From assembly GCF_004343035.1 (NCBI RefSeq), contig NZ_SMCQ01000025.1:1-42874 (forward strand): a stretch of DNA of 42,874 nt, read 5' to 3'. The translations under genes and the position numbers were made by a program. Every line of letters begins with the position of its first letter. The stretch's first letter is position 1. The notes under the pieces were generated by a model. That model was not told the DNA's origin. It saw only the letters and a program-made list of their open reading frames with translations, and searched no databases. Origin of the DNA: Longibaculum muris. Its GTDB lineage: Bacteria; Bacillota_I; Bacilli_A; Erysipelotrichales; Coprobacillaceae. This document shows positions 1 to 42,874 of the stretch, piece by piece.

Positions 1-190
1 GACAAGATATCAATGATAGAGGAAGATGGGCAAAACAACCAAAACTGGTGAAACTTAAACTAACATTTTTGGTGAAATTTATATTGACATTAACAGCTAT
101 CATTTAATCACTATGTCATTTCTAGGAACACAAAGAACAGTTATAGTTTTTCAAAAAAGGATTAAAAGGAAGTTTAATTGAATATATAAT
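1..190. other. Window edge, no identifiable gene
   Basis: No start codon with a ribosome binding site is visible. Two forward frames are open for the first 16 and about 35 codons, so this could be the tail of a gene cut by the window edge, but neither short translation resembles a family I know. Confidence 0.3.
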
Positions 191-197
191 GTACAAG

Positions 198-228
198 AAG
201 CGGTTTATCTATATGGTTGACCGCTTTT
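198..228 (+). terminator. Probable Rho-independent terminator
   Basis: AAGCGGT (198-204) pairs with ACCGCTT (220-226) across a 15-nt loop and is followed by a short T run. It would end whatever gene enters from the left edge. The long loop and short T tract make it moderate. Confidence 0.45.
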
Positions 229-292
229 AGAATAAAAAGGCATATCTTATTTGAAGAATGTGAAGAAAACATTATTCAAGTAAAGTTATAAC

Positions 293-321
293 TTGAAATA
301 TGAAAGAAAATGAACTATAAT
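293..321 (+). promoter_or_regulatory. Promoter of the MarR operon
   Basis: TTGAAA (293-298), a 17-bp spacer and a perfect TATAAT (316-321). The -10 box lies inside the left arm of the 42-bp palindrome at 315-356, so a bound repressor would block RNA polymerase. Confidence 0.75.
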
Positions 322-356
322 TTAATTAGTCAATTAATTGACTAATTAAATTATAG
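315..356. promoter_or_regulatory. 42-bp perfect palindrome, putative MarR operator
   Basis: Bases 315-356 equal their own reverse complement at every position. The centre is TTAGTCAATTAATTGACTAA. MarR dimers bind short inverted repeats near their own promoter, so this is the expected autoregulatory operator, but it is unusually long and covers the -10 box, the start site and the leader up to 14 bases before the likely start codon. Confidence 0.8.
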
Positions 357-369
357 ATTGGTGATGAAG

Positions 370-831
370 ATGGATAAAGTAGCAAAGAAGAATGCATATT
401 TGTATTGTAAATTTAGAGATGAGCAATTTGCTCTTTATGATGAGTATGCAAAAAGAAATGGACTATTAATGAATACTCTGCTTGTTTTAAATGTTCTTTA
501 TTATGCCAAAGAGGGTATGACACAAAAAGAAATATGTCAGCGTACATTTAATTCTAAGCAAACAGTGAATCTTATTATAAAAAATCTTTTAAAAGATAAT
601 TATGTAGAATTGAAGGAAGATACAAGCGATAAAAGAAATAAACTTGTTGTTATGACGAACGAAGGAAAAATGTATGCTAAAGTTCCGGTAACACATATTA
701 CATGGGCTGAGGACAAAGCAATGTCAATGTTTAGTGAAGAAGAACAAGAATTACTTATTCGTTTATCAAGAAAATTCACACAAAACCTGACAATGCTCAT
801 CAATGGAGGAGATGAAGACAATGATTATTAA
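370..831 (+). CDS. MarR-family transcriptional regulator
   Basis: A 153-residue winged-helix regulator. The HTH covers about residues 50-80 (GMTQKEICQRTFNSKQTVN) and is followed by the typical wing, where DTSDKRNK leads into VVMTNEG. ATG 370 is chosen because GGTGAT lies just upstream; TTG 358, GTG 361 and ATG 364 are in frame but leave no room for a binding site. It is the first gene of the operon and overlaps the next gene by 11 bases, so its likely targets are its own promoter palindrome and therefore the five genes behind it. The ligand is unknown; with two nitroreductases in the operon an electrophile or oxidant signal is plausible (inference). Confidence 0.88.
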   Translation: MDKVAKKNAYLYCKFRDEQFALYDEYAKRNGLLMNTLLVLNVLYYAKEGMTQKEICQRTFNSKQTVNLIIKNLLKDNYVELKEDTSDKRNKLVVMTNEGKMYAKVPVTHITWAEDKAMSMFSEEEQELLIRLSRKFTQNLTMLINGGDEDNDY

Positions 832-1771
832 TACTGGTGGTAGAACAGATACTGTACAATATTATACAAAATGGCTTCTAAAGCGTTTTGAGGAGGGATA
901 TGTTCTTTCAAGAAATCCTTTGTTCCCTAATAAAGTAACTCGTTATGAATTAACACCTGATAAAGTGGATTGTGTCCAATTTTGTTCAAAAAATTATAAA
1001 CCTATTCTAAATGATTTACCCAAGATCATAAAACGTTTTCATACTTATTTTCATTATACAATTACTGCATATGGCAATGATATAGAGCCTGGAGTGCCAA
1101 CCATTGAACAAAGTATTGAAACATTAAAAGAATTATCTTTGATTGTTGGAAAGCATCGTCTTGCTTGGCGATATGATCCTGTTTTATTAACTGAAAAATA
1201 TGCGATTTCATATCATTTGCAATGTTTTGAACGTATGACGAAAGAGATAGCCCCTTATGTTGATCGCTGCATTTTTAGTTTTGTGGAGATGTATAAAAAA
1301 CTTGAAAGAAATATGCCAGAGTTGATTCCACTTACAATTCAGGATGAAGATATACTGGCAAAAGGATTGGGCGAAATTGCTGCTAAGTATGGTATGATTT
1401 TGCAGACATGTGGAACAAATCATGATTATTCAAAATATGGTATTCTAAGTTCTGGCTGTATGACATTAGACATAATAGGTAAAGCAAATAATATTACTTT
1501 TAAGAAATTGAAACATAAAGGAATGCGTCAGGGATGTCATTGTATAGAAAGTAGAGATATTGGAGCATATGATACTTGCTTAAATGGGTGTAAGTATTGC
1601 TATGCAAATAAATATCCTAAAAAGGCTCATGAAAATTATCAATACCATGATCCAGATTCGCCACTTTTGCTTGGAAACATTAAAGAGACAGATACTATTG
1701 TACAAGGCGTTCAAAAAAGCTTTATAGCGAAAGATAAAAAGGGAAAGGGAGATACTGATGGAATTTATTGA
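821..1771 (+). CDS. DUF1848 family protein (radical SAM-like Fe-S cluster motif)
   Basis: A 316-residue protein. The C-terminal part has RQGCHC, then ESRDIGAYDTC, and CLNGCKYCYA, giving Cys253-x3-Cys257-x2-Cys260, the 4Fe-4S pattern of radical SAM enzymes. DUF1848 proteins share this layout; their reaction is not established. ATG 821 is preferred over ATG 803 because GGAGG (805-809) sits 11 bases before it and the sequence MIINTGGRTD is a natural family start. It overlaps the MarR stop and the next gene's start, so translation is coupled. A second radical SAM gene with the same cysteine spacing closes this operon. Confidence 0.8.
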   Translation: MIINTGGRTDTVQYYTKWLLKRFEEGYVLSRNPLFPNKVTRYELTPDKVDCVQFCSKNYKPILNDLPKIIKRFHTYFHYTITAYGNDIEPGVPTIEQSIETLKELSLIVGKHRLAWRYDPVLLTEKYAISYHLQCFERMTKEIAPYVDRCIFSFVEMYKKLERNMPELIPLTIQDEDILAKGLGEIAAKYGMILQTCGTNHDYSKYGILSSGCMTLDIIGKANNITFKKLKHKGMRQGCHCIESRDIGAYDTCLNGCKYCYANKYPKKAHENYQYHDPDSPLLLGNIKETDTIVQGVQKSFIAKDKKGKGDTDGIY

Positions 1772-2369
1772 TGTGGTAAACAAAAGAAAGACAAGTAGAG
1801 TTTTTTTAGATAAAGATGTTGATTTTGATTTAATAAAAGAAATCATTGAAGCTGGTATAAAAGCACCAACATGGGATCATAACAGGAATTGGCAATTTAT
1901 CATTTTGCGAACAAAAGAAGAAAAGGAGCACGCTTTTGGGTATGCTAAATGGATTGCTGATCATTTTGATACAGGCAAGTATGAAAATAAAAGACTAACA
2001 TTAGGACAGAAGATGTATGCGTATGCTATGCCTAAGCAATATACAATGTTGGTAGATTGCCCTTATGTTATTGTTCCAGTATTCAAATGGAAAAAATTAA
2101 ATGCAGAATATGTTAGTAAATTAAATCCATTTTCAAGCATATGGTGTGTTATTGAAAATATATTCCTTGCTGCAACGAATGTGGGATTAGGCTGTTCAAT
2201 GAGAATCCCTTTAAACAAAGAACATGATATAGTACGAGAAAAACTTGGAGTACCAGAAGGATATATTTTACCTGTTTTTATAGGAGTAGGTTATCCTGAT
2301 CCAAATGAAGTTGTTCTTGAGCAGTATGCACCAAAAGTTGAAGAAAAAATTCATATGGGTAAATGGTAA
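1758..2369 (+). CDS. Nitroreductase family protein (first copy)
   Basis: A 203-residue FMN-binding nitroreductase-fold protein. The N-terminus runs from EFIDVVNKRKTSRVF to an IIEAGIKAPTWDHNRNWQF stretch, the usual FMN phosphate and dimer-interface region. The C-terminal part has the GLGCSMRIP and PVFIGVGYPDP motifs. It probably reduces nitro compounds or quinones with NAD(P)H in the cytoplasm; the substrate is unknown. It overlaps DUF1848 by 14 bases and is followed nine bases after its stop by a second, diverged copy, so the pair looks like a tandem duplication. Confidence 0.85.
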   Translation: MEFIDVVNKRKTSRVFLDKDVDFDLIKEIIEAGIKAPTWDHNRNWQFIILRTKEEKEHAFGYAKWIADHFDTGKYENKRLTLGQKMYAYAMPKQYTMLVDCPYVIVPVFKWKKLNAEYVSKLNPFSSIWCVIENIFLAATNVGLGCSMRIPLNKEHDIVREKLGVPEGYILPVFIGVGYPDPNEVVLEQYAPKVEEKIHMGKW

Positions 2370-2392
2370 TATAAGAAGTGAGAGGAGAAAAT

Positions 2393-2986
2393 ATGGAGTT
2401 TAATGAAGTTATAAAGAAAAGAAGAATGACAAGGGAATTTTCAAATAAAGAAGTTCAATATTGTGATATAGAAGCGATTATAGAGGCTGGATCTTTAGCA
2501 CCTACTTGTAATCATTTAAGGCAATGGGATTTTGTTATTATTGATGATAGAATGATCATAAATATTCTTGCTAAATGTGTAAAAAATTATAGTTCAAGTG
2601 CAAGTAAGCCTAAAAATCCATATGAAGATATGTGTAATTATGCATTTCCTAGACAACAGTCAATGATAGAAGAAGCTCAATTTATCATATTGCCAATTAT
2701 TAAAGAAAATTCTTTATATAAAGCGACGAATATGTTTTCACTTATGCATTTTGCTGATACTTGGTGTGCTATTGAGAATATGTTTTTGAAAGCAACCGAA
2801 TTAGGTTTGGGTTGTTCTATGCATGTACCAAGTATGGAAGAACAAAATAATATATTTAATTTAATAAAATGTAAGAAAGGATATGCACTGACTTGTATTA
2901 TCGGTATAGGTTATCCAAGTGAAACAGCATATTATCCAGAGGAAATAGAATTTGATAGAAAAAGAATTCATAGGAACAGGTGGTAA
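2393..2986 (+). CDS. Nitroreductase family protein (second copy)
   Basis: A 197-residue paralogue of the preceding gene, sharing the N-terminal EFNEVIKKRRMTREF pattern, the EAGSLAPTCNHLRQWDF FMN-binding region, a W-C-A-I-E-N-M-F-L helix and the GLGCSMHVP and GIGYPSE motifs. ATG 2393 follows GAGAGGAG with good spacing; the in-frame ATG 2378 lies before that site and is less likely. Nitroreductases act as dimers, so the two neighbours could form a heterodimer (inference). The glycosylase gene starts seven bases after the stop. Confidence 0.85.
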   Translation: MEFNEVIKKRRMTREFSNKEVQYCDIEAIIEAGSLAPTCNHLRQWDFVIIDDRMIINILAKCVKNYSSSASKPKNPYEDMCNYAFPRQQSMIEEAQFIILPIIKENSLYKATNMFSLMHFADTWCAIENMFLKATELGLGCSMHVPSMEEQNNIFNLIKCKKGYALTCIIGIGYPSETAYYPEEIEFDRKRIHRNRW

Positions 2987-2992
2987 AAAGTC

Positions 2993-3814
2993 ATGTCTGA
3001 ATTACCTGAAATTGAAAGTGTTGTCTATTTTTTAAGACCTCATTTAGTTAATAGAACAATCAAAAAGGTTATACTTGAAAAAGAAAGTATTTTAGTCAAT
3101 TGTTCAAAATTAGAATTAATTGATCATTTAACCAATCGAACAATTATTGATTTTTCAAGAAGAGGAAAGATTTTAATATTTTCTCTTGATGATCAATCGA
3201 AATTATTTATTCACCCAAGAATGGTAGGACAACTCATAACCTGTTATAAAGAGTTTCCAGAAATTAAGCATACTCATTTTATAATGGAATTTGATAATGA
3301 TGAAGAATTTCGTTATATTGATGTAAGAAGGCTAGGGAAACTATACTACTTGAGAGATGGAGAAGATGTTTCTGTTACAGGAATAAATAAACTTGGATTA
3401 GAGTATAATAATTCTCAATTAGATATTGATTATTTAAAATTACATCTATCTCATTTCAAAAAGACAATTAAGGATGCTCTTTTAGATCAATCCATCATCA
3501 CAGGAATTGGAAATATTTATGCTGATGAAATACTGTTTTCAGCTGGAATTATTCCTAATAAAAAGGCAAAAGAACTGTCAGACGATGAAATAAATGACTT
3601 ATTTATTTCTATTCAAGACACTTTAGATAATTACATAGAAATTAATGAATCAGTAGGGTATGACGAATATTTGAAAGGAGAAGGCAGAGATTTTAAAAAC
3701 ATGCACATTTTAAGATTATATGATAGTGAGATTTGTCCAGCATGTGGGGACAAGCTTACAAGAATAAAAATATCATCTAGGACAACGGTATATTGTCCTC
3801 ACTGCCAAAAGTAA
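2993..3814 (+). CDS. Fpg/Nei-family DNA glycosylase with Ser in place of the catalytic Pro
   Basis: A 273-residue formamidopyrimidine-DNA glycosylase/endonuclease VIII family protein. It has the N-terminal ELPEIE block, RRGKILIF with the conserved lysine near residue 58, a helix-two-turn-helix region with SIITGIGNIYADEILF, and a C-terminal zinc finger in which CPACG and CPHC flank RTTVY. Length and domain order are complete. The striking point is the start: residue 2 is Ser (TCT), where this family has the N-terminal proline that attacks the damaged base; the adjacent Glu is kept. Lyase chemistry may be altered or lost. It sits inside the MarR operon rather than beside polA or coaE, the usual site of housekeeping mutM. 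Confidence 0.82.
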   Translation: MSELPEIESVVYFLRPHLVNRTIKKVILEKESILVNCSKLELIDHLTNRTIIDFSRRGKILIFSLDDQSKLFIHPRMVGQLITCYKEFPEIKHTHFIMEFDNDEEFRYIDVRRLGKLYYLRDGEDVSVTGINKLGLEYNNSQLDIDYLKLHLSHFKKTIKDALLDQSIITGIGNIYADEILFSAGIIPNKKAKELSDDEINDLFISIQDTLDNYIEINESVGYDEYLKGEGRDFKNMHILRLYDSEICPACGDKLTRIKISSRTTVYCPHCQK

Positions 3815-3816
3815 AT

Positions 3817-4695
3817 ATGACTATAAAAGAAGTGAACGTAAAAAGTATATTAACAAAATCAAATTTACCTGTATCTGATTATTCAGTTAACCCTTATATT
3901 GGTTGTATGCATGGTTGTAAATATTGCTATGCATCTTTTATGAAAAGATTTACCAATCACCCCGAGTTATGGGGAACATTTGTAGATGTCAAATATTGGA
4001 ATGTAATAAAAAAGCCTCAAAAATATTCAGATAAGGAACTATTTATAGGTTCAGTAACAGATCCTTATCAGCCTGTGGAAAAAGTTTATAAACGAACAAG
4101 GGAATTTTTAACACAAATGCAAGGGGTTCCTTGTAAAATAAGTATTGCAACGAAATCTGATTTAATTATTCGAGATTTAGATTTAATAAAGTCATTTCCA
4201 GATGCGCGTGTATCATGGTCAATTAATACATTGGATGAAAACTTTAGAATGAATATGGATAATGCAGTAAGTATAGAACGACGCTTTAAGGCTATGAAAA
4301 TCTTTCATGATGCTGGAATAAGGACAACGTGCTTTATATCTCCAATATTTCCAGGGATTACTGATGTGAAAGCTATCATACAGCAAGCAAAGAATTGCTG
4401 CAACTTAATTTGGTTAGAAAATTTAAATTTACGAGGCGAATATAAAAAAGTTGTTTTAGACTATATTTCATTGAAATATCCTCATCTTATTCTACTTTAT
4501 AATTCCATTTATAATAAAAATGACAAGAGCTATTGGTATATGCTGGATAAGGAAATAAAAGAGTTTGCCAAGCAGGAAGGTTTTATCTATGTATGCAATG
4601 ATGATACGATTAGCCATCCTTTTGAGGAGCCTCCAATTATAGTTAACTATTTCTTTCATGAAGAAATAAAACGTTCTGCAATGAATAGAAAGTAA
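3817..4695 (+). CDS. SPL-like radical SAM protein (COG1533 type)
   Basis: A 292-residue radical SAM protein. The cluster motif CMHGCKYCYA gives Cys30-x3-Cys34-x2-Cys37 near the N-terminus, after KSILTKSNLP...NPYIGC, the layout of spore photoproduct lyase-like COG1533 proteins. Later parts resemble the partial TIM barrel (FIGSVTDPYQPVEK, SIATKSDLIIRDLDLI). ATG 3817 lies two bases after the glycosylase stop; an in-frame TTG at 3793 inside the glycosylase gene is possible, as no strong binding site precedes the ATG. It is shorter than true SplB and I do not claim DNA photoproduct repair, although the neighbouring glycosylase makes a nucleic-acid substrate worth testing. Confidence 0.78.
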   Translation: MTIKEVNVKSILTKSNLPVSDYSVNPYIGCMHGCKYCYASFMKRFTNHPELWGTFVDVKYWNVIKKPQKYSDKELFIGSVTDPYQPVEKVYKRTREFLTQMQGVPCKISIATKSDLIIRDLDLIKSFPDARVSWSINTLDENFRMNMDNAVSIERRFKAMKIFHDAGIRTTCFISPIFPGITDVKAIIQQAKNCCNLIWLENLNLRGEYKKVVLDYISLKYPHLILLYNSIYNKNDKSYWYMLDKEIKEFAKQEGFIYVCNDDTISHPFEEPPIIVNYFFHEEIKRSAMNRK

Positions 4696-4717
4696 TCTTA
4701 TTATAAAAATAAGATAA

Positions 4718-4774
4718 TTATTATTGTTTCTTAAGAGAGCAAAAGAAAACTACAAAAACGAGAAAAAGCCTTTA
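4718..4774 (+). repeat. Dispersed repeat, copy A
   Basis: About 57 bp starting TTATTATTGTTTCTTAAGAG matches 19116-19172 in the same orientation at roughly 48 of 57 positions by eye. No coding frame explains it. In this copy it runs into the operon terminator. Confidence 0.6.
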
Positions 4775-4790
4775 TTTAAGGGCTTTTTTT
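4763..4790 (+). terminator. Terminator of the MarR operon
   Basis: AAAAAGCC pairs with GGCTTTTT across an AT-rich loop and ends in seven T. It lies 70 bp after the radical SAM stop codon. Confidence 0.8.
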
Positions 4791-4871
4791 CATATTCAGT
4801 GGTTTTATGAATTTTCATAAAAAGTGGGAGAAGTGCTATAAAATTTGGAAAAAGTGGCTCAGTTGGTGGAA

Positions 4872-4939
4872 AATAAGCAACAAATAAGCAACAATTTGGC
4901 GTAAAATCTGGCGTAATTTTTGGCGTAAAGTTGGCGTAA
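4872..4939. repeat. Phased direct repeats, iteron-like
   Basis: Two perfect tandem copies of the 11-mer AATAAGCAACA (4872-4893) are followed by four TGGCGTAA units starting at 4897, 4909, 4921 and 4932. The 11-12 bp periods place all copies nearly on the same DNA face. They lie upstream of two XRE regulator genes, so they could be a multi-site operator; decayed coding sequence is the alternative. Confidence 0.65.
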
Positions 4940-5015
4940 AATTTCAATCCCTCGCTGACATTGTTTTATCCATGCGATAGAATGATAGTGTGGAAAGCGT
5001 AAAGGAGTGAAAATT

Positions 5016-5294
5016 ATGGAAACTATCAGTCTGGCAGCAGAAGTCATAGGCAGAAGATTATCAGAAATACGCAATGAAAGAAATCTGACAATTCAAAGAA
5101 TGGCTGTCAATGCGGATATCGATCCTAAACATCTGAAAAAAATGGAAAACGGAATATCAGAACCCTCAGTACTTGTACTTAATAAAATCATGAAAAGCAT
5201 AGGTGGAAATCTAACTGACTTCTTTGATTACCACTTTGATGAGATATACTTTTTAGTCATTGAAGAAAGAGGCGATTGCTTTGAGAAAGAGTAG
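5016..5294 (+). CDS. XRE-family HTH protein
   Basis: A 92-residue protein made almost entirely of one HTH_3 domain: IGRRLSEIRNERNLTIQRMA, then DIDPKHLKKMENG for the recognition helix, and ISEPSVLVLNKIMKSIG. A short acidic tail follows. AAAGGAG at 5002-5008 is well placed for ATG 5016. It overlaps the next XRE gene by 14 bases. Small Cro/CI-type proteins of this sort usually repress their own promoter; the phased repeats just upstream are the natural candidate site (inference). Confidence 0.8.
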   Translation: METISLAAEVIGRRLSEIRNERNLTIQRMAVNADIDPKHLKKMENGISEPSVLVLNKIMKSIGGNLTDFFDYHFDEIYFLVIEERGDCFEKE

Positions 5295-5811
5295 TGTCTT
5301 AAGTGATGATGAAAGAATTGAACTTCAGGCCCTGGGGAGACGTTTAAGAGAGATAAGAGAAGAGCAGGGAATAACAGTGGCAGAACTGGCAAAACTTGCA
5401 GGAGTGGATCGCGACAGCTATTCAAGGGTAGAAAAAGGAGAGAGAAATGCTTCACTAGGAATCATATTCAAGATAGCCGAAGGATTGGAGATATTGCCAT
5501 CTGAAATATTCAATAAGGATTATCTTGAATTGCATAATGAATTGAATAAAGAAAGAGAGATTGATTCCATACTGACTGAAGATTTTTGTAAGCTTGTCAA
5601 TAAACGCAAGGTTATATCACTTATAAAACGATATAGAAAATCAAAGCATATCAGCCAGTATAATCTATCATTAAGAATGGGAATATCACGAAATGTCATT
5701 AACAATCTGGAATATGGCAGAGGAAAAATCAATGCTGTGCTGTTAAAAGCAATAATGAGTGTGATGGATATGACGATAGAGCAGCTGCTTAATGAAATAG
5801 GAATGAGCTAA
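5281..5811 (+). CDS. XRE-family regulator with two HTH domains
   Basis: A 176-residue protein with tandem HTH_3 domains. The first is near residues 15-75 (LGRRLREIREEQGITVAELA ... SYSRVEKGERNAS). After a charged linker the second covers about residues 110-172 (LIKRYRKSKHISQYNLSLRM ... NVINNLEYGRGKIN). The start is taken as TTG 5281, with AGAGG eight bases before it; TTG 5260 is possible. Two DNA-binding domains in one chain could bind repeated half-sites along one DNA face, matching the phased repeats upstream. The first module copy begins 11 bases after the stop. Confidence 0.78.
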   Translation: MRKSSVLSDDERIELQALGRRLREIREEQGITVAELAKLAGVDRDSYSRVEKGERNASLGIIFKIAEGLEILPSEIFNKDYLELHNELNKEREIDSILTEDFCKLVNKRKVISLIKRYRKSKHISQYNLSLRMGISRNVINNLEYGRGKINAVLLKAIMSVMDMTIEQLLNEIGMS

Positions 5812-5822
5812 TTAGATAGTCT

Positions 5823-5881
5823 GGTGTTCAAATATGAACATCGTTTTTTACCTTGTATTACTCTAAATAAGATGTCATAAT
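5823..5881 (+). promoter_or_regulatory. Terminator-promoter module, copy 1
   Basis: Hairpin GGTGTTCA/TGAACATC (5823-5842, AATA loop) with a T run, then -35 TTGTAT (5853-5858), a 17-bp spacer ending GATGT and -10 CATAAT (5876-5881). It ends the XRE pair and drives the VOC gene; the leader carries AATTAGAATTTATGAG. Confidence 0.85.
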
Positions 5882-5919
5882 AGAGTTGATAAAAGAATTA
5901 GAATTTATGAGATAAGAGG

Positions 5920-6282
5920 ATGCTAACAGGATATTATTGTACAAATATCTTTTCTGGACAAGCAAAAGAATTGATTGCTTTTTATAGAGATACATTAGAA
6001 ATACCTTTCATCAAGACAGACGTAGATTTGACCAGTGGAGTTTATTTTGGTTTTTTGGAAAACGCACCAACACTTTATATATGGGATTGTAAAGTGTTCA
6101 ATGCAGAGCCTACGGGACATCAATCATTTGTTTTTCAAACAGATGATTTAGATTTAACGAAGGAATGTTTGAAGAAGAAAAGTGTTGCTATATCAGAAGC
6201 GGTTAGATATGATTGGGGAACTTGCGAAGTTCACTTAAATGATATTGATAGAAACGAAATTGTAATAATAGAGTTTGTGTAA
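5920..6282 (+). CDS. VOC superfamily (glyoxalase/bleomycin-resistance fold) protein
   Basis: A 120-residue single-domain VOC protein. It starts GYYCTNIFSGQAKELIAFYR, the usual first beta-alpha unit, and ends with NEIVIIEFV, where the glutamate sits at a typical metal-ligand position. VOC proteins of this size act as dimers in metal-dependent lyase, dioxygenase or drug-binding roles; the substrate cannot be told here. AAGAGG touches the ATG, an unusually short spacing, and no later in-frame ATG exists near the N-terminus. It has its own promoter in module copy 1. Confidence 0.78.
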   Translation: MLTGYYCTNIFSGQAKELIAFYRDTLEIPFIKTDVDLTSGVYFGFLENAPTLYIWDCKVFNAEPTGHQSFVFQTDDLDLTKECLKKKSVAISEAVRYDWGTCEVHLNDIDRNEIVIIEFV

Positions 6283-6383
6283 ATTATAAATACTGGTTCA
6301 TTGAGTTCATACATGAGAATACAATAACAGTATTATAAAAAATAATGTGAAAAATAAATTTGAAGTCATAAAGGAGAAACAGT

Positions 6384-6578
6384 ATGCTGGATATAATACA
6401 TAGTGCAGAGGGAATGGTTACTTTAGTAGGACAATCATTATATGATGTATGGAATGAATTATGCAGTTTAATTGATGAAAAATATGAAATGGAATGCTTA
6501 TGGAACAAAGGAGGTAAAGCGTGGACTTATGAATATAAGTACCGTCGTTGTTTCAATAGAGAAATTATCAATTGTTAG
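6384..6578 (+). pseudogene. DUF3788-like gene, C-terminally truncated
   Basis: A 64-residue frame with a good AAAGGAG binding site. WNELCSLIDEKYEMECLWNK followed by GGKAWTYEYKYRR looks like the N-terminal half of DUF3788 proteins, which normally continue with GG/SG-K-x-LCTLY and about 70 more residues. Here the match stops at KYRR and ten unrelated residues lead to a stop, so the second half appears deleted. It may still be expressed as a short protein. Family assignment is from memory of the motif and is moderate. Confidence 0.5.
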
Positions 6579-6628
6579 TGCTATTATGAATTATTACTAA
6601 GAGAAAAATAAGAATTTTGGAGGAAGCT

Positions 6629-7060
6629 ATGGAAAAGAAAATAGTTGCATGGGAACCGTGGTTTTTTATATTTTTCGGTTTATTTCATTTACATAGAATA
6701 TGGGGGCTGTTTGATAGAACTGCGTATGCTCGATTTTGGATTGGTATATCAGAAAATAAAGGATTATTTTATTTTATATTGATGGGTACATTGGCTTTCC
6801 TTTGCGTTTTAGGGGTTGTTACATTTTGCAGGAACATACATAATAACTATTGGTGGAGATGGATATATTTATTTGGTGGTATTTATGTGTTATTTGATTT
6901 ATATGCGATTGCTGTTGGCTTAGAATTCTGGAATAAATTTTTATTGTGGATGTATGATGTGAATTCACCTTATTGGAATCTTATATGGTTTTCTTTTGTG
7001 TTGCTTGGTGGCTTTGTATTTGTATTAGGCATAAAATTACTTATACAAAGGAAAAAATAA
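6629..7060 (+). CDS. Small integral membrane protein, unknown family
   Basis: A 143-residue protein, very rich in Trp, Phe and Tyr, with four probable membrane helices (about residues 10-27, 45-65, 77-99 and 115-135) and a basic C-terminal end QRKK. ATG 6629 follows TTGGAGGAAGCT with standard spacing; the upstream in-frame start at 6617 overlaps that site. I do not recognise the family. It has no module of its own and follows the truncated DUF3788 frame by 50 bases, so both are probably read from the promoter ahead of the VOC gene. Confidence 0.65.
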   Translation: MEKKIVAWEPWFFIFFGLFHLHRIWGLFDRTAYARFWIGISENKGLFYFILMGTLAFLCVLGVVTFCRNIHNNYWWRWIYLFGGIYVLFDLYAIAVGLEFWNKFLLWMYDVNSPYWNLIWFSFVLLGGFVFVLGIKLLIQRKK

Positions 7061-7105
7061 ATTCTAGTTTAGCGGACTGGACAAATTTCAGTTTATGTGA
7101 TTATA

Positions 7106-7166
7106 GGTGTTCAAATATGAACACCGTTTTTTAAATCTTGTATTCTAGATTAGAAGATGTCATAAT
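7106..7166 (+). promoter_or_regulatory. Terminator-promoter module, copy 2
   Basis: Perfect 8-bp stem GGTGTTCA/TGAACACC (7106-7125) and T run, then TTGTAT (7138-7143), a 17-bp spacer and CATAAT (7161-7166). Upstream CAGTTTATGTGATTATAGG matches the same position in copies 3 and 4. Confidence 0.88.
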
Positions 7167-7212
7167 AGATTTAATGCAAGACAAACCATAATTTGTGTAG
7201 AGGGGAATTTAT

Positions 7213-7830
7213 ATGAATGAGTATATTGTTGATTTAGAGCAAGAATTATCTTTGATAGAAAATGGTTTTAAAGTGGAAGAAAGCAGAGCCTTAAGTGATT
7301 ATAAATCTCATGATAATGAATTTATTAAAAAGTTGGCATTTTTAGCATACAAATCTATGGTATATCAAGTAAGAATGTATGCCGTATTTCTTTTTGGATA
7401 TCTATCAGAAGATGAAAATATTTTAGTTTTCATGAGAGATACAGTTTCTAATGATGATAACTGGAGAGTTCAAGAAATATTAGCAAAATCATTTGATGAG
7501 TTCTGTAAGAAAAAAGGATACGAAAATGCTATTCCAATAATTGATGAATGGTTGAAAAACAGCAATCCTAATACTCGAAGGGCAGTTACAGAAGGTTTAA
7601 GAATTTGGACGAGCAGACCTTATTTCAAGGAAAATCCCACGGAAGCGATTGAACGATTAGCTGATTTGAAAGAGGATTCCAGCGAATATGTTAGAAAGTC
7701 GGTAGGTAACGCTTTAAGGGATATAAGTAAAAAATATCCAGATCTAATTAAAACCGAACTGGATAGTTGGAAATTGGAAAGCAAAGAAATCAATCAAGTA
7801 TATAAATTGGCAAATAAGTTTGTTAAGTAA
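7213..7830 (+). CDS. HEAT-repeat protein, DNA alkylation repair-like
   Basis: A 205-residue all-helical protein with repeated HEAT-like units: AYKSMVYQVRMYAVFLFGYL, NWRVQEILAKSFDEFCKK, NTRRAVTEGLRIWTSRPYF and YVRKSVGNALRDISKKYPDL. The pattern matches the AlkC/AlkD group of DNA alkylation repair glycosylases (COG4335/COG4912), which use HEAT repeats to hold damaged DNA. At 205 residues it is shorter than AlkD (about 230) and much shorter than AlkC, so it may be a reduced or non-catalytic member. It stands alone between module copies 2 and 3, and AGAGGGG precedes the ATG. Confidence 0.7.
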   Translation: MNEYIVDLEQELSLIENGFKVEESRALSDYKSHDNEFIKKLAFLAYKSMVYQVRMYAVFLFGYLSEDENILVFMRDTVSNDDNWRVQEILAKSFDEFCKKKGYENAIPIIDEWLKNSNPNTRRAVTEGLRIWTSRPYFKENPTEAIERLADLKEDSSEYVRKSVGNALRDISKKYPDLIKTELDSWKLESKEINQVYKLANKFVK

Positions 7831-7854
7831 CAAATTCCAGTTTGCTTGATTTCA

Positions 7855-7915
7855 GGTGTTCACATTTGAACACCTTTTTTTAAATCTTGCATTCTAGTTT
7901 AGAAGATGACATAAT
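7855..7915 (+). promoter_or_regulatory. Terminator-promoter module, copy 3
   Basis: Stem GGTGTTCA/TGAACACC (7855-7874, loop CATT), seven T, then TTGCAT (7887-7892), 17 bp and CATAAT (7910-7915). The conserved block begins only a few bases after the stop codon of the HEAT gene, so almost all of the intergenic DNA is module. Confidence 0.88.
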
Positions 7916-7958
7916 AAACTTAATAGAAGGAAATTGGAATTTATTGGAGAGAACTATT

Positions 7959-8579
7959 ATGTCAAATATAAAATTAAGAAATACATTCAAGTCATATACT
8001 ATGATATTTATAATCGGTATATTAGTAGGATGTATATGTAGGTTGCTGGATTACTTTCCAGCAGATACGCTATGGAGTTTTTCATCAATTCAAACGCTGT
8101 TAGGATTTTGGATTATTACTAATACTATCATTGTTCTGTTAAGCACCTCAAATATTTGTGCAGGAATTAGTTCGTTCTTATATATGTTTGGAATGACATT
8201 TAGCTTTTATGCCTTACAAGCAATATTAGGAATGTTTATACCCTTGTTTTCTGGTGCATTTCGCTTTTCGCTATTTGTATTGTTCACCGTTCTTTCAATC
8301 TTTTGTGCAATAGCGGCATTTATTCTATATTACTGGAATAGGGAAGACATTTTTAGCTCAGTATTATATTCTTTACCAGTAGGAGCATTAGCTGCTGAAA
8401 CAATAGTAATTTTTATTTATTTTTTGGAACATCATACATTCCTGTTTCAGTTTTTGATGGATATTATAGGTGCTGTTTTGTTTGGTATAATATTTTTTAA
8501 AAAAGTAAAATATAGAAAAATGTATATTGCTGGAATTGTATTAAGTACTTTAGTATTCTATTATATTTTTCCCTGGTAG
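7959..8579 (+). CDS. Polytopic membrane protein, possibly DUF6518
   Basis: A 206-residue protein with six or seven hydrophobic helices. After a short basic N-terminus, GILVGCICRLLDYFP leads to WSFSSIQTLLGFWII, a pattern I associate with DUF6518 proteins of Firmicutes (from memory). No catalytic motif is visible. ATG 7959 follows TTGGAGAG; the longer frame beginning at 7887 would start inside the promoter of module copy 3, upstream of the transcript start, and is rejected. Single-gene unit between copies 3 and 4. Confidence 0.65.
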   Translation: MSNIKLRNTFKSYTMIFIIGILVGCICRLLDYFPADTLWSFSSIQTLLGFWIITNTIIVLLSTSNICAGISSFLYMFGMTFSFYALQAILGMFIPLFSGAFRFSLFVLFTVLSIFCAIAAFILYYWNREDIFSSVLYSLPVGALAAETIVIFIYFLEHHTFLFQFLMDIIGAVLFGIIFFKKVKYRKMYIAGIVLSTLVFYYIFPW

Positions 8580-8613
8580 ATTATATTTACAAATCCCAGT
8601 TTGTTTGATTTCA

Positions 8614-8672
8614 GGTGTTCAAATATGAACACCGTTTTTTATCTTGCATTCTAATTAATAGGATGTCATAAT
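8614..8672 (+). promoter_or_regulatory. Terminator-promoter module, copy 4
   Basis: Stem GGTGTTCA/TGAACACC (8614-8633), T run, TTGCAT (8644-8649), 17 bp, CATAAT (8667-8672). The leader AAATTAGAATTTGTAGAGG resembles that of copy 1. Confidence 0.88.
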
Positions 8673-8714
8673 AGAGCTAATCAAAGATAAATTAGAATTT
8701 GTAGAGGTAGGAAA

Positions 8715-9149
8715 ATGCTTGAAGTTAAATTTTATGATAATGTAGATGATAGATTATTAAAATTTGCAGTTATTATTTCTAAGTCAAATGGTCAATGGGT
8801 ATTTTGTAAGCATAAGGACAGAAATACTTATGAAGTACCAGGCGGACATAGAGAAAAAGATGAACAGATTTTAGATACTGCAAAACGTGAATTAAAAGAA
8901 GAAACTGGTGCCATTGATTTTACAATTAAGCCTATTTGCGTGTACTCTGTGAAAGGAAAAACAAGAGTAAATGAGAATACAAATGATGAAACATTTGGAA
9001 TGCTTTATTTTGCAGATATTCATTCATTTGAAGAAATACATAGTGAAATAGAAAAAATTATTTTAATGGACGATTTAGTGAAAGATTGGACTTATCCATT
9101 AATTCAACCTAAATTGATCGAAGAAGCAAAGCGTAGGGGAGTTATATAA
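8715..9149 (+). CDS. Nudix hydrolase
   Basis: A 144-residue protein with a complete Nudix box at about residues 43-65: GGHREKDEQILDTAKREL then KEETGAI, matching Gx5Ex7REUxEExGU. The box binds Mg2+ and hydrolyses a nucleoside diphosphate linked to another group; the specific substrate is not readable. VPGG just before the box is typical. It is a single-gene unit driven by module copy 4 and ended by a hairpin that overlaps its last codons. Confidence 0.9.
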   Translation: MLEVKFYDNVDDRLLKFAVIISKSNGQWVFCKHKDRNTYEVPGGHREKDEQILDTAKRELKEETGAIDFTIKPICVYSVKGKTRVNENTNDETFGMLYFADIHSFEEIHSEIEKIILMDDLVKDWTYPLIQPKLIEEAKRRGVI

Positions 9150-9165
9150 ATTATAACCCCTTTTT
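9136..9165 (+). terminator. Terminator of the Nudix gene
   Basis: GGGG-A-GTTATA pairs with TATAAC-CCC with one bulged A, followed by five T. The left arm lies inside the last codons of the gene. It is unrelated to the module hairpin, so the module series breaks here. Confidence 0.8.
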
Positions 9166-9927
9166 CTATACTATAAGTGATAAACATATTCGATAATCAA
9201 TACTTTTGATCTATTATTATAGTAATGTGAAGATTATTATATGCAAATAATATATTTAATAAGACAATAATGTCACAATTCATGACAAATATTTGATTGG
9301 AAATTAATTAATTACAATTTTATAATTAAGTGTAATTTACTTGTGCTTTTAAAAAATTTGATAATCAATATGTAAATGGTTATATATTTTTAGAGATGAG
9401 AAAATGTTATTGTGGGTAATAAAATTAATTATGTCTTAGATGATTTCTATATCAGGATACTTTATTTTAGTTTTGATAATTATAAAATTACAGATAAAAA
9501 TCTAAGAGAAGCTTACGATTAAAAAAACGTTTAAGAACTGATTGTAAATGGCTTGTTGGTGTTGTTAAAACCATTAAAATGAAATGGATAACACTTTTAC
9601 AATACATAAAACATGGACTTCATGTTATGTTAAAAGTGAGAAGATAATGCCAGATGCAGTTTTGTATACAAAAGTAATGAAAATTACCTTAACTAAAGAT
9701 TATAAGTATATGTAAACTTATTTCATTAACACAAGAAAATATATCTGGTATTGTAGAATACGATTTTATAATTCTTAATAAAGAAGAGTATAAAGTATAT
9801 TATAAAAGGACTACACAAGAAAGGCTGGTAGGGGATTATAATTAATTGCTAATCAAAGATTATTTTATAAAAGAAATAAAAACGATGAATTAAAAACATA
9901 GATATAAATCGAAAGGGGTAGATTATT
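9166..9927. pseudogene. Decayed coding region
   Basis: No intact gene. Short coherent forward frames remain: GTG 9412 to stop 9522, a lysine/arginine-rich frame that follows in another phase to about 9648, and a frame reading NISGIVEYDFIILNKEEYKV that stops near 9844. Changes of phase and stops between them suggest one or more decayed genes. I cannot name the ancestors. Confidence 0.4.
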
Positions 9928-9987
9928 ATGTTCTTTTATAGTAAACATTACAGAAGATTTCTCTACATGTTGGAGGAAGTTCTATGA
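9928..9987 (+). CDS. 19-residue ORF coupled to the next gene
   Basis: ATG 9928 follows AAAGGGG with good spacing and encodes MFFYSKHYRRFLYMLEEVL. Its TGA overlaps the next ATG as ATGA, the usual translational coupling. It could be a leader peptide or the shifted start of the following broken gene. No family is known. Confidence 0.35.
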   Translation: MFFYSKHYRRFLYMLEEVL

Positions 9988-10499
9988 ATACTAATGATTT
10001 TTTACAACTATCAAAACGTAATATTTTTCATACTTTTATTAAATGAAAAGATGAGAGTGATTCAAAGTATATTCTAAACTATGCACCATCAATTATTGTT
10101 GAATTTAATGATGATGAGCTAGATATCAAGGATTTTAATACAAGGAAATCTTTATTAAAAATTAAATATACAGAAATGGTGTCAATTAGTTTATCTGTAT
10201 GTTCTAGGTTAATGGCTATGAGATTTGTCCCAACCAAAATGTATGATATAGAATATATTATTAAAACAGATTCCAATGGATTTCATTTTGAATGTAAAAA
10301 TCCATTAATTTGGAAAGAGATATTAAAAATTTTAAACAATCATCATGTTAGCATAATAGATCCACTATTTCTTGTAAAATGTATAGAAAATTGTGATCAA
10401 GGAGATGGTTTTTATGATTTTTGTCAAAAGAATATTGCTTCTTGGAAAGAAAAGTATAATGTTTTAGATCCAAAAGTTGGAGATTCAATTAGAAAATAG
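9984..10499 (+). pseudogene. Unknown gene interrupted by an in-frame TGA at codon 21
   Basis: From ATG 9984 (TTGGAGGAAG upstream) the frame reads 20 codons, meets TGA at 10044-10046, then stays open in the same frame for 150 more codons to TAG at 10499. The distal part (KYILNYAPSIIVEFNDDELD ... YDIEYIIKTDSNGFHFEC ... DGFYDFCQKNIASWKEKYN) is mixed alpha/beta and shows good codon use on both sides of the stop. A shorter product could begin at ATG 10176 but no binding site precedes it. Family unrecognised. It lies directly before the RloA-like gene but is separated from it by a strong terminator. Confidence 0.55.
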
Positions 10500-10546
10500 A
10501 TAAATATCTATGTTTCATCGTTTTATTTTTGTTAAATTTCCTTTTT

Positions 10547-10577
10547 AAAGAATGAGGAATACTCTCATTCTTTTTTT
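10547..10577 (+). terminator. Rho-independent terminator
   Basis: AAAGAATGAG (10547-10556) pairs with CTCATTCTTT (10564-10573), followed by further T. Confidence 0.85.
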
Positions 10578-10607
10578 GTGATAAAAAAGTGATTTAAGCA
10601 TCTTTCA

Positions 10608-10680
10608 ATCAATAAAATTAACATATAATAGAGATAATATCTCATTTGTTTGTTGATTTTATTGATGATAAGCCTATAAT
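10608..10680 (+). promoter_or_regulatory. Promoter and inverted repeat before the RloA-like gene
   Basis: TTGATT (10653-10658), a 16-bp spacer and a perfect TATAAT (10675-10680), 20 bases before the ATG. A perfect 11-bp inverted repeat, ATCAATAAAAT (10608-10618) and ATTTTATTGAT (10656-10666), overlaps the -35 box and is a candidate operator. Confidence 0.6.
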
Positions 10681-10700
10681 ATAAATAAGAGGTGATTATT

Positions 10701-11975
10701 ATGTTAATTCAATTTAATTTTAAAAATTTTAAATCATTTAGGGATGATGCAACACTAGACTTATCGGCAACTAAGATAAGTGAGTTTAATGATAGAGTAA
10801 TAGAATTAGGAAATGAAAAGATATTACCAGTTGTTGCAATATTTGGAGCAAATGCCAGTGGTAAGTCAAATGTACAGCAGGCGTTTTCATACATGGTATA
10901 TTATGTTTTACGTTCATTTGCGTTTGGTGGGGATGCTGATGAGAAAAAAAGCAAAAGTGAATTTATGCAACCTACACCATTTTTATTTGATAGTACCAGC
11001 AAAGATGCACCATCAACGTTTGAAGTTTATTTTATTGGAGAAGAAAAGGATAAGTATAGACAGTACAATTTTGGGTTTAGTGTAGATAAAAAAGGTGTTT
11101 GTGAAGAATGGCTTAATGTTTGTGCAAAAAGTGCAAGAGGAAAATTTAAACCAATATTTTATAGGAATAGAGATAATAATGAATTAGATTTAAGTGGTTT
11201 ACCCAAGAAGGTTCATGATAACATAAAAACTTCATTACAGAATGAGACGCTTATTGTATCTTTGGGTGCAAAATTAAAAGTTGAGAAATTAAAGTATATT
11301 CGCGACTGGTTCTTGAAGCATGAAATGGCTGATTTTGGAGATCCTTTTGAAAATTTATTTCTTTCTAGATATACACCTGATGGTTTTTCAGATAATGAGA
11401 ATGTTAGAAAAAAAGTAGTAGACTATTTTTCGTCTTTTGATAATTCCATCATTGATTTTAAGGTTGAAAAACTAAAAGAAGATGAAGATGATAACGAACA
11501 TTTAAAAATTAATACAGTCCATAGATTAATTAATTCTGATGAAACTGTTACTTTACCTTTGCAGGAGGAGTCAGCAGGAACGTTAAAAATGTTTGCCTTA
11601 TATCTTTCTTTACAGGAAGTCATGGAAACAGGTGGTGTACTATTTGTTGATGAGTTAAATTCTAGATTACATCCATTACTTGTGAGAAACTTTTTAATCA
11701 ATTTTCTTGATTCTTCCATCAATAAAAATCATGCTCAAATTATTTTTACTACTCATGATTCATGGACATTATCAAATAATTTATTAAGACGAGATGAGAT
11801 TTGGTTTACAGAAAAAGATCGTGATGGTATTTCATCGTTGTACTCATTAGCTGATTTTGTAAATGAAGATGGTCAAAAAATAAGAAAAGATGAGAATTAT
11901 GAAAAAAATTATCTTTTAGGTAAGTATGGGGCAATTCCAGAATTGAAGTCAATGATAGTGATGGAGGATGAATAA
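10701..11975 (+). CDS. AAA15/COG1106 ATPase, RloA/AbiLi-like
   Basis: A 424-residue SMC/ABC-type ATPase of the OLD-like AAA15 group. It starts with IQFNFKNFKSFRDD, then Walker A GANASGKS near residue 53, an insert rich in charged residues, a signature-like EESAGTLKMFAL, Walker B GGVLFVDELN and a TTHD switch motif. ATG 10701 follows AGAGGTG. The next gene is RloB-like, three bases after the stop; this pairing is that of RloA-RloB and of the lactococcal abortive-infection system AbiL, in which the ATPase senses phage and the TOPRIM partner is the effector (known for related systems, inferred here). Confidence 0.82.
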   Translation: MLIQFNFKNFKSFRDDATLDLSATKISEFNDRVIELGNEKILPVVAIFGANASGKSNVQQAFSYMVYYVLRSFAFGGDADEKKSKSEFMQPTPFLFDSTSKDAPSTFEVYFIGEEKDKYRQYNFGFSVDKKGVCEEWLNVCAKSARGKFKPIFYRNRDNNELDLSGLPKKVHDNIKTSLQNETLIVSLGAKLKVEKLKYIRDWFLKHEMADFGDPFENLFLSRYTPDGFSDNENVRKKVVDYFSSFDNSIIDFKVEKLKEDEDDNEHLKINTVHRLINSDETVTLPLQEESAGTLKMFALYLSLQEVMETGGVLFVDELNSRLHPLLVRNFLINFLDSSINKNHAQIIFTTHDSWTLSNNLLRRDEIWFTEKDRDGISSLYSLADFVNEDGQKIRKDENYEKNYLLGKYGAIPELKSMIVMEDE

Positions 11976-11978
11976 TTT

Positions 11979-12626
11979 ATGGGAAGAGGAGATAGATGAG
12001 GCAACAGAAAATCTAGAGAACAATATAGAAAAAGAGGAGTTCCAGAGTTAGGATATTATTATATTGTAACTGATACTGATCAAACGGAAAAGAATTATTT
12101 AGAAGGATTAAGGGACTCTATACCAGAAAAATTAAGAGGAAAGATTGTGATAAAGGTTACTAAATCGAGGACAGTAGATTTAGTAAAAACATGTAAAGAA
12201 GGAGCATCTCTATATCCACAATACAGTGAACCGTGGATTATTCTTGATCGTGATCAAGTAAAAGATTTTGATAGTATTGTAAGGAATGCTCAGCAAAATG
12301 AAATTCATGCTGGATGGTCAAATCCATGCCTTGAAATTTGGTTGCATGCTTATTTTGGTAGTATGCCTAATATTCAAGATTCTGTTAGTTGTTGTAATAA
12401 ATTTGCAACTGAGTATGAGAGAAGAATATGTCAAAAATATGATAAAGCAGAAAAAGATTTGTATAAGAAATTATGTGAATTTGGAAATGAAGAAAATGCG
12501 ATTAAGATAGCTCAACAAAAAAGGAAGCAATGCATTGAAAATGGATTATCCGTTCCTTCTAAAATGATACCTTGTACAATGGTAGATGAATTAATAAAGG
12601 AAATAAGACAGAAGTCACAAGAATGA
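11979..12626 (+). pseudogene. RloB/AbiLii-like TOPRIM gene with a TGA at codon 7
   Basis: ATG 11979 opens MGRGDR, then TGA at 11997-11999, after which the same frame stays open to 12626 (215 codons in all). The arginine-rich start (GNRKSREQYRKRG) and later motifs are those of RloB: YYYIVTDTDQTEKNYLEGL in the first TOPRIM position, SEPWIILDRD with the DxD motif, and GWSNPCLEIWL. The sequence before and after the stop belongs to one protein, so the stop is a recent lesion or is bypassed. The only internal start with a purine-rich site, GTG 12147, would drop the first TOPRIM motif. Without RloB the pair should be inactive. Confidence 0.75.
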
Positions 12627-12669
12627 AAAATATGTGGTCAATATGATACATGATAAAGAAGGAATAACG

Positions 12670-12707
12670 AAAATAGCGATTGCTTATTAAGAACAATCGC
12701 TATTTTT
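12670..12707. terminator. Bidirectional terminator
   Basis: AAAATAGCGATTG pairs with CAATCGCTATTTTT across an 11-nt loop, with A and T runs on both sides. It separates the plus-strand defence pair from the convergent ABC transporter operon. Confidence 0.88.
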
Positions 12708-12724
12708 ATAGAAAAATATACTTG

Positions 12725-13459
12725 TTAATCATTTGCTTCAAAGCCATTTTTCTTATAAAGTACAAGAAATAAAACTGTTGCAATGATGATTTCAACAATT
12801 AAAATAATTATACTATTTATTTGAAATGGATGAGCATTGATGCTAATTTGATTTGCAAAGTCCATGATAACACCAGTAAATGTGAGAGATGATATTGTAT
12901 CAAGAATAGGATGAATACCATTTAACATTGGTAAAAGTAAAAGCACTAGCATAAATGGTGTTGTTATCATACTTGCATTCATCTGATCTTTTGAATAAAT
13001 ACCAATCAGCATACCTACAATTGTGCCGATAAGACTTGATAAAGTTGTTAACAATAAGTAACATCCCCATTGCATAACTGTCATAGATAAACCAGTGATA
13101 AAAGGAAGCAAAGTATTAACAACAATGGATTCCATAAGAACAGGTAATACACTACCAAAATAAAATTCCATCCCATTAACTGAAGATGTCATCAGAACTC
13201 TTAATGTATGTTTTTCTTTTTCTTCAGCAAGTGAACCTGCAACACAAAAGATACTGCACATACAAATATTCATAATAACACAGTTTGCTAGTGTTGATGG
13301 ACTCATTTTTCCACTTTCCATATAGACACTAGACATAAATCGCATCAAAAGTGCAAAACCTATCGAAAATAATGGCATGATGATATATGTCTTATCAAGT
13401 AAAGTTTTACCTTTCACTTCCATAACTGCTAATAATTTTCTTAAATGAATACTTTTCAT
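12725..13459 (-). CDS. ABC-2 type transporter permease
   Basis: A 244-residue membrane protein with six predicted helices. The short cytoplasmic SLAEEKEKHTLRVLMTS segment after the second helix is the hallmark of ABC-2 exporter permeases. It ends with the charged KKNGFEAND. Its ATG overlaps the ATPase stop as ATGA, so the two are made together. The pair probably exports a peptide or drug, or confers resistance to one; no substrate peptide gene is visible nearby. Confidence 0.85.
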   Translation of the reverse strand: MKSIHLRKLLAVMEVKGKTLLDKTYIIMPLFSIGFALLMRFMSSVYMESGKMSPSTLANCVIMNICMCSIFCVAGSLAEEKEKHTLRVLMTSSVNGMEFYFGSVLPVLMESIVVNTLLPFITGLSMTVMQWGCYLLLTTLSSLIGTIVGMLIGIYSKDQMNASMITTPFMLVLLLLPMLNGIHPILDTISSLTFTGVIMDFANQISINAHPFQINSIIILIVEIIIATVLFLVLYKKNGFEAND

Positions 13460-14304
13460 TCTAAGCCCCTCCCTGTTACCTTTAAAAATACTGTTTCTAA
13501 TGTTGGTTCACATGAGTGTAGTGTTTCAATACGGTTTTCTAATAACCACTCATTGAGTTGTGATAAATCTTCTCTTGTTTGATGAATCACATATTCTTTT
13601 TTATCATCTAATAAAACATGATATTTCTTTTCAGTGTTGTATTTTAAACATAACTGATGAGGTGTTCCAAATTCAACAATTTCACCATCATTTAATAATG
13701 CTACATGGTCACAGAGTTTTGTGGCTTCTTCCATGTTATGTGTTGTTAAAAAGATAGCCATTCCTTCACTTTTAAGTTCTAGTAAGAGTTGATGAATTTT
13801 TAAAGCAGTAGAAGGATCTAAACCACTTGTCGGTTCATCTAAAAATAAGACTTTTGGTTTATGAAGAATTGCTCTGGATAGAACTAAGCGCTGTGTTTGT
13901 CCTTTTGATAGTTTTGAAGCAAGTTTATTTTTGTGCTCTAATAACCCAACTCTTTCTAGCAAAATATTAATCTCTTTTTTATCTACACCATGTATTTTAG
14001 AAAAATAACGAAGATTATCATAAACTGTTAATCTTTCATACACTCCACTCATATCAGTGACGATTCCAATTTGTTCATAGATTGTCTCATCAATGTTTTT
14101 AGAATCAATACCAAAGATACAAGCTTCTCCTGATGTCTGATGCAGCTGACCAGTGATAATCTTAATTGTTGTTGTTTTTCCTGCTCCACTGGGTCCTAAA
14201 AAACCTAATATTTCTCCTTTATGCAGGATAGCATTAATATCTTTTAAGACAAGTTCGTTATTGAATTTCTTTGAAACATGATTTAGTTTAATAATTTCAT
14301 TCAT
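13456..14304 (-). CDS. ABC transporter ATP-binding protein
   Basis: A 282-residue ATPase of the drug/bacteriocin exporter type (CcmA group). Walker A GPSGAGKTTT near residue 37, signature LSKGQTQRL, Walker B KVLFLDEPTSGLDPS and the H-loop TTHNMEEA are all intact. The C-terminal extension (about residues 215-282, ending TLETVFLKVTGRGLE) is typical of the family. GAAGGAGG precedes the ATG. A LytTR-type repeat pair lies in its upstream region, so the adjacent two-component system probably controls it. Confidence 0.9.
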   Translation of the reverse strand: MNEIIKLNHVSKKFNNELVLKDINAILHKGEILGFLGPSGAGKTTTIKIITGQLHQTSGEACIFGIDSKNIDETIYEQIGIVTDMSGVYERLTVYDNLRYFSKIHGVDKKEINILLERVGLLEHKNKLASKLSKGQTQRLVLSRAILHKPKVLFLDEPTSGLDPSTALKIHQLLLELKSEGMAIFLTTHNMEEATKLCDHVALLNDGEIVEFGTPHQLCLKYNTEKKYHVLLDDKKEYVIHQTREDLSQLNEWLLENRIETLHSCEPTLETVFLKVTGRGLE

Positions 14305-14360
14305 ATACTATTCCTCCTTCATCACGTTATATCTTAAAGAAAATAATATAAAAAAGTGAA

Positions 14361-14390
14361 ATGTTTCCTAAAAGGTCACTATGACTTCCT
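14361..14390 (-). promoter_or_regulatory. Putative LytTR direct-repeat binding site
   Basis: On the minus strand AGGAAGTCAT (14390-14381) and AGGAAACAT (14369-14361) are direct repeats 21 bp apart. LytTR regulators bind pairs of 9-bp direct repeats with about this spacing. They lie in the 104-bp gap between the regulator gene and the ABC ATPase gene. Confidence 0.6.
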
Positions 14391-14393
14391 AAT

Positions 14394-14426
14394 TAACAAA
14401 AAAATTGGTTACTGTGAACCAATTTT
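14394..14426 (-). terminator. Terminator after the response regulator
   Basis: Minus-strand AAAATTGGTT (14426-14417) and AACCAATTTT (14410-14401) form a 10-bp stem with a 6-nt loop and a T run beyond. It covers the regulator's last codons and stop, and separates the two-component genes from the ABC genes. Confidence 0.82.
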
Positions 14427-15152
14427 GCTTAATAAATTTGATTTTTCTTTTCTTGATATTGGTATAGACTGTCCTGCTATTGTGAGTGTTTGATGTTTTA
14501 AATCAACAGATTCAATCTTATCAATAGAAACCAAATAAGAGCGATGAACTTTAATAAAGTTTTGAGATAATTCTTTTTGAATATCAGAAATATTCCCTAA
14601 GAACTCAATATATTGATTTTTTCCATAAAGAATAACATAATGAGAACGAGAAGATGTTTCAAAATAATAAATGTCATTTAGCGGAACATGATAGATCACA
14701 TCACTGCTTTTGATTGTATAACAGGCAATGGGATCTATATTTTCTGTTTGCAGTTTCTCTATCAATGATGATAAACAACCAGCAATAGACTCAGTAAGTT
14801 TTTCTGGTAGATCTTTAACGATATAGTCAAACGCTTCTAAATGATACTGAAAAGTTTTGTATGCTAAATCCTTATAGCTAGTAATATAAATAATTGAACC
14901 ATTAGGATCAATTGCACGAATTTCTTTGCCTAACAAGAAACCATCAAAATCCTTATTTTTTAATTCAACATCTAAAAAATATAAATTACGCTTTGTTTCT
15001 TCTTTTTTTATTGCTGATAAGAGTTCTTCTGGCGAAGTTGTTGAACAGGCAATTTCCATATCGTAATTTTGAATAAGTATTTGTTTGGCAATTATATCAG
15101 TTATTTTCTGACAGATGATTTCTTCATCATCGCAAATAAACGCCTTAATCAT
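14409..15152 (-). CDS. LytTR response regulator
   Basis: A 247-residue AgrA/LytR-type regulator. The receiver domain has the acidic pair in AFICDDEE, the phospho-acceptor aspartate in LYFLDVELK, the Thr position in IIYITSYKD and a lysine in YIVKDL. The C-terminal LytTR domain (about residues 145-245) includes DIYYFETSSRSHYVIL and FIKVHRSYLVSIDKIE. ATG 15152 follows GAGGTG; GTG 15161 is possible. It overlaps the kinase stop by eight bases. The repeat pair upstream of the ABC genes fits it as an activator site. Confidence 0.88.
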   Translation of the reverse strand: MIKAFICDDEEIICQKITDIIAKQILIQNYDMEIACSTTSPEELLSAIKKEETKRNLYFLDVELKNKDFDGFLLGKEIRAIDPNGSIIYITSYKDLAYKTFQYHLEAFDYIVKDLPEKLTESIAGCLSSLIEKLQTENIDPIACYTIKSSDVIYHVPLNDIYYFETSSRSHYVILYGKNQYIEFLGNISDIQKELSQNFIKVHRSYLVSIDKIESVDLKHQTLTIAGQSIPISRKEKSNLLSKIGSQ

Positions 15153-16521
15153 TTTCTTCACCTCGTTTGATAAAAATATCTTGAATAAACTTTTGTTCTT
15201 TTATTTCCGTCATATGTGAAATACAGTTATAGGAGTTTATAATTGCTTTTAGACTTGTAAGCCCTTGGCCACTATGATTATCTTTTGAAGAATAACCTTC
15301 CTGATAAATCTTCATCATATCAACATCATTATAAATTGTATTTTCTACAATTATATGCAATCCTTCACTTTGATTAGAGAGAATCAATGTTATTTTACCT
15401 TTATGTTCTTTAACTTCTTCAATAGCATTATCCATTAAAATGCCAACAATCCTACACAAATCAAATGTCTTAATAGGAGTCTTATTAATTGGATACATAA
15501 CCTCTAAATGAAATGCAATATCATTCTTATCAATCTCTGTCATCTTTTGAAATAGAATACTTTTCAATTCAGTGTTGATAATTTTTGATATTTGGTTTGT
15601 AAGATTCATTTTCTTATCAATATTTTCATCAAAATCATCAATAAGCTGGTGTAAATCTTGTTCAATAGCTTCAATATTTCCTTGGGTTGATTTTAAATAG
15701 AGAGATGTCATCATGTTTTTAAAATCATGTTTAAAACTTCTCATATTCTGGTGAATATTTTCTAAATCCTTAACATATAATTCTTGTTGTTGTAAAAGAA
15801 TTTGTGAATATTTCTTTTCTTCTTGAGTACGGATAAGTGCAGTATAGTTTTTTGAAAAGAAATAAATAATAACAAGCAGGATAATAAGTAAAGTAAATTC
15901 AGATATATTAAAGTTAAATGTTTCTCTATTAATAATAATACGAACAATAACATAAGATAAATCAATACCAATAGATATCAAAATAACTTTGAATAATGAT
16001 GTTTCCTTTTTGTCTAAGAAATGCTCTAAAAAGGAAAAATCAGACTTACGAATAAAGTAAGATAATAATACATCACTTACACATACAGCAATGAGTGAGG
16101 CAAATAAATAAGTATAAGTATTGGTATTTGCAATGGCATAACAGAAATTGTTAAGAATAAAAAAAACAAATTCATACAAACACCATGATATAGATGAAAA
16201 TAAAGTTACTCTTTTCAAATTTTTATCTAAGACAAGATAAACCGTTACAACTAAAACGAAATAGTTAGATAGATTAATAAATGATAAATATATTGCTGTA
16301 ATCAGTAATTCATTTTGCAAAGTTGTCGTAAGATATTGATATAGAAAATCTAGGGCTTTTGTAAAAATGGGTTCATATATAATGGTTGCTAAGATAGTTA
16401 TGATGATAGACTTTTTGATAGAAATTTTATTTCTGCATAGTCTCTGATAAGAAAATACAATAAACAGCATCATTAAAAGGTTTATAAAGAAAACAAGTAT
16501 ATCATATAGAAATGTTGACAT
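15145..16521 (-). CDS. AgrC-like GHKL sensor histidine kinase
   Basis: A 458-residue kinase with six or seven N-terminal membrane helices (about residues 5-225), a coiled coil, an H-box SFKHDFKNMM with the phospho-accepting histidine, then an ATPase domain with the N-box DNAIEE and the glycine-containing GQGLTSL. This is the HPK10/AgrC peptide-sensor type. GAGGAGG precedes the ATG. I searched the 98 bases upstream and found no AgrD-like or double-glycine peptide gene, so the sensed ligand is probably encoded elsewhere or is foreign. Confidence 0.88.
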   Translation of the reverse strand: MSTFLYDILVFFINLLMMLFIVFSYQRLCRNKISIKKSIIITILATIIYEPIFTKALDFLYQYLTTTLQNELLITAIYLSFINLSNYFVLVVTVYLVLDKNLKRVTLFSSISWCLYEFVFFILNNFCYAIANTNTYTYLFASLIAVCVSDVLLSYFIRKSDFSFLEHFLDKKETSLFKVILISIGIDLSYVIVRIIINRETFNFNISEFTLLIILLVIIYFFSKNYTALIRTQEEKKYSQILLQQQELYVKDLENIHQNMRSFKHDFKNMMTSLYLKSTQGNIEAIEQDLHQLIDDFDENIDKKMNLTNQISKIINTELKSILFQKMTEIDKNDIAFHLEVMYPINKTPIKTFDLCRIVGILMDNAIEEVKEHKGKITLILSNQSEGLHIIVENTIYNDVDMMKIYQEGYSSKDNHSGQGLTSLKAIINSYNCISHMTEIKEQKFIQDIFIKRGEEND

Positions 16522-16620
16522 GTGTTTACCTCCTCAAATAGATGGAAATATGAAAAAATATGTGTATGTCGCAATCAATAATTCTTTGCAATTAAACACT
16601 AATTATTTGTTTTTAAATTT

Positions 16621-16821
16621 TTATTCATCTGTAACTGTAAAAATATCTTCAATGGATGCATTAAATACTTTAGCAATATTCCATGCTAGAACAAGCGAAG
16701 GGTTATATCTTCCTTTTTCAAGATTGCCAATTGTTTCTCTACGTACTCCCACAAGCTTTGCTAAATCATCCTGTTTCATGTTATGTTTTGCTCGAAATTC
16801 TTTGATATTATTCTTAATCAT
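16621..16821 (-). CDS. Small Cro/CI-type XRE regulator
   Basis: A 66-residue single HTH_3 domain. [20 protein letters not shown] and [17 protein letters not shown] form the HTH, and [13 protein letters not shown] is the standard closing helix and strand of the short YozG/Cro-like type. It overlaps the DUF3796 gene by eight bases, so the two are co-translated. It probably represses its own promoter at the 41-bp palindrome upstream of the pair. Confidence 0.88.
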
Positions 16822-17179
16822 TTTCTAAGCCCCATTTCTCTTTTAAACCATAATAAGCAGTTGATAAAGAATACATTATGATTGCTATAGACCAACCATA
16901 TGATAATCCTGTTGCCAATGCATTATGACTAGTATTGCTTTCTACAAGAAAGGAAAATAGAGTCATTAAAGCAGTGGTAATCATACCACTGTAGAAACCA
17001 CGTGCTGCTGATTTACTCATATATTCTTCAAGCATTTCATCAGATTTCATAAACCAGTAATCAAAATCAATAACAAATGCAAAAAAGAGAAGAAAACTTT
17101 TTTCGTTGGTGATAATACCAAGAAATCCTATAAGGGAAAGAAACCCCATTGATCCATACATAAATTTTCTTAGATTCAT
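16814..17179 (-). CDS. DUF3796-like membrane protein
   Basis: A 121-residue membrane protein with four hydrophobic segments (about residues 8-22, 27-45, 62-80 and 88-108). [23 protein letters not shown] resembles the repeated GFLG pattern at the start of DUF3796 proteins, which in Firmicutes are often encoded with a short XRE regulator as here. The role is not established; such pairs are thought of as membrane-stress or immunity modules (inference). The family name is from pattern memory. Confidence 0.65.
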
Positions 17180-17194
17180 AATTTATTGCTCCTT

Positions 17195-17253
17195 ATGTGG
17201 TATATTTCTATCATTATGATATAAATATACCACATATTTTTTAAAAGTGTCAA
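17195..17253 (-). promoter_or_regulatory. Promoter with 41-bp near-perfect palindrome
   Basis: Minus-strand -35 TTGACA (17253-17248), 18 bp, and -10 TATATT inside the palindrome. Bases 17195-17235 form a palindrome with 19 of 20 pairs matching (arms ATGTGGTATATTT and AAATATACCACAT plus an inner ATCAT/ATGAT). It is the likely operator of the XRE regulator of this operon. Confidence 0.78.
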
Positions 17254-17430
17254 CATAAAGTTATTATGTGTTATCAAAGCATGTTTTTTTGTTAGAAGAA
17301 TATGTTCATTGAGTATTACTTATAAAGTCTTGAAATGATATATTGTTAAAATATTTGACAAAGTTCTAAATATCTTTGGTAGAAAAATGAGAATAATTTA
17401 ATATCTTTTTTATAGGAGAGATAAACAAGA

Positions 17431-17520
17431 ATGGGTTTAGAAAATAACATTTTAGAAGCAAGAAACACAGTATCCAACGATGATGAGTTGAGTAGAAGAA
17501 AAATACAAGTAAAAGGATGA
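17431..17520 (+). CDS. 29-residue ORF, unknown
   Basis: ATG 17431 has ATAGGAGAG upstream and encodes a 29-residue, highly charged, hydrophilic peptide (LENNILEARN then SNDDELSRRK). Its TGA is followed closely by the next ATG at 17526, so the two are probably co-translated. It does not look like a secreted pheromone precursor. It may be a remnant of a longer gene. Confidence 0.35.
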   Translation: MGLENNILEARNTVSNDDELSRRKIQVKG

Positions 17521-17525
17521 TTGAT

Positions 17526-17765
17526 ATGAATATAAAAATAAAGATTAAGGAAAAGCAACAATTACTTTTTATTGCTTTAGGATCTGTGATAGGGTTAATG
17601 ATAGGATTCTTACTTTCTAATTATATGGAACTTGATACAGTGCAAACATTGCAAGAATCTACGAGAATATTAGGTAAAGAATTATCAGTGCAAAGTGCAT
17701 CTGATTTAATTCACTTTCAAATGACAGCAGCTTTATATGGACCTATTTTGTTCAGGATTATTTAA
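17526..17765 (+). CDS. Short membrane protein, probably truncated
   Basis: A 79-residue frame with a basic N-terminus (MNIKIKIKEK), one clear membrane helix (LFIALGSVIGLMIGFLLSNY) and an outer or inner segment that stops abruptly after AALYGPILFRII, where a further helix would be expected. The family is unknown. The following 120 bases hold no continuation that I can recognise. Treat as a possible fragment. Confidence 0.4.
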   Translation: MNIKIKIKEKQQLLFIALGSVIGLMIGFLLSNYMELDTVQTLQESTRILGKELSVQSASDLIHFQMTAALYGPILFRII

Positions 17766-17891
17766 TGGAACATATTTATTTATAAATTTATATAAATAAA
17801 TAAGTTATTTTATCAGTGAATAATAATATATGCTGATATAATATTGTCATATAAAGAACTAACACTTAAGTCATTAAAACATATATTTAAA

Positions 17892-17951
17892 GGTGTTAAA
17901 ATATGGATACCGTTTTTAAATCTTGTATTCTCGTTTATAAGATGTCATAAT
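17892..17951 (+). promoter_or_regulatory. Terminator-promoter module, copy 5
   Basis: A decayed hairpin (GGTGTTAAAATATGGATACC, 17892-17911) with T run, then TTGTAT (17923-17928), a 17-bp spacer ending GATGT and CATAAT (17946-17951). It drives the methyltransferase gene. Confidence 0.82.
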
Positions 17952-18021
17952 AAATTTAATGAAAGAACAAATGTGAATTGAGTATCAGGTATATTATTAT
18001 AAATACATAGAGGATGTAAAA

Positions 18022-18780
18022 ATGAAAAAGACAATATGGAAAAATCCAAATAATTTCAATGAATTAGAAGTTAATGAGAATTGTTTAATAGACAATAGAA
18101 CTGGAGAACAATTTATTAAAGATGAAAATGAAATTATTCAATTTATTCAAAAAGAGGAAATAGATGGTTCAAATAAAAAGAGTACAGATTTTTATAATAG
18201 TTTTGCACCATTCTATGAGATAGGTCAAAAGATTTGGTATAGTTTTTTTGGTGGAGAAAAAAAGGCAAGAATGGATTACTTAAATTATCTTGATATTAAA
18301 GACAATATGACAGTATTAGAAGTATCTATTGGAACAGCAGCAAATGTAAAATATCTAACAAAAAATGCAGATTATTACGGAATAGACATATCTATGGGAC
18401 AACTTCTTCAAAGCGTAAAAAATAAGAATAAATATAAGTTACCGATTACACTATGTTATGCAAATGCAGAGAGTTTACCATTTAAAGATAATTCATTTGA
18501 TGTTGTTTATCATATTGGTGGTATAAACTTATTTAATGATAAACAAAAAGCCATTTATGAAATGGTTAGAGTTGCGAAAAAAGACGCTAAAATAATGATT
18601 TGTGATGAAACAGAGAAGGTTGCACAAAAATATGAGAAACTGCCTTATTTTGGGAAGCCATTTAAAAATAGAGAAAAAATAGTTCCACCTATTAATCTGT
18701 TACCAGAAAATGTTGAAAATATAAAAACAATGGAGATAAGAAAAGGAACATTATATATTATTACTTGTAATAAAAAATAA
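18022..18780 (+). CDS. Class I SAM-dependent methyltransferase
   Basis: A 252-residue protein. Residues 1-50 look like a short Trm112-like leader, residues 55-80 include SFAPFYEIGQKIWYSFFGG, and motif I is VLEVSIGTAAN near residue 100, followed by YYGIDISMGQLL and NAESLPFKDNSFDVVYHIGG, the UbiE/methyltransferase-11 order. AGAGGATG precedes the ATG. The target is unknown; in this accessory setting a small-molecule or detoxifying role is as likely as a housekeeping one. Confidence 0.82.
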   Translation: MKKTIWKNPNNFNELEVNENCLIDNRTGEQFIKDENEIIQFIQKEEIDGSNKKSTDFYNSFAPFYEIGQKIWYSFFGGEKKARMDYLNYLDIKDNMTVLEVSIGTAANVKYLTKNADYYGIDISMGQLLQSVKNKNKYKLPITLCYANAESLPFKDNSFDVVYHIGGINLFNDKQKAIYEMVRVAKKDAKIMICDETEKVAQKYEKLPYFGKPFKNREKIVPPINLLPENVENIKTMEIRKGTLYIITCNKK

Positions 18781-18824
18781 TTTTAAAATATGTAATTAGG
18801 ATTTTATGAGGCGATAAAACGTGA

Positions 18825-19013
18825 GCTATTAGGAGATATGAAAGATTTTTAGTTTTTAATATACCTTTTCCATTTATTTCTATATTAGATTTATTTAAAT
18901 ATCATAGTAATTATTTTAATCATTCAAAGAAGATTGTTATTGAGTTAGATGAAAATATAACAATGTATAATGAAAAAATTGAAACGATAAATATTTATAT
19001 TGATAATGAATAA
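18825..19013 (+). pseudogene. Gene remnant without a start
   Basis: An open frame of 62 codons between TGA 18822 and TAA 19011 reads as plausible protein (RYERFLVFNIPFPFISILDL, then KKIVIELDENITMYNEKIET) but has no ATG, GTG or TTG with a binding site. It looks like the C-terminal end of a decayed gene. The rest of 18781-19252 holds only repeat copy B. Confidence 0.4.
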
Positions 19014-19115
19014 CGAATTATAAAGAAATAGAATTGAACAGCAAATTACTATCATAAAGGTTTGCAATGATATTAAGAGGAAACGATATAGAAAATCATG
19101 TTAATGATAAAATAG

Positions 19116-19172
19116 TTATTATTGTTTTTTAAGAGAACAAAAGAAAGTTACAGAAACGAAAATAAGCGTTTA
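19116..19172 (+). repeat. Dispersed repeat, copy B
   Basis: Same orientation as 4718-4774 and about 48 of 57 identical by eye (starts TTATTATTGTTTTTTAAGAG). It lacks the terminator arm that follows copy A. Confidence 0.6.
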
Positions 19173-19252
19173 CTTCATTTATAAAAGTCTACTATAAAAT
19201 GAAAAAACAGGGAACTATAATAAAATGTGAAATGTCCTCTTGTTTTTGAATA

Positions 19253-19281
19253 TCATTTTCTCGTTTATAAGATGCCATAAT
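19253..19281 (+). promoter_or_regulatory. Module, copy 6 (promoter part only)
   Basis: Spacer CTCGTTTATAAGATGC and -10 CATAAT (19276-19281) match copy 5, but the -35 is degenerate (TCATTT) and there is no upstream hairpin. Confidence 0.65.
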
Positions 19282-19324
19282 AGAGTTATCAAAAAGATAT
19301 ATGAGAAGGAGAGAAGGTGTTTTT

Positions 19325-19729
19325 TTGAATAAGTCTTTGAACAAAAAAGTAAGTCAAATTATCCAACAGAGAAATCTACATAGTATAATGAACAATACAA
19401 AATGGACAGAACTTATTTCTTCAATTATTCAAGAAATGCCATTCCCACCCGCTTTTGTTATTAAATATCTGACTTCTGAAACGAAACCATCAATAGATAT
19501 GATGGCCTGCCATTATTACGGTGACTGGACAGGTGAGAATTTTCCATCTGTAGAGTACTATTTCAATATTGAATGGATGAAAGTACAGCCACGATATTAT
19601 AAGCATAGAGGAAAACTTGTTAGTCCAGAGATTGTTGATGGAAGCAAAGAATTTGAAGCGATTTTAGATAAATGTCACATTCCTTATGAAATTGACAATG
19701 AAGTCTATTGTATTTATGGATATAAGTAA
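19325..19729 (+). CDS. DUF6678-like small protein
   Basis: A 134-residue soluble protein. SIMNNTKWTELISSI, PPAFVIKYLTSE, HYYGDWTGENFPSVEYYFNI and the ending PYEIDNEVYCIYGYK resemble DUF6678 proteins, which occur among orphan immunity-like genes (pattern memory). TTG 19325 is preferred because AAGGAG and AGAAGG lie just before it; ATG 19301 has no binding site. It is driven by module copy 6. Confidence 0.6.
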   Translation: MNKSLNKKVSQIIQQRNLHSIMNNTKWTELISSIIQEMPFPPAFVIKYLTSETKPSIDMMACHYYGDWTGENFPSVEYYFNIEWMKVQPRYYKHRGKLVSPEIVDGSKEFEAILDKCHIPYEIDNEVYCIYGYK

Positions 19730-19761
19730 TGAAGTGATAATTTCTATTTAGCAGATTATTA

Positions 19762-19821
19762 GGTGTCCAAATATGAACACCATTTTTAAACCTTGTATTC
19801 CAATAAGTAAGATGAGATAAT
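19762..19821 (+). promoter_or_regulatory. Terminator-promoter module, copy 7
   Basis: Stem GGTGTCCA/TGAACACC with one G-U pair (19762-19781), T run, TTGTAT (19793-19798), 17 bp, -10 GATAAT (19816-19821). The leader runs AATGAGAATTGATGGAGG. Confidence 0.85.
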
Positions 19822-19864
19822 AAAATTAATGAAAGAATAAATGAGAATTGATGGAGGTTCTTTT

Positions 19865-20209
19865 ATGGATGATATGGTTATTGTTGTCATAATTGTAAAT
19901 CTGATATATTTTGTAATTTGGATAGGTATAAATAAATTACGAAACTCAAATATAACGTTTATTAAAGAATGGGATAATGGCAATGAATTTTATGAATCTT
20001 TAAATGAGAATGATAAAAGAATATACTGGGAGCAAGATACACATATTCTCAATAGAGTTTTATTAATATTTTTTCCATTTATGAATTTGGCATTATTTCT
20101 CATTGATAATAAAAATTATTATTGGATAATTTGTTTAGTAATAGGATTGATTTTATCATGTATTTTAGGTGTATTAATGTCAATTAAATTAAGGAAAAGA
20201 TTAGAATAG
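19865..20209 (+). CDS. Small membrane protein, unknown family
   Basis: A 114-residue protein with an N-terminal helix (VIVVIIVNLIYFVIWIG), a hydrophilic middle (about residues 25-62) and two further helices (LLIFFPFMNLALFLI, and WIICLVIGLILSCILGVLM), ending in a basic tail. ATG 19865 follows GATGGAGG. No family is recognised. It is a single-gene unit behind module copy 7. Confidence 0.6.
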   Translation: MDDMVIVVIIVNLIYFVIWIGINKLRNSNITFIKEWDNGNEFYESLNENDKRIYWEQDTHILNRVLLIFFPFMNLALFLIDNKNYYWIICLVIGLILSCILGVLMSIKLRKRLE

Positions 20210-20261
20210 AAAAATCTTAGTTTCAACTTTAGTTTGTCTTTATAAAAATTTATGATTTTCA

Positions 20262-20578
20262 TTACAAGACAAAAAAATAATTGTATTTTGTAATGGAGCT
20301 TCTCCGCTTGACGATGAAGCATTTGAGGAAATAAAAAAACATAATATGAAAGATGATCTCAAAAATATTCCTTGATTTTATAGCAGAGGTGGATGGGATT
20401 GAGAGGCAATGAGTTTTATAGATAGAAATATGTTAAACTGTTAAGAAAATCTATATTGAAAAAGGACCCAAATGAATTAGAAATATGGGAAAAGGCTTTG
20501 TTGTCTGTGGGCAATGAAAAATGTGATTGGATAGACAAAAAATATCTAAAGCCAATTTTAGAAGCAATAAACAAATAG
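20262..20578 (+). pseudogene. Flavodoxin-domain gene, broken
   Basis: The C-terminal two thirds of a flavodoxin_5-type protein are readable: KKIIVFCNGASPLDDEAFEE, DDLKNIP-stop-FYSRGGWD-stop-EAMSFIDRNM, then after a one-base phase change LLRKSILKKDPNELEIWEKA and CDWIDKKYLKPILEAINK. In-frame TGA stops lie at 20373 and 20400 and the phase shifts near 20433. The FMN-phosphate-binding N-terminal third is missing. Its residual frames overlap nothing essential; it is dead. Confidence 0.75.
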
Positions 20579-20604
20579 ATTCAATAAGAAAAGGGGATTT
20601 CATT

Positions 20605-20865
20605 GTGTTTGAGAGTATTGATGTTAAAAATGGAAAAATAACTTTTTGTGATATGGGTGACTATTTAAAAGAAGATTTATTTCAAGTCATATATCCAAAT
20701 GATGTTATTGTTGACGTTGGATGGTATAACGGTGTTCATGGTTTTATTATTTTGGTCATTTCTTCGTTTGATTGGGAAAATCCAGTTATCAAATATGTTG
20801 TTTGCGATGAAACAAAAATGCTTTTAGTTTTACAGAAAGTAATTGATAAAATAGCTGAGAATTAG
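20605..20865 (+). CDS. Small protein of unknown function
   Basis: An 86-residue acidic protein (FESIDVKNGKITFCDMGDYL, VDVGWYNGVHGFIILVISSF, VVCDETKMLLVLQKVIDKIA). GTG 20605 follows AAGGGG; the longer frame from 20527 runs through the flavodoxin remnant in another phase and is not likely to be real N-terminus. Its size and composition are like those of immunity-type proteins. No family is recognised. Confidence 0.5.
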   Translation: MFESIDVKNGKITFCDMGDYLKEDLFQVIYPNDVIVDVGWYNGVHGFIILVISSFDWENPVIKYVVCDETKMLLVLQKVIDKIAEN

Positions 20866-21030
20866 AATTTATGAAGGAAAATGACAAAAATGAAAACAGT
20901 AAATATTTTGAACGCTTTGAGGTTGTTGAAGTATTATAATAAGTAAATTGTTTTTATGCAGTGCATTGATTTTTTAGGCTAATAGTTTATTGAATATAGA
21001 AAAATTAACATTTAGCTAGGAGGGATAGGT

Positions 21031-21555
21031 TTGTATAATCGCTATGAAGATATTTCAAAGTTCATTATAGATATGGATCAACTGTGTGTTGCAGATGATG
21101 GGTATGTATATGTTTCTAAACAGGAAGATTATAATATTGCAGTAGATATGGAAAGCTCTTATGGCTCACTTGATGAAGTAAAGTCTTTTATTATTTATTT
21201 AGTGAAGCATATTTGTGAACTGGATAATCTCGTTCAACGTTTTAATCAGAAAAAAAGAATTAAAGATGGTGGGCGTGGGTATGTATGTCTTCCAAGCCCA
21301 GTAGGGGTTTTACGATTTGATTATTCACAGAGCATAGAGAATGATCCTTTCCCACAAGAAAAAGAGTTCCCTTATGAATTAGAAATTATTTATATGGAAA
21401 ACCCCAATAGCATTGTATTTGATTACTGGAATACTAAAAATTGCAGTCAACTTGATATTACATTTGAATATAAAAAAGATAAATTTTTCTTGCGGAAGTT
21501 CGGTTATATTGATTGTATCCCTGATGGTTGGGAAGAAATAAATTCTAATTTATAG
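21031..21555 (+). CDS. Unknown soluble protein, immunity-like
   Basis: A 174-residue protein starting at TTG 21031, with an excellent AGGAGGG six bases upstream. It is mixed alpha/beta and rich in aromatic and acidic residues: LCVADDGYVYVSKQEDYNIA, then SPVGVLRFDYSQ, and a final YKKDKFFLRKFGYIDCIPDG. No signal or membrane segment. I do not recognise the family; the composition and the setting next to other such genes suggest an orphan immunity protein (inference). Confidence 0.6.
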   Translation: MYNRYEDISKFIIDMDQLCVADDGYVYVSKQEDYNIAVDMESSYGSLDEVKSFIIYLVKHICELDNLVQRFNQKKRIKDGGRGYVCLPSPVGVLRFDYSQSIENDPFPQEKEFPYELEIIYMENPNSIVFDYWNTKNCSQLDITFEYKKDKFFLRKFGYIDCIPDGWEEINSNL

Positions 21556-21660
21556 GGTTAAATACAATCCATTTTCCTATTTAGTGTAATGTTAATATAT
21601 GTTGCTTGTCGCAACGGTCTTTTCTACCATATAATGGTGGTGAAAGGAGGGAATCACCGA

Positions 21661-22169
21661 TGCTAAATGAAAACATCAAAGCAATCAGAAAATCTAAAGG
21701 ACTTTCACAAGAAGAACTTGCCATCAAGTTAAATGTCGTAAGACAAACAATTTCTAAATGGGAACAAGGTTTGTCGGTTCCAGATGCTGATATGTTGATT
21801 TCTATATCAGAAGTCTTTGAAACACCTGTAAACATATTACTTGGAGAAAGTGTTGACGAGACAAGGGCTGACGACTTAAAAGTCATTTCAGAGAAACTTG
21901 AAGTCATAAATTTGCAACTTGCACATAGGAAAACAACGATTCAAAAAGTGATTCATTGGCTTTTTATTTCGTTGTGTGTAGTTATAGTATTCATTTTTTC
22001 TATTCTAATAACATTGAATAGTCCTTACTTAGGTTGGGATTATAACAATCCTGAAACCTCAGTTGCTGGAGTCATTTTTCACGCATTTGAGTGGCTGTTT
22101 GTTAGAATATCACCATTTGCTTTGTTTGGAGCAATTCTTGGGATTTGTATGACACGAAAGAAAGTGTGA
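21661..22169 (+). CDS. XRE regulator with C-terminal membrane helices
   Basis: A 169-residue protein. The HTH_3 domain occupies residues 1-65 (IKAIRKSKGLSQEELAIKLN and RQTISKWEQGLSVPDADML). After a linker, two hydrophobic helices follow (WLFISLCVVIVFIFSILITL and FALFGAILGICM), so it is a membrane-tethered regulator of a type common in Firmicutes. GAAAGGAGGG precedes the ATG. A possible promoter (TTGTCG, 18 bp, TATAAT at 21631-21636) carries a GTTGC-TTGTC-GCAAC inverted repeat near its -35. Confidence 0.85.
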
Positions 22170-22253
22170 AACTATTTAGATTTAAAAATGTATTTTGAGA
22201 GATTGTTAAATTACTATTTGCATAGTGATTTAAAGATAAAGGAGGATAAGGTT

Positions 22254-22277
22254 ATGGGAATTTGGATGATTAAGTAA
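22254..22277 (+). CDS. Seven-codon ORF with a strong binding site
   Basis: AAAGGAGGATAAGGTT leads directly into ATG and encodes MGIWMIK. It is followed by a possible hairpin in which TAGCAAGG pairs with CCTTGCTA about 26 bases later, just before the hydrolase gene. It may be a leader peptide or the start of a deleted gene. Confidence 0.3.
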   Translation: MGIWMIK

Positions 22278-22348
22278 TAGCAAGGAGTATCTAAGCTATT
22301 ACACCTTGCTAATTATAAATAACTAAAATGATTAGGAGGTATAAATTT

Positions 22349-23095
22349 ATGTCATATTTTCATTATCAAGATAAAAAAATTTATTATAGAGAAGTAGGTC
22401 AAGGTAAACCACTCATAATGCTACATGGTGATGCTGTATCATCTGTCATGTTTGAGATGTTATTACCATTATATCAAGAACAATTTCATGTCATTTTAAT
22501 TGATTTTTTAGGAAATGGGAAATCAGATAGAGTTGACAGTTTACCATCAAATCTATGGATTACACAAGCTGATCAAGTGATTGCTTTGATAGAACATTTG
22601 AAATTAAAAAAGGTAAATGTTTTAGGAACGAGTGGCGGAGCATGGGCTGCTATAAATACAGCATTAAAAAGACCAGAACTTGTCAATAAAGTTATTGCAG
22701 ATAGTTTTGATGGAAGAAGTTTAGATGATAGTTTTGTTGAAGAACTTCTAAAAGAAAGAACATTTGCAAAACAAGATGTTGATGGAAGGGAGTTTTATGA
22801 GTGGTGTCAAGGAGATGATTGGGAAGTTGTTGTTGATCTCAACACACAAGCATTAGTGGAATGTGCAACAAAGAAGGAAGCACTATTTATTAAACCATTA
22901 GAAACACTGAAAGTTCCAATTCTTTTTATAGGCAGTCAGCAAGATGATATGTGTAGAAAAGATATGTATTTGGAATATAAAGAGATGAGTAAACTTGTTG
23001 AAGATGGAACGATATATATGTTTGATTCTGGGGCACATCCAGCTATTGTAAGTAATGCTGAACAATTTTCAAGTATCGTTTTGAAGTTTATATAG
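22349..23095 (+). CDS. Alpha/beta hydrolase
   Basis: A 248-residue alpha/beta-hydrolase-fold protein. The oxyanion region is PLIMLHGDAVSS, the nucleophile elbow GTSGGAW carries the catalytic serine near residue 95, the acid is likely within FIGSQQDDMC, and the catalytic histidine is in DSGAHPAIV near the end. ATG 22349 follows TTAGGAGG; the in-frame start at 22328 overlaps that site. Substrate unknown. A second hydrolase of the same fold lies at 26473. Confidence 0.85.
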   Translation: MSYFHYQDKKIYYREVGQGKPLIMLHGDAVSSVMFEMLLPLYQEQFHVILIDFLGNGKSDRVDSLPSNLWITQADQVIALIEHLKLKKVNVLGTSGGAWAAINTALKRPELVNKVIADSFDGRSLDDSFVEELLKERTFAKQDVDGREFYEWCQGDDWEVVVDLNTQALVECATKKEALFIKPLETLKVPILFIGSQQDDMCRKDMYLEYKEMSKLVEDGTIYMFDSGAHPAIVSNAEQFSSIVLKFI

Positions 23096-23112
23096 AAATC
23101 ATTATAAACAGA

Positions 23113-23147
23113 AAACAGTTAGTCAAATGAAATGACTGACTGTTTTT
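23113..23147 (+). terminator. Terminator of the hydrolase gene
   Basis: AAACAGT-T-AGTCA pairs with TGACT-G-ACTGTTT around a 7-nt loop and ends in T. The 13-position stem contains one G-U pair. Confidence 0.85.
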
Positions 23148-23542
23148 AAATTAAATATAATTTTGATATGTTAAGGTGCCTTAAAGTCAAATAGTTATGT
23201 ATTCAATTAAAATTATATTTGAAAGTTATTAAAAAAGCAAAGCTAAGATCATGAAAGTTTAATGATAAAATCATACATCGGAATCTCTTTTTTACAATAT
23301 GTCCACAATATAATTTTAATAGACGAAATATCTCCTTTTAATAAGAATATCCCGTTTTAAAACTAAAGACAGAAAAAGAGGGCTCATAAATATTTAATAT
23401 ACCTAAAAAGAATTTCTTTCCAATAGACACTAGTGATAAGTTTAATTTAAAAAAATGTAGTTCAAAAAAGAGAGATTGGAAGAAGAATCAAATTCATTTT
23501 AAATGCTAGTTACCATAAATTGGGTCTCATATTATAATTTTA
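23148..23542. other. AT-rich intergenic DNA
   Basis: About 395 bp with stops in all frames and no binding sites, known repeats or recognisable remnants. I see nothing here. Confidence 0.5.
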
Positions 23543-23605
23543 TTTTAACTTATAGAATTATATTTTAACATCATCAGTATTAAAATATAAAAAAATAAGT
23601 TAAAA
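23543..23605. promoter_or_regulatory. Nested 63-bp palindrome before the AbiE-like pair
   Basis: Outer arms TTTTAACTTAT (23543-23553) and ATAAGTTAAAA (23595-23605), inner arms ATATTTTAA (23560-23568) and TTAAAATAT (23580-23588), each separated by exactly six bases and centred on 11 bases. Antitoxins of the AbiE type bind inverted repeats in their own promoter, so this is the likely autoregulatory operator. Confidence 0.7.
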
Positions 23606-23615
23606 AGGTGATGCT

Positions 23616-24566
23616 ATGAATGCAATTGAAGTGCTAGGATTAAAAATTGAAGTAAATGATTGGAAATATAACAATCATTTACCATTATATATTACTAATA
23701 CATATACAATTAAAAAGGTATTAATAAATAATGTATATGCTCTTATGCTTTTACCTAATGAAGAATTACCGAATACTCCTGCTTTAAAAAAACATATTTC
23801 GAGAATACAAAATATAGAAAATTTACCTGTGTTTTTAAAACTTGAGATATTATCTGAGTACAGAAAAAATAATCTCTTAACAAATCAAATTCCATTTATA
23901 TATTTAGATAAATTAATTTATCTCCCATTTTTAGGGACGGTTTTAGCTAAAACGAATTTGAACTCAAAAAAACCAATTGAAAAATTCACATTATCTACTC
24001 AACTTTTATTTATCTGGATTATGTATCAAAACACTGATAAATATTATATATCAGAAGCAATTTCTAAATTAAATTTTTCAAATATGACATTAACACGTGC
24101 ATATCGTCAGTTAGTAAATAGTGGATTATTTTGTGAAGCTAAAGATGTTAGAAAAATATATTTAACATCTATTTATAGTAAGAAAGAACTTTTTGAAAAA
24201 GCAAAACCATATTTGACTTCACAAATTTTAAAAACAGGATACATAAATAAAAAAATTTTACCAAAGAGAATTTTGTGTGGTGAGTCTTTATTAAGTGAAC
24301 TTTCATTATTAACTCCTCCAAGGATAGCAGAATATGCAGTATATCATAATAAGATAGATAAATTGTTGTTAACAAATGAATTAATAGATCCAAATGAACA
24401 AGTTAAAGTTGAACTTTGGAATTATGATCCACTTTTATTTTCAAAGGATAATGAGACTACAGATATCATATCTTTAGTTATCTCATTATTTGAAACAGAA
24501 GATGAGAGAATTGAAATTGTTCTTGAACAATTATTAGAAAAAATATGGAAGGAGAAAAGTTTGTAA
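23616..24566 (+). CDS. AbiEi-like antitoxin/regulator
   Basis: A 316-residue protein that I do not recognise by sequence alone. The middle has a winged-helix-like segment (STQLLFIWIMYQNTDKYYIS, then LNFSNMTLTRAYRQLVNSGL), flanked by a less regular N-terminal part and a C-terminal alpha/beta part. Its partner downstream, overlapping by 22 bases, is a clear AbiEii-type nucleotidyltransferase, and a large palindrome lies at its promoter; together this is the layout of a type IV AbiE-like system, in which the first protein represses and neutralises. AAAAAGGTGATG precedes the ATG. Longer than a typical AbiEi. Confidence 0.65.
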   Translation: MNAIEVLGLKIEVNDWKYNNHLPLYITNTYTIKKVLINNVYALMLLPNEELPNTPALKKHISRIQNIENLPVFLKLEILSEYRKNNLLTNQIPFIYLDKLIYLPFLGTVLAKTNLNSKKPIEKFTLSTQLLFIWIMYQNTDKYYISEAISKLNFSNMTLTRAYRQLVNSGLFCEAKDVRKIYLTSIYSKKELFEKAKPYLTSQILKTGYINKKILPKRILCGESLLSELSLLTPPRIAEYAVYHNKIDKLLLTNELIDPNEQVKVELWNYDPLLFSKDNETTDIISLVISLFETEDERIEIVLEQLLEKIWKEKSL

Positions 24567-25186
24567 TAGGAATAGAGAAATTCAAAGAATATTTTAGTGG
24601 CTATGAAGATCAATATGTTATTATAGGTGGAACAGCTTGTGAATTATTAATGGAAAATGAGGAACTGGATTTTAGGGCTACAAAAGATATAGATATTGTT
24701 ATTATTCTTGAATCCTTAACAAAAGAATTTGGAAAAATATTTTGGGATTTTATTTTAGAAGCTGGCTATCAGCATATTAATAAGGGAACAGGGAAAGCGC
24801 AATTTTATCGATTTTATAAGCTTAAGCCATCAAATTACCCAGCTATGATAGAAATATTTTCAAAAAATCAAGATTGGATATCTTTAGATAAAATGGAAGG
24901 AATTGTGCCTATTCATATTGATAATTCTATTTCAAGTCTTTCAGCAATTCTATTAAATGAATCTTATTATAATTTTTTAATAAATGGAACTGGTGTTATT
25001 GATGGTATGTCTGTTTTAAATGCAGAACATATTATCCCATTTAAAGCAAAAGCATGGTTAGATTTAACTGAAAGAAAAGCTAATGGTGAACATGTGGATA
25101 GCCGAGATATAAAAAAACATAAAAATGATGTTTTAGAGTTATTGTATCAATTTTATAAAATTAGAGAAATACAATATATAAGATAA
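24545..25186 (+). CDS. AbiEii/MenA-type nucleotidyltransferase toxin
   Basis: A 213-residue nucleotidyltransferase. YVIIGGTACELLMENEELDF is followed by RATKDIDIVIIL, which holds the GG-T and DxD signatures; the third acidic residue is in YPAMIEIFS, and a C-terminal helix pair has PFKAKAWLDLTERKANGEHV followed by SRDIKKHKNDV. These are the hallmarks of the AbiEii/DUF1814 group, whose best-studied members transfer nucleotides to RNA and stop growth. All catalytic positions are present, so the enzyme looks active. It is translationally coupled to the regulator. Confidence 0.8.
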   Translation: MEGEKFVIGIEKFKEYFSGYEDQYVIIGGTACELLMENEELDFRATKDIDIVIILESLTKEFGKIFWDFILEAGYQHINKGTGKAQFYRFYKLKPSNYPAMIEIFSKNQDWISLDKMEGIVPIHIDNSISSLSAILLNESYYNFLINGTGVIDGMSVLNAEHIIPFKAKAWLDLTERKANGEHVDSRDIKKHKNDVLELLYQFYKIREIQYIR

Positions 25187-25366
25187 TTGATAATAAAAAT
25201 CAATGATAATGAGTTAGTATATATTATTCTTTCATAAGAAAATTATCAATTTTATCAGTATTAGCTATTAAGATGAATCATTAACGAACATGAAGAATAA
25301 ATTTATGTTTTTATTCTCTTAGATTATTTTGCTTTATTGCAATTTATTAATATCATGTTTAATAAG

Positions 25367-25407
25367 AAAAGTAACAGACCAGTCTCGCATGGTTTTGTTG
25401 CTTTTTT
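25367..25407 (+). terminator. Terminator before the cupin gene
   Basis: AAAAGTAACAGACC pairs imperfectly with GGTTTTGTTGCTTTT around a 10-12 nt loop, followed by T. The gap 25187-25366 before it is AT-rich without a gene. Confidence 0.65.
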
Positions 25408-25452
25408 ATGCTACAACAATGAGAAAAAGCCAAAATGTTACTATTTAATAAT

Positions 25453-25481
25453 TTGTATTTCTGTTTAAAAGATGTCATAAT
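25453..25481 (+). promoter_or_regulatory. Module, copy 8 (promoter part)
   Basis: TTGTAT (25453-25458), a 17-bp spacer ending AAAAGATGT, CATAAT (25476-25481), and a leader with AAATTTATGGAGG. The GGTGTTC hairpin is absent; a different terminator stands upstream. Confidence 0.82.
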
Positions 25482-25514
25482 GAAGTATATAAATTTAAAT
25501 TTATGGAGGTAAAT

Positions 25515-25844
25515 ATGCTTATTAATTTTAATGAAATACCAGAAAGAACTGCACCAGGAATGAACGGTGGAACAGGAGAAATGACAGCAAAGATGTTTAT
25601 GGATAATGGTGGTAAAATCATTCCCTGCCGTATTCATATGGGAGGATCTATTGGCTTATATAGACATGAAACAAGTGATGATATCAACTATATTATTTCT
25701 GGTACTGGTTATGCTATTTGTGATGGAAAAGAAGAAATTCTTACGGCAGGAACTTGTCATATATGTAAAAAAGGTTCTGAACATAGCATTGTCAATACAG
25801 GGAATGAAGATTTAGTTATGATTACGATTGTCGTAGAGCGATAA
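25515..25844 (+). CDS. Cupin-domain protein
   Basis: A 109-residue single-cupin protein. Motif 1 lies at about residues 45-65 (GSIGLYRHETSDDINYIISG, with the H and E of the metal site, followed by GYAICDG) and motif 2 at about 76-95 (AGTCHICKKGSEHSIVNTGN). Such small cupins are metal-dependent enzymes or binding proteins; the substrate is unknown. TATGGAGG precedes the ATG. Driven by module copy 8. Confidence 0.85.
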   Translation: MLINFNEIPERTAPGMNGGTGEMTAKMFMDNGGKIIPCRIHMGGSIGLYRHETSDDINYIISGTGYAICDGKEEILTAGTCHICKKGSEHSIVNTGNEDLVMITIVVER

Positions 25845-25926
25845 ATTGTTAGTGGATATATTAAAAAACAATTGAGAGTAATGTGTTTTGAAATTAAGAT
25901 AAACTAAAATTTGTGAGGAAAAATCT

Positions 25927-26361
25927 ATGATTGATGTGTTAAGTCATTTAAACCATATATTTCAGTTAGTAGCAGTCGAAAAATCTTCTGATGAAGAAGC
26001 AATTGCAAGTTTAATAGCTTCTTCAGAAATTGTAGTGCCAGATGAATACTTAAACTTAATTCTAAAGAATTCAGAGTTTGAATTTGCAGTATCCAATACT
26101 CAATATATACGTATATGGGGAGCAAGTGGGTGCATAGAGATGAATGAAGCTTATCATATTCAAAAATATATTCCTCAATCACTTGCTATCGGAGATGATG
26201 AGGGAGGGAATGCTCTTATTTATGCTACGGGGCAAGAAGGATTTGGTGTTTATGTTGTAGCATTTAATGATCTTGATATTGACGAGATGAAATATGTTTC
26301 GGATTCATTGATATCATTGCTTGTCAACGGAATGGGTGTTGAGACATTGATAAATCTATAA
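25927..26361 (+). CDS. SMI1/KNR4 (SUKH) family protein
   Basis: A 144-residue protein of the SUKH immunity superfamily. PDEYLNLILKNSEFEF sits at the typical start of the fold, and QSLAIGDDEGGNALIYATGQ followed by GFGVYVVAFNDLD gives the conserved acidic-glycine strand region near residues 88-118. SUKH proteins neutralise toxins of contact-dependent or polymorphic systems. No toxin gene is adjacent. GTGAGGAAA precedes the ATG. Confidence 0.82.
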   Translation: MIDVLSHLNHIFQLVAVEKSSDEEAIASLIASSEIVVPDEYLNLILKNSEFEFAVSNTQYIRIWGASGCIEMNEAYHIQKYIPQSLAIGDDEGGNALIYATGQEGFGVYVVAFNDLDIDEMKYVSDSLISLLVNGMGVETLINL

Positions 26362-26402
26362 ATATGAAGTTATTTTGAACAATTTGAATACTGTTTATTG
26401 TC

Positions 26403-26431
26403 TTGTGTTATTGTTTATAAGGTGTCATAAT
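26403..26431 (+). promoter_or_regulatory. Module, copy 9 (hairpin decayed)
   Basis: TTGTGT (26403-26408), 17 bp ending AAGGTGT, CATAAT (26426-26431), leader AAATTAGAAATTTGGAGG. Upstream TTGAACAATTTGAATACTG is a degraded form of the module hairpin. Confidence 0.8.
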
Positions 26432-26472
26432 AGGGTTAACAAGTCATTAAATTAGAAATTTGGAGGCACTAT

Positions 26473-27339
26473 ATGAGTATATATAAGTCGCAAAAAGGGC
26501 GTGAAGAATCACTTTTACTATATGATAAACAATTATTAAAATTAGGAAAGTCTTTTTTAGACATTTATGTAGAGACATCATTTGGAAAAACTCATATAGT
26601 TGAAACTGGAAATAAGAAAGGAATCCCATTGCTTGTTTTTCATGGTGGGAATAGTACAACTGCATATAATTTATTGATGTGTCGATTTTTATTAGAGGAT
26701 TTTCACATATATGCGGTTGATACAATCGGACATCCAGGAAAAAGTGATGAAGTGTGTTTATCACATAGAGGATATGATTATGGAAAGTGGGCAAGTGAAG
26801 TCATTGATCAATTGGGATATGACAAAATTGCCTGTTTTGGTATTTCATTTGGTGGTGGTATATTAGCCAAGCTCATATGTGTTGCGCCAGAAAAAGTTAA
26901 AAAATCAGTTTTGATTGTGCCTGCTGGAATAAGTAACGCTTTGCCTATCTCATCAGTAAAAATGATGATACCTTTATTACAATATCGTATGACAAAGAAA
27001 AAGAAATATCTTATTAAAACAGCATTATTTATGGCATTACATGAGGATGTCCTTGATGAAGATACTTTAGATACTGTTAAAGATAGTTTTGATAATGTGA
27101 AAACAAAGGTTGGAATGCCAACAAATATTGAAGAACAAAAATTATCTGGATATCATTCACCCACACTTGTTATTGCTTCTGAAAAAGATTGTTTATTTCC
27201 TGCTAAAAAAGTTTTAGCAAGAGCAAAACAAATTTTTACTGATTGCAGAATTTATGAACTCAAAGAAAGTGGACATATGCATATCTTGCCACCAAGTATT
27301 AAAAATACGATAGTAGAGTTTTTAAAAGAATCATCATAA
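26473..27339 (+). CDS. Alpha/beta hydrolase
   Basis: A 288-residue alpha/beta hydrolase. HGGNSTT near residue 57 is the oxyanion region, GISFGGG near residue 122 the nucleophile elbow, SEKDCLFP carries the acid, and ESGHMHILP the catalytic histidine. YAVDTIGHPGKSDE is also typical. It has a lid-like insertion around residues 155-210. Single gene behind module copy 9; substrate unknown. GGAGG precedes the ATG. Confidence 0.87.
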   Translation: MSIYKSQKGREESLLLYDKQLLKLGKSFLDIYVETSFGKTHIVETGNKKGIPLLVFHGGNSTTAYNLLMCRFLLEDFHIYAVDTIGHPGKSDEVCLSHRGYDYGKWASEVIDQLGYDKIACFGISFGGGILAKLICVAPEKVKKSVLIVPAGISNALPISSVKMMIPLLQYRMTKKKKYLIKTALFMALHEDVLDEDTLDTVKDSFDNVKTKVGMPTNIEEQKLSGYHSPTLVIASEKDCLFPAKKVLARAKQIFTDCRIYELKESGHMHILPPSIKNTIVEFLKESS

Positions 27340-27418
27340 AATCTTCATTTTATGTTTTAACAATAGCATGCTTGAATATTGAGTTAAAATTTGTTGATAT
27401 CATATTGTTTATTGAAAC

Positions 27419-27461
27419 AAGATAGTAAACTAACTTTGCCCGGTGAGTTACCATCTTTTTT
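27419..27461 (+). terminator. Terminator of the hydrolase gene
   Basis: AAGATAGTAAACTAAC pairs with GTGAGTTACCATCTT with small mismatches, followed by a T run. The rest of 27340-27683 is AT-rich; a short inverted repeat ATGTAGTT/AACTACAT (27535-27557) could be an operator for the next gene. Confidence 0.7.
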
Positions 27462-27683
27462 CTAAATATTTTTATTTATACAATATTATAATAATTCAAA
27501 TACTTATAAATATTTAAAGAAATAGAAAAAGAATATGTAGTTCAATTAAAACTACATTAAATTTTAAATAGTCTTGATAATGATTATAGTGTTCGTTGTT
27601 GAATATTATTATATTTATCTTGTTTAAATAAATTAAAAATGTAATCATAAATAGAGAAAATCTTTTTAGTAAGGAGAAAATAG

Positions 27684-28403
27684 ATGAGTCATTATGTAAT
27701 TGAAAATAAATTAACTAATCTCATACCAATCGTAAATCCAGGTTTAAAAGGAAAACAGGGAATTGAAGCAGCATTACTTTATAGAATCCTTCCCTGCAAA
27801 GAAATAGATTCATCAGATTTAGTTAAAGAAGCATATCAACTTTACTATGATGAACCTATTCCAGCTTATTCAGATACTATATTGAATGCATTTATACCAT
27901 TTAGAGACTTTTGTGTATCAAAATTATTATTACTTAGCCGAGATGATAGAACTTATTATCCATTAAAAAATGGAACATATAGAAATGATTTAAATGAATT
28001 GATATACTTATATTTAGATGATATTTTTTATGGATATGAAGATTTAAGACATTTGTTTGATCGATATTTTGACCTTATGTATTCTTTTTCTAATTTCATG
28101 CCAGTGCCTGCTTTTTTTAATGGAACAAAAACAAGAAAAGGAAAAGGTGATTGGAGACTCAATAAAGATTATCCATCAATGTATTTAAAAAATCTTAACG
28201 ATGAAAATTCTCAGATTTGTAATCGAATTGAAAATAAACAATGGCTAGATGAAAATATGGAAAAATATAAAGTAAAAGCTATGTATAGTTTACAACCACC
28301 TTATGATATTAAAGAATATTATGGAAACAACGATGATAAATTGGATATGTTAAAAGAATTTATTATGCAAGCAATAAAATTGATAGAAAATAGATTAAAA
28401 TAA
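27684..28403 (+). CDS. Unknown protein, possibly DUF6994
   Basis: A 239-residue soluble protein. The segment LMYSFSNFMPVPAFFNGTKT followed by RKGKGDWRLNKDYPSMYL is distinctive and recalls DUF6994 proteins found in phage and immunity islands (pattern memory, low confidence). The N-terminal FIPFRDFCVSKLLLLSRDD is helical. AAGGAG precedes the ATG. It is followed 26 bases later by the DUF3784 gene without an intervening terminator. Confidence 0.5.
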   Translation: MSHYVIENKLTNLIPIVNPGLKGKQGIEAALLYRILPCKEIDSSDLVKEAYQLYYDEPIPAYSDTILNAFIPFRDFCVSKLLLLSRDDRTYYPLKNGTYRNDLNELIYLYLDDIFYGYEDLRHLFDRYFDLMYSFSNFMPVPAFFNGTKTRKGKGDWRLNKDYPSMYLKNLNDENSQICNRIENKQWLDENMEKYKVKAMYSLQPPYDIKEYYGNNDDKLDMLKEFIMQAIKLIENRLK

Positions 28404-28429
28404 GACTATGTTTAAATGGGGGGATAAAA

Positions 28430-28723
28430 ATGAATTTTGTATTTTTGCTATGCTCAATCTTTTTATTAATATTATCAATTCCACTATTATTTGGGAAAAT
28501 GTCAAATATCATTGCTGGATATAATACAATGAATGATAAACAAAAAGAACAATATGATGAATTAAAGTTATGTCGAATAATTGCAATGATAATTATAGGA
28601 TTAGCGATTATATTACTTTTAGGCGCTTTGTATATAATCAGTTCAACTAATACTATATTAGTAGGTATATCAGAAATAATGATAGGAGTAATTGTCGGAA
28701 ATTTTTTTGCTAAGGAGAAGTAA
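28430..28723 (+). CDS. DUF3784 membrane protein
   Basis: A 97-residue protein with three hydrophobic helices and, between the first two, IIAGYNTMNDKQKEQYDELK followed by LCR, the signature of DUF3784. Function unknown; these small membrane proteins occur widely in gut Firmicutes. GGGGGG precedes the ATG. It ends just before a strong bidirectional hairpin. Confidence 0.78.
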   Translation: MNFVFLLCSIFLLILSIPLLFGKMSNIIAGYNTMNDKQKEQYDELKLCRIIAMIIIGLAIILLLGALYIISSTNTILVGISEIMIGVIVGNFFAKEK

Positions 28724-28728
28724 TATAT

Positions 28729-28767
28729 GAAAAAGATTTATTCTGTATTAACGAATAAATCTTTTTC
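28729..28767. terminator. Bidirectional terminator, 15-bp perfect stem
   Basis: GAAAAAGATTTATTC (28729-28743) pairs perfectly with 28753-28767 around a 9-nt loop. A and T runs on the two sides suit both strands, between the DUF3784 gene and a convergent frame. Confidence 0.85.
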
Positions 28768-29145
28768 ATTTTCAAAATTTTCTCTTTTTAATGATATTTT
28801 AATATGATTTAAAGATGAACTATCTAGCTCATAAAATAACTTATAATTCTTTGACATAGCAAGAATACTTTTCTCTATATTGTCAATTTGTGAAATAATA
28901 TCATCAGAACAAAATATTTTGATCACAGTAAAACAAGATTTTTCAGTAATATAAACTGTAAGTTTAGAATGAGCATTTAAACAATTAAAGACAATATTTT
29001 TAGAAATATAAAACATTCTATGATTTAATGCGTCAATTTCATGTTTGACATTTTTTATTGAATTTATTTGTTGTAATTCAAATTTTCTGAGTTGTTGTGA
29101 CTTTTCAAATTCAATTTTATTAAGTTTATTAAGATGATATAATTT
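28738..29145 (-). pseudogene. Convergent coding remnant without an N-terminus
   Basis: A minus-strand frame of about 135 codons runs from just after a TAG near 29148 to the stop at 28738. The first ATG is at 29016, but the protein-like sequence clearly starts earlier: KLNKIEFEKSQQLRKFELQQ then INSIKNVKHEIDALN reads as coiled coil, and after ATG 29016 comes FYISKNIVFNCLNAHSKLTV. No start codon with a binding site exists upstream. It looks like a 5'-truncated gene. It is the only minus-strand coding sequence between 17.2 and 40.7 kb. Confidence 0.45.
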
Positions 29146-29180
29146 CTATATAACTAAATTGAAATAAATAGGAGGTAAAA

Positions 29181-30059
29181 ATGAAATTAGGATATTTTGT
29201 TTCAAAAAAGATTGATCAGTTAACAAAAAAAGCAGATAGTGCTATGCAATGTGGTAAATATTTAAAAGCCATTGCATATTATAAGAAAATAATAGAGATA
29301 TTGCCTGAACCTAAAGAACAATGGGAAGCATACGAGTGGGGTGTAGTATCTATTGCTGATACATATTATATTATCGAAGATTATAATAAAGCAGAGTTAT
29401 ATTTTAATAAAATTATAAATACAGCAGTAAATCCTTTTATTTTCTTAAGATATGGGCAAACACAATATTATTTAAATAAAATAGAACTAGCTAAAAAATA
29501 TTTAGAAAAGGTATATGAATTAGAAGGGGAAGAAATCTTTAAACAAGATGATCCTTGTTTCTTGAGACTAGCTATTGAATCTAGTAAAGCAACAAATAAA
29601 ATTAAAGAAAATGATGATGGTTTTGAGAATCTATTTAGGTTACCCTTGGAATATCAGTATCTGGAAAAAGAATATATGAGTTTACAATATCTTTGGAAAC
29701 CTATTGATTGGGATGAAATATACAATCAGTACAATTTATTCTTTGAGAAAATCCCAGAAGAACTATATTCTAATTCTATATCATTTCTTTGTGCTTCTGC
29801 GATACTAGAATCTGCAATAAATTTAGGTAAAACAGAAGTGTTTGAAAAATGGTTAACCATGATTGAAAGACTGTCACAAAACAGAAAAGATGTTGAAGTG
29901 GTGGAAATATGGAAAGGGATTTGTGAACTTTATAAAGGAAATAAAGAAGAAGCGTTGAAATTTTTTAGATTAGCAGAAGAAAAAGGTACAGATAGAATAT
30001 TGAAACATTTTAGACATTTTGGTAATGATATATATGATTTTTATTTGAAAAATATTTAA
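29181..30059 (+). CDS. Tetratricopeptide-repeat protein
   Basis: A 292-residue all-helical protein with three or four TPR units in the first half: LTKKADSAMQCGKYLKAIAY, then VVSIADTYYIIEDYNKAELY and LRYGQTQYYLNKIELAKKYL, and a further repeat near residues 250-275 (KGICELYKGNKEEALKFFRL). No enzyme motif. AGGAGG precedes the ATG. TPR proteins of this kind occur in immunity-gene clusters, but a partner cannot be named. Confidence 0.78.
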   Translation: MKLGYFVSKKIDQLTKKADSAMQCGKYLKAIAYYKKIIEILPEPKEQWEAYEWGVVSIADTYYIIEDYNKAELYFNKIINTAVNPFIFLRYGQTQYYLNKIELAKKYLEKVYELEGEEIFKQDDPCFLRLAIESSKATNKIKENDDGFENLFRLPLEYQYLEKEYMSLQYLWKPIDWDEIYNQYNLFFEKIPEELYSNSISFLCASAILESAINLGKTEVFEKWLTMIERLSQNRKDVEVVEIWKGICELYKGNKEEALKFFRLAEEKGTDRILKHFRHFGNDIYDFYLKNI

Positions 30060-30072
30060 GAACCAATTCTTA

Positions 30073-30101
30073 TTGTATTTATTTTTTAAAGATGTCATAC
30101 T
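30073..30101 (+). promoter_or_regulatory. Module, copy 10 (promoter part)
   Basis: TTGTAT (30073-30078), 17 bp ending AAAGATGT, -10 CATACT (30096-30101). No module hairpin is present upstream. Confidence 0.72.
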
Positions 30102-30145
30102 ATGAAAAAGCGTAAGATAAAGTGATATCTGGAGAGGGCATGAAT

Positions 30146-30904
30146 ATGAATAAAGAATTGTATGATATGATATTGAAAAGAAAATCATTTCATTTATTTA
30201 GAAATGTTGGAAATCATAACATTTCTATAGATGAGATTGAAAAAATTAAACAAATGTATGAAACTTTTGTACCTTTGTATCCTGATATAAAAACAACAAT
30301 CAAGATTGTAGCAGCCAATGAAACAACTTGTAAACGTGGACAACAGTTTTGTATTTTGTTATATAGTGAAAAGAAAGATAACTATTTACAAAACATTGGG
30401 TATCTTGGTGAACAATTAGATTTATATTTGGTTTCACAAAATATAGGAACATTATGGTTTGGCATAGGTAAAACTGATGAACCCTCATTTGAAGGTCTTG
30501 ATTTTGTGATTATGATAGCTATGTCAAAAATTGATGATGAGAAAAAATTTCGTAAAGATATGTTTAAAAGCAAACGTAAGACTATGGATGAAATCTGGCA
30601 AGGAGAACTGATCAGTGGTGTTAGTGAAATTGTGAGATTTGCTCCGAGTGCCTGTAATACACAACCATGGATTGTAGAACATGTAGATAACAAACTTTAT
30701 GTTTATCGATATAAAAAACCAGGGAAAAGAGGAATTATGCCAGCAGATAAAGTTGTATTTTATAATCAGATTGATATGGGAATATTCTTATGCTTTCTTG
30801 ACTTATGTTTACAACATACAAAAAATTCTTATGAAGTAACATTATTTATAGATAACGGATCACAAGAAGAAAAAATAATGAATGCAGAATATAAATTGTT
30901 ATAA
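30146..30904 (+). CDS. TM1586-type nitroreductase-fold protein
   Basis: A 252-residue protein of the putative nitroreductase TM1586 group, in which a single chain contains two nitroreductase-like halves. The first half has ELYDMILKRKSFHLFRNV and GYLGEQLDLYLVSQNIGTLW; the second has SEIVRFAPSACNTQPWIVEH and FYNQIDMGIFLCFLDLCLQH. ATG 30146 is eight bases after GGAGAGGG; ATG 30140 is too close. Flavin binding is likely; the substrate is unknown. Driven by module copy 10. Confidence 0.78.
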   Translation: MNKELYDMILKRKSFHLFRNVGNHNISIDEIEKIKQMYETFVPLYPDIKTTIKIVAANETTCKRGQQFCILLYSEKKDNYLQNIGYLGEQLDLYLVSQNIGTLWFGIGKTDEPSFEGLDFVIMIAMSKIDDEKKFRKDMFKSKRKTMDEIWQGELISGVSEIVRFAPSACNTQPWIVEHVDNKLYVYRYKKPGKRGIMPADKVVFYNQIDMGIFLCFLDLCLQHTKNSYEVTLFIDNGSQEEKIMNAEYKLL

Positions 30905-30928
30905 TAAATTTATAAGGAGGACAATGAA

Positions 30929-31645
30929 ATGAATTTATTTGGTTTAAAAAAGAAAAAGGATGAAAATTTTGAATTGAACTTAATCAATTATTTCAACAGT
31001 AAAAATATTTATCCAAATCCAGTTCAATTATTATTGCCAGAAGCAGTAGGATTATTAAATATAAATGAAAATTGGAAAGGTATATTATCAAATTGTTCAA
31101 GAAAAGAAAGAGTTCATAAAACTATTGAATTATGGAAAGAATCAACAAGTCAGTTTAGTAAAATAATAGATGTATTCAAAAGCAAGTTAATATCTATAGA
31201 TACTATCCTTTATAATAAAGAACTCTATGTGGTATATTCTTTAAAAGCTTATGATGGTTTGATTTATTATTTAGGAAAATTACCAAGAGAATCATATGAA
31301 AATTCAATAATGAATAAACTTCCTAAAGAAATACAAGATTTTTATTTACATATTCATGATGGTTTTGTTTTATTCCCTGATGAATGTATGGGACCTGTGA
31401 GTTCAGATAAATTTTATTGTTTGGGGGATGATTTATTACAAAGTGAATTTTTAGATGATTATTCTGTTAAAGATACATATATGATCTTTTCAAATGGTGG
31501 TGGCGATGGAATTGTTTATGATTTAAGTCAAAATCCACCTAAAGGATTCACTTATTTTCATGGTAATTATGAGGATTGTGACTTTGAGAATAATCCAATT
31601 GATGTGATGTGTGAATGGATGAAAATAGGATTAAATGGTGAATAA
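30929..31645 (+). CDS. SMI1/KNR4 (SUKH) family protein
   Basis: A 238-residue protein. Residues 120-238 form a SUKH domain: LPKEIQDFYLHIHDGFVLFP, then MIFSNGGGDGIVYDLSQNPP and FTYFHGNYEDCDFENNPIDV. The N-terminal third (LNLINYFNSKNIYPNP...) is a helical extension. Proteins of this family protect against polymorphic toxins. AAGGAGG precedes the ATG and the gene follows the nitroreductase by 24 bases, so the two may share a transcript. Confidence 0.78.
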   Translation: MNLFGLKKKKDENFELNLINYFNSKNIYPNPVQLLLPEAVGLLNINENWKGILSNCSRKERVHKTIELWKESTSQFSKIIDVFKSKLISIDTILYNKELYVVYSLKAYDGLIYYLGKLPRESYENSIMNKLPKEIQDFYLHIHDGFVLFPDECMGPVSSDKFYCLGDDLLQSEFLDDYSVKDTYMIFSNGGGDGIVYDLSQNPPKGFTYFHGNYEDCDFENNPIDVMCEWMKIGLNGE

Positions 31646-31671
31646 TAGATTTATTTCAATAAGGAGTATGG

Positions 31672-32031
31672 ATGAATATGAGAGATAGTCTTAAAAGATT
31701 TTATGAGTATTTAGAATCTGATGAAGATTTAATGTATTGTGTTCGTATTCAGGTGGAATGGAACGAAGAAGCTTTTCTAAAGATGAAACGATTATCTAGA
31801 GAAGTCATGAAAGATTATGCTCACGAAGATAATTATCCAAAACGCTTTATTGCTTATTTTATGTGGGAAATTCCTACCATTATCGATATCCTTTCACAGT
31901 TTAAACACTGTTCAAAAAAAGATAAATCAAAAGGATATACTGATGAAACATATCACATAATGATTACAGAAAAAATCGATCAATTAAAAAAACTTCAACA
32001 AGAGTTTATAAGTTCATTGAATGTGTATTAA
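31672..32031 (+). CDS. Small helical protein, unknown
   Basis: A 119-residue, highly charged, mostly helical protein (LKRFYEYLESDEDLMYCVRI, PKRFIAYFMWEIPTIIDILS, ending EKIDQLKKLQQEFISSLNVY). AAGGAG lies close before ATG 31672; ATG 31678 is also possible. No family is recognised. It is the last gene before module copy 11 and its position suggests another orphan immunity protein. Confidence 0.55.
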   Translation: MNMRDSLKRFYEYLESDEDLMYCVRIQVEWNEEAFLKMKRLSREVMKDYAHEDNYPKRFIAYFMWEIPTIIDILSQFKHCSKKDKSKGYTDETYHIMITEKIDQLKKLQQEFISSLNVY

Positions 32032-32064
32032 GTGTTCATTTATGAATTTTTGTTTATTGGATAT

Positions 32065-32124
32065 GATGTTCATATTTGAACATCTTTTTATTTACTTGTT
32101 TTCATACTTAGAAGATGTCATAAT
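32065..32124 (+). promoter_or_regulatory. Module, copy 11, without an adjacent gene
   Basis: Stem GATGTTCA/TGAACATC (32065-32084), in which the second G-C pair of the usual stem is replaced by A-T on both sides, then T run, TTGTTT (32096-32101), 17 bp and CATAAT (32119-32124). No start codon with a binding site follows for about 250 bp, and the leader part of the module is missing. Confidence 0.82.
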
Positions 32125-32130
32125 TTAAAA

Positions 32131-32370
32131 AAGATGAATAGTTAAGCTTTAAGAAAGTTCGTAAAACAAATGAATTATCAATAACATGAAATATAAATGT
32201 TTTTAAATCACAAAGAAATTTTAATATCATAAATATAAAGCAATAAAACACTTTATAGAATCAATTTAAGATGATTTGCAACTATAATTTGCGCAATTGA
32301 GTGTGTATAGTAGGTCGTATGCAACTTTAAGAAAAGTTATGATTGAGTTACAGTCAGAAACGACTGAAAT
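32131..32370. other. Gene-less stretch downstream of module copy 11
   Basis: AT-rich with stops in all frames. Near the end there are TTGCGCAA (a perfect 8-bp palindrome at about 32289-32296) and a TATAAT before it, possibly the promoter and operator of the XRE gene that follows. Confidence 0.4.
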
Positions 32371-32388
32371 ATGAAGGAGGATAAAAAT

Positions 32389-32772
32389 ATGAGTGTATCA
32401 AAACAACTTATTCATTTAAGAAATGTGAAGGGCATTTCTCAAGAAGAATTGGCTTCTTTGATGAATGTGACAAGACAAGCTGTATCTAAATGGGAGACGG
32501 ATCAAGCTTTACCAGACAGTGAAAAAATTATTCGTTTAAGTGAGATTTTTGGTGTTACCACAGATTATTTATTGAAGGGAAAGGAAAATGATCCAATCGA
32601 TATTTATTCACAACATGATTCAAAAGCTGGAACAGATATGTCAGCAGAGGTTACAGAAATTATAGATAATGTTCATCAGATGACAACAACAAAAAGATGT
32701 TTAATCGGAATAGGGATTTTCATTTTTGTAGTCATTGTTATTGTGGGTATTATCTTTATAATGAAAATGTAA
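32389..32772 (+). CDS. XRE regulator with one C-terminal membrane helix
   Basis: A 127-residue protein. The HTH_3 domain covers residues 1-65 (LIHLRNVKGISQEELASLMN, then RQAVSKWETDQALPDSEKII and FGVTTDYLLKG), followed by a polar linker and a single C-terminal helix (CLIGIGIFIFVVIVIVGIIF). It is related in layout to the gene at 21661. ATG 32389 follows GAAGGAGG; ATG 32371 contains that site. It probably senses a membrane signal or is simply tethered. Confidence 0.85.
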   Translation: MSVSKQLIHLRNVKGISQEELASLMNVTRQAVSKWETDQALPDSEKIIRLSEIFGVTTDYLLKGKENDPIDIYSQHDSKAGTDMSAEVTEIIDNVHQMTTTKRCLIGIGIFIFVVIVIVGIIFIMKM

Positions 32773-32808
32773 TTGTTATTTATGAATAAGCTTTTATTAA
32801 AACAATAA

Positions 32809-32862
32809 GGTGTTCATTTGGACACCTTTTTTCTTGTTATCTCATAGTAACAATGTCATAAT
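32809..32862 (+). promoter_or_regulatory. Terminator-promoter module, copy 12
   Basis: A shortened hairpin GGTGTTC-ATTT-GGACACC (one G-U pair, 32809-32826), six T, TTGTTA (32834-32839), 17 bp ending CAATGT and CATAAT (32857-32862). Confidence 0.8.
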
Positions 32863-32907
32863 ATAAAAAATGAAGTAAATAAGGATATTCTTCAAGGAGA
32901 AATAAAT

Positions 32908-33372
32908 ATGCGAAGAAAAGATAGAGAAGTTACTGATTTTCATGAAATGATTGATATTATGAAAAAGTGTGATAGTTGTATTGTTGCTATGAATGATAGG
33001 GATTTTCCTTATGTTGTTCCAATGAATTTTGGATTAGAAGTTCAGGGAGAACAAGTCTTTTTATATTTCCATTGTGCAATGGAAGGAAAGAAACTTGATT
33101 TATTAAAAAAAGATAATCGTGTCACATTTGAGATGGATTGTGATCATAACTTTATTTTATATGAAGAAAGAATGAGTTGTACAATGGGATATTCAAGTGT
33201 TATTGGACATGGAACAATTGATAAAGTTGCAGATGAGGATAAGTATGATGCTCTTAAAATAATAATGAGACAATATCATGCAGAGGATTTTAAATTCAAT
33301 ACAGATATGATGAAAGTCACAACAGTTTTAAGATTGACTGTTACGGATATAACGGCTAAACGTAACCATTAA
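32908..33372 (+). CDS. NimA-like pyridoxamine 5'-phosphate oxidase-fold protein
   Basis: A 154-residue split-barrel flavin/haem-binding protein. It starts RRKDREVTDFHEMIDIMKKC, then CIVAMNDRDFPYVVPMNFGL, YFHCAMEGKKLDLLKKDNRV and YSSVIGHGTIDKVAD, the order of the 5-nitroimidazole reductase (Nim) group. Nim proteins reduce nitroimidazole drugs; whether this one does is not shown, because the family also holds proteins without that role. Driven by module copy 12. Confidence 0.8.
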   Translation: MRRKDREVTDFHEMIDIMKKCDSCIVAMNDRDFPYVVPMNFGLEVQGEQVFLYFHCAMEGKKLDLLKKDNRVTFEMDCDHNFILYEERMSCTMGYSSVIGHGTIDKVADEDKYDALKIIMRQYHAEDFKFNTDMMKVTTVLRLTVTDITAKRNH

Positions 33373-33411
33373 TATCTATTAATCATTTAAAAAGAAATGG
33401 GAGGGGATATG

Positions 33412-33783
33412 ATGACAAATGAACAAAGAGCAGAAGCCTTGATTCAAAAATATGGATTTGATTTTAAAAAGATTTCAAAAGAAGAAATACGTTTATTAAT
33501 TAAAACAGAGATTACTCATTTTCAAGAAGGAAGCAGTGAATATTTGCGTTTATTATGTGGTTATCTTTATTGCATAGGGGATATATCTGATGTGAGCTTA
33601 ATTGAAAGAGCCAAATATGATCTTAATATGGATGTTGGTTGTATGATTGACCAGGAATGGATTGATAGTTTAAAAAATGGTGGTATTGAAGATGAATATG
33701 TCAGAACCAGAGATGAAATTATAAAATCTTTTATTTTCTATTATAAAGATTTTAAAGCTGAAGATTATGAAATGTATTTATAA
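33412..33783 (+). CDS. Unknown small helical protein, immunity-like
   Basis: A 123-residue acidic, mostly helical protein (EQRAEALIQKYGFDFKKISK, LRLLCGYLYCIGDISDVSLI, ending FYYKDFKAEDYEMYL). GGAGGGG lies just before tandem ATG codons at 33409 and 33412. No family is recognised. It follows the Nim-like gene by 39 bases and begins the closely packed immunity-like run. Confidence 0.55.
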   Translation: MTNEQRAEALIQKYGFDFKKISKEEIRLLIKTEITHFQEGSSEYLRLLCGYLYCIGDISDVSLIERAKYDLNMDVGCMIDQEWIDSLKNGGIEDEYVRTRDEIIKSFIFYYKDFKAEDYEMYL

Positions 33784-33866
33784 AGAGAAAAAAATGAGCA
33801 CTTTACGACAATTCAAAGGGGTATTAGTGATAGGAATAATGTAATATGAATAAGAAGGATGGAATA

Positions 33867-34712
33867 ATGGATATGGATAAAAAAGCAAAAGATATTTTAC
33901 TAAAAACATATTGGTCAAGTTCAGGATGGAAAAATCAACCCTATACAGATCCACTTGATTTTGAATATGCAAAAGCTAAAGGTTTAATGTTTGATCCTAT
34001 CACAATAACACATGATGAATGTATAAAAAGAATCATTGAAATTATTGATACAATTACCCTAGAACAAGTTACTAAAGCATTTTTATGTAGTTTATCAACA
34101 CGTCGATTGGATTATCGTTCAGCGATTGCTTCATACAGTATTGCAAAATTATTGATTCCTCATCTATATACGCCAGTTATCTCAGGACATTTTTATCAAG
34201 ATGGAGAGATTGCGGAAAAATCTCATACTTGTCAAATCTGTCGTGATTTAAAATATGGTATTATTGGAAACGAATATTATCAAGATGTTGATTTAAATGT
34301 ACTTAATTTTGAACGTATCAAATGGGGTGGAGTTCGTCGTGGTGAACTCATTTATATTCTTTTTGATTTAGAACAATTCATTAAAGAGGATATTTTAGAA
34401 CCAACAAAGCAAGATTGTGAAATCTTTAAAAATATACTTAAAATGATTCAAACATGTCAACCCAATGATTATCCCAGTGTATTATGTGAGAAAATCAAAG
34501 ATATTCCTTTCTTTCGATCAAACAAAAACGAAAGATCAATGCTTATTGAAATATTGGCATGTATAGGAATATTAAAACCGGGTTCATATAATAGAACAGT
34601 AAAAAATAAAAACGATTGGACCTTTGCTGAATTTTGGCGAGGAGAAGATAGCTATAACAAGGAGATAGTTGATCAATATTTTAGTCAATATTTATTATCG
34701 TTTAAGGAGTAA
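33867..34712 (+). CDS. Unknown protein with CxxC motif, immunity-like
   Basis: A 281-residue soluble protein. Features are an alpha-helical N-terminal half, SHTCQICRDLK near residue 120 that could bind zinc, an RWGG-like block (FERIKWGGVRRGELIYILFD), and a C-terminal NDWTFAEFWRGEDSYNKEIV stretch that I have seen in hypothetical proteins of toxin-immunity loci. ATG 33867 follows GAAGGATGG; ATG 33846 has no site. The next gene starts six bases after the stop. Confidence 0.6.
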   Translation: MDMDKKAKDILLKTYWSSSGWKNQPYTDPLDFEYAKAKGLMFDPITITHDECIKRIIEIIDTITLEQVTKAFLCSLSTRRLDYRSAIASYSIAKLLIPHLYTPVISGHFYQDGEIAEKSHTCQICRDLKYGIIGNEYYQDVDLNVLNFERIKWGGVRRGELIYILFDLEQFIKEDILEPTKQDCEIFKNILKMIQTCQPNDYPSVLCEKIKDIPFFRSNKNERSMLIEILACIGILKPGSYNRTVKNKNDWTFAEFWRGEDSYNKEIVDQYFSQYLLSFKE

Positions 34713-34718
34713 AAGAAA

Positions 34719-35102
34719 ATGACAGAAAAAGAAGCAGTTGAAATTGCTAAGCCTATTGTTAAACAAGTTGTAGATGCTTTGTCAAAAAGAAGATATCAAG
34801 ATATTTGTCATTATGCAAAACTATATCAAATATCACAACAAACATTGCAGGAAACAATTGAAGAATACTTAACATTAAATGGATTACCTTACATTGATGC
34901 ATTTGATGTCCCTTGTGATCTTTCTTCAAATGATGACTATCAACAACTTGATTGTGTTGTCTATAATGATGGCAGTGGTTTTACGCTTGATTATGCACTA
35001 ACAACAGATTCCAATTTCAATGATTTAACTTTACAAATGGAATTTATTTGGACTGAAGAAGATATTATAGAAGCAAGAATTCTAGATGTCCATGTTTTAT
35101 AA
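34719..35102 (+). CDS. Unknown protein, immunity-like
   Basis: A 127-residue protein with a helical N-terminal half (KPIVKQVVDALSKRRYQDIC, QTLQETIEEYLTLNGLPYID) and a beta-rich C-terminal half (LDCVVYNDGSGFTLDYALTT followed by DLTLQMEFIWTEEDIIEARI). The second half recalls DUF7668 proteins (low confidence). TAAGGAG precedes the ATG. It is tightly coupled to the gene before it. Confidence 0.55.
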   Translation: MTEKEAVEIAKPIVKQVVDALSKRRYQDICHYAKLYQISQQTLQETIEEYLTLNGLPYIDAFDVPCDLSSNDDYQQLDCVVYNDGSGFTLDYALTTDSNFNDLTLQMEFIWTEEDIIEARILDVHVL

Positions 35103-35138
35103 AAAATGATTATTCATTTTATGAGAGGAGGAATTCAA

Positions 35139-35568
35139 TTGATAAGTTCTATATACCGAGGTATATTTTGGATCATATGTCACTATGATGAAGAAAGTTA
35201 TCCAATATTTGAACCATTTGATTTACTCGCTTTTAAAGTTGAATGTGATGAAAATGGCAATATAATTAGATCATACAATTCAATTAAATGCGAAATCAGG
35301 AACATCTTTTAATCATAAAATGCAATAGAATCAATTACCTAAAAAATTAACAAAAAACCATTCTTATCAATATTATCCTCGTGGACGAGTAGAAATAAGA
35401 CATGGAAAAGCTATTATCTTTCTGAATCCTATTCTTAATCAAGAAATGATTATTGATAAAATATGTTTGGAATTTCATTTGAACTGTGAAAAGATAAAAC
35501 AAATTGAAGTGAAGTTAGATAGCTCTTATCATTATCATTGTTATTATGATGATGCATCAATATATTAA
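35139..35568 (+). pseudogene. Unknown gene with a frameshift and an in-frame TAG
   Basis: TTG 35139 has AGGAGG upstream and begins a frame (ISSIYRGIFWIICHYDEESY ... DENGNIIRSYNSI). Near 35283 one base too many shifts the reading phase; in the new phase the protein continues AKSGTSFNHKMQ, meets TAG at 35326, then NQLPKKLTKNHSYQYYPRGR, EIRHGKAIIFLNPILNQEMI, and ends at TAA 35568. Correcting the phase and reading TAG as the likely ancestral TGG (Trp) gives one protein of about 140 residues. The family is unknown. Confidence 0.65.
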
Positions 35569-35582
35569 AAAGGAGAATTTAT

Positions 35583-36299
35583 ATGAATTGGAATCATTAT
35601 TTATTAGAAGAAGAAAATCCCAATCATCCTTATGTAGACTTAGGTCAACTTGAAGGAACCGTTCAAGGAATATATGACTTATCCCAAGTACCTCAAAAGA
35701 CAAAAGTCTTATCATTAAAAATGCCCCTTAAAAAATATAAACTGACTTACAGTCATTATGAATCAATCTATGAAAATCCAAATATCGAAGCAATCTACTT
35801 AAATGAAGTCAATGAAGAAATCATGAATCTTTTAAAAACACTTCCCAATCTTAAATATTTACATATCGCTTGTCTAAAACAAGAGTCAATCATGGATTTA
35901 TCTTCGCTTTCTCATTTAGAAGTCTTGATTCTATCAACTATAACAAAACTCAACAATATAGACTTTTTATCTGGATTAAAGAATTTAAAAACATTATATA
36001 TAAGAGATTTTAAGAATTTATATGATTTATCTCCATTATCCAAATTAACCTCTTTACAAGAATTACATTTATCGAGTGGAGGAATGAGTGGAGTAGGAAA
36101 ACCAATAAAAAGTGTAGAACCATTATCAAGTCTTAAAGAATTACAATATTTATTCTTTGTTTTAGCGATTGAAAATAATGATATTTCACCAATATTTTCA
36201 TTAAATAAATTAAAATATTTAAAGCTGTTACCACGTTATTATCAAAAAGACCAGCTGAAATTATTACAAGAAAAATTACCCAATACAATGATTGAATAA
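35583..36299 (+). CDS. Leucine-rich repeat protein
   Basis: A 238-residue cytoplasmic protein with six or so LRR units of about 22-24 residues between residues 60 and 220: LPNLKYLHIACLKQESIMDL, LSHLEVLILSTITKLNNIDF, LKNLKTLYIRDFKNLYDLSP, LTSLQELHLSSGGMSGV and LKELQYLFFVLAIENNDISP. There is no signal peptide or anchor. Intracellular LRR proteins of this kind occur among immunity genes; the partner is unknown. AAGGAG precedes the ATG. Confidence 0.8.
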   Translation: MNWNHYLLEEENPNHPYVDLGQLEGTVQGIYDLSQVPQKTKVLSLKMPLKKYKLTYSHYESIYENPNIEAIYLNEVNEEIMNLLKTLPNLKYLHIACLKQESIMDLSSLSHLEVLILSTITKLNNIDFLSGLKNLKTLYIRDFKNLYDLSPLSKLTSLQELHLSSGGMSGVGKPIKSVEPLSSLKELQYLFFVLAIENNDISPIFSLNKLKYLKLLPRYYQKDQLKLLQEKLPNTMIE

Positions 36300-36312
36300 G
36301 GAGATGATTGTA

Positions 36313-36951
36313 ATGATAGAAAAAACAATTTTTCCAGATGATTATGGTATAGCATTTCTTTCTGTTGATTTATTTATGGAAGAAATAAAAAAGAAAAAAT
36401 GTAAAGCAAGAAAATTTATATCTTATTTTAATAAACATATGGATATTTATTTTGAATTGATTGATAAAGGAATTATAGTTCCGTTTCATCCTGTTAATGC
36501 AGGTGATGTTCCTATTTTTATAGAAACAGAAAGTCAGAATTTTGTGTGTCCTCAAGGATATCAAAAAATATTTCAATATGATGATTTTTATTTAAAGGTT
36601 GGACCACAAGGTATTGTGACTCTAGCTAGTTTTGGATATCTAGAATATTATGGAAAGAATATAGCTAGTGGAGAAACAAAACGCAGTTATTTTGATTTAG
36701 AAGGTAATGAGAGCTTTAGTGCTATAGATTTTCCTCTTGCTCAGGGAGAATATCAGTTTTCATTGATTGCTCTTAAAAAGATTGATAGAACTGAATATGA
36801 AATCAAATATGATAAAGGGTATGCTTATGGCTTTTATTTTAGTCAACCACAAGATATGATTAAAGATAATTTAGAAAAATGTGATGATGATCACTATGAT
36901 TTTCGTTTGATGTCATCAAATCAGGGAGGAAAAATATGCGTAATGATGTAG
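36313..36951 (+). CDS. Unknown protein, immunity-like
   Basis: A 212-residue soluble protein. The first 60 residues are helical and lysine-rich; the rest is probably beta-rich (VPIFIETESQNFVCPQGYQK, YLKVGPQGIVTLASFGYLEY, EYQFSLIALKKI), ending CDDDHYDFRLMSSNQGGKIC. ATG 36313 follows AAGGAGATG. The next gene's ATG lies inside its last codons. No family is recognised. Confidence 0.6.
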   Translation: MIEKTIFPDDYGIAFLSVDLFMEEIKKKKCKARKFISYFNKHMDIYFELIDKGIIVPFHPVNAGDVPIFIETESQNFVCPQGYQKIFQYDDFYLKVGPQGIVTLASFGYLEYYGKNIASGETKRSYFDLEGNESFSAIDFPLAQGEYQFSLIALKKIDRTEYEIKYDKGYAYGFYFSQPQDMIKDNLEKCDDDHYDFRLMSSNQGGKICVMM

Positions 36952-37400
36952 AAAATATTATTAAAGAATTTCATCTTGATCGAAAACGTATTTTTGAAGT
37001 CTCGAAATTCAAATATGCATCAATTATTCACCAAATAGAAAAGACATTTGTTAAAAATGGTCAACATATTCATTGGTCTAATATGGGAAATGGATTTCAA
37101 TCTCAATGGTCTTGTATTTATAAAGATATCAGTCAACAAATGAACTGGTATCACTTACTTCCTCAAATCATTTTAGATAATAAAGAACCCATCTATGTTC
37201 TTTTTGAAGATACAGTTGATTATCAACCAAAATATTGGGTTTATGAAATGTATATTCCAGAACTCATTGTAGTGATCGATAATAGTAATCCTGATGATTT
37301 TTATCTTGTTTCTAAAAAATATGATTGGTTAATAAGTGAGTGTCATGAAGAAGTTGTTTGTTTTTTAGGCGATAAGCTTAACTATCAAGTTATAAAATAA
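36936..37400 (+). CDS. Unknown protein, possibly DUF6756
   Basis: A 154-residue protein. GQHIHWSNMGNGFQSQW, YHLLPQIILDNKEPIYVLFE and the final part with YWVYEMYIPELIVVIDNS, DDFYLVSKKYDWLISECHEE and VVCFLG resemble DUF6756 proteins (pattern memory). GGGAGGA precedes the ATG. It overlaps the gene before it by 16 bases and is followed after 19 bases by the DUF4375 gene. Confidence 0.5.
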   Translation: MRNDVENIIKEFHLDRKRIFEVSKFKYASIIHQIEKTFVKNGQHIHWSNMGNGFQSQWSCIYKDISQQMNWYHLLPQIILDNKEPIYVLFEDTVDYQPKYWVYEMYIPELIVVIDNSNPDDFYLVSKKYDWLISECHEEVVCFLGDKLNYQVIK

Positions 37401-37419
37401 ACTGAAAGGAAAAAATACA

Positions 37420-37962
37420 ATGTTAACAATACAAGATATGTTTCAAAATCAATCAAAAATAGATGAAGGTGTATTGGTGGAAGTTTCTGATCAATTATGG
37501 AAATTAGGAAGTCTACAGGAAATAAAAGAAAAAGTAAGTGAAGATCTTTTTGTGGTCCATGTTGGGATAAATATGATTGGAAATTGGAAAAATGATGGTT
37601 GGTGGTGTTTGATATGTGAACAGGCATACCTTGTGCCTTATATTCCAGATGTTTTAAAAATTTTTGGTTTAGAAGAAATGAAAACTGTTTTTGAAAGTAT
37701 TATTTCTTTATTTCCAGAGTATACAACTTTCTCAAATGAAGATGAAAGTTATTATGATATTGTTAATTTTTTACAGAATGCTCATTTCAAAGTTAATGAT
37801 GAAAGATTAAATCATATAACAATTGAAAATCGAAAAGCAATGGTAAGATTAATCCATCAAAGATTAGATAGACTAGAAGATATCACTGATCCTTTATGGG
37901 GTTATGGAAGTCAATGTGATGGGTGGAAGTCAGTATTAGATTTTATTGCTTTAAAGATATAG
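37420..37962 (+). CDS. DMP19/DUF4375-like protein
   Basis: A 180-residue protein. VVHVGINMIGNWKNDGWWCL followed by ICEQAYLVPYIPDVLKIFGL, with flanking acidic helices, matches the DMP19 (DUF4375) domain, named after a meningococcal DNA mimic. The many Asp and Glu residues fit. In gut Firmicutes such proteins lie among immunity genes. GAAAGGAAA precedes the ATG. Confidence 0.65.
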   Translation: MLTIQDMFQNQSKIDEGVLVEVSDQLWKLGSLQEIKEKVSEDLFVVHVGINMIGNWKNDGWWCLICEQAYLVPYIPDVLKIFGLEEMKTVFESIISLFPEYTTFSNEDESYYDIVNFLQNAHFKVNDERLNHITIENRKAMVRLIHQRLDRLEDITDPLWGYGSQCDGWKSVLDFIALKI

Positions 37963-37981
37963 AAAAGTCGAGGTATTCATT

Positions 37982-38491
37982 ATGTATGAGGGAAGTAGAA
38001 AAAAACAACGTGGTCAAAAACGTAAGTTAGAAAAAATGTTTTCTTATATTGATTGTTTTGAACCTTGTTGGAATCAGGATGTTTTGTATGAACATTTTCA
38101 TGTTCCAAGTGATCCATTTATAGAAAGGGCAAAAACATCAAATCAAGTGAAAAGAAGCTTTTATCAAAAATGGTTATCCACAACAAAAAAATTTATTGAA
38201 GAAAAACCACAAGATTTAAAGTTTTGTAAGATTGTTGCTTTATTATCAATTCCTAATCTTTGGAGCAGTGAAATCATTATTTTTTTTGATAAGAGTTATT
38301 ATGAGTCTTTTTTTGAACGTCATGACGATTATCAAAAATGGATTTTGATAGAGAATGATTCATTTGCAAAAAGACAAAGCTTAAATATTGATCTTTGTGA
38401 AATGGGAATAAGACAATTTATAAATGATGAAGGTGACATATTTACTAATGAATTGTGGTTTTATGGTGAAGTTGTAGAGTTTATTTCATAA
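37982..38491 (+). CDS. DUF3916-like protein
   Basis: A 169-residue protein. The basic start RKKQRGQKRKLEKMFSYID, then FEPCWNQDVLYEHFHVPSDP and FIERAKTSNQVKRSFYQKWL, follows the DUF3916 pattern (RGxKRK...C...HFHVPxxxFI). The C-terminal half (IVALLSIPNLWSSEIIIFFD ... YQKWILIENDSFAKRQSLNI) also fits. Function unknown. TCGAGG precedes the ATG. Confidence 0.68.
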   Translation: MYEGSRKKQRGQKRKLEKMFSYIDCFEPCWNQDVLYEHFHVPSDPFIERAKTSNQVKRSFYQKWLSTTKKFIEEKPQDLKFCKIVALLSIPNLWSSEIIIFFDKSYYESFFERHDDYQKWILIENDSFAKRQSLNIDLCEMGIRQFINDEGDIFTNELWFYGEVVEFIS

Positions 38492-38526
38492 TTAAATATT
38501 TATTGATGAAGGGAGATTAAAGTTTT

Positions 38527-39096
38527 ATGGAATTGCAATTTTATAGTGTTGCTGTTTGTTATACGAATTGTGTTGAATCACTTATGGATGAAATGCATTC
38601 ACTTGAAAAGTTGGCTTTGTCATGGGATTTTCCTTATGATATTTCAATAACTGTACGTTGTGGCAAGAATGTAGGGCGAACATTTCGACGATTTTATCAA
38701 AAAGAACAGACTTTAATGCTTGATATTCGTCAAGAAGATAGTGATTATATGGTTCTATCTAAAAATGAACAGAGAGAACATTTAGGAAAATTGATATATT
38801 CTTACTTAAAAGAAAGTATAAAAAAATATCCCCAGTTTGCGACAATATCCCAACAAGAATATTTGATAACTAGGTTTGAACAATGGATGAAAGAAAATAA
38901 TTGGTTAGATGGTAAAATTGAAAAAGCTAGAATTATGTTAAAGGCTAACCAAGATACAAATGAAGTAGCTGAGACTTTGAAAATGTCTTTAGCAGAAGTA
39001 GAAGATATCCTTATTCATATGGATGAAACTGAAAAAAGAGAAGAAATACATTCAGATAATCAAAAAGCTATAAAAGATTGTAATTGGACATATTAA
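38527..39096 (+). CDS. Unknown protein with a C-terminal helical extension
   Basis: A 189-residue protein. Residues 1-100 look like a compact alpha/beta domain (ELQFYSVAVCYTNCVESLMD, YDISITVRCGKNVGRTFRRF), which I do not recognise. Residues 120-175 are helical, and AETLKMSLAEVEDILIHMDE resembles a short HTH-like helix pair seen at the end of many Rpn/PD-(D/E)XK-type proteins. GAAGGGAG precedes the ATG. It is the last gene of the immunity-like run, closed by a strong terminator. Confidence 0.55.
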   Translation: MELQFYSVAVCYTNCVESLMDEMHSLEKLALSWDFPYDISITVRCGKNVGRTFRRFYQKEQTLMLDIRQEDSDYMVLSKNEQREHLGKLIYSYLKESIKKYPQFATISQQEYLITRFEQWMKENNWLDGKIEKARIMLKANQDTNEVAETLKMSLAEVEDILIHMDETEKREEIHSDNQKAIKDCNWTY

Positions 39097-39131
39097 AAAT
39101 AAATATGCTTTTTATTATTTAAATACAAGTC

Positions 39132-39157
39132 AAGACACTTTTAAAAAAGTGTCTTTT
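39132..39157 (+). terminator. Terminator of the immunity-like run
   Basis: AAGACACTTT pairs with AAAGTGTCTT across a short A/T loop, followed by TTT. Confidence 0.85.
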
Positions 39158-39259
39158 AAATTTATATAAAAGTGATAAACACTTTTTATTGTGACTAATT
39201 TGTGATAAAATAACAAAAATGAAAGGAAATTCAATTCATCTTTTTGAAAGGAGAATTTT

Positions 39260-40696
39260 ATGAAAAAGCATTTACTATTATTTATTAATTCACTTTTGGT
39301 ATTAATATTAGTGATTGGTTTTACTTTAACTGCTTTTATGAGTCAACAAACATATAAACCAGTAATTGAAGATGATATTGAAAATATCTCAAAATTAACG
39401 GCATCTAATATTTATGCAGAAATTAAGGGAGATATGATGAAACCATTATTTGTGGCTCAAACAATGGCTTCAGATTCATTTTTAAAAAATTGGTTATATG
39501 CCGAAAAGAAAAATCCTCAAGATACAAATCATCAAAAACAGATGAAAGAATATTTGAATACATATCGTCAAAAGTATCAATATGATTCGGTTTTTACGAT
39601 TTCAGCATATAGCAATACTTACTTTTATTATGATGGGGTTAATAAGGTTGTCAGCCCAGAAAATGAACATGATGATTGGTATTATGATTTTGTTGATAGT
39701 CAATTACCTTATCGTTTGAATATTGATACAGATGAAGTGAATGCTAATGAATTAACAGTTTTTGTAGACTGTCGAATTGAAGGTAAAGATGGTGAATTTT
39801 TAGGGGTTACGGGGGTTGGAGTTAAGATGAGTAAGTTACAAGACTTACTTAAGAAATATGAAACGGATTATGATTTACAAGCAATCCTTATTGATCAAAG
39901 TGGAAAAATAACTGTCAGTTCTGATTCACATAAGATAGAAAATATAAATGTTTTTGATGATACGATTTTAAAAGAATTTAAAACCCAGATTTTAGAGGAT
40001 AAAAAATCATTTCAAATGAATTGGTATCCTCAATCAGAGGCAAATCAATGTATTATTTCTTGTTATGTAGATAATTTAAATTGGTATTTGATTGTAACCA
40101 AGGATACGCAACCATTACGTACATCATTTCAAGAATTAATTAAAAAAGATATTTTCATTATGATGATTATGTTAGTCATGTTATTGATGTTAATTACTTT
40201 TATTATTCGTTGGTATAATAAACGTTTATCATTATTATTAAATATTGATCATTTAACTGGTTTACCAAATCAACAATCTTTTAAAGAAAAATTTGAATGT
40301 CTTAATGAATCAGAAAAATGTGTTATCTTTATGTTCGATTTAGATCATTTCAAATCTATTAATGATACAGATGGACACTTAGAAGGTAATCGTATTTTAT
40401 CCCAAATTGCTTCAGCATTAAAAGAATCAATGAATGGTTATGGAATTGCTGCACGTTGGGGTGGGGATGAGTTTATTGGTGTTTTTAAATGTCCATTATC
40501 AAAAGCTCAGGATATTTTACAAAGAATGCAACTTCAACTCCAACATGAATGTCATTTTAGTGGCGGAGCTGTCACGATAAGTATTGGGATGACTGAGATT
40601 TTAGCTGATATGAGTTTGGATGATTTGACGAAATTAGCGGATGAGGCTTTATATGAAGCTAAGGCTTATGGGGGAAATACAATCGTTATAAAATAA
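39260..40696 (+). CDS. Membrane-bound sensor diguanylate cyclase (Cache-GGDEF)
   Basis: A 478-residue protein. A first membrane helix (LLLFINSLLVLILVIGFTLT) is followed by an extracellular dCache-like sensor (about residues 35-285, including DWYYDFVDSQLPYRLNIDTD and GEFLGVTGVGVKMSKLQDLL), a second helix (IFIMMIMLVMLLMLITFII) and a GGDEF domain from about 325. LDHLTGLPN-type entry (NIDHLTGLPNQQSF), FDLDHFKSINDTDGH and RWGGDEF (Arg399, GGDEF 401-405) indicate an active c-di-GMP synthase. There is no RxxD inhibitory site five residues before GGDEF. AAAGGAG precedes the ATG. Confidence 0.9.
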   Translation: MKKHLLLFINSLLVLILVIGFTLTAFMSQQTYKPVIEDDIENISKLTASNIYAEIKGDMMKPLFVAQTMASDSFLKNWLYAEKKNPQDTNHQKQMKEYLNTYRQKYQYDSVFTISAYSNTYFYYDGVNKVVSPENEHDDWYYDFVDSQLPYRLNIDTDEVNANELTVFVDCRIEGKDGEFLGVTGVGVKMSKLQDLLKKYETDYDLQAILIDQSGKITVSSDSHKIENINVFDDTILKEFKTQILEDKKSFQMNWYPQSEANQCIISCYVDNLNWYLIVTKDTQPLRTSFQELIKKDIFIMMIMLVMLLMLITFIIRWYNKRLSLLLNIDHLTGLPNQQSFKEKFECLNESEKCVIFMFDLDHFKSINDTDGHLEGNRILSQIASALKESMNGYGIAARWGGDEFIGVFKCPLSKAQDILQRMQLQLQHECHFSGGAVTISIGMTEILADMSLDDLTKLADEALYEAKAYGGNTIVIK

Positions 40697-40718
40697 AAAG
40701 TAGCTACGGCTACTTTTT
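40695..40718. terminator. Bidirectional terminator with a TACG tetraloop
   Basis: AAAAAGTAGC (40695-40704) and GCTACTTTTT (40709-40718) form a perfect 10-bp stem closed by C-TACG-G, a UNCG-type stable tetraloop. It lies between the two convergent cyclase genes and serves both. Confidence 0.92.
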
Positions 40719-40720
40719 AA

Positions 40721-42763
40721 TTACATTTGAACATAATTCTTTCCATTTCGTTTTGCAATATAGAGACGTTGATCAGCTTCTTCAAAAATATCTTTTAAAG
40801 ATTCAAATATATTTTCTCTAAAACAACATCCTATAGAAATCGTAAAATGAATATCTTTATCACCAATATGCAATAGACATGATTCACATTCATAACGAAT
40901 CTGTTCAGCAATTTGATAAAGCTGTTCAATGGTTATATCATTTATCAATAAGATAAATTCCTCTCCTCCAAATCGAGCAATAATCCCGTGTTGTTTATAC
41001 TTATCCATAATTTGAGTAACTTTTCGAATGACTTCATCACCTTGAATATGCCCATAAGTATCATTAATGACTTTAAAATCATCAATATCAATCATCAAAG
41101 CACCTATCGATTGATGATTCTCTTTAGCCTTTAAAAGCATACTTTCACCTTGTTGCATTAATGCACTACGATTATAAGTCCCTGTTAAATAATCAAAACT
41201 TGCTTTCACCAACGCTTCTTCAAAACGATATATATTTTGTAATGCAATAGCAACATAATCAGCAAAAACCTGTAAAAGACTTTGATCAGTTTGACTAAAA
41301 AAGTTGATTTGGAATGAACCAAAATAGATAACTGCTAATAAATTATTTTGATAAGTTATCGGCTGTAAAAGAACAGAACGTAAATTCTTTTGATAAAGCT
41401 CTCCTAAATCAATACAAGTTGAATCGCCTTCAAGAATATTTGAATAAGTAATAGATTGTCGCTCATCTACACACTTTTGTAATAAAGAATTTTGAGATGA
41501 AAAAATGGTATTATCTAAAGATTTAAATTCTGTTTTTTGTTCATCATAAAGAAGTAAACGACAAATATCAAATTTAAAGATTTGAGGAAGTCTTTCTTTA
41601 ATAACGTCAATCAATTGATTTCTTGTTAATGAAGATGTTACGATTTTACCAAAAGAAGTAATATCAAGTAATCTTTGATATAAAACTTCGTACGATAACA
41701 TCCGATTCTTTTGCCAAACATCTTCCAATTCATGACGATACATATCATCAATAAACCTGACATATTGATGACTTCGTATACGCGCTTCATTTAAATGCTT
41801 GTAAGCTTCTTTATATTGCCCTTGTTTAGCTTTAAGAAAAGACATTTCTTCTCGAATACGCAATTTATTTCCAAGTAAATTATTAAAATTATCATAAACA
41901 ATCTGATAATAGATTTCAGCCTTTTCAAAATCTTCCATAAATAAATAATAACGAGCATAAACCAAATAAACTTCAGCATTATCCAATAAATCATTATCTT
42001 CAAAAGAATATGTCTTTTGTAAAACCTCAAAACAACGTTTTGCTTCTTCACGATTTTCTTCTAACATAGCAATTTCAACCGAAAACTTATTAAAAATCTG
42101 AAGATTAAATAGTTCTGTTTGTTGCAGATAAGAAGCATATTCCTTTAAAATTTCTTTTGCCTTTTTAACTTCTTTTGCACTGATACATAAGTTCATTAAT
42201 AAAAAGATTGTGACAATATAATTACTATCACCAATAATATCATGCTTTTGTAACGTTTCTTCAACTTGCTGGATAGCTTTTTTATAAAGTCCAAACTCAG
42301 CTAAAATAATTGCTCCATTATTTAAAAAAGCCGAATAATAAGTTATTCTTCCATTCTTTTCAGCCATCGGCATGGCTTTAAGAATCTCCATATAAGCTCC
42401 ACCATAGTTTTCCTTAAGAATCTCCACCAGAACTGCATTATTAGCAACAGTTAAAATACCTTCCATATTTTCATAACCAGGAATTTGCATAAATAGTTCA
42501 CGGGCTTTTTCATTATAGGCAATGGCCTTATCTAAATCTCTTGTATAATAAAGATAAAACCACATCGCATAACCTAATGCTATTGAATAGGTATAATTTT
42601 GTTTTTTAGCAATGGCTTGAAATTGTTCTAAAATTGGAAAAAGTTCATCTTGTAAACCAATGTTTTCTAAGACTAATCTTTTTAATTTTGTATTGACTTC
42701 TTCTGTTTTTTCAAATTGTTCAAAATATTCATTAAAAGTTCTTTGTAATTCTTCTCTCATCAT
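40721..42763 (-). CDS. TPR-GAF-GGDEF diguanylate cyclase
   Basis: A 680-residue soluble protein. Residues 20-340 are TPR-like helical pairs (for example AIAYNEKARELFMQIPGYEN and VYLVYARYYLFMEDFEKAEI). Residues about 365-510 form a GAF-like domain (LLDITSFGKIVTSSLTRNQL ... LLAVIYFGSFQINFF). The GGDEF domain follows from about 520: DYLTGTYNRSAL, MIDIDDFKVINDTYGH and RFGGEEF, with GGEEF as the active variant. No RxxD inhibitory site is visible. It probably makes c-di-GMP in response to a cytoplasmic ligand or protein partner. It converges on the other cyclase gene. Confidence 0.88.
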   Translation of the reverse strand: MMREELQRTFNEYFEQFEKTEEVNTKLKRLVLENIGLQDELFPILEQFQAIAKKQNYTYSIALGYAMWFYLYYTRDLDKAIAYNEKARELFMQIPGYENMEGILTVANNAVLVEILKENYGGAYMEILKAMPMAEKNGRITYYSAFLNNGAIILAEFGLYKKAIQQVEETLQKHDIIGDSNYIVTIFLLMNLCISAKEVKKAKEILKEYASYLQQTELFNLQIFNKFSVEIAMLEENREEAKRCFEVLQKTYSFEDNDLLDNAEVYLVYARYYLFMEDFEKAEIYYQIVYDNFNNLLGNKLRIREEMSFLKAKQGQYKEAYKHLNEARIRSHQYVRFIDDMYRHELEDVWQKNRMLSYEVLYQRLLDITSFGKIVTSSLTRNQLIDVIKERLPQIFKFDICRLLLYDEQKTEFKSLDNTIFSSQNSLLQKCVDERQSITYSNILEGDSTCIDLGELYQKNLRSVLLQPITYQNNLLAVIYFGSFQINFFSQTDQSLLQVFADYVAIALQNIYRFEEALVKASFDYLTGTYNRSALMQQGESMLLKAKENHQSIGALMIDIDDFKVINDTYGHIQGDEVIRKVTQIMDKYKQHGIIARFGGEEFILLINDITIEQLYQIAEQIRYECESCLLHIGDKDIHFTISIGCCFRENIFESLKDIFEEADQRLYIAKRNGKNYVQM

Positions 42764-42874
42764 ATAATCCTCTAATCATATTTCTATCATACACTATTTT
42801 TATTTTGAAATATAGCGAAAGCAAGAAATTAATCAAATATTACTTATAAAAACGAATAAACATTATCACATAGA
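42764..42874. other. Upstream region of the minus-strand cyclase
   Basis: AT-rich, with GAGGAT before the minus-strand ATG and a possible -10 TATGAT about 30 bases upstream of it. No clear -35 box or operator is seen, and no other gene. Confidence 0.35.

Follow-up and report, generated by a model that had tools for sequence, protein, structure and literature searches.

A conserved MarR-linked gene cassette of gut bacteria joins DUF1848, nitroreductases and an Fpg-like glycosylase to a radical SAM mobile pair protein B

The window, that is, the whole 42,874-nucleotide stretch of DNA analysed here, is an entire contig (C25, NZ_SMCQ01000025.1) of the 3.17-Mb genome of Longibaculum muris (GCF_004343035.1), so that the operon under study begins ~370 bases from a contig end. 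Six ORFs on the + strand occupy positions 370-4695 in the order MarR-DUF1848-NTR-NTR-FPG-PB, with spacings of -14 to +23 nt and overlaps between the MarR and DUF1848 genes and between the DUF1848 and NTR1 genes. Families were assigned by Pfam and NCBIfam models, with curated cut-offs for the latter, and PB is used throughout as shorthand for the product of the last gene, which belongs to the TIGR04470 "radical SAM mobile pair protein B" family. Gene calls, model matches and gaps all bear out the six tightly packed, partly overlapping genes named in an earlier sequence-only reading of this DNA. The features are as follows.

293-321, + strand: predicted sigma70-like promoter, TTGAAA-17-TATAAT, 11/12 consensus match
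315-356, no strand: perfect 42-bp palindrome, predicted MarR operator, 21-nt arms, 100% complementary
328-343, within the 42-bp palindrome: predicted operator core AGTCAATTAATTGACT
370-831, + strand: MarR-family repressor, PF12802, E 2.2e-11
821-1771, + strand: DUF1848 protein, predicted circularly permuted radical SAM enzyme, PF08902, E 2.5e-95
1758-2369, + strand: nitroreductase-family flavoprotein 1 (NTR1), PF00881, E 1.8e-18
2393-2986, + strand: nitroreductase-family flavoprotein 2 (NTR2), PF00881, E 1.4e-19
2993-3814, + strand: Fpg/MutM-like DNA glycosylase with Ser2 for Pro2 and a changed lesion-loop region, TIGR00577, 216 bits, cut-off 203.3
3817-4695, + strand: PB, COG1533 radical SAM protein with a spore-photoproduct-lyase-like fold, TIGR04470, 426 bits, cut-off 410
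about 4763-4790, + strand: terminator-like hairpin with a T-run, read by eye and not listed by the scan that gave the promoter

A role of the two nitroreductases as BluB (5,6-dimethylbenzimidazole synthase) was considered and rejected, TIGR02476 scoring 38.8 bits for NTR1 and 39.3 bits for NTR2 versus a cut-off of 150.

Conservation of the neighbourhood was explored in a GTDB genome scan with a PB alignment, which provided 80 named loci with their flanks; selected for PB proteins most closely related to that of the window, they are a non-random sample, and companions were searched for within at most 10 kb on each side of PB. All 14 Fpg matches and all 31 nitroreductase matches (in 26 loci) adjoin PB on the same strand, as do seven of the eight DUF1848 matches, one of these seven being a 33-residue remnant (L107) and the sole exception lying 3 kb from PB (L096). 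More than half of the 80 loci have none of these three companions. The following gene orders illustrate the arrangements found.

L139: MarR-DUF1848-NTR-PB-FPG-HhH-GPD
L066: MarR-DUF1848-PB-FPG-HhH-GPD
L067 and L126: MarR-NTR-NTR-PB-FPG
L109: MarR-NTR-FPG-PB-NTR
L081: MarR-FPG remnant-PB-DUF1848-NTR
L105: MarR-DUF1848-PB

HhH-GPD (PF00730) is a second DNA glycosylase, present in two relatives and having 3-methyladenine DNA glycosylase as its nearest NCBIfam model. In a tree built from 88 PB proteins, FPG requires at least 11 changes, NTR at least 9 and DUF1848 at least 6. Bacillota, Spirochaetota, Bacteroidota, Actinomycetota, Desulfovibrio-type and other hosts are intermixed on this tree, a pattern indicative of horizontal spread. 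The linkage is thus well supported as conserved, with the order shuffled and the lineages differing, and the window operon is one form of a cassette common to distantly related gut bacteria. Since the neighbourhood recurs in many lineages, where Fpg, nitroreductase and DUF1848 are found again beside PB, the glycosylase and SPL-like genes do not adjoin only in this genome, and this conserved linkage supports the view, put forward from the letters of the window, of a single unit under one repressor. Considering that each family is common by itself, and that the window genome has a solitary DUF1848 gene and a housekeeping Fpg as well, an accidental grouping of unrelated redox and repair genes might be envisaged; neighbourhood statistics refute it, with adjacency across many lineages, shuffled orders and a shared operator, and we regard it as practically dismissed.

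Upstream of the MarR gene, the promoter-like sequence and the palindrome overlap. Sigma70-like matches being no more numerous here than in shuffles, the argument for the promoter is where it stands with respect to operator and gene start. Each arm of the palindrome is perfect over 21 nt, as compared with 11 nt for the longest perfect arm of 2000 shuffles of the region. With no more than two mismatches allowed, the motif AGTCAA-N4-TTGACT precedes 15 of 18 homologous MarR genes (that of the window and those of 17 other loci), with a density of 4.1 per kb upstream of MarR versus 0.047 per kb in the remainder of these loci. It is also present at MarR genes having only 40% identity to that of the window (L066 and L105), which suggests that regulator and operator travel with the cassette; five loci have another MarR type and no such motif. 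A predicted palindromic operator placed over a promoter and conserved together with its regulator is the pattern of a MarR autorepressor.

The radical SAM mobile pair system comprises protein B (TIGR04470), protein A (TIGR04471) and a MarR regulator, and the window protein B exceeds the cut-off of its family. In its canonical form, found on plasmids of Lachnospira eligens, Selenomonas and Bacteroides, a MarR or MBL-fold protein is followed by pairA and pairB; the two arrangements have in common that MarR comes first and is followed by radical SAM genes, that the genes are closely packed, and that their distribution is of the plasmid or HGT kind. On the contrary, the window has DUF1848 in place of protein A, together with nitroreductases and Fpg, its MarR comes from a different family, and its PB falls in a separate clade of TIGR04470. 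For the window MarR, the NCBIfam scan gives 14 other families, the mobile-pair MarR not being among them, and in blastp it groups apart from the canonical regulator. No TIGR04471 protein A is present in the operon or matched in the whole window genome, and no pairA was found among the 80 loci whose PB is of the window-type clade either, so that the window operon and its relatives form a mobile-pair branch in which B has taken other partners. One of these alternatives in the pairA-less branch is DUF1848, which occupies the slot immediately following MarR in L066, in L105 and in the window. To our knowledge, no function has been assigned to the radical SAM mobile pair, widespread as it is on plasmids and in gut bacteria, and searches of the accessible literature returned nothing on DUF1848, on "radical SAM mobile pair", or on the combination of radical SAM, nitroreductase and glycosylase. 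The earlier remark that no such pathway is known calls for a qualification, as the core gene already belongs to a family named by NCBI, though one with no assigned function. The cassette is real and conserved, and is a variant of a system that has been annotated but given no function.

The two proteins proposed to contain CxxxCxxC motifs indeed do so. That of PB is C30-C34-C37, equivalent to C90, C94 and C97 of the solved spore photoproduct lyase. This enzyme (SplB, COG1533) is the best structural match of the PB model, which aligns to it end to end and in native order (VIA Z 17.5, rmsd 3.6, 247 residues; Z 15.1 for the next protein), and a CxxxCxxC-Y motif is common to both. Nonetheless, judged from its sequence, PB is not a spore photoproduct lyase, since the corresponding model TIGR04070 gives 21.7 bits versus a cut-off of 400; its hosts, moreover, are mostly gut anaerobes, non-spore-formers included. 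Following a constant numbering offset from the motif cysteines, the nearly invariant Val80 falls at the position of the hydrogen-donor Cys140, and C140 mutants of the lyase are named among the structural matches of PB, which probably lacks this hydrogen-donor cysteine. The low TIGR04070 score and Val80 at the Cys140 position suggest that the lesion of PB, if any, is probably a different one.

The motif of DUF1848 (C253-x3-C257-x2-C260) is C-terminal and invariant in 37/37 diverse sequences, as are four more cysteines (C197, C213, C239 and C241) that could bind an auxiliary cluster. Profile comparison with COG1533 matches DUF1848 residues 246-266 to PB 23-43 (probability 94%) and residues 28-193 to PB 78-257 (16%, weak alone), the two segments appearing in inverted order in hhalign. 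When the C-terminal part of DUF1848 is moved to the front, a single alignment of 217-220 columns covers both segments, in comparison with 59 columns for the native order and 93-185 in three control permutations; permuting brings no gain in hhalign score, only a longer alignment, because both segments are found separately either way. The AlphaFold2 model (pLDDT 93) was also compared by VIA, where the top 13 rows, and 17 of the 18 best, are radical SAM proteins, including MqnE, biotin synthase, HydG, RlmN, spore photoproduct lyase, PFL activase, viperin and others. In each of them, residue 1 of DUF1848 aligns well past the cysteine motif, as at residue 134 of spore photoproduct lyase and residue 71 of PFL activase. 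Considering that the Z values (8.4-10.5) are only moderately over the usual background, the permuted reading leans on motif, profile and fold all pointing the same way. Foldseek alone was uninformative, its best matches being assorted TIM barrels with low TM-scores, as expected if the fold is permuted, and a PDB profile search with DUF1848 found no relative. In the model, DUF1848 thus displays the cluster motif and the partial TIM-barrel fold of the radical SAM superfamily, but with the motif at the C-terminal instead of the N-terminal side of the barrel, and it appears to be a circularly permuted radical SAM protein. Its initial description as an Fe-S protein agrees with the motif but falls short, a permuted radical SAM enzyme being most likely.

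DUF1848 is at the same time a domain shared with the PADLOC RTasDUF1848 model (E 1.9e-36), in which it stands beside defence reverse transcriptases, and viral contigs contain relatives of both DUF1848 and PB, features that an anti-phage system, or one engaged in mobile-element conflict, would explain. On the contrary, the window operon has no reverse transcriptase, nuclease or toxin and lies in another genomic setting, its MarR and nitroreductase control is unlike that of known defence islands, and DUF1848 is also a solitary chromosomal gene in most relatives (no conserved context being found for it among 20 of them). A defence role is therefore considered very improbable.

Regarding the glycosylase, the window Fpg is matched over its full-length domain, with H2TH and zinc finger, and the alignment indicates that it keeps Glu3, the hairpin Lys, the GIGN loop and the zinc finger Arg with its four Cys. 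In its subclade, Leu replaces the Phe of the Fpg/MutM wedge, and the catalytic Pro2 is replaced by Ser2 in the window, L064 and L109. The lesion-loop region changes from GGTTIRSYTSSLG in housekeeping MutM to NESVGYDEYLKGEG. Absence of Pro2 makes the activity of this protein uncertain. In NEIL3 a Schiff base is formed by the N-terminal Val, and the N-terminal amine of Ser could act likewise, so that Ser2 proteins may be active. The few members of the Ser2 subclade occur exclusively beside PB where seen. The lesion-loop variant was discarded as a cassette-specific mark, since stand-alone Fpgs of some Clostridia have the same loop type (L300 and L301, beside nifS/thiI-like genes). In the sample used, the cassette Fpgs other than that of L087 make up a clade of their own, distinct from the order's housekeeping MutMs. 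In nine of 11 cassette genomes tested, some of them incomplete assemblies, the cassette Fpg is the sole one found; the window genome has a second, ordinary Fpg.

Loss of Pro2 could also mean that lyase activity was lost and binding kept, and RNA-modifying radical SAM enzymes such as RlmN are among the structural matches of both the DUF1848 and PB models. Both aspects would suit a system modifying RNA, nucleotides or cofactors in normal physiology, the Fpg-like protein serving as a lesion or modification reader and not as a repair enzyme. This scenario is improbable, since P2-type cassette Fpgs retain the catalytic residues in their sequences and are often the only Fpg of the genome, and the patchy, mobile distribution is contrary to core physiology.

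Altogether, the interpretation that we favour over the others, although the evidence leaves it evenly balanced, is that of the operon as a MarR-repressed, horizontally spread lesion-response cassette, a mobile-pair variant with DUF1848 instead of protein A. In the working that we propose, a reactive compound, probably electrophilic or nitro/quinone-like, would free MarR from the palindrome overlapping the promoter, upon which the six genes would be co-transcribed. In the division of labour that we infer, the two flavin nitroreductases would act reductively on the compound or on adducts of it, the Fpg-like glycosylase (joined in relatives by HhH-GPD) would remove damaged bases, and the 5'-deoxyadenosyl-radical chemistry of PB and DUF1848 would reverse or trim lesions beyond simple excision. 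Sensing of a compound coupled to nucleic-acid repair, as suggested from the outset, is therefore plausible in view of the two glycosylase families, the SPL-like fold and the MarR operator, repair being a role that we infer. More tentatively, and somewhat short of an even balance, a permuted radical SAM DUF1848 with an auxiliary cluster, its SPL-like partner, the flavin reductases and the DNA glycosylases may together constitute a DNA-lesion repair pathway of gut anaerobes, mobile and under MarR control, that has so far gone unrecognised.

COG4277, which a two-gene operon pairs with a uracil-DNA glycosylase, is taken here to be a radical SAM protein. DNA is proposed as the target because two unrelated glycosylase families take part, because the fold of PB is SPL-like, and because published work reports SOS regulation of SplB/COG1533 in several species, as well as a two-gene operon of uracil-DNA glycosylase and COG4277 (COG1573-COG4277), a putative repair pair within the SOS network (PMC8565304). 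That operon resembles the window cassette in having a DNA glycosylase gene beside a putative repair partner, but differs in its glycosylase and radical SAM families, in being under LexA and not MarR, and in having no nitroreductases. No SOS link was found for the window cassette.

PB loci without Fpg amount to 66/80, many of them with an esterase or transporters, and they fit small-molecule chemistry equally. Nitroreductases accompany PB in 26 loci and Fpg in only 14, an esterase-like hydrolase lies beside it in 14 loci, and ABC transporters (L076), a MATE-like exporter with an FMN reductase (L110) and a nearby chloramphenicol acetyltransferase (L035) are further companions, while small phenolic compounds are common MarR ligands. 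With esterases, transporters and FMN reductases being frequent partners, an alternative is kept alive in which the radical SAM proteins act on the compound itself, the pair and the nitroreductases inactivating a small toxic xenobiotic and Fpg mopping up collateral damage in some lineages. Such xenobiotic modification is unlikely though deserving of attention, as it leaves unexplained both the recruitment of two unrelated glycosylase families into the cassette and the SPL-like fold of PB.

Returning to the lesion-response cassette, its partners (two DNA glycosylase families, nitroreductases and a permuted radical SAM protein), together with the shared operator, offer a handle on the function of the mobile pair, and its regulated promoter is usable in a search for the inducer. 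Circular permutation of a radical SAM fold, if true, would be of note for enzyme evolution, and DUF1848 being a radical SAM enzyme, if true, would provide a widespread domain of unknown function with a testable chemistry.

Close relatives of the COG1533 radical SAM protein of the operon (PB) were found together with their flanks at 80 loci (L060-L139), 14 of which also carry a gene for an esterase-like hydrolase near PB, mostly immediately upstream of it. This hydrolase is another recurrent partner of PB, and it is absent from the window. Macrodomain (ADP-ribose) proteins lie close to PB or to DUF1848 at three loci (L036, L074 and L101), and on a Roseburia plasmid the macrodomain protein is accompanied by Sir2 and a nitroreductase.

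DUF1848 also occurs outside the cassette. The genome of the window holds a second, solitary copy on another contig (G000:C28:601-1380; loci L001 and L059), and most relatives of the family have such a solitary gene, for which no conserved neighbours were found among the 20 relatives compared. On viral or mobile contigs (L140-L152), DUF1848 has large serine recombinases as neighbours, together with a methyltransferase-like protein.

Elsewhere in the window, outside the operon, the following features were recorded:

7213-7830, HEAT-repeat protein matching PF08713 (AlkD-like, DNA alkylation repair family), ~2.5 kb downstream of the cassette operon
10692-12626, match to the AbiLi/AbiLii defence pair, an AAA-type ATPase followed by an RloB-like protein
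30122-30904, TM1586-type nitroreductase, a third nitroreductase in the window

At one further locus (L048, G034:C1:1317892-1318722) the cassette consists of MarR, nitroreductase and PB, in that order; its PB has an internal stop, and the copy is decaying.

Fpg was detected in 8 of the 291 GTDB Clostridia genomes sampled, a count that depends on the search threshold used. Since it was detected in so few of these genomes, hosts of the cassette may draw their Fpg repair activity largely from it.
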